This document shows, piece by piece, positions 1 to 48,763 of a stretch of DNA of 48,763 bases; the first letter of the stretch is position 1; each line of letters opens with the position of its first letter. The stretch is from Bacteroidota bacterium (GTDB lineage Bacteria; Bacteroidota; Bacteroidia; B-17B0; Aurantibacillaceae). The translations under genes and the position numbers were made by a program. The notes beneath the pieces are model-generated. The model did not search any database and was not told the DNA's origin. It saw only the letters and a list, made by a program, of their open reading frames with translations. Location: the NCBI GenBank assembly GCA_005787585.1, contig SYAL01000051.1, positions 1-48,763 on the forward strand, in the 5' to 3' direction.

Positions 1-25
1 AAAATTATTTTATATATTTAACTTT

Positions 26-1081
26 ATGAATTTATCTGTGAATAAAATTATTATTTTTTTTACTTTTTTATTTCTATACAACTCCACCTTTTCTCAACTT
101 GACTCATCATCTATACTTACAGAGTTGAAGAAAAAAAATCAAATATCAAAATTGTATAGAGATTCTATAGTGAAAATTATTGATTCATTAAATAAACAAA
201 TAAAAAGGTATGAAAAGCCGGTTTATGTTCAGATTAATCCATGGCACTTGTCTGGTAGATTTTTTTTTGATGGCACACAAATTTTTTTAAACAATTGGGT
301 TGCAGGTGGTCAAAATAATATTTCTCTTGTTGGAAAAGTTATTATGTCTTTAGATTACAAATCAAAAAAACTTACAATGGATAATGATCTAAGTTTACAT
401 TTTGGCTTAATGAAACAAGGAGATAATCTAAAGTGGTGGAAAAATGATGACCAACAGCAATTCACATCAAAAATCGATAAAAGTCTGTATCATAATTTGA
501 ATTATTCTGCATTAATAGATTTTAAAACGGGTTTTGCCAAAGGTTATTATTACCCAGACGATTCGACAGTTATATCAGATTTTTTAGCGCCAGCTTATTT
601 TGTTTCTGCCCTCGGACTAGACTATAAACCATCAAAAATTTTTACTCTTTTTATGGCCCCATTATCTATTAAATCAACAATAGTTAATAGCACAATATTG
701 GCAGATCAAGGATTTTTTGGACTACAACCAGCTAAATACGACGCTGATAAGTATATGATCGAGCGAGCACAAAAATATAGGATCGAAATAGGAGCTTATC
801 TTAAATTAAAATTTAAAAAACAATTCAAAGGAAATTTAATGTTTGAGAATAATTTAGAATTGTTTAGCAATTTTACTCAAAATCCACAAAATATAGATAT
901 AATATGGATAACTGGGGCTAATTTTCAACTTTTTAAATACCTATCATTTAATATAAACACTCACCTGATTTATGACGATGATATCATGGTGCCAATTATT
1001 AAAGATGGCGTAAAAGGGTTTGGACCAAGAATACAATATGAACAAATAATTGGGTTAGGCTTAATATGGAAGTTTTTGTAA
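26..1081 (+). CDS. DUF3078 family outer-membrane protein
   Basis: A 351-residue exported protein. Residues 1-23 form a signal peptide ending in TFSQ, then comes a short coiled stretch (about 30-60) and a long region of alternating hydrophobic residues typical of an outer-membrane beta-barrel. The segment NNWVAGGQNNISL near residue 90 is the W-x-x-GG-x-N signature I associate with DUF3078 proteins of Bacteroidota, and the C-terminus ends in an aromatic-rich strand. The molecular function of the family is not established. The ATG at 26 is followed directly by the signal peptide, so the start is secure. The gene converges on the response regulator downstream with about 75 bp between them. Confidence 0.8.
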   Translation: MNLSVNKIIIFFTFLFLYNSTFSQLDSSSILTELKKKNQISKLYRDSIVKIIDSLNKQIKRYEKPVYVQINPWHLSGRFFFDGTQIFLNNWVAGGQNNISLVGKVIMSLDYKSKKLTMDNDLSLHFGLMKQGDNLKWWKNDDQQQFTSKIDKSLYHNLNYSALIDFKTGFAKGYYYPDDSTVISDFLAPAYFVSALGLDYKPSKIFTLFMAPLSIKSTIVNSTILADQGFFGLQPAKYDADKYMIERAQKYRIEIGAYLKLKFKKQFKGNLMFENNLELFSNFTQNPQNIDIIWITGANFQLFKYLSFNINTHLIYDDDIMVPIIKDGVKGFGPRIQYEQIIGLGLIWKFL

Positions 1082-1086
1082 AGCAA

Positions 1087-1106
1087 AAATTTAAATAATT
1101 AAATTT
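1087..1106. terminator. Weak AT-only hairpin between convergent genes
   Basis: The inverted repeat AAATTTAA/TTAAATTT with loop ATAA lies between the convergent DUF3078 and response-regulator genes. It contains no G or C pair, so its strength as a terminator is doubtful. It is listed because it is the only symmetric element in this 76-bp gap. Confidence 0.2.
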
Positions 1107-1157
1107 AAAGTACGATTATGTAAGTATCTTATTATTTAATCAATAAATAAATTGCCT

Positions 1158-1850
1158 TTAAAATGAGTTCGATAATAAAAAATTATCTCTATAATTTTTA
1201 CCAATAGGAATATTTATTTTGGATATTTTTATATATTTTTTATTATAAGACTTAATTCTATTTTTTGAAATAATAAAAGATCGGTGCACTCTTACAAATC
1301 CATAATTTTCTAATTGTTTTAATATAGCATTCATTGTTAATTTTGTTAGAACAGGTTCATTTTTTTCAGTAAAAACCTTTACATAATCGTCATAAGCTTC
1401 TACGTATATAATATCTTTTATTATAATTCGAATTAATTGATAGCCTGATTTTAATATTAAAGTTGGTTCTTTATTATTTTTTATTAGATTAATAAAATCA
1501 TACTTCTGTCTAGCTTTTTCACAAGCAATTAAAAATCTATTAAGTTCTATTGGTTTTAATAAATAATCTAAAATATTTAATTCGTAACCTAACAAAGCAT
1601 AGTTACTATAGGCAGTTGTAAATATAACTATCTTATTCTGACAATATTTTTTACAAAAATCTAAACCACTTATTTGAGGCATTTCAATATCTAAAAAAAC
1701 TAAATCTACTGGATTAGTTTTTAAATATTCCGATGCCTCTTTTGAATTTGTGAATGTTTTAAGGAGGTTTAAATACGGTATTTTATTTAAAAATTCTTCT
1801 ACAATAATAACAGCCAATGGCTCATCGTCAAGTATAATGCAATTAATCAT
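1158..1850 (-). CDS. LytTR-family response regulator
   Basis: A 230-residue DNA-binding response regulator. Residues 1-120 are a receiver domain: acidic pair DDE at 8-10, phospho-acceptor Asp54 in VFLDIEMP, the conserved Thr/Ser region FTTAYS, and Lys in YLLKPIE. Residues about 130-230 are a LytTR DNA-binding domain, recognisable from IIYVEAYDDYVKVFT and FVRVHRSFIISKNRI. It follows its cognate kinase with an 8-bp overlap, so the two are probably translated together. LytTR regulators usually bind direct repeats upstream of targets, but no target can be named from this window. Family assignment is certain; the signal and regulon are unknown. Confidence 0.92.
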   Translation of the reverse strand: MINCIILDDEPLAVIIVEEFLNKIPYLNLLKTFTNSKEASEYLKTNPVDLVFLDIEMPQISGLDFCKKYCQNKIVIFTTAYSNYALLGYELNILDYLLKPIELNRFLIACEKARQKYDFINLIKNNKEPTLILKSGYQLIRIIIKDIIYVEAYDDYVKVFTEKNEPVLTKLTMNAILKQLENYGFVRVHRSFIISKNRIKSYNKKYIKISKINIPIGKNYRDNFLLSNSF

Positions 1851-2844
1851 TTATTTTTAATTTCAGTAAGATTTGATGCCTTTTCTCATCGTTATTAATT
1901 ATCAAAAGATGATTTTCAGGATATAATAAGTTTAAGCGTAATTTAATATTTTCTATACCAAAACCACTTGCTAATTTGCTGATAGTTTGAACTTTTGTAT
2001 TAGTTACTTCAAATATTAAATTATCTTCTTCTAAATTAATTTTAATATTAATATTTGATGGGGTACTATTACATACGCCATGTTTAAATACATTTTCTAT
2101 AAAAGGTAAAAAGAGCATAGGTGCAATTTTTTTATTCGAAAAATTACCATTAATAAAAATAGTTAAGCGAACAAAATCATTTAATCTCAACTTTTCTAAT
2201 TCAATATATGATTTAATAAAATTTATTTCGTTTTCAACTAATACAAAATCTTGATTTGTATTTTTAATCATATATCTCATAATATTAGATAATCTTGTTA
2301 TAGATTCTGCTGCTAAATCAGACTTTGTGATGACTAATGAATAAATGTTATTTAGAGTGTTAAATAAAAAATGAGGATTAATCTGTATTTTTAGATAATG
2401 TAATTCTAAATTTACTTTTATTTTTTCGAGCTGTTTTTTTCGATTATTTATCGCTATAAAAAAAGATAATAAATAAATAATGGTAAATCGAATAATAATA
2501 GCCAAGTTAAATGCAAGAATAGGTTTATGAAAATTTTGATTAAGAAATGGATTAAAAGATTTGTTAGCCGATAAAATTAAAATCATCATAAACAAATAAA
2601 AAAAGATAAAAAAATAGTAGAGACTATATTTTTTTGTAAAAAAAAATTTTGGTAGTAAAAAGTAATTGTGTAAATAAAAAAAAGCAATTAATAAGCAATT
2701 TGTAAATAAATAAACCAGGTATACTGAATTAATTTTAGATTCAATAATTAATGGCTCTAAAGAAAAGAATAATATAAATTGAAATACTAAAAATCCTATC
2801 CATGCAAAAATTTCTTGGTAAATATTTTTAAATTTAACACTCAT
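1843..2844 (-). CDS. LytS/YehU-type membrane sensor histidine kinase
   Basis: A 333-residue sensor kinase of the His_kinase (PF06580) class. The first ~135 residues hold four hydrophobic segments (about 13-30, 41-60, 74-92, 110-132) with no periplasmic domain of any size, so it probably senses within the membrane. The phospho-acceptor motif is INPHFLFNTLNNIYSL with His158. The ATPase part contains LPFIENVFKHG (N-box) and GFGIENIKLRL (G-box). It overlaps the response regulator by 8 bp and precedes it in the transcript, making a two-gene signalling operon. The Bacteroidota -7 box just upstream supports this ATG. Confidence 0.92.
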   Translation of the reverse strand: MSVKFKNIYQEIFAWIGFLVFQFILFFSLEPLIIESKINSVYLVYLFTNCLLIAFFYLHNYFLLPKFFFTKKYSLYYFFIFFYLFMMILILSANKSFNPFLNQNFHKPILAFNLAIIIRFTIIYLLSFFIAINNRKKQLEKIKVNLELHYLKIQINPHFLFNTLNNIYSLVITKSDLAAESITRLSNIMRYMIKNTNQDFVLVENEINFIKSYIELEKLRLNDFVRLTIFINGNFSNKKIAPMLFLPFIENVFKHGVCNSTPSNINIKINLEEDNLIFEVTNTKVQTISKLASGFGIENIKLRLNLLYPENHLLIINNDEKRHQILLKLKIND

Positions 2845-2848
2845 TATT

Positions 2849-2856
2849 CAAAATTA
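2849..2856 (-). promoter_or_regulatory. -7 box TAATTTTG for lytS/lytR operon, 4 nt from ATG
   Basis: Read on the minus strand, TAATTTTG matches the Bacteroidota -7 consensus TAnnTTTG. It is separated from the kinase ATG by only four bases (AATA). A transcript starting at the usual distance would have no or almost no leader. I see no TTTG at the expected -33 distance. Confidence 0.5.
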
Positions 2857-2977
2857 GTTAAAATTTAATTATTTCTATTTCCTTTTTTGATAGAGTATTT
2901 TTATAATTATGATATATCATGAACTAAACTTATCTTGATAATATAATTGTTTAATAATTTGCATATTTGCATATTTT

Positions 2978-4039
2978 ATGCCCATTGATAAAATCAACAT
3001 AAATGATTTTTTTTTAAAATTAGATAAAACAATTCTATTTGATGTTCGAAGCCCATCTGAATATAATTACGCTCATATTCCCGGAGCAAAATCATTACCT
3101 ATTTTTTCAGATGAAGAAAGAAAAATTATTGGTACTGTATATAAGAAAGAAAGTAGGGAAAAAGCAATAAAAATAGGATTAGAATTTTTTGGAAAAAAAA
3201 CTGTTCACCTAATAGAAAACACCGAAAGCATTTTACTACATAATAAATTTGATTTAAAAGAAATTAGTATTTACTGTTGGAGGGGGGGGATGCGAAGTTC
3301 TTCAATGGCTTGGCTTTTTGATTTATATGGCTTTAAAGTTAATTTAATAATTGGGGGCTATAAATCGTATCGAACATGGGCTCTTCAACAATTTGAAAAT
3401 GAATATCAATTAAATATCATTAGTGGTTATACTGGTAGCAATAAAACCGGAATTATACAGGAATTAAAAAAACAAAATGAGCCTGTTATTGATTTAGAAA
3501 AATTAGCTGAACATAAAGGCTCTGCTTTTGGAAACCTAAATTTAGTTCCACAGCCTTCTCAAGAATATTTCGAAAACTTATTGGCTTTCGATTTATTTAA
3601 ATTAAACTTGAGCTACCCAAAAAATTCTATATGGATTGAAGACGAGAGTCAGCGCATTGGGCAAGTTAATATCCCAACGCCATTTTTTAAACTTATGCGC
3701 AGCTCTCCTATATTATTTTTGACTGTTCCTTTCGAATTAAGGCTAAATCATATTATTGAGGGTTATGGAAAATTTGAAAAAGAAAAATTAATTAATGCCA
3801 TTATCCGAATAAAAAAAAAATTAGGCGGACTCGAAACAAAACAAGCAATTAATTTTTTATTAGAAAATGATATTAAAAGTTGTTTTAGCGAATTGTTAAA
3901 ATATTATGATAAACAGTATTTAAAAGGTAGGGCCAAACGTAACAATATCGAAAACGAAATAACTCAACTGTTTTATAATACAACCCAAGCACATTTAAAC
4001 GCAGAAGATTTAATTAAATATGTTAGAAAAAAAACTTAA
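2978..4039 (+). CDS. mnmH: tRNA 2-selenouridine synthase
   Basis: A 353-residue enzyme that replaces sulfur by selenium (via a geranylated intermediate) at wobble 2-thiouridine of tRNA-Lys, -Glu and -Gln, using selenophosphate. An N-terminal rhodanese domain (about 1-130) carries the catalytic cysteine Cys100 in YCWRGGMRS. A C-terminal P-loop domain starts with GYTGSNKTG (150-158). This Walker A has Asn155 where Gly normally precedes the Lys. The codons just after Cys100 contain a run of eight G (3282-3289), striking in such AT-rich DNA. The last 20 bp overlap selD, which makes its selenium donor. The length matches the family and the assignment is firm. Confidence 0.95.
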   Translation: MPIDKININDFFLKLDKTILFDVRSPSEYNYAHIPGAKSLPIFSDEERKIIGTVYKKESREKAIKIGLEFFGKKTVHLIENTESILLHNKFDLKEISIYCWRGGMRSSSMAWLFDLYGFKVNLIIGGYKSYRTWALQQFENEYQLNIISGYTGSNKTGIIQELKKQNEPVIDLEKLAEHKGSAFGNLNLVPQPSQEYFENLLAFDLFKLNLSYPKNSIWIEDESQRIGQVNIPTPFFKLMRSSPILFLTVPFELRLNHIIEGYGKFEKEKLINAIIRIKKKLGGLETKQAINFLLENDIKSCFSELLKYYDKQYLKGRAKRNNIENEITQLFYNTTQAHLNAEDLIKYVRKKT

Positions 4040-5084
4040 AATTTTGCTCACCCAATATGCTCGCGGTTCAGGATGCGGCAGTAAAATAGACCCATCGGCA
4101 TTGAAAGAAATCATTCATAGTCAGATAAAAACACCAGTTAATGAGAAGTTATTAGTTGGAAACCTCAGTAATGATGATGCTGCAATATATGACTTAGGAA
4201 ATGGAAGGGCATTAATCGCAACTACTGATTTTTTTATGCCGATAGTTGATGATGCCTATGACTTTGGCCGAATTGCCGCAGCCAATGCAATTAGTGATGT
4301 TTATGCTATGGGAGGAAAGCCCACTTTGGCATTAGCAATTTTAGGCTGGCCTATAAATAAATTATCTGCTGAATTAGCAAACCAAGTACTTGAAGGGGCA
4401 AGAGCAATATGTTTAGAAGCGGGTATTGCTTTAGCTGGTGGGCATAGTATTGACACTCTTGAGCCTATGTTTGGCCTTTCGGTCAATGGATTAATAGACA
4501 TTAGCCAAATCAAAAAAAATAACAGTGCAAATTTAAACGATCTACTTTTCATAACTAAACCAATTGGAGTTGGTATTTTGTCTACAGCACAAAAAAAACA
4601 ATTACTGAGGCCTGAAGATGAAATTTTGTTAATCAAGCAATTAACTCAACTTAATTTTATTGGAGAAAAATTGGCGAAAATAAATGGGTTAAGTGCCATG
4701 ACAGATGTAACTGGATTTGGTTTAATCGGACATTTAATAGAGATGGCAGATGGAAGTAATCTAACTGCCGAATTAAATTATAAAAGTATACCAAAAATTG
4801 ACTCACTGCCCTATTATATTTCTAAAAGCTGTATTCCAGATGCCACTTATCGCAACTGGAATGCATACAACAAAAATATTAATTTCTCAAAAAGCATAAA
4901 TATAGCCGAAGCTTTTACAATTTTACCCGACCCTCAAACAAATGGCGGTATTTTATTTTCGGCTAATCCCTTGTGCATTAAAGAAATAAAAGATTTACTA
5001 ATTGAAAATAATTTACAAGACTTTATATATCCTATTGGTAAAATGGTAAAAATTGAAGAAAAAATCATTCGAATTGAGGAATAA
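4020..5084 (+). CDS. selD: Selenide, water dikinase (selenophosphate synthetase)
   Basis: A 354-residue enzyme making selenophosphate from selenide and ATP. It aligns end to end from memory with E. coli SelD: TQYARGSGCGSK (11-22) keeps the essential Cys (Cys19 here) and Lys22, while the second, dispensable cysteine of the usual GCGCK motif is Ser21. Other family signatures are DDAAIYDLGNGRALIATTDF, AISDVYAMGGKP, AGGHSID and TDVTGFGLIGHL. It uses cysteine, not selenocysteine, in the active site. It overlaps mnmH by 20 bp, so the pair is co-translated. No selA, selB or selC is seen nearby, suggesting that selenophosphate is used for tRNA modification. Confidence 0.96.
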   Translation: MLEKKLKILLTQYARGSGCGSKIDPSALKEIIHSQIKTPVNEKLLVGNLSNDDAAIYDLGNGRALIATTDFFMPIVDDAYDFGRIAAANAISDVYAMGGKPTLALAILGWPINKLSAELANQVLEGARAICLEAGIALAGGHSIDTLEPMFGLSVNGLIDISQIKKNNSANLNDLLFITKPIGVGILSTAQKKQLLRPEDEILLIKQLTQLNFIGEKLAKINGLSAMTDVTGFGLIGHLIEMADGSNLTAELNYKSIPKIDSLPYYISKSCIPDATYRNWNAYNKNINFSKSINIAEAFTILPDPQTNGGILFSANPLCIKEIKDLLIENNLQDFIYPIGKMVKIEEKIIRIEE

Positions 5085-5101
5085 AATATTTCTTATCTTT
5101 G
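5074..5101 (+). promoter_or_regulatory. Candidate nadK promoter with -7 box TATCTTTG, 4 nt from ATG
   Basis: TATCTTTG at 5094-5101 fits TAnnTTTG and ends four bases before the nadK ATG at 5106. A possible -33 element TTG (5074-5076) lies 17 nt upstream, slightly closer than the usual 19-21. It overlaps the end of selD, so nadK may have its own, probably leaderless, transcript besides read-through. Confidence 0.5.
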
Positions 5102-5105
5102 TTTA

Positions 5106-5984
5106 ATGATTATAGCCATATATTCACGTTCTTCAAATCATGACCATTCCAATTATATTGAAGATATACATCGATTATTGAAAGACGAAGGAGTTGATTT
5201 AATTATTTTTGAACCCTATTACGAGTTTATAAAAAAAACGTATCAATTTAAGTTAAGTTTAAAAACTTTTTCGAATGCTGAAGAGTTAATAGTAAAAGCA
5301 TCTTATGTTATTTCTTTAGGAGGAGACGGAACTTTATTAGAAACTATTGAGCTAGTCAGAAAATCAGGAGTTCCATTACTAGGGGTAAATACAGGTAGAT
5401 TGGGATTTTTAGCATCGGTTAATACTAACGATTTAAAAAAATCAATCCAGCTTTTGTTAAAAGAAAAATTTACGCTCGATAAAAGAGAGTTGATTGAGAT
5501 TTCAGGCTGTAATGATTGTTTCGGTGAAGTAAATTATGCCTTAAACGAATTTACTATTCACAAAAAAGATAGTAGTGCCATGATAAATATAGATACTTAC
5601 ATTGATGGTGTGTTTTTAAATTCTTATTTTGCTGACGGATTGATTGTTGCTACCCCAACTGGCTCTACCGCCTACTCATTGAGTTGTGGCGGACCAATTA
5701 TGACACCAGATTCAGATAATTTTATTATCACACCGATTGCCCCTCATAATTTAACAGTGAGACCTATTGTAATTTCAAATAATAAACAAATTAGTTTTAA
5801 AGTAAGTGGACGTAGTGATAATTTTAATATTTCACTTGATTCACGAAGCGCCCAAATACCTACAGGCTCTCAAATAACAATTAAAAAAGCTGATTTCAGA
5901 CTCAATTTAATTGCATTAGAAGGGCAGCATTTTTTTAGCACCCTCCGAAATAAAATGATGTGGGGTATTGACAGAAGACAATAA
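5106..5984 (+). CDS. nadK: NAD kinase
   Basis: A 292-residue cytosolic kinase that phosphorylates NAD to NADP. The diagnostic GGDGT motif is at 72-76 with catalytic Asp74, followed by GVPLLGVNTGRLGFLA. The second motif NEFTIHK (the conserved NE substrate loop) and the glycine-rich DGLIVATPTGSTAYSLS segment are present. The length is typical for bacterial NadK. The ATG at 5106 sits just downstream of a -7 box. A metallopeptidase gene follows 28 bp after the stop. The assignment is secure. Confidence 0.96.
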   Translation: MIIAIYSRSSNHDHSNYIEDIHRLLKDEGVDLIIFEPYYEFIKKTYQFKLSLKTFSNAEELIVKASYVISLGGDGTLLETIELVRKSGVPLLGVNTGRLGFLASVNTNDLKKSIQLLLKEKFTLDKRELIEISGCNDCFGEVNYALNEFTIHKKDSSAMINIDTYIDGVFLNSYFADGLIVATPTGSTAYSLSCGGPIMTPDSDNFIITPIAPHNLTVRPIVISNNKQISFKVSGRSDNFNISLDSRSAQIPTGSQITIKKADFRLNLIALEGQHFFSTLRNKMMWGIDRRQ

Positions 5985-6012
5985 GAACTATTTATTATAT
6001 TTATATCAATTT

Positions 6013-8331
6013 ATGAAGAAAATTTTTTTATTTATTTTATTTCTTTCTTTATGCTTTCAATTTAATATTGAAGCTCAAAATGACCATAATAATTTTTGGA
6101 AGGCCAATCAAGAATCGAAAATTTTTATTAGTGGGAAACGACAGATAATACCTCAAAAATATGCCACTTTTAATTTAATTAATTCTAACTTAAATTATAA
6201 ATTATTTTCTGCACCTCAAGAAATAAATACACCTTTAAGTTTGAGTAATTGCATTATTAATTTGCCATTACCAAACGGAACAATTCAAAAATTTAAGGTA
6301 GTTGAAAGTCCGATCATGATGCCAGAATTATCAGAAGCATTTCCTAATATTAAAACATACAGTGTAAAAGGGATAGATGACCCTTACGCAAATGGAAAAT
6401 TAGATTTAACTGAATTTGGATTTCATGGAATGATTTTATCAATTAATGGGGATTTTTTTATAGATCCTTATTGTATAGGAAACACTCAAGATTATATCGT
6501 TTATTATACAACTGATTTCAAAAAAGATCCTTCTCAAATATTACCTGAGGCTGAATTATTATTTGAAGGCAACTATCAAAAAAAAGCACCTAAACCAGAG
6601 CCCTCTAAAACAAGTTTTAAATCAAATGTGGTAACTCCTGCAATTTGTGTAGGCGAAGAGTTACGTTCATACAGATTAGTAATTGCTTGTACAAAACAAT
6701 ATGCAAATGCTTCAACAGGATTAGCTGCTCCAACAATAGCTCAAACACTTGCAAAGGTAGTTACAAGTCTCAATAGAGTAGATGGTGTTTTTGAGAAAGA
6801 AATTTCAGTTAGATTAATGTTGGTTCCTACCACAACTTTAGTGCTTTATCCTAGTGCTGCATCTAATTCTTTTACAACAAATGATAATAACAATCCGAAT
6901 TCATTGCTTAATAAAAGTCAATTAGTAATAAATGCAAATATAGGAGCAGTTAATTATGATATTGGCCACACATTTAGTACTGGCGGTGGAGGCTTAGCTG
7001 TTTTTGGAGTTTGTAATAATAATAATAAAGCCAAGGGAATAACCGGAAGCCCAAGTCCAGTTGGAGATCCATACGATATTGATTATGTTGCTCACGAAAT
7101 AGGGCATCAATTTGGTGGGAGTCATACTTTTAATGCAGGCACAGGCTCTTGTAATGGAAATAGAAATGCCGCCACTGCTGTTGAACCAGGAAGTGGTATT
7201 ACTATTATGGCATATGCTGGCATTTGTGGTTCAAGTGATAATTTAGGTAACAATAGTATTCCATATTTTCATGCAATTAGTTTTGATGAAATAGTTAATT
7301 TTACCAAGGGCTCAGGAAATTCTTGTGCAATAACTTCTACCACAGGTAATAATGCCCCATTAGTTTCAGGAACAGTTGACTATACCATTCCTATTTCTAC
7401 CCCTTTTGTTTTAAAAGGAAGTGCTATTGATCCAGATATTGATTCCCTTACTTATTCATGGGAAGAAACTGATCCAGGGATAACTGCTAGCTCATGGAAT
7501 TCGGGTAGTAGGCCATATTTTCGTTCATATTCTCCAATAACTAGCCCTATTCGTTATTTTCCAAAAGTAAGTGTTGTGGCTTCAGGAAATTACACTTCAA
7601 CTCAAGGAGAATATTTACCTACCACTTCTCAAACTTTGCAGTTTAGATTAACTGCTAGAGATAATAAAATGGGTGGCGGCGGAGTTTGTTATGGCATTAG
7701 TAATATTACTATTGACAATTTAGGCCCTTTTCTTGTTACTTATCCAGATATATCAAATATATTATGGAATGTTAATACTCTTCAAACAATTACATGGGAT
7801 TTAGGTGGTACAGATCAAGCACCAATAGCTTGTGATTCGGTTAGAATATTAATTTCGTATAATAGCGGAAATACTTATGGTGTTTTGGTAAATTCAACTC
7901 CAAATGATGGAACAGAACTTATTTTAGTTCCAACATTGGCTGCTACAAATAATAGCTGCCGCATTAAAATTGAAAGTATTGGCAATGTATTTTATGATAT
8001 TGGTAACAATAATTTTACTATTTCTACCGCCAATCCTGGAAATGGAGATGTGAAGATTTATAATTTATCTCGTAATAATCCTATTGGATTGAGTGTATGG
8101 CCAAATCCATTTAAAAATGATTTTAATTTTGCTGTTGGAAATTTAAATTCAGAAACAATCACAAATTTGAAGGTTAGTAATTTACTTGGTGAAATTGTTT
8201 TTCAAACAAATTATTTTAACAAAACAGAAATTAAAGATCATTTAAATTTAGCTTCATTAAACAATGGGGTTTATTTTTTGAAAATATCTAACGATAATAA
8301 GCAAGGAGTTTACAGAATTATGAAAGACTAG
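6013..8331 (+). CDS. Secreted reprolysin-like zinc metallopeptidase with T9SS sorting domain
   Basis: About 772 residues from the ATG at 6013, which begins a clear signal peptide (MKKIFLFILFL, ending near IEAQ). The longer frame opening at 5968 with TTG overlaps nadK and puts 15 polar residues before the signal, so it is rejected. A pro-region (about 25-210) precedes the catalytic domain. The metzincin zinc site HEIGHQFGGSH is at 361-371 (His361, Glu362, His365, His371), with the Met-turn ITIMAYAG around Met399. Beta-sandwich-like repeats follow. The last ~80 residues (VWPNPF ... GVYFLKISN ... YRIMKD) form a type A T9SS sorting domain. It is probably exported through the type IX system and either anchored on the cell surface or released. 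The substrate is unknown. Confidence 0.92.
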   Translation: MKKIFLFILFLSLCFQFNIEAQNDHNNFWKANQESKIFISGKRQIIPQKYATFNLINSNLNYKLFSAPQEINTPLSLSNCIINLPLPNGTIQKFKVVESPIMMPELSEAFPNIKTYSVKGIDDPYANGKLDLTEFGFHGMILSINGDFFIDPYCIGNTQDYIVYYTTDFKKDPSQILPEAELLFEGNYQKKAPKPEPSKTSFKSNVVTPAICVGEELRSYRLVIACTKQYANASTGLAAPTIAQTLAKVVTSLNRVDGVFEKEISVRLMLVPTTTLVLYPSAASNSFTTNDNNNPNSLLNKSQLVINANIGAVNYDIGHTFSTGGGGLAVFGVCNNNNKAKGITGSPSPVGDPYDIDYVAHEIGHQFGGSHTFNAGTGSCNGNRNAATAVEPGSGITIMAYAGICGSSDNLGNNSIPYFHAISFDEIVNFTKGSGNSCAITSTTGNNAPLVSGTVDYTIPISTPFVLKGSAIDPDIDSLTYSWEETDPGITASSWNSGSRPYFRSYSPITSPIRYFPKVSVVASGNYTSTQGEYLPTTSQTLQFRLTARDNKMGGGGVCYGISNITIDNLGPFLVTYPDISNILWNVNTLQTITWDLGGTDQAPIACDSVRILISYNSGNTYGVLVNSTPNDGTELILVPTLAATNNSCRIKIESIGNVFYDIGNNNFTISTANPGNGDVKIYNLSRNNPIGLSVWPNPFKNDFNFAVGNLNSETITNLKVSNLLGEIVFQTNYFNKTEIKDHLNLASLNNGVYFLKISNDNKQGVYRIMKD

Positions 8332-8457
8332 TACACCATTTAAATTAATTGGTTTATTGAGTATAAATAAATTGACCTTTACTTAAAGTTAATTTCATTG
8401 TTAATAAACATTTTTATTCTGCTTTATATCAACTATTCAATTTTATAATTTTAAAGT

Positions 8458-9462
8458 ATGATAAAATATAAACCTATTCTTTACATTTTAGTAATTGCTG
8501 CCATAAGCTCTTGCGTTCCTGCTAAGTTATTAGAGGAATCTAAGTTAAAGCTAAAAAGTTGTGAAAGCGAGCTATCGTCAATTAAAAAAGCGGCACAAGA
8601 AGTTGAGGCTAAGTTTGCAGAGCTAAATGAGCAAAATGCAAAAGATCAAAAACTTCTATTGATTTTACAAAAAGACACCACAATTATTGGTTCTAGTTTA
8701 AGAAGTTTAAGTTTAAAGTTTGAAAAAGTGAACGCTTTAAATGAAAAATTAATGACTCGTTTAAATAAATTAATTAGTAGCGGAGAAAAAGATAATGCTA
8801 AACTAAGTAATGATTTACAGATTACCCAGGAAGAGTTATTGAAGCGTCAAGATGTTTTGCGAAATTTTGAAACACGTTTAAATTCTCAACAAAAGGAGTT
8901 AGAAACATTAGGCGAGGAATTAAAAAAACGTGAGATTAGAGTAAATGAGCTGGAGGAAATATTAAAAAATAAAGATAAAGCAGTTGCTGATTTAAGAAAA
9001 AAATTAAGTGATGCGTTGTTTAATTTTGAAAATAAAGGACTAACTATTACCCAAAAAAATGGTAAGGTGTATGTAAGTTTAGACGAAAGTTTATTATTTG
9101 CGAGTGGAAAAATTAATGTGGAAATTAAAGGAGTTGAGGCTTTAAAAAATGTAGCAAAAGTTTTAGAACAAAATCCAGAAATTAATGTAGTAGTTGAAGG
9201 TCATACAGATGATGTGCCTATGAAAGGTCTTGGCGAAATTAAAGACAATTGGGATTTGAGTGTGATGAGAGCCACATCAGTTACAAAAATAATGCTAGAT
9301 AATGCAAAAATTGATGCTCAAAGAATTACCTCTGCTGGGCGCGGAGAATTTTCGCCAATAGAAAACTCTAAAACAGCCGAAGCACGAAAGAAAAATAGAA
9401 GAACTGAAATTATTTTAACACCAAGACTAGACGAATTATTTAAAGTACTTGGAACCAATTAA
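8458..9462 (+). CDS. OmpA-family peptidoglycan-binding lipoprotein with coiled coil
   Basis: A 334-residue envelope protein. The signal peptide ends in a lipobox-like AISSC with Cys19 as the probable lipidated residue. Residues about 25-185 are rich in Lys, Glu and Leu in heptads and should form a long coiled coil. Residues about 205-330 are an OmpA C-terminal domain with VVVEGHTDDVPM and AGRGEFSPI, followed by ARKKNRRTEIIL, the usual diaminopimelate-binding core. It would link the outer membrane to peptidoglycan across the periplasm. It stands alone with gaps on both sides. Confidence 0.88.
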   Translation: MIKYKPILYILVIAAISSCVPAKLLEESKLKLKSCESELSSIKKAAQEVEAKFAELNEQNAKDQKLLLILQKDTTIIGSSLRSLSLKFEKVNALNEKLMTRLNKLISSGEKDNAKLSNDLQITQEELLKRQDVLRNFETRLNSQQKELETLGEELKKREIRVNELEEILKNKDKAVADLRKKLSDALFNFENKGLTITQKNGKVYVSLDESLLFASGKINVEIKGVEALKNVAKVLEQNPEINVVVEGHTDDVPMKGLGEIKDNWDLSVMRATSVTKIMLDNAKIDAQRITSAGRGEFSPIENSKTAEARKKNRRTEIILTPRLDELFKVLGTN

Positions 9463-9649
9463 ACTATTTTTAGGGTAAGTTAATTTATTAGCTTGAGTTT
9501 TTAAGCATCTAAATAATATTTATTTTTAAGATAAACATCTTGTAAATATCTATCATATAGGTTTGCCGATAATTTCTTTTAACAATTACATAACATTAGA
9601 TTTACTTAGAGTTTATTTAAGATATTTTTTTTTACATAAAATTTACTTT

Positions 9650-10891
9650 ATGTACAAAATAATAACATTAAATTTAATTTTTGTTTTATTACAACAATTT
9701 TCGATTAACGCTCAAGATAGTTTGTCAATAAAAACTTTAAGCATTAATGGTGAAAAATTACCTTTTGAAGAAAAGAAAAAGCTTTGGTATGAATCCTTTA
9801 CCATAAGAGGTTATGCACAAGCCCGTTATAATCGTTTATTTGAAACCAATAATCAACTTGGTTGTGAGCAATGTGATAAGAGTTGGGGTGGGAATGGAGG
9901 TTTCTTTTTTAGGCGCATTCGTTTCATTTACTTTGGGCAATTAAGTAAACAGGTGTATTTTTATATTCAGCCAGACTTTGCTAGTTCTGCCTCAACAAAT
10001 GGATTACATTTTGCTCAAATTAGAGATGCTTATTTCGATATAGGGTTAGATGCAGAAAATGAGTTTCGGATTAGAATAGGGCAAAGTAAAGTACCGTTTG
10101 GTTTTGAGAACATGCAATCTAGTCAAAATAGGCTACCACTGGATCGAAATGATGCGCTTAACAGTGCAGTATCAAATGAGCGTGATATTGGTGTATTTTT
10201 TTATTGGGCACCTAAAAAAATTAGAGATCGTTTTTTAATGTTGGTAAGAGAGAATTACAAAGGCTCTGGAGATTATGGTGTTTTTGGTTTAGGTGCTTAT
10301 AATGGCCAAACAGCCAATAAACCTGAATTAAATAATGAGTTTCATATAGTGGCTAGGATTTGCTATCCGTTAGAAATTGGTTCTCAAATAATTGAACCTG
10401 CTGTACAAGGCTTTACCGGTAATTATTTAATACCTAAAGATCAGATTACTCCGGGCGTTAAAACAAAGTCCGATTTAAATTATCTAGATCATAGGGCAGC
10501 AGCTAGCCTTGTGCTTTATCCAAAACCTTTTGGATTTACGGCAGAATATAATATCGGAATAGGGCCAGAGTATAATAAAATTACTAATGCTATTGAAGAA
10601 AGACCACTTAAGGGAGGATACATTACATTTAATTACATGGTAAAATTAAAAAAACAAATTCTTTTCCCTTTTATCAGAACTCAATACTATTCGGGTGGAA
10701 AAAAACATGAAAAGGATTCAAGAAGTTATGTTGTGCACGAAAATGAATTTGGCTTTGAATGGCAACCAAGTAAAAATTTTGAATTAGTGGTTATGTACAC
10801 TATGTCTTCAAGAAGATATGAAGATGGAGGATTAAAAAATAACTTACAAGTGGGAAATTTATTGCGTTTGCAAGCGCAAGTTAACTTTTAA
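9650..10891 (+). CDS. Phosphate-selective porin O/P family protein
   Basis: About 413 residues from the ATG at 9650, which starts the signal peptide MYKIITLNLIFVLL ending near INAQ. A longer frame opens at 9563, but its extra 29 residues would bury the signal. The mature protein has the OprO/OprP pattern: FTIRGYAQARYN, FFFRRIRFIYFGQL, QPDFASS, RIGQSKVPFGFENMQSSQNRLPLDR, then many amphipathic strands ending in RLQAQVNF. It is predicted to be an outer-membrane barrel for phosphate or polyphosphate-like anions. The Pit transporter follows 60 bp downstream, supporting the phosphate role. Substrate specificity is inferred, not shown. Confidence 0.85.
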   Translation: MYKIITLNLIFVLLQQFSINAQDSLSIKTLSINGEKLPFEEKKKLWYESFTIRGYAQARYNRLFETNNQLGCEQCDKSWGGNGGFFFRRIRFIYFGQLSKQVYFYIQPDFASSASTNGLHFAQIRDAYFDIGLDAENEFRIRIGQSKVPFGFENMQSSQNRLPLDRNDALNSAVSNERDIGVFFYWAPKKIRDRFLMLVRENYKGSGDYGVFGLGAYNGQTANKPELNNEFHIVARICYPLEIGSQIIEPAVQGFTGNYLIPKDQITPGVKTKSDLNYLDHRAAASLVLYPKPFGFTAEYNIGIGPEYNKITNAIEERPLKGGYITFNYMVKLKKQILFPFIRTQYYSGGKKHEKDSRSYVVHENEFGFEWQPSKNFELVVMYTMSSRRYEDGGLKNNLQVGNLLRLQAQVNF

Positions 10892-10951
10892 CAAATAACA
10901 TTAACGTAACAATCGGTAGGATAAAATAGTGTAATTTTATTAAAAATTTTT

Positions 10952-12355
10952 ATGTTTGGACTAGATACAGCGCTTACCATATTATTAATTATTTGTCTTT
11001 TATGTGCTTGTTTTTTTGAATTCATTAATGGGTTTCATGATACTGCAAATGCAGTTGCAACAGTTATCTACACTAACTCTATGAAGCCAACGTTAGCAGT
11101 TGTTTATAGTGGTTTATTAAACTTTGCAGGTGTTATGTTAGGGGGTATAACTGTCGCTATGGGCATAGTAAATTTATTACCAATGGATGTCTTAGTGGAC
11201 ACAAATCCTTATCATGGAATTGCAATGATTTTGGCTTTATTGCTTAGTGCTATTATTTGGAATTTTGGAACTTGGTATTTTGGTATTCCATCTTCTAGTT
11301 CTCATACAATAATTGGTTCTATTTTGGGTATTGGTTTGGCTTTTTATTTTTTACCAGGAGATTACGGTTTAAATGCTGTAAATTGGGATAAAGCAAAAGA
11401 TACTGGATTAGCCCTATTAATTTCTCCTTTTGCAGGGTTTTCTGTAGCGATTTTGATGATGTTTTTATTAAAGAGAGTAATAAAAAATGAAGTGATTTAT
11501 AAAGAGCCAATACCAGGTAAATTGCCCCCTATTTGGATTAGATTATTGTTATGGATAACTTGTGGCTTAGTAAGTTTTTTTCATGGTCAAAATGATGGAC
11601 AAAAGGGGGTTGGATTATTAATGATGATTTTAATAGCAGTGTTACCAGGCCAATTTTCTTTAGATAATTCAATAAATCTGAAATCTGAGGATACGCATAT
11701 AAATTCAATCAAGTCAATCATTTTAAAGAGCGATACTTTTAGTTTTGGGATAGAAGAGAAAAAACAATACCATCAAATTAAAATCCATTCAGCGCATTTT
11801 AATCAAAATATAGGGAATGCAATTTTTTCATCAGATATTGCTGTAAAAAATCGCTCTGAATTAAGAAAAGATGTTGTAAAAATTACTAAGGGGGCCGAGA
11901 AACTATTAAAAAGTCAAAATTTTGCAATCAGTCCTAAAGATAAAAAAACATTAATTACAGAAATCAAAGAAAGTAAAAAACTTGTTGAATTTGCCCCATC
12001 TTGGGTTATCATTTTGATTTCGGTATGTTTAGGTTTAGGCACCATGGTAGGATGGAAGAGAATAGTAAAAACAATTGGTGAAAAAATAGGTAAACAACAC
12101 ATGAGTTATGCTCAAGGCGCTAGTGCTGAATTAGTCGCTTCAATAGGAATTGGTATGGCCTCTGCTTATGGGGTTCCGGTTTCAACTACTCATATGCTTT
12201 CTTCGGGTATTGCCGGATCAATGGTTGCAAAAAAAGGTCTAAAGAATCTACAAAAAGGAACCATCAAAACAATAGCGCTAACATGGATTTTAACACTTCC
12301 TGTTACTATTATTCTTTCTGGAAGTTTATTTCTGTTATTTAGAGCCATTCTTTAA
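10952..12355 (+). CDS. Inorganic phosphate transporter, PiT family
   Basis: A 467-residue inner-membrane carrier for phosphate driven by H+ or Na+. The duplicated PiT signatures are visible: FINGFHDTANAVATVIYT near the N-terminus and GASAELVASIGIGMASAYGVPVSTTH in the second half, plus FFHGQNDGQKGVGLLMM in the middle. About ten hydrophobic segments flank a ~110-residue hydrophilic central loop (about 235-345), as in other PiT proteins of this phylum. It lies 60 bp after the OprO/P porin and is probably co-transcribed with it. The weak terminator after it would end the unit. Pst-type genes and a phosphate regulator are absent from the window. Confidence 0.92.
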   Translation: MFGLDTALTILLIICLLCACFFEFINGFHDTANAVATVIYTNSMKPTLAVVYSGLLNFAGVMLGGITVAMGIVNLLPMDVLVDTNPYHGIAMILALLLSAIIWNFGTWYFGIPSSSSHTIIGSILGIGLAFYFLPGDYGLNAVNWDKAKDTGLALLISPFAGFSVAILMMFLLKRVIKNEVIYKEPIPGKLPPIWIRLLLWITCGLVSFFHGQNDGQKGVGLLMMILIAVLPGQFSLDNSINLKSEDTHINSIKSIILKSDTFSFGIEEKKQYHQIKIHSAHFNQNIGNAIFSSDIAVKNRSELRKDVVKITKGAEKLLKSQNFAISPKDKKTLITEIKESKKLVEFAPSWVIILISVCLGLGTMVGWKRIVKTIGEKIGKQHMSYAQGASAELVASIGIGMASAYGVPVSTTHMLSSGIAGSMVAKKGLKNLQKGTIKTIALTWILTLPVTIILSGSLFLLFRAIL

Positions 12356-12357
12356 TT

Positions 12358-12382
12358 AGTTCAATCAATTGAATTTTTTTTT
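12358..12382 (+). terminator. Probable intrinsic terminator after the phosphate transporter
   Basis: The arms AGTTCAA/TTGAATT, one G-T pair included, with loop TCAA form a seven-pair hairpin running into a tract of T. It overlaps the last codon region of the transporter gene. The hairpin is AT-rich, so it is moderate to weak. Confidence 0.45.
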
Positions 12383-12526
12383 CTATTAATTTTATAAATA
12401 GGATTAATATTTTATTTAAAAAAACTATCCATATTAACCTTTAAAATAAATTAGACTTTTTTACTTAATTTCACTAATGTAAAAATTGATTAATAGATTT
12501 ATTTCTTTTAATTACAAAAAATATCG

Positions 12527-14218
12527 ATGAAACGTCAAATTATTAAATCAGACTTCAGTATTACTTCGTGGGAATTACTATCCCCATATTTTGAAGAATT
12601 AAAACAGCGAGAAATTAACTCGCAAAACGAGCTCGAAAAATGGGTACTAGATTATAATGAAATTGGAGCGGTTGTAAGTGAAAATATGGCTTGGCGTTAT
12701 ATTAATATGACTTGTGACACAACAAATACAGAACTAAGAAATAAATTTAACGATTTTGTTCAAAATATAGAACCTAATATCACGCCTGTTGCAAACGATT
12801 TAAATAAAAAAATAATCAATTCTCCTTTTATACATCAATTAACAAAAATAGGCTACGGCATTTATTTAAGAGGGATTAAGAACAGTATTGATTTATTTCG
12901 CGAAGAGAATATCCCCTTAAATACTAAACTTCAAGAGCTTGAACAGCAATTTGGAGAAATAAACGGTGCTCAAAGTATTGAATACAAAGGAGAAAAAATG
13001 ACATTACAAAAGGCGGCTATCTTTTTAAAAGATTTAAATAGGAAAGTTCGCGAAGAAGTATATCATTTAGTTCAAAACAGACGCTCTAAAGACGAAGATG
13101 CATTAAATAATTTATTTTCTCAATTAATTCAGCTTCGCCATCAAGTTTCAGTAAATGCAGGTTTTAAAAATTACCGTGATTATAAACATCAACTTCTTGC
13201 GCGTTTTGATTACTCAGTAGAAGATTGTTTAAATTTTCATGAGGCAGTAAAGCTTCATGTGGTTCCATTAATTAATGAAAATGACAGAAAGCGCAAAAAA
13301 AAATTAAATTTAGAAGATTATCGTCCTTGGGATACATCAGTTGATGAAGATGGGTTAAGCCCTTTAAAACCTTTTGATGGAGCTCAAGAATTAATTGATA
13401 AAACTATAAAATGTTTTAATAAAATAGATCCTTTTTTTGGAGAATGTATTGATACTATGCAAAAGTTAAATCGGCTTGATTTAGAAAGCAGATTAGGAAA
13501 AGCGCCAGGTGGCTATCAATACCCATTGTATGAAACAGATGTTCCTTTTATTTTTATGAATGCTGTTGGATTGCACCGAGATTTAGTGACTATGGTTCAT
13601 GAGGGGGGACACGCAATTCATTCTTTTTTAAATTTTAATTTAGAATTAGTAGATTTTAAATCGCCACCAAGTGAAGTTGCAGAATTAGCCAGTATGAGTA
13701 TGGAATTAATAAGCATGGAACACTGGGATGTGTTTTTTAACTCTGAAGAAGAATTAAAACGTGCTAAACGACAGCAATTAGAAAGTGTAATGGATACTTT
13801 ACCATGGATTGCTGCTATTGATAAATTTCAACATTGGATTTATCTTAACCCAAATCATTCTTTAAAAGATCGTTACGAGTCATGGCAAAATATTATGAAT
13901 GATTTTGGTAGCCAGATAATTAATTATGATGGATTAGAAAATAATTTAAAACGACGATGGCAAGTTCAATTACATTTATATGAAGTCCCTTTTTATTATA
14001 TTGAATATGGGTTTGCACAACTCGGTGCCATAGCTGTTTGGAGAAACTATAAAACAAATTCAAAAATTACCGTTGAAAAATATAAGGCAGCGTTAGCATT
14101 AGGATACACTAAATCGATACCTCAAATTTATGAAACGGCAGGAATTAAATTTGATTTTAGCCCAGATTATATAGAGGAATTAATGGCTTTTGTAAAACAA
14201 GAGTACGAAAATATTTAA
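12527..14218 (+). CDS. pepF: M3 family oligoendopeptidase F
   Basis: A 563-residue cytosolic zinc peptidase of the thimet/oligoendopeptidase family, expected to trim oligopeptides. The zinc motif HEGGH is at 358-362, and a third ligand Glu lies in PPSEVAELASMSME about 25 residues later. FMNAVGLHRDL precedes the site as in other PepF proteins, and the C-terminal half is helical. No signal peptide is present. Its TAA shares bases with the TAA of ftsE on the opposite strand, leaving no room for a terminator between them. The length is typical of Bacteroidota M3 oligoendopeptidases. Confidence 0.93.
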   Translation: MKRQIIKSDFSITSWELLSPYFEELKQREINSQNELEKWVLDYNEIGAVVSENMAWRYINMTCDTTNTELRNKFNDFVQNIEPNITPVANDLNKKIINSPFIHQLTKIGYGIYLRGIKNSIDLFREENIPLNTKLQELEQQFGEINGAQSIEYKGEKMTLQKAAIFLKDLNRKVREEVYHLVQNRRSKDEDALNNLFSQLIQLRHQVSVNAGFKNYRDYKHQLLARFDYSVEDCLNFHEAVKLHVVPLINENDRKRKKKLNLEDYRPWDTSVDEDGLSPLKPFDGAQELIDKTIKCFNKIDPFFGECIDTMQKLNRLDLESRLGKAPGGYQYPLYETDVPFIFMNAVGLHRDLVTMVHEGGHAIHSFLNFNLELVDFKSPPSEVAELASMSMELISMEHWDVFFNSEEELKRAKRQQLESVMDTLPWIAAIDKFQHWIYLNPNHSLKDRYESWQNIMNDFGSQIINYDGLENNLKRRWQVQLHLYEVPFYYIEYGFAQLGAIAVWRNYKTNSKITVEKYKAALALGYTKSIPQIYETAGIKFDFSPDYIEELMAFVKQEYENI

Positions 14219-14883
14219 TTTTTTTCAATAACCTTTCCATTTTCGAAAAGCAAGGTGCGTGCTTTAAATTTATTATACACTAGCATGTCGTGAGTAGCAA
14301 ATAATACTGCGCAGCCATTTTGACTTAACTCTTTTAAAATCATTAAAATTTCTTCGGATGAATCTGGATCTAAATTACCGGTTGGCTCATCGGCTAAAAT
14401 TAATTCAGGGTTATTTACCAATGCTCTAGCAATACTTACCCTTTGCTGTTCACCACCGGAAAGCTCGTGAGGCATTTTATTTTCTTTACCTTCTAAATTA
14501 ACTTGTTTTGCTACTGTATAAATTCTTTCTTTAATTTTCGGCTCTTCTTTCCAACCTGTAGCTTTCATTACAAAGCGTAAATTTTCAAAAATTGACCTAT
14601 CTCCTAATAATTGAAAATCTTGAAATACTATTCCTAATTTTCGTCTTAAAAAAGGAATATCTTTTTGTTTTAAATTCGTTAAATCGAAATTAAATACTTT
14701 TGCTTCTCCAACATTTACTGATAAATCACCATAAATAGTTTTGAGAAAACTACTTTTTCCACTCCCTGTTTTTCCTAATAAATAGACAAACTCACCTTTA
14801 TTTATATTTATGGTTAAATTATCAACAACAGTTCTTTCGTCCTGAAAAATAGCTACTTTATTAAATTTAATTATTTCACTCAT
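14215..14883 (-). CDS. ftsE: FtsE-type ABC transporter ATPase
   Basis: A 222-residue ATPase. Walker A GKTGSGKS is at 37-44, the signature LSGGEQQRVSIARAL and Walker B LILADEPTGNLDP follow, and the H-loop is FATHD. Size and sequence (VFQDFQLLGDRSIFENL) fit the FtsE/LolD group, and FtsE is the usual call in this phylum. FtsE works with the membrane protein FtsX to control peptidoglycan hydrolases at the septum. No ftsX or lolC-like gene is adjacent, so the partner must be encoded elsewhere and the LolD alternative cannot be fully excluded. Confidence 0.82.
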   Translation of the reverse strand: MSEIIKFNKVAIFQDERTVVDNLTININKGEFVYLLGKTGSGKSSFLKTIYGDLSVNVGEAKVFNFDLTNLKQKDIPFLRRKLGIVFQDFQLLGDRSIFENLRFVMKATGWKEEPKIKERIYTVAKQVNLEGKENKMPHELSGGEQQRVSIARALVNNPELILADEPTGNLDPDSSEEILMILKELSQNGCAVLFATHDMLVYNKFKARTLLFENGKVIEKN

Positions 14884-15042
14884 AGAAACAAAAATCTAAG
14901 TTAAATACTTTGAAACCTTATATGGCGATTACATTTTTCCAATATCAACATTGGCGCGTTAATAACTGAATTGCTTAAGTATTGAAGAAAAGAAGAAAGA
15001 AAACTACATTTATTGAAATAAAATTTTTCTCAAACTTAATTA

Positions 15043-18000
15043 ATGAATTTTAATATAAAAATAAGCTTTTTAGTTTTTTTGATTTTTCTTAATTTATTTA
15101 TTAAAGCGCAACAAACCCAAGCTTATTCAGATAAAGATGTACTTTATAATTCAGGTTTAGATCTTTTTGATAAAAAATTATATGGTTCGGCGCAAAAGAA
15201 ATTTATTGAATTTGCCAATGAAAATCCTAACTCTATTTTGAAAAGTAATGCTATTTTTTATTCTGCGGCATGTGGAATAGAGCTATTTAACAAAGATAGT
15301 GAATGGATGATGAAGCAATTTATTGAAAAAAATATTTCAAGCTTAAAAATTAATTTAGCTTATTTTTATTTAGCAAAATCAAACTTTAGAAAAAAGAAAT
15401 ATAAAGAAACACTTGAGTTTTTTGGTAAAGTTGATATTTACAAATTAGACAAAGATCAGTTAGCTGAACTTTACTTTAAGCGAGGTTATTCTTATTTACA
15501 AATAAAAGATGATGTCAAAGCAAAATCTGAATTTTATGAAATTAAAGATATCGACAATAAATATACATTTCCGGCAAATTATTACTACTCTCATCTGGCA
15601 TACAAAGAAAAAAATTATGAAATTGCTTTACAGGGATTTAATCGTTTGGTAGGTAATGAAACATTTGGTAGCGTGGTCCCTTATTACATTACTCAGATTT
15701 ATTTTATAGAAAATAAATTTGAAGCTGTTGTAAAAGAAGCACCTAAATTATTAGCTGATAGTACCAATATTCAAAAAGAGACTGAAATCAATCGTATGAT
15801 TGGTGAAAGTTATTTTAATTTAAAAGATTATGTTAATGCATTAATATATTTTAAAAAAAATGATTTAAAGGCAGGCATAAGTTTAAAAGGAAATTATGCC
15901 TTGGGTTATTGTTATTATAAGACTAAAGATTTTATGAGGGCGATACCATACTTTGAAAAAATAACTAATGCAAAAGATTCTTTAGCGCAAAATGCTGCCT
16001 ATCATTTAGCAGACTGTTATATAAATATAAATGATCGATTAAAAGCAAAAAATGCATTTTATAATGCATATCAAATTGATTTTAATAAAACAATTACTGA
16101 AGATGCATTATTTTCGTATGCAAAATTGAGTTATGAACTAGACTTTAATCCATATGCCGAAGCCGAAAAAAGTTTTACTAAATATTTAAAAGAATATCCA
16201 GAATCAGCAAGAAAAGAGGAGTGCTATAGTTTTTTAACTAACGTTTATTCTTCTACCAAAAATTTCGATTTAGCCATAAAAAGTATTGAAAAAACAGGTA
16301 AAGTAGATCCAATTTTAAAAATAACGTATCAAAAATTAATTTATTTTAAAGCGGTTGCTCTATTTAATAATAATGATTTAGAGAATGCTGAAAAAGAATT
16401 TAAAAAATCATTGGCTCAAAATTCTGATTTAAAACTAAATAGCCTAAGTCAATATTGGTTAGGAGAAATTTCATACATTAGAAGAGATTATTCAACTGCC
16501 ATAGAATTTTGGAAAAAGTTTCAATTGATGGAAGGTGTTATTCAATTACCTGAATTTAATTTAAGTAACTATTCATTAGGTTACGCTTATTTTCAAAGAA
16601 AAGGAAAAGATGATTATACAAATTCAAATATATCTTTTAGAAAATTTTTACTTTATAAACATAAAAATAAAAAAGGAGATGAGAATATAGATTCTGATTT
16701 TCACTATATAATCAAAGATTTTAATTCTTATAGTGAATATTTTAAAGCAGCATTTGATTACAAAAGTATAGATGCTATTATTCGTGCTGCAGATTGCTAT
16801 TTTATGAATAGAGATTTTATACAAGCCGCAGAATTTTATAAAATTGCAATTAAATATAAAAAATTAGATAATGATTACGCCCATTATCAAAAGGCCTTAT
16901 GCGATGGATTAAATAAAAATTATCAAGAAAAAATAATAGAATTAAAAACTATAGAGTCTGAATTTACGTCATCAAATTATTTGGCATCGGCTTTAAATCA
17001 GATTGCAGATACTTATTATAGAAATTTAAAAGATGAGGATAATGCAATTTTATATTATAATAAAATAATAAAAAGTTATACCAACTCTTCATTTTTAAAT
17101 AATTGTTATGCCCAATTAGGTAATATTTATTATGGACGAAAAGAAGATGATATAGCATTTGAATATTATGATAAATTTATTAAGCTGGATGGAAAAAGTG
17201 ATGAGGCAAAAGATGTATTAGAAGCTATAAGAAAAATATTTGAATCAAAAGGCGAATTAGAAGATATGGAAAGTTACTTCAACTCAGTTGGCAGTCCGTT
17301 ATCTGAAAATCAAATAGAAAAAGCAACTTATATATCTGCATACGATGCCTATTACACACAAAAAAATTGCGACCTAGCAATGTATAAGTGGGAAACTTAT
17401 ATAAAAAAATTCCCTAATGGAAAATATATTTCAGAAGCCAGATATAGTTATGCAGAATGCTTATATAGTCAAAGTCAATTTGATAAAGCAATTACTAATT
17501 ATGAATATATTATTTCAAAACCACGAAGTATTTATTCTGAGGTAGCTTTATCTAAAGTTTCTTATTTATACTACAAAGATAAAAAATATGATAAAGCATT
17601 GCCTATGTTTATTAAATTACAGGAAGTGGCAGAAACTCCATCAAATATAAGCGCAGGGAAACTTGGTGCCATGAGATGTTCTTTTAATTTAAATCAATTT
17701 GAAGTCGCACTTAACGAGTGCAATAAAGTATTGGCAACTGAGAAATTAACTCCTCAACAAATCGACGAAGCAAAATATATAAAAGCAAAATCACTATTCG
17801 AAACTACGAGATTCGATGATGCAATCATAGAATTTAAGAATATCACTAAAACTTCGAAAAGTATTATTGGGGCTGAGGCATATTATTATTTAGGTAAAAT
17901 TTATTTTATCAAAGAGGATTATAATGAAGTAGAAATAATACTTACTAAATTAATAAGCTATCAATATAGTAACGACGACTGGAATACAAAAGCAATGGCG

Positions 18001-18306
18001 TTATTCGCAGATACTTATTTAGCAAAAAACGATGAGGTAGATGCCGAAGTTATTTTACAAACAATAATAGAGAGTAAATCAAAACAAGAATATATAGACG
18101 AAGCCAAAAAGAAACTAGCTGCTTTGAAAGAGCGTCAAGCTGAACGAGAAATTATAAATAAAGCAGTTCCCGCTTCAGAAAACACTCAAATGAAATTAGA
18201 GTTTAGCCAAACCAAAAGAGATAGCGATATATTTAATGATTTAGATATGGAGGCAGAAGAATTAAATGAGCCAGAATTAACAGCGCCTATTCAAAAACCA
18301 AAATAA
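15043..18306 (+). CDS. Large exported tetratricopeptide-repeat protein
   Basis: A 1087-residue protein with a signal peptide (MNFNIKISFLVFLIFLNL, ending near IKAQ) followed almost entirely by TPR-like helical repeats, for example ELYFKRGYSYLQIKDDVKA, NYALGYCYYKTKDFMRAIPY and AEAYYYLGKIYFIKEDY. The final ~60 residues are acidic and lack repeats. No lipobox Cys is seen, so it is likely periplasmic or surface-associated rather than a lipoprotein like SprE/PorW. It precedes the outer-membrane barrel gene by only 6 bp, implying a two-gene unit in which the TPR protein scaffolds or serves the barrel. The exact function is unknown. Confidence 0.8.
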   Translation: MNFNIKISFLVFLIFLNLFIKAQQTQAYSDKDVLYNSGLDLFDKKLYGSAQKKFIEFANENPNSILKSNAIFYSAACGIELFNKDSEWMMKQFIEKNISSLKINLAYFYLAKSNFRKKKYKETLEFFGKVDIYKLDKDQLAELYFKRGYSYLQIKDDVKAKSEFYEIKDIDNKYTFPANYYYSHLAYKEKNYEIALQGFNRLVGNETFGSVVPYYITQIYFIENKFEAVVKEAPKLLADSTNIQKETEINRMIGESYFNLKDYVNALIYFKKNDLKAGISLKGNYALGYCYYKTKDFMRAIPYFEKITNAKDSLAQNAAYHLADCYININDRLKAKNAFYNAYQIDFNKTITEDALFSYAKLSYELDFNPYAEAEKSFTKYLKEYPESARKEECYSFLTNVYSSTKNFDLAIKSIEKTGKVDPILKITYQKLIYFKAVALFNNNDLENAEKEFKKSLAQNSDLKLNSLSQYWLGEISYIRRDYSTAIEFWKKFQLMEGVIQLPEFNLSNYSLGYAYFQRKGKDDYTNSNISFRKFLLYKHKNKKGDENIDSDFHYIIKDFNSYSEYFKAAFDYKSIDAIIRAADCYFMNRDFIQAAEFYKIAIKYKKLDNDYAHYQKALCDGLNKNYQEKIIELKTIESEFTSSNYLASALNQIADTYYRNLKDEDNAILYYNKIIKSYTNSSFLNNCYAQLGNIYYGRKEDDIAFEYYDKFIKLDGKSDEAKDVLEAIRKIFESKGELEDMESYFNSVGSPLSENQIEKATYISAYDAYYTQKNCDLAMYKWETYIKKFPNGKYISEARYSYAECLYSQSQFDKAITNYEYIISKPRSIYSEVALSKVSYLYYKDKKYDKALPMFIKLQEVAETPSNISAGKLGAMRCSFNLNQFEVALNECNKVLATEKLTPQQIDEAKYIKAKSLFETTRFDDAIIEFKNITKTSKSIIGAEAYYYLGKIYFIKEDYNEVEIILTKLISYQYSNDDWNTKAMALFADTYLAKNDEVDAEVILQTIIESKSKQEYIDEAKKKLAALKERQAEREIINKAVPASENTQMKLEFSQTKRDSDIFNDLDMEAEELNEPELTAPIQKPK

Positions 18307-18312
18307 TATTAA

Positions 18313-20028
18313 ATGAATACAGCTAATTTATTAAAAGAAAAAATTAATAATATAAAACTTTTGACCCAGAATAAACATATAAAGTATCAATTAACAATTA
18401 TTTTATCTCTCTTTGTTGGGGGTGTTCAACTGGCACAAAATGTTTTAAATGATTTAAATTTTGTAGCAACAAGTAGTTTTGTTCCAACAATAAAAGACGC
18501 AATTAAATTTATAGATTTACCCGAAATTAAAGATAGTGTAAATAGAATTTCAAATATAAAATATGGAATTACTAGTGTACCTTTATTTCCTAAATATGAG
18601 GTTCAATTAATTGAAGAAGCAAAGCTAGCGAATGAGCCCTTGCCTAAATTATATAATTCATTATTAAAACTTGGGTATGGACCAATTTATACCATTCCTT
18701 ATGGCGAATTTTGGATCGCAAATAATCGATCACGCGACAATAACTATGGCGCACATTTTAAGCATTTATCAAGTTCAGCTCAACTTGAAGGGGTAGGTAA
18801 TAGTGGATATAGCAATAATAATATTGATTTATTTGGCAAAAAGTTTTATAAAAAACACACCTTAAGCGGAGAAATAAATTATGATAGACGAGTGATTCAT
18901 TATTATGGATTTGATATAGACTCTAACGACTTAAAATCAAAAGATTTAGATGCGTATACAAAACAGCGCTATCAGTTAATAGAACCAAAATTAAAATTAC
19001 AAAGTCATTATACTGATAGCGCTCATGTAAATTATTCGATTTTACTAAACTATTATAATTTGCAAAATCAAAATCAAGAAAGTGAAAATAATATTAGGTT
19101 AAATACTTTATCTTCGTTATTCATTAATAAAGAAAAATTAAATGTAAATATACTAACCGACTATTATAATCATAAACAAAGTAATGATACTATCAATGAT
19201 TTAATTATAAGTGTTAACCCGTCTTTTGAAGCAAAAGGAAGTAATTGGAAAGCTAATGTTGGTTTGGCAGGAACTATAAACAATTTTAACAACAAGACAC
19301 TATTTTATTTTTATCCGCAAATTAACTTTAACTATGATATTTACGAAAATATTATTATTCCATATGCAGGAGTAAACGGAGGATTAATTAAAAATAGCTT
19401 TAAACAATTAACTACCGAAAATCCTTTTATTGACTCTACTTTAAGCTATGCAAATACAAATAATAAATATAATTTATTTTTAGGATTAAAGGGTAATCTT
19501 AGTAGTAATGCATCATACGATGCAAGAGTCACATATTCTCAATTTGATAGTTTGCACTTTTTTGTTGTTAATTATAATGATATAAACAAAATGTATAACC
19601 GATTTAATGTAGTTTACGATAATGCTTCTTTATTAAATATTAGCGGTCAAATAAACTATCAGCTGAATGAAAAATTAAAATTAATTGTCAAAGGAGATTA
19701 TAATTTATATAAAACCAAAAATTTAAAATATGCTTACCATAAGCCAAGTTTTTTCTTAACATTTACAGGTGCATATAACTTAAGAAATAAAATTATTGTA
19801 AAAGCCGACTTGTTTTTTGTTGGATCACAATGGGCATTAAGTCAAAATGAAAATAAACAACTTAATGGTTATTTTGATGGAAACATAGAGGCTGAATATC
19901 GTTACACAAAAACCCTAAGTTTTTTCGCTAGATTTAATAATATTGCAAATCAACGTTACTATAAGTGGGAAAGGCTTCCGAGTCAGCGATTTAATATGAT
20001 GATTGGATTAAGCTTTATTCCATTTTAA
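18313..20028 (+). CDS. TonB-receptor-like outer-membrane beta-barrel protein, partner of TPR protein
   Basis: A 571-residue exported protein. The N-terminus has a long polar stretch (1-27), then a hydrophobic core YQLTIILSLFVGGVQLAQ acting as signal sequence. The rest is a series of alternating amphipathic strands ending in RFNMMIGLSFIPF, typical of an outer-membrane barrel. ARFNNIANQRYYKWERLP near the end resembles the last strands of TonB-dependent receptors. A clear plug domain and TonB box are not visible, so it may be a barrel without transport function. It starts 6 bp after the TPR gene and is surely co-expressed with it. Confidence 0.7.
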   Translation: MNTANLLKEKINNIKLLTQNKHIKYQLTIILSLFVGGVQLAQNVLNDLNFVATSSFVPTIKDAIKFIDLPEIKDSVNRISNIKYGITSVPLFPKYEVQLIEEAKLANEPLPKLYNSLLKLGYGPIYTIPYGEFWIANNRSRDNNYGAHFKHLSSSAQLEGVGNSGYSNNNIDLFGKKFYKKHTLSGEINYDRRVIHYYGFDIDSNDLKSKDLDAYTKQRYQLIEPKLKLQSHYTDSAHVNYSILLNYYNLQNQNQESENNIRLNTLSSLFINKEKLNVNILTDYYNHKQSNDTINDLIISVNPSFEAKGSNWKANVGLAGTINNFNNKTLFYFYPQINFNYDIYENIIIPYAGVNGGLIKNSFKQLTTENPFIDSTLSYANTNNKYNLFLGLKGNLSSNASYDARVTYSQFDSLHFFVVNYNDINKMYNRFNVVYDNASLLNISGQINYQLNEKLKLIVKGDYNLYKTKNLKYAYHKPSFFLTFTGAYNLRNKIIVKADLFFVGSQWALSQNENKQLNGYFDGNIEAEYRYTKTLSFFARFNNIANQRYYKWERLPSQRFNMMIGLSFIPF

Positions 20029-20120
20029 TATTTTTATAATTCTTTTTATTATATTTATATTTGGTAATCAAGTAAACTAAAATCTTTGATTATAATTTTA
20101 TTGGAGTTGAATTGTAATCC

Positions 20121-20867
20121 ATGATTTTTTTAAAATTTATACTTTCTTTTTTATGGAAAATTTGGCTGGTTATTTGTTTTGGTTTGCCATTCTTTATACT
20201 TTTTCCGTTTTTTTACTTCACTTTAATTACAAAACAATTTTCGCTAGTATTTAAATTAAAACGGCTTTGGTCAGCAATCATCTGTGTCGGAGCATTTTTA
20301 TATCCAAAAATAAGATATGAGTCTAAAAAGTATAAACTACCTTCTCCTTGTATTATTGTTTCGAATCACACCTCTTATTTAGATATTCTTTTTTGCCCCT
20401 TTTACATTGATCATGCGGCGGCATTTATAGCTAAAGCAGAATTGCTAAAAATCCCATTATTTAAATACTTTTTTGTTTATTTAGATATTCCTGTAAATCG
20501 TAAAAGCATAACTGGGTCGCATAAAGCATTTTCTGATGCCGGAAAAAAAATAGACGAGGGACTAAGTATTATTATATATCCCGAAGGAACGATACATGAT
20601 AAGGGGAAGCTAGGTTCATTTAAAAATGGAGCGTTTAAATTAGCTATAGAAAAACAAGTGCCTATTATCCCAAGCGTTAACCTTAATAATTGGTGGTTTT
20701 TTGAAGATTTTGGTTTTTTAAAAAGTAATGGCCGGCCTGGCTTTCCAGAAATTATAGTAGGCGATGCAATTATTACAAAAGGGATGACAGAAAAAAATAT
20801 TAACGAACTTAAAGAGAAAGTTTATACCTTTATAAAATTAGAATTAGATAAATTTAATGGAAAATAA
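20121..20867 (+). CDS. plsC: 1-acyl-sn-glycerol-3-phosphate acyltransferase
   Basis: A 248-residue membrane-bound acyltransferase that makes phosphatidic acid from lysophosphatidic acid. One strong N-terminal hydrophobic region (about 5-35) precedes the catalytic motif NHTSYLD (His83, Asp88). The second conserved block IIYPEGTI (Glu155) binds the glycerol phosphate. FKNGAFKLAIEKQVPIIPS is the usual third block. The stop overlaps the gatC start by 11 bp. The assignment to the PlsC family is firm. Related lysophospholipid acyltransferases share the motifs, so the exact acceptor is inferred. Confidence 0.9.
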   Translation: MIFLKFILSFLWKIWLVICFGLPFFILFPFFYFTLITKQFSLVFKLKRLWSAIICVGAFLYPKIRYESKKYKLPSPCIIVSNHTSYLDILFCPFYIDHAAAFIAKAELLKIPLFKYFFVYLDIPVNRKSITGSHKAFSDAGKKIDEGLSIIIYPEGTIHDKGKLGSFKNGAFKLAIEKQVPIIPSVNLNNWWFFEDFGFLKSNGRPGFPEIIVGDAIITKGMTEKNINELKEKVYTFIKLELDKFNGK

Positions 20868-21153
20868 AATTGATATAAATACAGTTAACGAAATTGCTCA
20901 TCTGGCTCGCTTAGAATTTAATGAGGAGTCAAAATCAGAAATTTTAAATGACATTAATCGCATGCTTTCTTTCATAGGCAAGCTTAACGAATTAGATACA
21001 GATAATGTTGAGCCATTAATATACATGACAAACGAACGTAATGTATTAAGAAAAGACGAAGCAGAACACACTATTACTCAAAAAGAAGCATTAAAAAATG
21101 CGCCAAAAAAAGATAGCGATTATTTTAGGGCCCCAAAAGTAATTCAGCATTAA
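20857..21153 (+). CDS. gatC: Asp/Glu-tRNA amidotransferase subunit C
   Basis: A 98-residue small subunit of GatCAB, which converts Glu-tRNA(Gln) and/or Asp-tRNA(Asn) to the amide form. The family pattern INTVNEIAHLARLEFNEE at the N-terminus and VEPLIYMT ... LRKDEAEH in the second half are present, ending with DSDYFRAPKVIQ. It overlaps plsC by 11 bp. gatA and gatB are not in the window, which is common when the subunits are scattered. An AsnRS gene lies at the end of the window, so Glu-tRNA(Gln) is the more likely substrate. Confidence 0.93.
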   Translation: MENKIDINTVNEIAHLARLEFNEESKSEILNDINRMLSFIGKLNELDTDNVEPLIYMTNERNVLRKDEAEHTITQKEALKNAPKKDSDYFRAPKVIQH

Positions 21154-21356
21154 CAAACAAGTATCATTCTTTTAAAAAATAATTAGTCTTTTAACAGTTA
21201 ATCTTTTTTTTTATTGATGATATTACAGTAAGACTTCAATTATTTTAATTAAAACTTTAACTTCTTGTAACTTTAATCATTCAATAGTATTTTATTAAAA
21301 AGTTTCTATTTGAATCTGATTTTTTAAAAGGGTTAAAATTTATTATACTCATTTAT

Positions 21357-22088
21357 ATGAAAAGATTAATTTTAATTATATTTTTAGTTAATGTACTTTC
21401 ATCGCCAGGTTCAATCGTTCTTGTTGTAATTCCGATTAAATCTATTAAACTTGATTCACTAATTTTTAAGAAGATTTTGTTTCATAGTGCTATTCTGGCT
21501 CAACCGACTTCAATTCCAATATCTGATATAATAGATTTACGAAAAACAAGTTATGTATTAACTGACTTAAACGCCGCTGCAAAAACGAACAATGATTCAG
21601 TTTATAATATAATTCGCCAATTGATTTCTCCTTCAACTAAACTGACTCGAACTTCAAAACTTGATTCAGCATCAGCTTTTCATGCAAACTACTTAATTGA
21701 AACAAAAAAGGTTAGTCACTATGAATATGATCGACCCCAAACTCAAACTCCAATGAAACGTGCTCAAAAGTTCGGAGATAGTGGCATGGGAATATATGAA
21801 GTATGCTGGGGTGGAACTCCAAAATATGAAAAAATTCCAAAGACACAAAGAGAAGCCATTCACTATTTTAAGAATAGTGATAAACATTGGGATATAATGA
21901 CAAGAGCAGTAAGTCAGTTTACTGAAATAAGATTTGGATATTGCCGTATTGAAACTGAGGATTGGAGTGTATGCGTTATTATCTATTCAACTGGGCCTAT
22001 AATTACATATCAAGATTTACTTGCTGAACAGACACTATACCATGATTCTTGTGTTCGGAGAAAGCAACTTAAAAAATTTGGGAAATAA
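21357..22088 (+). CDS. CAP (SCP/PR1)-like secreted protein
   Basis: A 243-residue protein with an N-terminal hydrophobic segment (about 2-29) and a second one near 45-50, so it is exported or membrane-anchored. Residues about 105-215 fit the CAP fold: LDSASAFHANYLIETKKVSHYE, TPMKRAQKFG, GIYEVCWGG, then FKNSDKHWDIMT and FGYCRIETEDWSVCVIIYS. The conserved His and Glu positions of the CAP cavity appear as His in SHYE, Glu in YEVCW and His in DKHWD. Bacterial CAP proteins have poorly known roles. The N-terminal ~100 residues match nothing I recognise. It has 200-bp and 100-bp gaps around it, so it is likely transcribed alone. Confidence 0.65.
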   Translation: MKRLILIIFLVNVLSSPGSIVLVVIPIKSIKLDSLIFKKILFHSAILAQPTSIPISDIIDLRKTSYVLTDLNAAAKTNNDSVYNIIRQLISPSTKLTRTSKLDSASAFHANYLIETKKVSHYEYDRPQTQTPMKRAQKFGDSGMGIYEVCWGGTPKYEKIPKTQREAIHYFKNSDKHWDIMTRAVSQFTEIRFGYCRIETEDWSVCVIIYSTGPIITYQDLLAEQTLYHDSCVRRKQLKKFGK

Positions 22089-22170
22089 AAATCGAATTGA
22101 GGCAATCAGAAGGTATAGTTGTTAATATAAAATAAACGAAGAAAAATTTAATTCAGTAAAACTTATAAAA

Positions 22171-22190
22171 ACTTTTTAGAAAAAGTAATA
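22171..22190. terminator. Bidirectional terminator candidate between convergent genes
   Basis: The inverted repeat ACTTTT/AAAAGT with loop TAGA is flanked by A-rich sequence on the left and AATATTTT on the right, between the convergent CAP and MORN-lipoprotein genes. The stem is AT-rich and short, hence low confidence. Confidence 0.3.
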
Positions 22191-22192
22191 TT

Positions 22193-22687
22193 TTAATTTA
22201 TTTTTTTTAAGATTCTATCTTGTTGATACAACACTTTTGCTCCTATTTTTCCTATAGTATCAAAATAAGTCCAAATACTATCTTGTAAATTGTTTTTGTA
22301 AAAACCAACGTATCTAATTTTTCCATTTTCAAAATAAGTTGTATTTTTTCCATCTCTTAAGCCTTTATCATAAAACATTTCGCTCCATATTAATCCATTA
22401 GGATAAAAAGATAGCCATTGGCCATGTCTTTTTCCAAAACGAAAATATCCTTTAAATTTTGTAATTCCGTTTGAATATTTATCTACATAATCTCCAGTAT
22501 AATTTGTGTCAGGAGCTACAATTAACAATGGATTTATTTTTTTTAAAGAATCAGCTTTAAATTTTTGTTTTACTTTTGATATTGAGTCTATTATTTGTTT
22601 TTCAGACTCAGTAAATTTATCATTCCTATTACAACTAAATAAAAAAATAAAAAAACAACCCAGGCTTAGAATATATATTTTTTTCAT
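22193..22687 (-). CDS. MORN/YwqK-repeat lipoprotein
   Basis: A 164-residue lipoprotein: signal MKKIYILSLGCFFIFLFSC with Cys19 as the lipidation site. Residues about 60-155 contain consecutive repeats of the form Y-x-NG-x-x-x-x-x-G-x-Y/F, such as YSNGITKFKGYFRFGKRHG, FYPNGLIWSEMFYDKGLRDG and YFENGKIRYVGFYKNN. These are the MORN/YwqK-type repeats often annotated as antitoxin-like in this phylum, although that label has little support. It starts 5 bp after the polyprenyl synthase stop, so it is the last gene of the rlmN operon. The function is unknown. Confidence 0.8.
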   Translation of the reverse strand: MKKIYILSLGCFFIFLFSCNRNDKFTESEKQIIDSISKVKQKFKADSLKKINPLLIVAPDTNYTGDYVDKYSNGITKFKGYFRFGKRHGQWLSFYPNGLIWSEMFYDKGLRDGKNTTYFENGKIRYVGFYKNNLQDSIWTYFDTIGKIGAKVLYQQDRILKKIN

Positions 22688-22692
22688 ATCAT

Positions 22693-23670
22693 TTATTTTT
22701 TTCTTTCGATAACATATAATAATAGATGCTCTAAACTTTTTCTTGATTCATTATCAGGTAACTTGTTTAGTATAATTAATGCCTTATTTTTATAATCATG
22801 CATAACTTTATTGGCGTAAATGATGCCCCCTTTTTCTATCACAAAATCAATTACCTGTTTAACTTTTTCACTTTCTTGGTTATGATTTTTAATGATATTG
22901 ATAATCTTTCGTTTTTCGATCCAAGAACAATTATTTAAAGCATAGATTAATGGTAAAGTCATTTTCTTTTCTTTAATATCTATCCCAGTTGGTTTTCCAA
23001 TTGATGAATCATCAGCAAAATCAAATAAATCATCTTTTATTTGAAAAGCAATACCAGTATATGTTCCAAATTCTTTAGCTAATCTAATTACATTTTCATT
23101 TGTTGTAACTGAGGAGCAACCTGCAGCACAACAAGCAGAAATAAGTGCGGCTGTTTTTTTTGTAATAATTTCAAAATAAATTTCTTCAGAAATATCTAAA
23201 CGTCTCGCCTTTTCAATTTGAAGTAATTCTCCTTCACTCATATCGCGAACTGCAGTGCTTACAATTTTAAGTAAATGAAAATCATTATTATCTAAAGACA
23301 ATAAAAGGCCCTTGGATAATAAAAAGTCACCTATTAAAACTGCTATTTTATTTTTCCATAAAGCATTTATACTAAAAAAGCCTCGTCGCTCATTACTATC
23401 ATCAACCACGTCATCATGAACCAAAGTAGCAGTATGCAGTAACTCAATCAAAGCCGCTGCTCTGTGCGTGGTATCGTTTATCTCTCCATTTATTTGAGCA
23501 GATAAAAATACAAGCATGGGCCTGATTTGTTTACCCTTTCGCTTTAAAATATAATTAGTTATTTTATCTAATAGCGGTACTGAACTTTGCATAGCATCCT
23601 TAAACTTTTTTTCGAAGGCTAGCATTTGAATTGCAATTGGCTTTTTTATTTCGTCAACTATCTTTGTCAC
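22693..23670 (-). CDS. ispB: Trans-polyprenyl diphosphate synthase (octaprenyl/heptaprenyl type)
   Basis: A 325-residue prenyltransferase that extends farnesyl diphosphate with isopentenyl diphosphate to the side chain of a respiratory quinone. The two aspartate-rich metal sites are DDVVDD (86-91) and DDLFD (213-217). The residues before the first motif (IELLHTATLVH) lack bulky aromatic groups at the chain-length positions, fitting a long product. The start codon is GTG at 23670, 12 bp after rlmN, and the next in-frame Met would remove conserved sequence. Chain length and the exact name are inferred. Confidence 0.88.
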   Translation of the reverse strand: MTKIVDEIKKPIAIQMLAFEKKFKDAMQSSVPLLDKITNYILKRKGKQIRPMLVFLSAQINGEINDTTHRAAALIELLHTATLVHDDVVDDSNERRGFFSINALWKNKIAVLIGDFLLSKGLLLSLDNNDFHLLKIVSTAVRDMSEGELLQIEKARRLDISEEIYFEIITKKTAALISACCAAGCSSVTTNENVIRLAKEFGTYTGIAFQIKDDLFDFADDSSIGKPTGIDIKEKKMTLPLIYALNNCSWIEKRKIINIIKNHNQESEKVKQVIDFVIEKGGIIYANKVMHDYKNKALIILNKLPDNESRKSLEHLLLYVIERKK

Positions 23671-23682
23671 AAGAGATTAAAT

Positions 23683-24741
23683 TTATTTTAATTCTGGAGA
23701 AATTAATTTATTTTTATTTGCTAATTGACCACAAGCTGCATCAACGTCTTTGCCCCTGCTATGTCTTACATTACAAATTACGCCATTTTTTTCTAAATGC
23801 TTAGTAAATGCCAACAATCGTTCTTTGCTTGTTTGAATAAAATCACTTCCATCAATCGAATTATACTCAATAATATTTACCTTACTTTTTACTTTTTTAC
23901 AATAATTTACTAATTCTTGAGCATCTTTTATAGAATCATTAAAGTCTTTAAAAGCGATGTATTCAAAAGTTGGCCTTGAGCCTGTTTTTTCTGTAAAATG
24001 TTGAAGGGCCTGCGCTAAATTATCTAAACTATTAGTTTCGTTAATAGGCATAATACGATTTCGTTTTTCGTCATTAGCAGCATGCAGAGAAAGTGCTAAA
24101 TTAAATCTAACCTCATCATCGCCAAGTTTAGAAATCATTTTTGCAACTCCAGCTGTAGAAATAGTTATCCGTTTTGCCGCCATTCCTAATCCAGTTGGAC
24201 TAGTTATTTTATCAACCGAACTGAGCACTTCTTTATAATTAAGTAAGGGTTCGCCCATTCCCATATATACAATATTGGTTAAGGGGGCTTTATATTTTTC
24301 GACGGCAGTATTTTTTATTAATACGACCTGATCAAATATCTCATCAGCATTTAAATTTCGCATTCGTTTTAATTTACCTGTTGCACAAAAAGTACATGAT
24401 AAACTGCAACCTACTTGCGAAGAAATGCAGGCAGTCATTCTTAATCGATGAGGAATTAAAACGCTTTCAACTACATAATTATCGTGCAAGCGCATAGCAC
24501 ATTTTATAGTTTTATCAGAACTAATTTGTAGCTCATGAATTTGAACAGCATTGATTATGAAATTGGTTTCTAAATAATCGCGTATTTTTTTTGAAAGATT
24601 CGACATTTGATTAAAATCAATTACACCTTTTGCCCAAAGCCAATCGTAAACTTGTTTAGCTCTAAATACGGGTTCTTCAATTTTAATAAACAAATCAATT
24701 AATTGATTTTGACTGAGAGCGCGTATATCTTTTTTAATCAT
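23683..24741 (-). CDS. rlmN: 23S rRNA/tRNA C2-adenosine methyltransferase
   Basis: A 352-residue radical-SAM enzyme that methylates C2 of A2503 in 23S rRNA and A37 of some tRNAs. The cluster motif CxxxCxxC is at Cys112, Cys116 and Cys119 (CSLSCTFC). Conserved stretches include NIVYMGMGEPLLNYKEV, RITISTAGV, LALSLHAAND and, near the C-terminus, VRHSRGKDVDAACGQL, whose Cys is the methyl-carrying residue. It starts the minus-strand operon with the polyprenyl synthase and the MORN lipoprotein, and is divergent from the amidohydrolase with a 51-bp gap. The assignment is firm. Confidence 0.96.
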   Translation of the reverse strand: MIKKDIRALSQNQLIDLFIKIEEPVFRAKQVYDWLWAKGVIDFNQMSNLSKKIRDYLETNFIINAVQIHELQISSDKTIKCAMRLHDNYVVESVLIPHRLRMTACISSQVGCSLSCTFCATGKLKRMRNLNADEIFDQVVLIKNTAVEKYKAPLTNIVYMGMGEPLLNYKEVLSSVDKITSPTGLGMAAKRITISTAGVAKMISKLGDDEVRFNLALSLHAANDEKRNRIMPINETNSLDNLAQALQHFTEKTGSRPTFEYIAFKDFNDSIKDAQELVNYCKKVKSKVNIIEYNSIDGSDFIQTSKERLLAFTKHLEKNGVICNVRHSRGKDVDAACGQLANKNKLISPELK

Positions 24742-24753
24742 TTTAACTATTTA

Positions 24754-24761
24754 CAAAGATA
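24754..24761 (-). promoter_or_regulatory. -7 box TATCTTTG for the rlmN operon
   Basis: On the minus strand TATCTTTG matches TAnnTTTG and lies 12 nt before the rlmN ATG, inside the 51-bp divergent gap. No TTTG is present at the -33 spacing. Confidence 0.4.
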
Positions 24762-24781
24762 CTATTCCATTGATAAATTAC

Positions 24782-24789
24782 TAACTTTG
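24782..24789 (+). promoter_or_regulatory. -7 box TAACTTTG for the amidohydrolase gene, 3 nt from ATG
   Basis: TAACTTTG fits TAnnTTTG and ends three bases before the ATG at 24793. It helps choose that start over the upstream in-frame ATG at 24703, which lies within rlmN on the other strand. A leaderless transcript is predicted. No -33 TTTG is seen at the right distance. Confidence 0.5.
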
Positions 24790-24792
24790 GCC

Positions 24793-25947
24793 ATGCGAAT
24801 CATAAGTGCTAATAGCATATTTAATGGGATAAATTTTTTATCGCAAGAGATGGTATTGATAATTGATGATTTTGGAATATTAAAAGATATTGTAAAAAAA
24901 ACAGAAATACAAAGTTCTGAAATTGAGCATTATGATGGTATTATTGGGCCGGGATTTGTTAATGCGCATTGTCATTTAGAATTAAGCCATTTATTTTGTC
25001 AGATAAAACCTAATCAGGGATTAATTGAATTTATAAAACAAGTTATGACTAAGCGCAATAATTTTAATAGAAAAGCGCAAGAAGATTCAGCTATTGAAGC
25101 AGATTTTAAAATGTGGGAAAGCGGTATTGTTGCTGTTGGAGACATAAGTAACGTCAACAGTTCTTTTAAAATTAAAGCCAGCAGCAAAATATATTACCAT
25201 ACTTTTATCGAATTAATTGGACTAAATCCATTACAAAGTGAAACTATTTTTGAAAAAGGATTAACTCTTCTTAATGAATTAGAGAATTATAATTTAATAG
25301 GAAGTCTTGCACCGCATTCGCCTTATAGTTCTTCTAAACTTTTAATTAATAAAATTGCCAATTATAATAGTTTAAATAATTTAGCTTTTAGTATTCATAA
25401 TCAAGAAAGTGAAGAAGAAACAAAATTTTTTGCTGGTAAGTCAAGTGATATTGATGATTTATTTACTTATTTAAATATCGATATAAATTGGTTTAACCCA
25501 CCAAAAATATCAAGTTTATTGTCGTATTTGGATATTATTCCAAATAAAAAATCACTCTTAGTTCATAATACATTTTGTAGAGAAGAAGATATTATTGCCA
25601 GTAAATCTAAATTTATAAATTGGTGTTTTTGTCCTAGTGCCAATTTGTTTATAGAAAATACATTACCAAATTACGACTTGTTTTTAAATCACAATCAAAA
25701 TTGGTGCTTAGGAACTGATAGTTTGGCTAGTAATCAAAAATTAGATTTATGTTTCGAGGCTTCTATTCTTTTGGCTAAATCGCCATTAATTTCGATTGAA
25801 TCGATTTTGAAGGCCTTAACATATAATGGGGCTATGGCATTAGGTATTGAGGATAAATTTGGAAAATTAATTATAGGAAAAAATACTGGTTTAAATCTAA
25901 TTCAACACAGCGATAAACAACTCAACTTTATAAAAAAAATAGCTTAA
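24793..25947 (+). CDS. Amidohydrolase (aminofutalosine-deaminase/chlorohydrolase-like)
   Basis: About 384 residues from the ATG at 24793. The in-frame ATG at 24703 would add 30 unrelated residues overlapping rlmN. The amidohydrolase metal site begins with GPGFVNAHCHLELSH (HxH). LAPHSPYSSS and FSIHNQESEEE supply further ligands, and the metal Asp is in LGTDSLAS. The HNQES form resembles the deaminase branch that includes aminofutalosine deaminase of menaquinone synthesis, but other deaminases share it. It is followed after 2 bp by an MBL hydrolase, so the two are co-transcribed. The substrate is uncertain. Confidence 0.82.
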   Translation: MRIISANSIFNGINFLSQEMVLIIDDFGILKDIVKKTEIQSSEIEHYDGIIGPGFVNAHCHLELSHLFCQIKPNQGLIEFIKQVMTKRNNFNRKAQEDSAIEADFKMWESGIVAVGDISNVNSSFKIKASSKIYYHTFIELIGLNPLQSETIFEKGLTLLNELENYNLIGSLAPHSPYSSSKLLINKIANYNSLNNLAFSIHNQESEEETKFFAGKSSDIDDLFTYLNIDINWFNPPKISSLLSYLDIIPNKKSLLVHNTFCREEDIIASKSKFINWCFCPSANLFIENTLPNYDLFLNHNQNWCLGTDSLASNQKLDLCFEASILLAKSPLISIESILKALTYNGAMALGIEDKFGKLIIGKNTGLNLIQHSDKQLNFIKKIA

Positions 25948-25949
25948 CC

Positions 25950-26591
25950 ATGTTACATTTAAAATCATTTTGCTTTAATGAGTTTCAACAAAACACATAT
26001 TTAATTTATGATGATGATGGCTTAGCTTTTATCATTGATCCAGGAAACTCAAACGAGAGAGAAGACACTATTTTAAAAAATTTTATTTCGGATAAAAAAT
26101 TAAAATTACAACGCTTACTATTAACTCACGCTCACATAGATCACGTGTTGGGTAATAGTTTTATATATGATAATTATGGATTATTTCCCGAAGTGCATGC
26201 GAACGAAATGTTTTTTTTAGAACGAATGACAGAAACTGCTGAGTTGTATGGATTTTCATGCAGCCCATCGCCAATGCCTACCAAATTTATTAAAGAAGGA
26301 GATATTATTTGTTTGGGCCAATATGAATTTAAGTGCATCTTTACCCCTGGTCATTCTCCGGGTAGCATTTCGTTTTATAATCCAAGTAACTTTGTTTTAA
26401 TTAGTGGCGATGTTTTATTTCAAGGTAGTATTGGCAGAAGTGATTTGCCTGGAGGAGATCATGATGTTTTAATAAACTCTATTAAACAAAAATTAATGTT
26501 GTTACCAGATCAAGTGAATGTTTATAGTGGACATGGAACAATCACAACAATTGGTTTTGAGCGCAGTCATAATACATTTTTAAAAGGGTAG
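25950..26591 (+). CDS. MBL-fold metallo-hydrolase (glyoxalase II-like)
   Basis: A 213-residue metallo-beta-lactamase-fold hydrolase. The metal motif HAHIDH spans His60 to His65. The later ligands are His in FTPGHSPGSISF, Asp in LISGDVLF and His in YSGHGTITTIG. Size and GDVLFQGSIGRSDLPGGD match the YcbL-type glyoxalase II-like hydrolases widespread in bacteria. It begins 2 bp after the amidohydrolase stop. It probably hydrolyses a thioester, but the physiological substrate is unknown. Confidence 0.88.
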   Translation: MLHLKSFCFNEFQQNTYLIYDDDGLAFIIDPGNSNEREDTILKNFISDKKLKLQRLLLTHAHIDHVLGNSFIYDNYGLFPEVHANEMFFLERMTETAELYGFSCSPSPMPTKFIKEGDIICLGQYEFKCIFTPGHSPGSISFYNPSNFVLISGDVLFQGSIGRSDLPGGDHDVLINSIKQKLMLLPDQVNVYSGHGTITTIGFERSHNTFLKG

Positions 26592-26621
26592 CTTGAATTT
26601 ATTTGATGTAAATAGTTTTAG

Positions 26622-27269
26622 TTGAATTTATTTTATATTAGAGGTATTAAATATCTATTAATAATATTCGGTTTATTTTTTTGTTTTATAGCTTCATCTC
26701 AAAAACAAGATTTGACTGTAGATAACTCAATTTATGATCGGCAAGAAGAAATTATTAATAAAGGAAAGAGATACAGAATACACAATAACTATTTATCTAT
26801 TGGAGGAGGATTTTTAAATTCGAATATTCGTAAAGATTTACAAAAATCTATCAATGTAGATTATCAATTTCATATAAAACGCCAACATTTTCAAGCTGGA
26901 TTAATAATATCTGGTAATGAATTCACTGCCAACAACAATTCACAATTGCATTTTGGTTATGGATTAAGAAAAGAAACTGAAAAAACAAATCTTGCTTTTT
27001 TTATGGGGATTACTGGTGTTAACGGTGTTAAAACAATTTCTGACTCTTTAGGCATCAGACCTCTGTTCTATAATGGATTTGGCTCTTATTTAAGTATCCA
27101 GCTCATTAAAAAAATAACTTATGACATTGGTTTTGGCATAGAATTTTTTGGCGAAATTAGTAAAGTTCAAAATATAATAGGTGCTAAAATGATTTTGTTT
27201 TTTTCGAGTGCATATAGAGGAAATAAAAGAAATTTTAATCCACACGTAAAATCCGAAAATAAACTATGA
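26622..27269 (+). CDS. Small outer-membrane barrel-like protein, function unknown
   Basis: A 215-residue exported protein that I do not recognise. The only possible bacterial start is TTG at 26622, because a TAG sits immediately before it and no ATG or GTG follows until well inside the protein. The N-terminus (NLFYIRGIKYLLIIFGLFFCFIASSQ) is a good signal peptide. The mature part shows alternating hydrophobic strands (YLSIGGGFLNSN, FQAGLIISGNEF, LHFGYGLRKE, LAFFMGITGV), suggesting a small eight-stranded barrel. Its stop overlaps the FAD oxidoreductase ATG (ATGA), so the two are co-translated. Confidence 0.7.
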   Translation: MNLFYIRGIKYLLIIFGLFFCFIASSQKQDLTVDNSIYDRQEEIINKGKRYRIHNNYLSIGGGFLNSNIRKDLQKSINVDYQFHIKRQHFQAGLIISGNEFTANNNSQLHFGYGLRKETEKTNLAFFMGITGVNGVKTISDSLGIRPLFYNGFGSYLSIQLIKKITYDIGFGIEFFGEISKVQNIIGAKMILFFSSAYRGNKRNFNPHVKSENKL

Positions 27270-28324
27270 TAGATTTTATTATTGTTGGACAGGGACTAGC
27301 AGCTAACGTTTTAGCTCATCATTTTCATCAACAATTTATTCGATTTAAAATGATTGGTAATCCAAGATTAAGTAATTGCTCTAATGTTGCTGCAGGTATT
27401 TGGAACCCCATTGTTTTTAAACGATTAACTAAAAGTTGGATGGCAGATGAGCTCATCTCAGAATTAAATATTTTTTATTCTGAATGCGAAAAAACATTAA
27501 ATACTTCTCTTATTACTCAGCGTCAAATCGTAAAGCCATTCAACGAAGAGCAAGAAAAAAAATTATGGCTAAAAAAATCACAACAAAATCTAAGTGCTTT
27601 TTTAAATCCATTTATTGCCCAATCTAATCATTTAGATTTTAAAAATTGTTATTTAAATGAATATCATGGCAATGTAGAAAAATCTGGAAATTTAGATTTA
27701 GTTACTTTTATAAAAAAATCCGATCAATTTTTTAAAGAAGATATTATTTCAGAAACTTTTGATTATTCTGACTTAAAAATTGAAGAATGTGAGATAATTT
27801 ACAAAACAATAAAAGCGAAACATATAATTTTTTGTGAAGGCCATTTGGTTAAATACAATCCTTTTTTTAATTGGATTCCACTTAAGCCTGCCAAAGGTGA
27901 AATTATAACTATTAAAACAAACGATTTAAACTTTAAAAATAAAATTCTCAATAAAAACGGTTTTATAATGGATGTCACCGATCAAATATATAAAGTAGGG
28001 GCAACTTATGCCTGGTACGATACAAGTGATAAACCAACCAATAATGGTTTGTTGGAAATAAAAGAAAAATTAAAAAAAATAATCGGGTGTAATTATCAAA
28101 TAATTAACCATCAAGCAGGTGTCAGGCCATCATCTGCCGATCGAAGACCCATTATTGGTCAGCATCCAAAATACAAAAATTTATATGTATTTAATGGCTT
28201 GGGAACAAAAGGTGTTATGTTAGCACCGTACTTTGGAAAAAACTTTGTAAATTTCTATTTAAATAAAGAATACCTTCATCCTGATATTAATGTAAATAGA
28301 TTTTATGACTCACACTTTGCCTAG
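27266..28324 (+). CDS. FAD-dependent oxidoreductase, DAO family
   Basis: A 352-residue flavoprotein. The N-terminal dinucleotide fold DFIIVGQGLAAN (GxGxxA) binds FAD. SNVAAGIWNPIVFKRLTKSW is a substrate-side segment common to this Bacteroidota group, and the C-terminal GVRPSSADRRPIIGQHP and YVFNGLGTKGVMLAPY match the end of D-amino-acid-oxidase-like proteins. It probably oxidises an amine or amino acid with O2 or another acceptor. It overlaps the preceding barrel-like gene by 4 bp and the RimB-like gene by 20 bp. Whether it takes part in the peptide-tagging module is unknown. Confidence 0.85.
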   Translation: MIDFIIVGQGLAANVLAHHFHQQFIRFKMIGNPRLSNCSNVAAGIWNPIVFKRLTKSWMADELISELNIFYSECEKTLNTSLITQRQIVKPFNEEQEKKLWLKKSQQNLSAFLNPFIAQSNHLDFKNCYLNEYHGNVEKSGNLDLVTFIKKSDQFFKEDIISETFDYSDLKIEECEIIYKTIKAKHIIFCEGHLVKYNPFFNWIPLKPAKGEIITIKTNDLNFKNKILNKNGFIMDVTDQIYKVGATYAWYDTSDKPTNNGLLEIKEKLKKIIGCNYQIINHQAGVRPSSADRRPIIGQHPKYKNLYVFNGLGTKGVMLAPYFGKNFVNFYLNKEYLHPDINVNRFYDSHFA

Positions 28325-28739
28325 CTTACCTTTATTTTTAGTTGGAAGAAGAGAATTTATTTCTTTCCCTCTACTAGGTATTTATTCTATCGAAGCAAAG
28401 ATTGATACTGGGGCTTACACATCCTCTATCCATTGTGATTCTATTGAGGTTAAGCAAATTGATGGAAAGTTTATCCTTCATTTTAAAATTGATCTGTTTG
28501 CAAAAGAAGAATTTAAATTTGAAGAGTTTAAACAAAAAAAAATTAAAAATTCTTTTGGCGAAATGGAAGAAAGATTTATAATTAAAACACTTATTTTATT
28601 AGGAAATAAAAAAATACGCAGCTCCATTTCACTTACCAATAGAGATCATATGCGCTATCCAGTTTTGATAGGACGCCGTATTTTAAAAGGCCGATTTTTA
28701 ATTGATGTTAGTAAATTACATATCAATAATCTAAATTAA
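28305..28739 (+). CDS. RimB-like retropepsin-type protease (RimK/LysX-associated, PF05618)
   Basis: A 144-residue single-domain protein of the family once called ATP-dependent zinc protease, now seen as retropepsin-like. The aspartic-protease-type motif is [11 protein letters not shown] with Asp34. The opening [13 protein letters not shown] and the closing [18 protein letters not shown] are diagnostic. In Pseudomonas the corresponding RimB acts with RimK to cut glutamate chains that RimK adds to ribosomal protein S6. Here it overlaps the FAD oxidoreductase by 20 bp and is followed by rimK after 19 bp, which supports the same pairing. Confidence 0.85.
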
Positions 28740-28758
28740 TTTATTCCAAAAAAATATT

Positions 28759-29655
28759 ATGAAAATAGTTATCTTATCTCGCAATAAAAACTTGTATTCA
28801 ACTCAACGTTTAATTGAAGCTGGAGAAAATAGAGGTCACGAGATGCTTTTATTAGACCACATGAAAACTGTATTAGTGATTGAACAAGGTAGGCCTCACA
28901 TATTTTTTAACGGAAAAGAAGTAACAGATGTAAATGCAGTAATCCCTCGAATTGGATCATCGGCTACGTTTTATGGCTCTGCAGTAGTTCGTCAATTTGA
29001 AATGATGAAAATTTTTACTGCTGTAGAATCTCAGGCTCTCGTAAGATCTCGCGATAAGCTGCGTAGTTTACAAATATTAGCTCGCGCAGGAATTGGTATA
29101 CCTAAAACAGCTTTTGCTTCATCACCAAAAGAAAAAGATATTGATAATGTTATCGAAAGCGTTGGTGGTGCGCCATGTATTATTAAGTTATTAGAGGGTA
29201 CTCAAGGTATCGGGGTTATTTTAGCTGACAATGATAAAGCCGCTAAAAGTGTAATTGAAGCTTTTATGAAGATAAAAGCTAATATGCTTGTTCAAGAATT
29301 TATTAAAGAAGCTGGTGGTGCCGATATTCGTGTTTTTATTGTTGATGGACAAATTGTTGGAGCAATGAAACGACAAGCAAAAGACGGTGAATTTAGAAGT
29401 AACTTGCATCGCGGCGGTTCAGCTACGGTTATTCAATTAAGCCCCGAAGAAAGAGCCACTGCAATTAAAGCAGTAAAAAAATTAGGTTTAGGTATTGCTG
29501 GAGTTGATTTATTACAATCCAAACGTGGGCCTTTAGTTATGGAAGTGAATTCATCCCCAGGATTAGAAGGTATTGAAGGGGCAACAAGAATTGATATTGC
29601 AGGTAAAATAATTGAATATGTTGAAAGAAATGAATTTAATAAACCCGGAGAATAA
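28759..29655 (+). CDS. rimK: Ribosomal protein S6 L-glutamate ligase
   Basis: A 298-residue ATP-grasp ligase that adds L-glutamate residues, in E. coli to the C-terminus of ribosomal protein S6. It matches E. coli RimK over its whole length: [97 protein letters not shown] and [15 protein letters not shown]. The ATP/Mg residues are in the last two blocks. It lies between a RimB-like protease and an M14 carboxypeptidase-like gene. RimK orthologues outside Proteobacteria may have other targets. Confidence 0.94.
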
Positions 29656-29662
29656 TTAAAAC

Positions 29663-30613
29663 ATGCAAGATACAATTATAATAAATAGACAATCTATTTT
29701 ACCTGGCGAAACAAAAACGGTAATTTTAAATTCTTATGAATTACATACTAAAACAAAAATTGAAATACCAGTTTATGTTTTACGATCAAAAAACGAGGGC
29801 CCTGTAATGCTATTGTCAGCTGGTATGCACGGCGAAGAAACTAATGGCATAGAAATTGTAAGAAAAGTAATGCTTCACGACGAAGTATCTAAACTTAATT
29901 GTGGAACATTAATAGCTATACCTGTAATTAATGTAATTTCTTTTTTATATGGCAGCCGTGATTTACCAGATGGAAGAGATCTTAATCGTTGTTTTCCTGG
30001 AAGCAAAACAGGTTCTTTTGGTAGTAGAATTGCATACGACATCATGAAATATATTTTACCCATTATTGATTTTGGTGTAGATTTTCACACTGGAGGTGCA
30101 AGAATTAACAATTATCCTCAGTTACGTTGTGTATTTAATATTAAAGCTAACGTAGATTTAGCTCGAAAATTTTCAGCTCCCATTATTATAAATAGTAAGT
30201 ATCGCGATAATACTTTTAGAAAAGAAGCTGCAAAAAAAAACAAACCTATTTTAGTTTATGAAGGTGGCGAGAGCATGCGCTTTGATTATGACGCTATTAA
30301 CGAGGGAGTAAATGGTTGTTTGCGTTTGATGAATGCATATCATATGATTAATTTTGAAGTACCGGATAATAATTCTGTTGCTATTGAAAAAACAATTTGG
30401 GTAAGAGCAAATAATAGCGGCTTATTTCATATGAGTGTTAAAAATGGTGCACCAGTTGCCGAGGGCGATTTAATTGGCTTTATTTTTAACCCTTTTGGCA
30501 AAACCGAAGAAAAGATTATAAGTAAAGTAAATGGATATATTATTGGGATTAATAATCGGCCAGTTGTTGATGAAGGAGATGCCTTAATTCATATTGGTAT
30601 GAATGAAGATTAA
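29663..30613 (+). CDS. M14 succinylglutamate desuccinylase/aspartoacylase-family metallohydrolase
   Basis: A 316-residue zinc hydrolase. The zinc ligands are visible as His56 and Glu59 in SAGMHGEETNG and His142 in DFHTGG. The arginine in DLNRCFPG and Glu200 in LVYEGGES complete the active site. The last ~90 residues form a beta-rich domain with IFNPFGKTEEKIISKVNGYIIG, typical of this bacterial subfamily. It starts 7 bp after rimK. Members cleave amide bonds to carboxylate-bearing groups, so removal of RimK-added residues is a reasonable but unproven role. Confidence 0.88.
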   Translation: MQDTIIINRQSILPGETKTVILNSYELHTKTKIEIPVYVLRSKNEGPVMLLSAGMHGEETNGIEIVRKVMLHDEVSKLNCGTLIAIPVINVISFLYGSRDLPDGRDLNRCFPGSKTGSFGSRIAYDIMKYILPIIDFGVDFHTGGARINNYPQLRCVFNIKANVDLARKFSAPIIINSKYRDNTFRKEAAKKNKPILVYEGGESMRFDYDAINEGVNGCLRLMNAYHMINFEVPDNNSVAIEKTIWVRANNSGLFHMSVKNGAPVAEGDLIGFIFNPFGKTEEKIISKVNGYIIGINNRPVVDEGDALIHIGMNED

Positions 30614-30618
30614 TTTTG
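30611..30618 (+). promoter_or_regulatory. -7 box TAATTTTG before the miniprotein-tatA pair
   Basis: TAATTTTG fits TAnnTTTG, starts at the M14 stop codon and ends 12 nt before the ATG of the 36-residue ORF. No TTTG is seen at the -33 spacing, so it is only a candidate. Confidence 0.35.
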
Positions 30619-30630
30619 TAATTTTACAAG

Positions 30631-30741
30631 ATGAATAATTCAATCGATTTATCTGATTTTTTTATACTGGCTTTTATTGCTATTATTTTTTTTACAGGTT
30701 GTGTTGTTATTTTTAAATTTATGCGAAGCGGAAAAAAATAA
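30631..30741 (+). CDS. 36-residue single-helix membrane miniprotein upstream of tatA
   Basis: ATG at 30631 to TAA at 30741 encodes 36 residues: an acidic N-terminus (NNSIDLSDFF), a hydrophobic helix (residues about 10-30, ILAFIAIIFFTGCVVIFKF) and a basic tail MRSGKK. It is two bases before the tatA ATG and 17 bases after the M14 stop, so it fills the gap completely. The positive tail predicts N-out/C-in topology. I recognise no family. Tight packing and the clean helix argue that it is real, but a chance ORF in AT-rich DNA cannot be excluded. Confidence 0.6.
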   Translation: MNNSIDLSDFFILAFIAIIFFTGCVVIFKFMRSGKK

Positions 30742-30743
30742 TT

Positions 30744-30995
30744 ATGGCTTTAAATCAATTTATATTATTCTTGAATTTAGGTGGCGGAGAGGTTGTTATT
30801 ATTATTTTTGTTATCTTACTTTTATTTGGAGGTGAAGGCTTGCCCAGCATAGCAAAAACACTTGGAAAAGGAATTAGAGAATTTAAAAATGCGAGCAGCG
30901 ATATTCAAAAAGATATTCTAAAAGGAAATGAAGATGTTATCGAACAAGTGAACGAACAAGTTCAAGAATTAAAAAAAGAAATTGAAAAAGAATAA
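30744..30995 (+). CDS. tatA: Twin-arginine translocase subunit TatA/TatE
   Basis: An 83-residue Tat pore-forming subunit. An N-terminal membrane helix (VVIIIFVILLLFG) is followed by the hinge FGGEGLPSIAKTLGKGIREFKNA, the TatA/E hallmark (FG, LP, LGKGIREFK), and then a charged amphipathic tail. It works with TatC, which is not in the window, to move folded proteins across the inner membrane. It directly follows the membrane miniprotein with a 2-bp gap. Confidence 0.93.
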   Translation: MALNQFILFLNLGGGEVVIIIFVILLLFGGEGLPSIAKTLGKGIREFKNASSDIQKDILKGNEDVIEQVNEQVQELKKEIEKE

Positions 30996-31043
30996 GCTTT
31001 TATCAACGAAACTTAGTTTTACAAAAAAATAATTTTTAAGTTT

Positions 31044-31514
31044 TTGAAAGTAATTTTATATATTTCTTTTACTTTACTTTTATTTACAACGAATTTTTTT
31101 ACACAAACAATTAATCTTTTAAAATTCAAAAAAGAGGCGCATCAACTTTATTTTTTTCAAAAAAAAAATCAAAACGATAGTATTTTTAAGGATCAAAATG
31201 ATCTTTTTTATTTGGTAATACCAGCTAATTATAAAAATAACATAAATATTTTACTTGATAATGGACAATTAATAGAGACAAACAACGATAGCATTTTTAA
31301 ACTTATTTATATAGGTGGTTTTAAATACGAATCGTTTTTTAATGCAGTTGATAAAGTCAATCAAAATAATCTTCAGCCAAAGCCTTTTGAGTATAAAACC
31401 TTAATAAACGGTTTTTCAATTCTTGAAAAAAATAGAATTAAAATTCAAATTATTAATAAAAAAGAAGATGTAATTATTTTAGAAAATAATTTTATCTATT
31501 TCAATAATCAATAA
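31044..31514 (+). CDS. Secreted protein of unknown function
   Basis: A 156-residue protein with a probable TTG start at 31044; no ATG or GTG lies near the signal sequence. The N-terminus KVILYISFTLLLFTTNFFTQ is a signal peptide. The rest is Lys/Asn-rich with no motif I recognise. It lies 48 bp after tatA on the same strand. In-frame length and a proper signal peptide support it as a gene. No function is offered. Confidence 0.6.
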   Translation: MKVILYISFTLLLFTTNFFTQTINLLKFKKEAHQLYFFQKKNQNDSIFKDQNDLFYLVIPANYKNNINILLDNGQLIETNNDSIFKLIYIGGFKYESFFNAVDKVNQNNLQPKPFEYKTLINGFSILEKNRIKIQIINKKEDVIILENNFIYFNNQ

Positions 31515-31630
31515 CTCACTCAAGAAGTCTATTTTATGATAAATAGGCTTAATTAGAAGTCATAAATGAAGACGACTCTAAATCTTATTCATATAAAATT
31601 CGTATATTTACCACCTTAAAAAATAAATTA

Positions 31631-33439
31631 ATGTCTGAAATACGAAATATTGCAATTATTGCTCACGTTGACCACGGTAAGACTACTTTGGTTGATAAAA
31701 TTTTACATACTTGTAATTTGTTTCGCGAAAATCAACATACTGGCGAATTAATTTTAGATAATAATGATTTGGAGCGTGAACGTGGAATTACAATTTTAGC
31801 AAAAAATGTATCAGTTCAATACAAAGGCACAAAAATTAATATTATAGACACTCCTGGTCACGCAGATTTTGGTGGAGAAGTTGAGCGAGTGATGAATATG
31901 GCTGATGGAGTTATTTTATTAGTAGATGCTTTTGAAGGCCCAATGCCTCAAACACGTTTTGTATTACAAAAAGCTATTTCGGCTGGTAAAAAAGCTATTT
32001 TAGTAATTAATAAAGTAGATAAGCCCAATTGTAGACCTGATGAAGTTCACGATAATGTATTTGATTTATTTTTTAATTTAGATGCTACCGAAGATCAGCT
32101 AAATTTTCCAACTGTATACGGTTCGAGTAAACAAGGGTGGATGTCAGCAGACTATAATCATCCTACTAAAGATGTTACTTATTTATTAGATACTATTATT
32201 GAAAATATTCCAACAGCACCAAAACGAGAGGGTACATTACAAATTCAAATTACTTCATTAGATTATTCTTCATTTATTGGACGAATTGCTGTGGGTAGAA
32301 TTTTTCGAGGAATTATTAAAGAAAATATGCCTGTTAGTGTTGTAAAGCGAGATGGAAGAATTCAAAAATCACGAATAAAAGAATTATTTATTTTTGATGG
32401 CTTAGGAAAATCAAAAGTAACAGAAGCTGAAACTGGAGACATTTGCGCTTTTACAGGGATTGATGGTTTTGAAATTGGAGATACAGTTTCTGATTTCGAA
32501 ACTCCAGAAGGAATGCCAACCATGCATATAGATGAACCAACAATGAGTATGTTGTTTACAATCAATAATTCTCCTTTCTTTGGCAAAGACGGTAAGTATG
32601 TAACTTCTCGTCACTTGCGCGATCGATTATTTAAAGAGTTAGAAAAAAACTTAGCCATGCGTGTTGAAGAAACGGGCTCACCTGATTCTTATCTTGTGTT
32701 TGGTCGTGGTATATTACATTTGTCGGTATTAATCGAAACTATGCGACGCGAGGGCTATGAATTACAATTAGGACAACCGCAGGTAATTGTAAAGGAAATA
32801 GATGGGGTTAAGTGCGAACCAATAGAAGTATTAACGGTTGATGTGCCCCAAGAATCTTCAAGTAAAGTTATTGATTTAGTTAGCCAGCGAAAAGGCAATT
32901 TATTAATAATGGAACCTAAAGGAGATTTAACGCATATTGAATTTGAAATTCCATCAAGAGGGATAATCGGTTTACGTAATAATGTTTTAACTGCTACCGC
33001 AGGTGAAGCAATTATGGCGCATCGTTTTAAAGCTTATGAGCCATGGAAAGGTCATATCCCGAGTCGAATTGCTGGCGTTTTGATAAGCAAAGATAAAGGA
33101 ACTGCTGTTGCTTACAGTATTGATAAATTACAGGATAGAGGTAAGTTTTTTATAGAAGCCGGAGAAGAGATTTATCCGGGAATGATAATTGGCGAACATA
33201 TTCGTCCTGATGATTTAGTTGTAAATCTTTGTGCCGAAAAACAATTAACAAATATGCGAGCCAGTGGTACTGACGAGAAAATGCGAATTGTCCCTAAAAT
33301 AAAATTCAGCTTAGAAGAATCAATGGAATACATTCAAGGAGATGAGTATGTAGAAATAACTCCTTTATTTATCCGTTTGCGCAAAATTCATTTAGATGAA
33401 AATACACGTAAACGTTTTTCTAAAAAAATAGAAGTATAA
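31631..33439 (+). CDS. typA: Translational GTPase TypA/BipA
   Basis: A 602-residue ribosome-binding GTPase that helps 50S assembly, especially at low temperature or under stress. G1 is AHVDHGKTT, G2 contains RERGIT, G3 is DTPGHADF and G4 is NKVDK. EF-G-like domains III and V follow, and the C-terminal TypA-specific part contains DLVVNLCAEKQLTNMRASGTDE. The length is standard. It is alone in its unit and ends in a clear terminator. A near-match -7 box TATATTTA lies at 31603-31610. Confidence 0.97.
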   Translation: MSEIRNIAIIAHVDHGKTTLVDKILHTCNLFRENQHTGELILDNNDLERERGITILAKNVSVQYKGTKINIIDTPGHADFGGEVERVMNMADGVILLVDAFEGPMPQTRFVLQKAISAGKKAILVINKVDKPNCRPDEVHDNVFDLFFNLDATEDQLNFPTVYGSSKQGWMSADYNHPTKDVTYLLDTIIENIPTAPKREGTLQIQITSLDYSSFIGRIAVGRIFRGIIKENMPVSVVKRDGRIQKSRIKELFIFDGLGKSKVTEAETGDICAFTGIDGFEIGDTVSDFETPEGMPTMHIDEPTMSMLFTINNSPFFGKDGKYVTSRHLRDRLFKELEKNLAMRVEETGSPDSYLVFGRGILHLSVLIETMRREGYELQLGQPQVIVKEIDGVKCEPIEVLTVDVPQESSSKVIDLVSQRKGNLLIMEPKGDLTHIEFEIPSRGIIGLRNNVLTATAGEAIMAHRFKAYEPWKGHIPSRIAGVLISKDKGTAVAYSIDKLQDRGKFFIEAGEEIYPGMIIGEHIRPDDLVVNLCAEKQLTNMRASGTDEKMRIVPKIKFSLEESMEYIQGDEYVEITPLFIRLRKIHLDENTRKRFSKKIEV

Positions 33440-33462
33440 TAGTTTTTATTTTAAAATATTTT

Positions 33463-33489
33463 AAAGCCTCAATTAAAAATTGAGTCTTT
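33463..33489. terminator. Intrinsic terminator after typA (bidirectional)
   Basis: The arms AAAG-C-CTCAATT and AATTGAG-T-CTTT pair over eleven positions with one C/T mismatch around a loop of AAA. A T-rich stretch follows on the plus strand and an A/T-rich stretch on the other. It can also stop transcription of the minus-strand aminotransferase gene. Confidence 0.6.
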
Positions 33490-33643
33490 ATTCTTATTCA
33501 CTAATGAAAAGTTTATACTAGCTTTTTTTCAATTAAGTTATAGTTGAATTAAGTTAAGTTAAGCATTTCTCAATAAATAGCATTTCGAATATTTTTTACT
33601 TTTTTAAATAAAAACTGAATAATAAAAATTTTTCTGTGATATT

Positions 33644-34855
33644 TTATTGAGCAATAACAGACTCTTGTGCTTTATTTACACATGAAGAAATATTAGTAGT
33701 TAATTCTATCATTTGTTCTTCAGTCCATGTACAACGAATACCAAAAGAAATTAATCTTCCTACAACTTCTTGTGTTTTTGGTAAGTTAAGATTATTATAA
33801 TCTTGAGGAGGACCTAAAATCTCTATTGCTAATTTAGCGGTTGTATTTAAATTTTTAATATGGTCCCATTGGTTAATAAAGTGGTACATATTAGTGTACC
33901 AGTAATTAAATCCGCCTATACCTGCTTTATTCATTTCTTCTACCACAAGCATAGCTATTTCTGTATTTGGTAGCAATAAATTTAAAAAAGTTGCTGAATC
34001 ACCTTGTTCATCTCCCAATTTAGAAAACGAAATACCTTTTGTTTTTGATAAATGTTTTTGTAAAAAATTTTTATTTTTTAAATTTTGTAATCTAATAGCT
34101 GGCACTTTTCTAGTTTGAGCAACTCCAACAGCGGCATTCAGTTCACTTATTCTAAAATTAAATCCAATTATAGGGTGTTTTTCCATACCACGGTTATTAC
34201 CCTTGTGATCGTGGCCATGATCTGAAAAATTATCGGCTAATTTAAAAGTAGTTTCATCATTGGTAACAAAAATACCACCTTCGCCAGCTGTTGCAATTTT
34301 AAAAAAATCAAACGAGTAGGCCCCAGCTTTTCCAAAAAGACCTGTATATACCCCTTTATAGGAAGCGGCAAATGCTTGCCCTGCATCTTCAACTAAAATA
34401 AGTTTATGATGGTTTATCACTGCCATAATTTCGTCCATGTTAGCATTACCACCACACATATGAACTAAACATACGCCTTTTGTTTTAGAAGTAATTGCTT
34501 GTTTAATTCCTTCGGCACTTAAGCAAAGAGTCTCGTCTATTTCAGCAAAAACTGGTAACGCGCCTAACATTAAAATAGCTTCAACTGTGGCAATGTATGT
34601 AAATGGTGGACAGATAACCTCATCCCCAACTCCAATACCAGAAGCTGCTAATGCAGCCATAATTGCTGCCGAACCATTCGAAACAGCTAATGCATATTTA
34701 GCATGAGTTATTTTAATTACCTCTGCTTCAAAATCTTTTGCTTTCCAAAAGTTATTTCTTAGAGCATCATGATTAAAACGAAACAAAATACCTGTAGATA
34801 AAACATCTTCAATTTCTTTTCGCTCTTCGGCTCCAAATAATTCAGTTCCTGGCAT
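33644..34855 (-). CDS. DegT/DnrJ/EryC1 aminotransferase, KdnA-like
   Basis: A 403-residue PLP-dependent sugar aminotransferase. PLP residues are Asp157 in LVEDAGQAF and the Schiff-base Lys186 in SFDFFKIATAGEGG. The opening MPGTELFGAEER and the segment SDHGHDHKGNNRG followed by HPIIGFNFRISELNAAVG closely resemble my memory of Shewanella KdnA, which aminates 8-oxo-KDO to 8-amino-KDO of lipopolysaccharide. The usual partner dehydrogenase KdnB is absent here, so the product is inferred. It has no close co-directional partner. Confidence 0.85.
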   Translation of the reverse strand: MPGTELFGAEERKEIEDVLSTGILFRFNHDALRNNFWKAKDFEAEVIKITHAKYALAVSNGSAAIMAALAASGIGVGDEVICPPFTYIATVEAILMLGALPVFAEIDETLCLSAEGIKQAITSKTKGVCLVHMCGGNANMDEIMAVINHHKLILVEDAGQAFAASYKGVYTGLFGKAGAYSFDFFKIATAGEGGIFVTNDETTFKLADNFSDHGHDHKGNNRGMEKHPIIGFNFRISELNAAVGVAQTRKVPAIRLQNLKNKNFLQKHLSKTKGISFSKLGDEQGDSATFLNLLLPNTEIAMLVVEEMNKAGIGGFNYWYTNMYHFINQWDHIKNLNTTAKLAIEILGPPQDYNNLNLPKTQEVVGRLISFGIRCTWTEEQMIELTTNISSCVNKAQESVIAQ

Positions 34856-34942
34856 AATTAATATTTTTTTAATGGAATAAAGTTACGATTAATTAATTTT
34901 AATTAAAGTCTAAGTTTTATTTTTGTGATAAATTTTAAAAAT

Positions 34943-35404
34943 TTAACTCGGAAAATAATTAAAATTAGGTTCAGAGTCTAACACACCATAATTAACAGAA
35001 ACCAATTTATTATGTTCAAAATAACAGTCTAAACTAATACTATCAAAACTTATTCGTTTTTCGCCCCAGGGATGATTTTCTTTATCAGATAAAGCATGTC
35101 CATTTTGTAATAAAAGTTGAATTAATTCTTTTTCATTTAAGGTAAATAATTTACAATTAAAAAGTAAGGTTTCTTTATTATCAATTTCGACACTATAAAA
35201 ATGTTTATTAAAATGATTCTCGAAAAACAAAGAAAAACCAAGATCCCAATAATGCGCTATTAAAGAGCTATTATTTAAAACATCATCGTCGATATTTTGT
35301 ATCTCTTCGGGTTCCCCAAAAAGAAGAATAGCTTCTTCAATTGAGGCCCCAAAATTAAGAGAACAAAAGCCTTGTAACAATTTTATTTTTGGAGCATTTA
35401 GCAT
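34943..35404 (-). CDS. Unknown soluble protein (153 aa)
   Basis: A 153-residue acidic protein without signal peptide or membrane segment. It opens with LNFGASIEEAILLFGEPEEI, a pattern seen in small proteins whose first helix and turn read G-x-S-x-E-E-A-x-x-x-F-G-x-P, and contains paired beta-like stretches (SIAHYWDLGFSLFFE-like and SISLDCYFEHNKLVSVNYG). I do not recognise a named family; it could be an immunity- or SMI1-like protein, but nothing here proves it. A -7 box lies 7 nt before the ATG, which supports expression from its own promoter. Confidence 0.6.
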   Translation of the reverse strand: MLNAPKIKLLQGFCSLNFGASIEEAILLFGEPEEIQNIDDDVLNNSSLIAHYWDLGFSLFFENHFNKHFYSVEIDNKETLLFNCKLFTLNEKELIQLLLQNGHALSDKENHPWGEKRISFDSISLDCYFEHNKLVSVNYGVLDSEPNFNYFPS

Positions 35405-35411
35405 TAGAAAA

Positions 35412-35419
35412 CAAATTTA
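35412..35419 (-). promoter_or_regulatory. -7 box TAAATTTG for the 153-aa gene, 7 nt from ATG
   Basis: On the minus strand TAAATTTG matches TAnnTTTG and ends seven bases before the ATG at 35404. No TTTG is seen at the -33 distance. The predicted transcript would have almost no leader. Confidence 0.4.
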
Positions 35420-35472
35420 AATATTGCACTTAATATGCAGAATTTTTTACGAAAAATAAATATTAAAAATAT

Positions 35473-35503
35473 TTTGAAAGTGCCAAAAAGACTACTATAT
35501 TTG
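35473..35503 (+). promoter_or_regulatory. Consensus Bacteroidota promoter for tRNA-Lys
   Basis: TTTG at 35473-35476, a 19-nt spacer and TATATTTG at 35496-35503 match the -33/-7 consensus exactly. The only downstream gene on this strand is the tRNA, so the transcript would carry an ~80-nt leader. Confidence 0.8.
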
Positions 35504-35506
35504 CAA

Positions 35507-35568
35507 CCCAATTAAAAATTTATATTTAAAAATTGGGACTGTGCAACAAATGTTTCTTTTTAAGAAAC
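35507..35568 (+). other. Two hairpins in the tRNA-Lys leader
   Basis: CCCAATT (35507-35513) pairs with AATTGGG (35531-35537), and GTTTCTT (35552-35558) pairs with AAGAAAC (35562-35568) around a TTT loop. Neither is followed by a T tract, so they are not obvious terminators. They could be processing signals for removal of the long leader, but the first arm lies close to the predicted start of transcription and may not be fully transcribed. Confidence 0.4.
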
Positions 35569-35587
35569 AATTACTGTAAAAGTGAAA

Positions 35588-35660
35588 GATTCCGTAGCTC
35601 AGCTGGTAGAGCATTACACTTTTAATGTAGGGGTCCTGGGTTCGAATCCCAGCGGGATCA
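35588..35660 (+). tRNA. tRNA-Lys (anticodon UUU)
   Basis: A 73-nt cloverleaf. Acceptor arms are GATTCCG and CGGGATC with discriminator A; the D-arm is GCTC/GAGC with AGCTGGTA loop; the anticodon arm is TTACA/TGTAG around loop CTTTTAA, giving anticodon TTT; the variable loop is GGGTC; the T-arm is CTGGG/CCCAG with TTCGAAT. CCA is not encoded (CGG follows). This isoacceptor carries a modified wobble uridine and is a known substrate of MnmH, whose gene is at 2978-4039. Confidence 0.97.
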
Positions 35661-35674
35661 CGGTTAAAATAATT

Positions 35675-35711
35675 AAACCCTTGGCTATCAACAGTTAAGG
35701 GTTTTTATTTT
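35675..35711 (+). terminator. Terminator after tRNA-Lys
   Basis: AAACCCTT (35675-35682) pairs with AAGGGTTT (35697-35704), a perfect eight-pair stem with a 14-nt loop, and runs into TTATTTT. It is placed 14 nt after the tRNA end. Confidence 0.75.
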
Positions 35712-35957
35712 AGGTATTTAGTCCAGATATAGACTGCAGTAAATAAATATATACTTAAACTGTTAATTGTTTTTTTAGGGTACAAAATGCAGGTAATGAT
35801 TGTGATTTTTTTTATCCGATTGGATTTAGCAAAAAAATTAATTCCTGTAGATTAAAAATTGTTTCTTTCGTAAACACAAAATTTAAATATTTATTCGATT
35901 TAATAATTATTTACATATTAAAAAAAGATATTTATTTGTAAAGAAATTGGAGGACTT

Positions 35958-37544
35958 TTAGTATTTTATTGCTAAAATAGCATGAAGTAATCCTAAATCG
36001 TCAAAACTTTTGGGCATGGTGTATTTTTTAATTTTTAATTTCTCGAGCGATTTACCTGTAGCTTCGCCCATTGCAATTGCTTTTTGATGAGGATGCCAGG
36101 TATTTTTTTCAAAATAAGAATCAACGTTGCTCGGACTCGTAAATAAAACTAAATCGTAATCATCTGCTACAACCATACTCTGAGATAGGGTAGCATAAAC
36201 TTCTAAATTAATTACGCTATCGCGCTTTACCATTTGCCATTGAATACTTTGCATACTTCCTCGGGCTATTGGAAATAAAACAGAATTACTACCAACAATA
36301 CTACTAAATTGCTTTCCAACCAATTTAATATCGGTACTTTGACCAATAAAACTTGCTCTATGTCCGTTTATTCGTAATTCTGCTGCAGTTGAAGAACCTA
36401 CACATCCAAATTTAGTCGCTTGGTCTACTTTTGGTTTTTGAGAAAAAAAGAATCTTACTGCATGCTTACTACTAAAAAAAATCCATTCAGTTCGAGGAAG
36501 AAACTGAATTTTAATTTGCTTAAACTCAATCAAACTTTTACCCAATATCTCAAACCCTAATCTGCTTAAGGCTTTTGGTAAATAATCGTCTTCTTTAAAT
36601 GTTTTGGTAATAAATATTTTTTTTCTTTTTAAGCCTTGAATGTGATCAAACATCATATCGGTAAACCCATCAGTATCTATGGTTTCAAAATAAAATTGTT
36701 TAGGTTGTTTATCCCATTCGTCAGCAACACTAATCCAAACCATAAATTTTAAACGATCTTCATCGTCTAATTCTGTATCGCAATAAGCTCCAAAAGGCAA
36801 GTGACAGCCTCCTTCAAACATATTTAAAAGTTCACGTTCAATATTAATTTTAATTAAAACATCTAAGTCATTAATTTGATCAATTATATTTAATAATTCA
36901 GGATCATTTTCGCGAGTTTGCCATGCTAATACACCTTGAGCAGGAGCAGGAACAAATTCGTTAGGATTTAATTTTTCAACTGTAAATTCATCTAAGTCTA
37001 AATCTAAACGTTCAACCCCTGCTTTTGCTAGCATTATTGCGTCGTAATTCCCTGAGCGTAATTTATTTATTCTAGTAGGTAAATTACCTCTTAAATCTTT
37101 TACTTTTAAATCAGGTCTAAATGCTAAAAGTTGTGATTTTCTTCTAGCTGAAGATGTTCCAACAATTGCCCCTTTTTTCAAATTAAATTTAAGTTTATCG
37201 TTTACAGAGGAATCATTTATAATTAATAAATCTGAGGGATCTTCTCGTTTTGAAACACCTGCTATTATTAATCCTTCTGGGTTTGTAGTTGGTAAATCTT
37301 TATGAGAATGAACGGCAATATCAATGCTACTATTTAATAAAGCGTCTTCTAATTCTTTAGTGAAAAAACCTTTACCTTCAATTTTGTCAAAGCCTTTATC
37401 CCAATGCTGAGTTTGATCGCCAAGTGTTTGAATAATTTTAATTTCAACTTCTTGACCTTTTTCTTCTAATAATCCTTTTGTATAATTTGCCTGCCACAAA
37501 GCAAGGTCACTTCCTCGAGTCCCAATGATAATTTTCCGTTTCAC
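35958..37544 (-). CDS. hemC: Fused hydroxymethylbilane synthase / uroporphyrinogen-III synthase
   Basis: 528 residues with two enzymes of tetrapyrrole synthesis in one chain. Residues 1 to about 305 are HemC: IIGTRGSDLALWQAN at the start, SSARRKSQLL, DLRGNLPTRINKL, and dipyrromethane-binding Cys247 in FEGGCHLPFG. Residues about 309-528 fit HemD: KKIFITK at its start, WIFFSSKHAVRFF, KFGCVGSST, VLFPIARGS, then DLVLFTSPSNVDSYF and AIAMGEATGKSL. Stand-alone HemC is about 310 residues. The fusion would pass unstable hydroxymethylbilane directly to ring closure. The start is GTG at 37544, placed 4 nt after a -7 box. Confidence 0.9.
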   Translation of the reverse strand: MKRKIIIGTRGSDLALWQANYTKGLLEEKGQEVEIKIIQTLGDQTQHWDKGFDKIEGKGFFTKELEDALLNSSIDIAVHSHKDLPTTNPEGLIIAGVSKREDPSDLLIINDSSVNDKLKFNLKKGAIVGTSSARRKSQLLAFRPDLKVKDLRGNLPTRINKLRSGNYDAIMLAKAGVERLDLDLDEFTVEKLNPNEFVPAPAQGVLAWQTRENDPELLNIIDQINDLDVLIKINIERELLNMFEGGCHLPFGAYCDTELDDEDRLKFMVWISVADEWDKQPKQFYFETIDTDGFTDMMFDHIQGLKRKKIFITKTFKEDDYLPKALSRLGFEILGKSLIEFKQIKIQFLPRTEWIFFSSKHAVRFFFSQKPKVDQATKFGCVGSSTAAELRINGHRASFIGQSTDIKLVGKQFSSIVGSNSVLFPIARGSMQSIQWQMVKRDSVINLEVYATLSQSMVVADDYDLVLFTSPSNVDSYFEKNTWHPHQKAIAMGEATGKSLEKLKIKKYTMPKSFDDLGLLHAILAIKY

Positions 37545-37548
37545 GATT

Positions 37549-37556
37549 CAAATTTA
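37549..37556 (-). promoter_or_regulatory. -7 box TAAATTTG for hemC-hemD, 4 nt from GTG
   Basis: On the minus strand TAAATTTG fits TAnnTTTG and ends four bases (AATC) before the GTG start. It lies in the 79-bp gap after dut. No TTTG at -33 spacing. It supports the GTG as the start and predicts a leaderless mRNA. Confidence 0.45.
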
Positions 37557-37623
37557 GAAATTAAAGGCTTAAAAGAAAACTTTTGATTATAAGAAATCAC
37601 AATTATTTTTATTTTGATGTGAT

Positions 37624-38067
37624 TTATTTATTTCCGGTGCTACCGAAGCCACCCAAACCTCTTTTAGAATTTTCTAATTGATTAACCAGCTTCCAAACAA
37701 TTTGTTCGTGTTTTGCAACAACCATTTGGGCTATTCTTTCGCCATTATTAACGATAAAATCAGTATCAGATAGATTCACTAAAAGCACTTTTACTTCGCC
37801 TCGATAATCAGCATCTATAGTCCCTGGAGCATTTAAAACAGTTAGCCCATTTTTGAAAGCTAAACCACTGCGAGGACGAATTTGCGCTTCAAAACCTGCT
37901 GGAAGTTCAATAAAAAGTCCAGTAGGAATTAAATATCGCTGAAGCGGTTTTAATAAAATACTTTCAGAAAGATTTGCTTTTAAATCGAGTCCAGCTGATA
38001 AAATTGTTGCGTATTCTGGTAAAGCGTGTTCAGATTGATTAATTACTTTAAGTTGAATTGTTGTCAT
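37624..38067 (-). CDS. dut: dUTP diphosphatase
   Basis: A 147-residue trimeric dUTPase that hydrolyses dUTP to dUMP. All five motifs are visible: AGLDLKA (1), [11 protein letters not shown] (2), [18 protein letters not shown] (3), [12 protein letters not shown] (4) and the C-terminal [10 protein letters not shown] (5). The start overlaps the flippase stop by 20 bp, so translation is probably coupled. Confidence 0.97.
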
Positions 38068-39550
38068 GAGAGTTTAATTTTTTTAAGGTACTATATTCCA
38101 TTTTATAAACAATCCAGACAAATAAAATAATCCATAAATTATTTAATATCAATTTAATTGCAGAGCTATTGATGTTTGAATAAAGATGAGAAATGAAATA
38201 AAAACTAAAAGCTAAAAAACAATAAACACAAATTGCCCTAAGGTTATATTTAATTGGAAAATATATTTGCCCTAAGATGTATGATAATAACATCATACCT
38301 CCATAAGCAGCAAGGGTAGACCAAGCACAAGCCATGTAAGAATAATTAGGCACAAATAAAATATTTAATATTAAAGTAATCGCCGCACCAGTAATGGCAA
38401 TTATTGCCCCGAATCTAGTTTTGCCACTTAATTTATACCAAATAGATTGATTGTAAACAACCCCTAAACAAAGGTATGCAACCAATAATATGGGTACTAC
38501 TTTTAAACCCACTCGGTAATGACTTTCTAAAATATATTGTATCCAATCCAAATTCATAACCATTGCTAAAAATAAAAACAAACAAAAAATAATAAAATAT
38601 TTCATTACTATAGCATAAGTTTGTTTAGAATCTTTTTCTTTCGCTTTACCAAAAAAGAAAGGTTCTGATGCAAATCGAAATGATTGAATAAAAATACTCA
38701 TTAATACCGCTATTTTATTACAGGCACCGTATATACCTTGTGCTATCTGGGCTTCAGACTTATCGAGCATTAATTTTTTTATAATAATTTTATCTAAGGT
38801 ATCGTTTACCATTGCCGCTAAACCTAAAATAATTAAAGGCCAAGCATATGATAGCATTTTTTTTAGAAGTTGAATATTGATGTTAAATTTTATATTTATC
38901 AACTGATTTCCTAGCAGGATAAGTGTAATAATATTAGCAATTAATGTAGATAAAAACACATATCCAATCCCAATTTGAGGGTTATAAAGAGCAGCATAAC
39001 TATTTACTTCACAAAGGTCATAGCTTGATTTACATATTTTTAAGAAGAAGATAGTTAAACCAAAATTTATTACAATATTGGTTAATTTTAAAAATGAAAA
39101 TTTAAGAGCTTTACCTTCAGTTCGCAGCTTTGCGAAAGGAATAACGGCAATTGCGTCGGTCGCAATAATTAATATACTCCAAATAATAAATTGAGGCAAA
39201 TAAACTGCATTTGGTGTAGAAAGTTCATTAGCAATATTTGATGTGAATAATAAAAGTAACCCGCTAAATACAGTGGATGAAATTAGCAAAGCCCAAAAAG
39301 AGGTATTAAATACATCGTGTTTATTTTCTAATTTCGAGTTAAAATTAAAAAAAGCGGTTTCCATGCCATAGGTAAAAATTACATTTAAAAAAGAAATGTA
39401 GGCATATAACTCACTATTAATACCAAATTCTGCTGCCGAAAATTCGTAAGTTAAAATTGGAGTTAGTAAATAATTAAGAATCCTTGGCATAATCGTTCCT
39501 AAACCATATATGGCAGTTTGACTAGCAAGTTTTTTTAAAGGATTGGACAC
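38048..39550 (-). CDS. Wzx-like polysaccharide flippase (MOP superfamily)
   Basis: A 500-residue integral membrane protein with about 12-14 hydrophobic segments. The N-terminus [30 protein letters not shown] is typical of polysaccharide biosynthesis/flippase proteins, as is the central [16 protein letters not shown]-like segment ([28 protein letters not shown] at 270-300, here abbreviated). It would flip lipid-linked sugars across the inner membrane. The start is GTG at 39550. It overlaps dut by 20 bp. No glycosyltransferases are nearby, so the cargo is unknown. Confidence 0.85.
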
Positions 39551-39643
39551 GTTAATTATTTATAACTATTAAAATTATTAAATTTAATAATAGCAATTAT
39601 TAAATGTTAATTAAGATATTAACTATAATTTGTAAAAAGCAAT

Positions 39644-42166
39644 TTATTTTCCAAAGTCTAATCCATCTTGACTTCCTTGTTGAGAATCGGATCCTTTCAT
39701 TTGTTTAGCGCGTTTAAAAATTGAGGCATCCATTTTCCCAAAAAGATAGGTTAATGTTACTCGCACATAACGACTTTCTCTTCGACGCGATAAATCTTGA
39801 ATATAATAAGGAGTTTGGAACTGAGTTCCCATTCTTCGGGTGTTAAATGCGTCGCTTAAAGTAGCATTAATTATCCATTTTGAGCTTACCATTTTATTAA
39901 TAGAAATATCCATAGAATAAATTGGTAAAGAAAAACCAAGTAATAAAATACGTGGCGATTCGTAATTACCATTTACTTGAAGAGTTAGCTGTTTTGGAAA
40001 ACGGTATGATAAAGTAGCTTTTGTATTGTAGGCAAATCCTTTGGTGGTTACTTCTGGTTCTGTTGGAACAACAATACCGTTAATATAAATATAAAATGCG
40101 TTTGCATTAATTGTGGCATCTAAATATTTAAAAAGAGTGTATTTAAATGTGTGTTCCATCCCATAGCGAGTACTATTTTTACCATTTACAGTTGTATTAA
40201 TTAATACTGTAGGATCACTTAATGAGGGGTAAGCCACATCTGTTATAGGTTGTTCTTCGTAACGAAAATAGCACGAACCCAAATAACTACCATTAGTAAA
40301 AGTATTATTATAATTTATTTAGGCAATATTTTTAAATTCAGGTTTTAATTGAGGGTTACCAATGCGGTAATTTTGTTTATCGGCAAACATGATAAAAGGC
40401 ATTAATTGAAAAAAATTTGGTCTTTGTATTTTACGACTAAAATTAATTTGAAACTCTTGATTTTTAATTATTTTTTTTGAAAAATAAATTCCGGGGAAAA
40501 TGGATTTTAATAGATCTCCAGTAACAGATGGATAATTGTAAGAAAAAGATTGATTTTTATTCTTTATAGTGCCTTCGTAGTATGATTGTTCAAAGCGCAA
40601 GCCTGCTTGATAAGAAATATCAAAAATAGTTTTACTATTATAATTTATATATGCAGCATTAATCATATCATCTATGATATAATGGTTACTCATTACACTA
40701 TCATAAGTATAATTATCAGGATTTACTTGTGCATTTTTTGTATCATTAATACTGATAGAATTTTTAAAGTAAGATTTAATTCCCGCTTCAAACTTTTTTG
40801 TTTCGCTAATAGGATTAGTATAATCTAATTGCAAAACAAATTGGTTAGATGTAGTTGTTCCGTTGTTTTTTTGAAAAGTATTACCAATAATGATTGTATC
40901 TGGAGGAATGTGTGATTCTGTATTAAATAAATAGTCGTTTTTTGAATTTGTGTGATTGTAATTTAAATCACTGGTAAACTCTTGCCCAACTTTTGGAAAT
41001 ATTTTTTTATAGTATAATTGGCCGTTATAATTTTGAAATTCAGCCGCCTGATCATTTACCCTTTTACCATAAAATAATTGCACTCTATTTTTATCTAAAA
41101 TATTATAATTTTGTTTATCATTAGTCTCATATACCCCACCCATTAGCATACTATTTATTGAAATAGTGTTTCGATTATTAATATTATAATCGAGGCCAAT
41201 TTTTCCAAAATTAAATGCGTTTAATTGTCTTACCAAATTATCTTGACGATAATACCCTAAAGTTTTTTGTATTGAATCGAGTTGAGTTCTATTTGTAAAG
41301 CCTACAGTATTATTAAAAGCTTGATTATAGGAATACATTGAAGTTAAATTCCATTTGCCTTCTTTAACATTCAAGTTAAACATACCCCCATAGCGATCAC
41401 TTGAGCCGGCATATCCCATAATCATTCCGTTATAACCTGGCTTTAGATTTTTCTTCATTACAATATTTAAAATACCACCGGTAGAACTGGCATCAAATTT
41501 TACAGATGGGTTTGTAATTACTTCAATTCGATCGATTTGATCTGCAGGTATCTGTTGAAGTGTTAAGTTAGAAGGACGACCATCTATAAAAATCATTGGA
41601 CTCTGATTTCTTAATTGGGCATTACCATCAGCATCAACAGTAACTCCAGGAACATTTTTCATCACATCAACTGCCGTGCCTCCTTTAACAGAAATGTCGT
41701 TATCAACATTATAAATTCTTTTATCAATGGACATAACAATATTATTTTTTTTAGTTGTTACTTCCACTTCATTTAATAGTTTTTCATCTATTTCTAAATT
41801 AATATCTCCTAAATCTTGTTCTATTTTATTGGGCAGCTGGATGTAAAATTTAGTTTCGTAGGTTTTGTATCCAAGTAAAGTGGCTTTAAATCTAAAGCCT
41901 CCCATAGCGGGTAAATTATCTATACTAAACTCTCCATTTTTTTTGGTTAATGTTCCCCCCAACAAGCTATCTTTATTAAACCAAAGCACGACAACTGATG
42001 CATATTCTATAGATTTTTTTGTTTTTGAATCGATTAATTTTCCATAAACCCTTCCTTTAATATCTTTCATTAATTTCATCATGTCTTTTTGATTTCCTCC
42101 ACCTGGCATTTGAGCATTAATAATAAAAGAATAAAGAAAAAATATTATTATAAATCTATATTTCAT
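39644..42166 (-). pseudogene. TonB-dependent-receptor-like gene with one in-frame TAA
   Basis: The frame from the ATG at 42166 to the stop at 39644 encodes about 840 codons interrupted only by TAA at 40321-40319. The first 615 residues hold a signal peptide (ending INAQ), a carboxypeptidase-regulatory-like domain (about 35-115), a plug domain (MIFIDGRPSNL, RIEVITNPSVKFDASSTGGILNIVMKK) and most of the barrel, ending at NPQLKPEFKNIA. The reading frame continues unchanged after the stop (INYNNTFTNGSY, then GSCYFRYEEQ) through the last barrel strands. Homologues usually have Glu at this position, so GAA to TAA is the simplest explanation. Without the last ~210 residues the barrel cannot close. 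Confidence 0.88.
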
Positions 42167-42335
42167 AACGAATACTAATTTGATTAGTAATAATTAATGT
42201 TTTTTTAATTTTACAAAAATAATCTAATTCTCAAACTATTTTTTTCTTTTTGTTAAGAAAAGTAAATATTAGCCTATAATTATAATTTATAAAATAATTT
42301 ACACAGATAATCAAAACATAAAGCCTATCTTTTAT

Positions 42336-42343
42336 TATATTTG
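42336..42343 (+). promoter_or_regulatory. -7 box TATATTTG for gmk, 3 nt from ATG
   Basis: TATATTTG fits TAnnTTTG and ends three bases before the ATG at 42347. The in-frame TTG at 42341 lies inside this box, so it is not the start codon. No TTTG is seen at -33 spacing. A leaderless transcript is predicted. Confidence 0.5.
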
Positions 42344-42346
42344 TAT

Positions 42347-42928
42347 ATGCATAGTGGTAAATTAATTATTTTTTCAGCACCCTCTGGCTCTGGTAAAACG
42401 ACCTTAGTAAGGCATATATTAAAAACATTTCCTCAATACATCGAATTTTCAATTTCTGCTACTAGTCGACCTAAAAGAGGGGTTGAAGAAAATGGAAAAG
42501 ATTACCATTATTTAAGTGTAAAAGATTTTAAGCAAAAGATTAACGAAAATGAATTTTTAGAATGGGAAGAGGTGTATACAGGGGTGCACTATGGAACATT
42601 AAAGAAAGAAGTAGAGCTAATTTGGAGTAAAGGCAAGGCTGTGATTTTCGACATAGATGTAGAGGGAGGATTAAATTTAAAAAGTATTTTTAAACAAGAT
42701 GCATTAGCTATTTTTGTAATGCCACCTAGTATAAAAATATTAGAAGAACGTTTACTTTCTCGAAGTACAGATAATGTTGAAAGTATTGCGAGGAGATTAA
42801 CAAAAGCCGAAAAAGAATTAAAAACAGCAGAATTATTTGATATGTTTATATTGAATGAAAATTTAGAACTTGCTTGCTCAAAAGCCGAAGAAATTGTGTC
42901 TGATTTTTTAGTTTTAAAAAAATCTTAA
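42347..42928 (+). CDS. gmk: Guanylate kinase
   Basis: About 193 residues. It phosphorylates GMP to GDP. The P-loop SAPSGSGKTT is at 10-19. The GMP-binding region ATSRPKRGVEENGKDYHY, FLEWEEVYTGVHYGT and the later DIDVEGGLNLK are canonical. RRLTKAEKEL forms the lid-side helix. The ATG at 42347 is chosen over the TTG at 42341. The gene converges on the DUF349 gene with a 16-bp gap. A perfect palindrome TTAATCGATTAA (42925-42936) sits on its stop. Confidence 0.96.
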   Translation: MHSGKLIIFSAPSGSGKTTLVRHILKTFPQYIEFSISATSRPKRGVEENGKDYHYLSVKDFKQKINENEFLEWEEVYTGVHYGTLKKEVELIWSKGKAVIFDIDVEGGLNLKSIFKQDALAIFVMPPSIKILEERLLSRSTDNVESIARRLTKAEKELKTAELFDMFILNENLELACSKAEEIVSDFLVLKKS

Positions 42929-42944
42929 TCGATTAATTATAAAA

Positions 42945-44681
42945 CTATTTTTCAGTCTTTTGCTTATCCTTTGAGGTTCTTATTATTGTTAATTGCTCAT
43001 TAATTAATTTTCTTTTTTCGGCTAGTTCGGTTACTTTATATTTTTCAATTTCAATCTTATCAATAATCTCTTTCATAAAGCTATTGCTGCCCTTCGAAGT
43101 TTTAAAAAACCCCAAATTATTATCATAAGTACGAATATTAAGATTAATTTCATCGCTTATTTTTTTAAGAAAATCTGATTCTTTTAACAGTAAATCAAAA
43201 GCATTTTCAGAAGCGGCTAAACGATCTATTTTAGTTTTAAACTGGATCATTCCTTTTTCTTTTTTATCGATATTCATTTCCTCATAAAAGGTATCTAATC
43301 GATTGTAAAACGCATCGTTAATTCTCTTTTTGTCTTTCATAGGAACCATTCCAATTGCATTCCATTTAGAAGTAAAACCTTTTAATTGATCTCGGTTTTT
43401 ATTATTATCATCCGATAATTTAAACTCATTAAATTGTTTTAGTATCTCTTCTTTAGATAATAAATTAACATCATATGAAGCTTCTATATTCTCAAAATGT
43501 TTTTTCTTTGCATCAAAAAAAGTATTACAGGCTTTTCTAAAACGGAAAAACAATTTAGCTTCTTCTTTGTCTCCATTACTAGGATGTCTTTTCCAAGTGT
43601 CTTGAAGTTTAATTAAATCTAAGCCTGTTTTTTGCCAATCAATACTATTCTTGAGGGCTTCGGCTTGAGAGATTAAATCTGATTTTATTTTTCTATTGTT
43701 TAAGTAGTTTTGATTTAGACTTGTAAAAAATTCTTTTTTCTTTTCAAAAAAGCTATCGCATAAATTTCTAAATTCAGTCCATGTTTTTTCATTTTCATTT
43801 TCTTTTATTCTTCCAATTTTTTTCCATTGCGATTGAAAGGAAATAACTTTTTCGGTAGCTTCATTCCATTTGTTTGTTTTAGGTTCAATTGAAGGAATTA
43901 GTTCTTTAATTTTTTCAAGAATTTCTTGTTTTAATTTTAAGTTATTTTCTTTTTGCTTTTCAAAGGAATGGTAATGAGCTTTAATTTTAATATAAGTTTG
44001 ATCGAGAACTTCTTTATAATTTTGTTTTATAAGCTCCCATTTCCCGGCTGGAACTGGCCCAATCTCATCCCATTCGTTTCTATATATTTTAATTAATTTT
44101 TCAGTTTCTTTAATTTTATCAGATTGTTGAAGAGTTCTTAATTTTTTTATTAATTCTGTTTTCAATTCAAAATTTTTCTTTAAATCATGTTCTTGTAAAT
44201 CGCGAAATATTTTCAGATTATAATAAATATCTTCAATAGCTTTACTGTAATCTGCTTGAATATCTTTGTATTTATGAGAAGAAACAGCACCAGCTTCTTT
44301 CCACTTTTTTTGTAATTCCCCTAACATTCTAACTGCAGATCCAACATTATCACTGAGCTGACTAATATCTTTTATTTTAGAAATAATTTCTTGTCTAATT
44401 ATTAAATTTTTAGCTTGTTCGGCAGCAATTTTTAAATCCGCCTCTTTTTTTTGTTTGGAATATTTTTCTAAAAGGAACTCGAATTTAATATCAATTGTTT
44501 GTTTTGGGAATTCAAATTCTTTAGCTCTTCCGCCATCATCTATAAAGACTTGTTTTGCATTTTCAAACTCTGAAGTCCGTAGCTTTTGATACTCTTTTTG
44601 CAGAGCGCGCACATCAGCAGCAACTTCACCTACATCTTTTAAAAGTAGTTCTTCAAGTTTTGTAATTAAAATTGTTTTCAT
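42945..44681 (-). CDS. DUF349 repeat protein
   Basis: A 578-residue, highly charged, helical protein with several DUF349 repeats, each about 70 residues and marked by a W-K-x-x-G/R-x-V/P-like core: KKWKEAGAVS, NEWDEIGPVPAGKWE, SQWKKIGRIKENENEKTW, DTWKRHPSNGDKEEA and SKWNAIGMVPMKDKKRI. No signal or membrane segment is present, so it is cytosolic, probably coiled coil. The function of DUF349 proteins is not established. A consensus promoter lies just upstream. Confidence 0.9.
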   Translation of the reverse strand: MKTILITKLEELLLKDVGEVAADVRALQKEYQKLRTSEFENAKQVFIDDGGRAKEFEFPKQTIDIKFEFLLEKYSKQKKEADLKIAAEQAKNLIIRQEIISKIKDISQLSDNVGSAVRMLGELQKKWKEAGAVSSHKYKDIQADYSKAIEDIYYNLKIFRDLQEHDLKKNFELKTELIKKLRTLQQSDKIKETEKLIKIYRNEWDEIGPVPAGKWELIKQNYKEVLDQTYIKIKAHYHSFEKQKENNLKLKQEILEKIKELIPSIEPKTNKWNEATEKVISFQSQWKKIGRIKENENEKTWTEFRNLCDSFFEKKKEFFTSLNQNYLNNRKIKSDLISQAEALKNSIDWQKTGLDLIKLQDTWKRHPSNGDKEEAKLFFRFRKACNTFFDAKKKHFENIEASYDVNLLSKEEILKQFNEFKLSDDNNKNRDQLKGFTSKWNAIGMVPMKDKKRINDAFYNRLDTFYEEMNIDKKEKGMIQFKTKIDRLAASENAFDLLLKESDFLKKISDEINLNIRTYDNNLGFFKTSKGSNSFMKEIIDKIEIEKYKVTELAEKRKLINEQLTIIRTSKDKQKTEK

Positions 44682-44700
44682 CTATTAAACTATAATTATT

Positions 44701-44731
44701 CAAAAATAAACTAATTCAAACACTCAACAAA
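44701..44731 (-). promoter_or_regulatory. Consensus Bacteroidota promoter for the DUF349 gene
   Basis: On the minus strand TTTG (44731-44728), a 19-nt spacer and TATTTTTG (44708-44701) match the -33/-7 consensus exactly. The ATG at 44681 is 19 nt beyond the -7 box, leaving a leader of roughly 10-15 nt. Confidence 0.75.
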
Positions 44732-44882
44732 TATTTATATAAGGTTTTTTAGGAAATATTTTAGTAATTTGTAATTTGAGCTTTTAAATAATGATATATT
44801 TTATGTAAACTGACATAATTTTGATGATTAAATAGTTTAAAACGCAAAAGTAGTATGTAATTAATATAATGTAGTTTAGATT

Positions 44883-47759
44883 TTAAAAAATATTTTTGTC
44901 TGTTTTTACATTACAAATAGTATTGTATGAACAATAAGTACAGCTGGTAATGTCATTGGTTTGTTCAAAACTACTAGAATAATTAATTATTTGCATTATA
45001 AATAATTTTAATTCATTTTCAAAATCTAGTAAAAATTTATCTGAAAATACAAATGGTTTTTTTTCAGAATCTAATATATATTTAGGATCATCTGTAAAAA
45101 TTTTAAAAGGAATAATACCCATCATTAATTGACTTGGCTGGCAGAAATTATTTTTATATAATAGCCACGAATAGAGAAATAATTGAAATTGTTTATTATA
45201 TATTTTATCATTAAATAGATTTTCAAAATTAGAAAAAACAAATTGATCAGAATCTTTTACGGAACTTTTATAATCTATCACTCGAATCATATTATTATAT
45301 GTGTCAATTCGGTCTATTTTTCCTTTGATGAAAACAGTAGCGTCTTTCCCGTTAATTTGTATATTTAAAGGTGCCGAAAATTCTTCTTCTAATTTTAAAA
45401 TAGTTATCAGTTGATTTTCTTTAACAAGTTTAGTTATAAATTTAATATCGTTTTTAAGCAATTTTTTTACATATACTTTAATTACTTCTTTTTGTAACAA
45501 ACTTTTTCCTATAGGTTCGTTCCCATCAAAAAAAGAAACAAAACTTTCATTAACTGTTAGATCTATTTTTAATAGCGCTTCTTCTAAGTTTTTAATTTGT
45601 ATTATTTGATTAATAAATGGACTATATAAAATCTCTAAACTTTTATGAAGTATTAGTCCAAACGTACTTGCTTCTGCAATTTCTTCTACCTCTTTTGATT
45701 CTTTTAATCCAAGACCATATCTAAAATAAAAACGTAAAGAACATTCTTTAAAGCTTGTTAAACTAGATGGTGATAACCCAAAATACATGTCGTTACTTGT
45801 CGCTTTTTTTATTATAGAATTAAGTGTTTCAGTATTTTTATTAATTACAATAGAATTAATTAATTCTGTCGGAAGATTTTTGTAGGACGCAACTGATTCT
45901 GTGATTTTAATTTCAGAATTATATTCTATCATTTCTAATTGAAGTTGGGTTACAAACCTACTTTTTTCGCCTTTTCCGAATGAATCAGATTCACTATCGT
46001 AAATAATTGTTACATCATTTGCTTTTTGTAAAAGACGGTAAAAATGATAAGCGTAAATAGCATCTTTTTCAGCGTATAAAGGCAATCCAAAAACACGTTT
46101 TAGGTCATTCGGAATAAATGAATTAACAGATTTTCCAGATGGTAATACGCCTTCGTTTACATTTACTAAAATAACATAATCAAAATCTAAATTACGAGTT
46201 TCTAAAACACCCATTATTTGTAAACCCTGCAAAGGCTCTCCAATAAAAGGAGCCGAAGAGTTTCCAACTACTTGGTTATATAGTTGCTTAAAAGATTGTA
46301 TGTTATTAAAATGTTGGTATTTAGTTAAAATTCCGCTTAATCTATTAAGATTTTTAAGAATAACCTGTAAGTATTCTAATTCTAAATTACTTTGATTAGT
46401 GGTTTGTTGATTAGTAAAATAGTTTATGAGAGTTTCTAAAAGACTTTGTAATAAATTGCAAAAATCTATAGTTGATTTCATTGGCAATAATAAAGGACTT
46501 AGCAAAGAATAATTTTGGTTAAACAATTGCTCTAAAACAGGTTCACTTATAAAATTTAAATTCCGTTGTGTAATTTGATAAATTATTAAAATAGGATCAA
46601 TAACTAATCCTTCTCCGGTTAAATAATTTTGAAATAAGGGTTGCCTTAATAAGGCCAATAAATCTTTATGGTAAAGTGTTTTTTGCTTTCGGGTTTGTTT
46701 GGCATAATTCAATTGAATTTGTAATAAAATATCTATTAAGCCATAGGTTGATGTATATTTTAATGGATACCCCATGGTAATATTTATATATTCTATTGCA
46801 GGAGGTAATTGTTGTAATACTGGCCATAATAATTTTTCGTTTGCTAAAACGACCGCCACTTTATCTAAAGGAATATTATTATCGATATATTTTTGTAGCA
46901 CTTGTTTAACTACTTGAGCCTGGCCAATTTGTTTAGGTACAGATACAATTTGTATTTCTTTTTTTGTTTTAAAATTTTCTTGAATAAATAATGGATCTCG
47001 TTGTTTAAATAATTTAAAATTTGCTCTTAAAAATAAACCAGCTTCTTGATTAGGATTATCTAAATAATATTTATCTACATCCCATAAAATATCAGCTTTA
47101 TTTTTTTCATAAAATCGATAAAATAATTTTAATTCTGCAGCATTTAAGGCATTAAAGCCACAAAAAATAAGTTTATGAAACTTATCTTCGAAATTATTAC
47201 TTTTAATATTAGCTACCGCTTGTTTGTATGCAAGACCCTGATATGCCCATTTATTTTGAATTAAAAATGAAGAAAAATGTTTGTATATAGCACCAAGACT
47301 ATTCATAAATTCTAAATAGTTAAGTTGGTACTCACTTAATACTTCTTCGCCTAAACTCCAGTTTTCTATTTCTTTTATATTTTTTAAATTTTCGTAGAGT
47401 TGCTCTGAATTGGCTAAATAACGATCAATCTCATTAAAATCCTGTAAAATTAATTGTCCCCATTTTGCAAAACCATCAAAAGATTCAGCTTTTTGGCCAT
47501 AAACTATTTTATAGCTATCGTATAAATAGCACATTAAATCTATTTCCTCTAATATTTTTAATCCACTTAATTCTGCTATTAAATCTTCTGCACTTATTAT
47601 GTTTGGTAACCACATCGTTTTACTAAAAACTTCGATTAAATGCTTTTTCAAAAAAAGTGCACCTCGTTTATTTGGCAAAACAATACAAAGATTTTCTGCC
47701 GTATCTTTATAATTAGAGTAAATGTAATTAGCAGTTAATTTTAGAAAAGGATCTGTCAT
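44883..47759 (-). CDS. AddB-like PD-(D/E)XK nuclease with 4Fe-4S cluster
   Basis: A 958-residue protein of the AddB family, the recombination-related nuclease/helicase-like partner of AddA. The C-terminal nuclease domain begins with GLSPSSLTSFKECSLRFYFRY (Cys673) and contains GKIDRID and VIDYKSS with Asp829 and Lys831. The iron-sulfur cysteines Cys940, Cys943 and Cys949 (CxxCx5C) pair with Cys673. The N-terminal helicase-like part starts IVLPNKRGALFLKKHL, where AddB proteins of Firmicutes have a Walker A; none is present here. The addA partner is not in the window. It shares the CATG start region with the divergent small gene. Confidence 0.88.
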   Translation of the reverse strand: MTDPFLKLTANYIYSNYKDTAENLCIVLPNKRGALFLKKHLIEVFSKTMWLPNIISAEDLIAELSGLKILEEIDLMCYLYDSYKIVYGQKAESFDGFAKWGQLILQDFNEIDRYLANSEQLYENLKNIKEIENWSLGEEVLSEYQLNYLEFMNSLGAIYKHFSSFLIQNKWAYQGLAYKQAVANIKSNNFEDKFHKLIFCGFNALNAAELKLFYRFYEKNKADILWDVDKYYLDNPNQEAGLFLRANFKLFKQRDPLFIQENFKTKKEIQIVSVPKQIGQAQVVKQVLQKYIDNNIPLDKVAVVLANEKLLWPVLQQLPPAIEYINITMGYPLKYTSTYGLIDILLQIQLNYAKQTRKQKTLYHKDLLALLRQPLFQNYLTGEGLVIDPILIIYQITQRNLNFISEPVLEQLFNQNYSLLSPLLLPMKSTIDFCNLLQSLLETLINYFTNQQTTNQSNLELEYLQVILKNLNRLSGILTKYQHFNNIQSFKQLYNQVVGNSSAPFIGEPLQGLQIMGVLETRNLDFDYVILVNVNEGVLPSGKSVNSFIPNDLKRVFGLPLYAEKDAIYAYHFYRLLQKANDVTIIYDSESDSFGKGEKSRFVTQLQLEMIEYNSEIKITESVASYKNLPTELINSIVINKNTETLNSIIKKATSNDMYFGLSPSSLTSFKECSLRFYFRYGLGLKESKEVEEIAEASTFGLILHKSLEILYSPFINQIIQIKNLEEALLKIDLTVNESFVSFFDGNEPIGKSLLQKEVIKVYVKKLLKNDIKFITKLVKENQLITILKLEEEFSAPLNIQINGKDATVFIKGKIDRIDTYNNMIRVIDYKSSVKDSDQFVFSNFENLFNDKIYNKQFQLFLYSWLLYKNNFCQPSQLMMGIIPFKIFTDDPKYILDSEKKPFVFSDKFLLDFENELKLFIMQIINYSSSFEQTNDITSCTYCSYNTICNVKTDKNIF

Positions 47760-47997
47760 GAATGCTGAAGGTATAAATTTTCCTCTTTACAGGAAGTATA
47801 AAAATAACAAGAGTTATTTTAAAATCATAAATTATCATTTATTTGAAGAAATTCAGATAATTGGATCAAAAAGGATAGTAAGACAAACCGAAGCAAAATT
47901 TTTCCCTGAAAAACTTTTTATTAGCGATTTAATATTTAATTATCAAAACATGGCATATGAAATCACAGAAACAGAGTATTTTACTAATTTAATTTAG
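47758..47997 (+). CDS. Conserved small hypothetical protein (79 aa)
   Basis: A 79-residue protein without signal peptide. INFPLYRKYKNNKSYFKI and FEEIQIIGSKRIVRQTEAKFFPEK resemble a short Bacteroidota protein type (FPLYRKY ... FEEIQ-IGSK) that I recall as uncharacterised. Its ATG overlaps the ATG of the AddB-like gene on the other strand by two bases (CATG). No other start is available upstream of the conserved part. asnS follows about 100 bp downstream. The function is unknown. Confidence 0.65.
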   Translation: MNAEGINFPLYRKYKNNKSYFKIINYHLFEEIQIIGSKRIVRQTEAKFFPEKLFISDLIFNYQNMAYEITETEYFTNLI

Positions 47998-48069
47998 CAT
48001 CCAACCCAAAAATTAAACTATACTTTACAAATATTGACATAGTTGTATTATATTATATAGAAAACTTAG

Positions 48070-48077
48070 TAAATTTG
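48070..48077 (+). promoter_or_regulatory. -7 box TAAATTTG for asnS
   Basis: TAAATTTG fits TAnnTTTG and lies 21 nt before the ATG at 48099. A TTG at 48043-48045 is 24 nt upstream, wider than usual, so the -33 element is uncertain. Confidence 0.35.
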
Positions 48078-48098
48078 ATTTTTAATTATAATTTAACA

Positions 48099-48763
48099 AT
48101 GAATCGTGAACGTATAAAAGATATTTTAAAAACCAAACCAATCAATCAAACTATTATTGTAAATGGATGGGTGCGTACTTTTAGAAATAATTCTTTTATA
48201 GCATTAAATGACGGCTCTACTAATAATAATTTACAAATAGTAGTTGATTTTACTAATACTTCTGAAGAAATATTAAAGCGCATTACTACCGGTTCAGCCA
48301 TCAGTATTACAGGGATTTTAGTTGCTTCATTAGGTAAAGGTCAGTCCGTTGAAGTTAAAGCAAGTTCGATACAGATAATTGGTGATAGTGATGCGGAAAA
48401 ATATCCTCTTCAACCAAAAAAACATAGCTTAGAATTTCTTCGTGAAATTGCTCATTTACGTTTTCGAACCAATACATTTGGTGCGGTTTTTAGAGTTAGA
48501 AATACTTTATCGTTTGCTATTCATCAATTTTTTAATGAAAAGGGTTTTTTAAATCTTCACAGTCCAATAATTACTTCGAGTGATGCTGAAGGGGCTGGCG
48601 AAATGTTTCATGTAACAAATTTTGATATTTCTAACCCAGTAAAAGATAAAAATGGACAAATAGATTACAAGCAAGATTTTTTTGGAAAATCTACTAATCT
48701 TACTGTTTCCGGACAATTAGAAGGGGAGTTAGCCGCCATGGCTTTTTCTAATATTTTTACTTT
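48099..48763 (+). CDS. asnS: Asparaginyl-tRNA synthetase, 5' part (cut by window end)
   Basis: The first ~221 residues of a class IIb synthetase that charges tRNA(Asn). The N-terminal OB-fold anticodon domain (about 1-105) contains VNGWVRTFRNNSFIALNDGS and VEVKASSIQIIG. It is followed by EFLREIAHLRFRTNTFGAVFRVRN, motif-2-side FLNLHSPIITSSDAEGAGEMF, and the NLTVSGQLEGELAAM segment, all characteristic of AsnRS rather than AspRS. The insertion DYKQDFFGKSTNLTVS is the usual AsnRS form. The frame is open at the window edge, so nothing is known of the C-terminal part. Confidence 0.95.
   Translation, partial: MNRERIKDILKTKPINQTIIVNGWVRTFRNNSFIALNDGSTNNNLQIVVDFTNTSEEILKRITTGSAISITGILVASLGKGQSVEVKASSIQIIGDSDAEKYPLQPKKHSLEFLREIAHLRFRTNTFGAVFRVRNTLSFAIHQFFNEKGFLNLHSPIITSSDAEGAGEMFHVTNFDISNPVKDKNGQIDYKQDFFGKSTNLTVSGQLEGELAAMAFSNIFT

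Follow-up and report, generated by a model that had tools for sequence, protein, structure and literature searches.

The window, a stretch of 48,763 nucleotides, is one contig (C50) of a 1.76-Mb assembly that comprises 57 contigs and is 73% complete. It carries on its minus strand a gene for a putative outer-membrane transporter whose reading frame is broken by a single in-frame stop codon. The gene, its parts, and its two adjacent genes are as follows.

39644..42166, minus strand: whole interrupted gene, 840 codons plus terminal stop; CarboxypepD_reg-like domain, plug, and outer-membrane beta-barrel
40322..42166, minus strand: part before the stop, 615 codons; PF13715, PF13620, PF07715, and PF14905 positions 3-219
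40319..40321, minus strand: in-frame TAA, codon 616; Glu in 51 of the 51 orthologs examined
39647..40318, minus strand: part after the stop, 224 codons, end of the barrel; PF14905 positions 228-408, E 8.2e-29
42341..42928, plus strand: guanylate kinase, neighbor, divergent to the interrupted gene
38048..39550, minus strand: polysaccharide-biosynthesis protein, neighbor, PF01943

The PF01943 neighbor is presumably of the flippase type, and a dUTPase and a porphobilinogen deaminase are also among the near neighbors of the interrupted gene.

An earlier note on this DNA had described the frame as open on both sides of the TAA at 40321-40319. Indeed, the minus strand can be read from 42166 to 39644 as 840 codons in which this TAA is the sole internal stop; the terminal codon is also TAA. 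The distance of 12 codons that the note had given between the stop and the start of the next listed open reading frame (40282) is correct as well. In a Pfam search, the part before the stop matched a carboxypeptidase-regulatory-like domain, the TonB plug (E 1.8e-07), and OMP_b-brl_3 (PF14905, E 1.6e-46), with plug and barrel in the order expected from a TonB-dependent-transporter-like barrel (PF14905/PF07715). The two halves match consecutive pieces of one model, OMP_b-brl_3, and the continuity of the frame is therefore not due to chance. Neither part of the gene matched a family in NCBIfam, and no PDB chain was matched in a search by sequence with the part before the stop. From its domains, the predicted gene product is a TonB-dependent-transporter-like outer-membrane barrel protein. 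It resembles the members of the OMP_b-brl_3 family that carry CarboxypepD_reg-like and Plug domains, both halves fitting the model one after the other, and differs from them in having one in-frame UAA at codon 616.

We then considered what a stop at this position would remove, using the predicted structure of an intact ortholog rather than of the window protein. Confidence in this model is moderate (mean pLDDT 69.6). In the PDB, the fold is closest to that of TonB-dependent transporters, PhuR and FhuE among them, with 10-15% identity and a large rmsd; for 8the_A, the E value is 2.2e-22, the TM-scores are 0.55/0.63, and the rmsd is 7.7. The residue that corresponds to the stop is Glu 604 of the modelled ortholog, which lies in the strand 598-611 and is followed by roughly nine more strands. 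By our own count from the secondary structure listed for the predicted ortholog, the barrel has ~22 strands in total, of which roughly nine, the last one included, should be lost with the part beyond the stop. The C-terminal strand of such proteins is needed for outer-membrane assembly, and loss of the last strands should block insertion.

Within the genus, 39 of 40 genomes have a match to the gene (E 1e-150), and within the order 85 of 87 (E 1e-120), the gene's own genome included both times; without its own genome, the latter count is 84 of 86. We examined the site in 51 covering loci, each from a different one of these 84 genomes. The codon is GAA in 41 of these orthologs and GAG in the other 10, which bears out the earlier statement that homologs usually carry Glu at this place. 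The nearest relative, G004, with 92% protein identity, has Glu there too; as the note had proposed, one change from GAA to TAA is enough to explain the stop. A pseudogene can be recognized by a disabling change that its orthologs lack, and here the stop at codon 616 is absent from 51 of the 51 examined. No mid-gene stop was found in the other orthologs among the genus- and order-level matches. Four order-level matches were flagged with an internal TAA, which would have meant recurrent nonsense; all four turned out to be natural C-terminal stops that the alignment had passed over, and we rejected this idea. Internal stops were flagged also in 9 weaker stretches of 25-30% identity, which are probably paralogs.

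Constraint on the protein is undiminished after the stop. In comparison with G004, dN/dS is 0.096 before the stop and 0.098 after it, and the ratio of raw differences is 0.122 (57 nonsynonymous and 114 synonymous in 615 codons) versus 0.133 (23 and 48 in 213 codons). Invariant columns, defined over 23 orthologs after the five most distant of 29 and G004 had been left out, are broken in the window's genome at 6 of 235 positions before the stop and at 2 of 94 after it. When substitutions were polarized, the window's branch had 3 in 612 positions before the stop and 3 in 215 after it (Fisher p 0.18), and the G004 branch likewise had 3 and 3, with 41 differing columns before the stop and 9 after it set aside as ambiguous. 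The rate is numerically higher after the stop, and these substitutions are too few to separate the two parts. According to a simple model, in which the tail is neutral from the origin of the stop onward and the uncertainty of the other rates is ignored, the stop is confined to about the last 2% of the window's branch after its divergence from G004, with an upper bound of ~18%. An old pseudogene is ruled out, the tail showing no significant relaxation. With the two parts under equal constraint, the stop must have arisen very recently, unless it is not real or is suppressed.

The explanation that we prefer, with a confidence close to even, is a nonsense allele of very recent origin, null in the strain from which the window comes, in a TonB-dependent-transporter-like barrel gene that is normal in other respects. 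The UAA at codon 616 would be decoded as a stop, and the ribosome would make a 615-residue fragment without roughly the last nine of the ~22 strands, the C-terminal strand among them. With its last strands lost, this fragment is expected not to be inserted in the outer membrane; it would then be degraded, which would make the allele null. The data show the stop, its absence from the orthologs examined, and the unchanged constraint behind it, whereas a real base, a truncated protein, and a loss of function are inferred. Such an allele would be unusual, since a match is present in 84 of the order's 86 other genomes, and a wrong consensus base fits the data equally well. Furthermore, the assembly of the nearest relative breaks ~10 nt past the site, possibly a sign that this locus is difficult to assemble. 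A real allele would capture at an early moment the loss of a surface transporter that nearly all of these genomes keep, a loss possibly favored by phages or by the disappearance of a substrate.

It is quite possible, if somewhat short of an even chance, that the assembly has a wrong first base in codon 616 and that the organism itself carries an undamaged gene. Such an error could have come from low coverage or base damage, or from reads of a close relative that were mixed in. A genome that is 73% complete and in 57 contigs makes this plausible, and an intact gene would show the unrelaxed constraint after the stop. Spurious pseudogenes from assembly error have been described, and low coverage is named there as an origin of spurious internal stops (Cooley and Wright 2024, PMC11017572). 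The window stop is like the cases presented there in that it stands alone in a draft assembly and interrupts a gene that is intact in relatives; it is unlike them in that no other such stop was recognized in the 259 kb that we sampled.

The G004 assembly provides a further argument for a wrong base, as its contigs end and restart beside the site: counted from the first base of the stop codon, contig C37 runs on for another ~10 nt, and the sequence is taken up again ~25 nt later by contig C21. Between the window and G004, identity is 98% over the 120 nt that lead up to this break and 85% over the 120 nt that follow it. The break falls in the region 40286-40446 of the window, in which 3 of the 136 nt that precede it are different, versus about 10% overall; this is possibly an assembly tangle or a recent recombination. 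Near-identical sequence shared by two species can tangle a metagenome assembly, and the 136-nt stretch that ends at the site, with only 3 differences between the two species, is such a sequence. However, single runs of identity that equal those near the site in length occur elsewhere in the gene without a break. Contig edges inside this gene are also common in the order: by our own tally, which counts a match as cut when it stops no more than 10 nt from a contig end, 14 of the 84 other matching genomes have one, at scattered places. The break in G004 is therefore weak evidence; 2 of the 14 edges lie within 12 residues of the site, those of G004 and of G079 (the latter at residue 611).

We also looked for other interrupted genes by screening same-frame pairs of open reading frames in 259 kb, made up of the window and 11 further stretches. 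There were 17 such pairs, one of them the case in the window. In 8 pairs, an ATG follows within 14 codons after the stop, and these were taken as neighboring genes; 7 were judged by eye without a family search, as gene pairs or as short frames taken to be shadows, and one short pair was left unread. The pairs judged by eye include what we take to be FeoA/FeoB-like neighbors and another gene pair. The window case is thus the only one taken as a nonsense interruption in the 259 kb, a judgment made partly by eye, which suggests that such stops do not abound in the assembly as a whole. Altogether, we lean slightly toward a real young allele over a wrong base. Of the readings listed in the earlier note, a recent pseudogene and a sequencing error both stand; the other two, readthrough and a contingency state, are not supported.

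Occasional or programmed readthrough, by which the UAA would still give a low level of full-length protein, is very improbable. It would account for the constraint kept in the tail, but the same constraint is expected from a very young stop. In-frame stops are reported to be widespread in bacteria and mostly short-lived, some of them under apparent purifying selection (Belinky et al. 2021, PMC7918605). The cases given there, with a single stop and a low dN/dS in the tail, resemble the one in the window; the large-scale study in the same source kept stops shared by at least two species, whereas the window stop was seen in one assembly. The stop is shared by 0 of the 51 orthologs examined, and of the 22 tRNAs that the 73%-complete assembly yielded, none reads a stop codon. 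The 131 nt starting 9 nt before the stop fold no better than shuffled sequences (z +0.50), so the structure from the stop onward is not unusual. Agreement of synonymous codons in the 20-codon windows that hold the stop is 1.06-1.16, against a mean of 1.10 and a standard deviation of 0.07, and there is no synonymous constraint around the stop. Less likely still is a real UAA with enough full-length transporter made by readthrough, which would mean a conserved surface protein kept at a very low dose behind a young stop.

Several other candidates were considered and rejected. Reassignment of UAA is unlikely, as UAA terminates most of the sampled frames (183 of 220 coding-like frames in 259 kb). 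Selenocysteine and pyrrolysine are encoded at stop codons other than UAA. A hidden overlapping element was rejected, synonymous-codon agreement being ordinary. Promoter-like matches in the region number 17, compared with 20.3 in shuffles, and terminator-like matches 2, compared with 1.0 (standard deviation, 0.9); both are about what chance would give. A split gene with its own downstream start was rejected: the first 54 codons past the stop contain no ATG, and the TTG at 40282 sits within sequence that the orthologs conserve and gave us no reason to regard it as a start.

A selected on/off state, in which loss of the surface protein is favored for a time, for example under phage attack, and is later reverted, is likewise very unlikely: a point change can revert and surface barrels are common phage receptors, but no repeat or switchable tract was seen by eye at the stop, which is a substitution and not a change in tract length, no second interrupted allele was found among the orthologs of the genus and order, and a literature search on phage resistance with TonB receptor mutations gave no matching case.

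The stop in the window is an ordinary one, one more case of known kinds, either a young in-frame stop or a stop made by assembly, and none of the results points to special decoding. Where one stop interrupts a well-constrained gene in a draft assembly, the reads should be checked before recoding or gene loss is claimed.

The comparison with G004 also pointed to differences elsewhere in the window. The open reading frames at 21357-22088 and 34943-35404 have no tblastn match in the stretches of G004 that we fetched, in which the other genes of the window do have matches; they are possibly genes gained or lost, or their counterparts lie outside the fetched stretches. The open reading frame at 9563-10891 is possibly a replaced gene: its best match in the fetched stretches covers residues 50-188 only, at 60% identity, far under its neighbors. 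Around 26594, the G004 match switches from contig C29 (to ~26591) to contig C18 (from ~26597), and both matches stop short of the ends of their contigs, which marks a possible rearrangement point.
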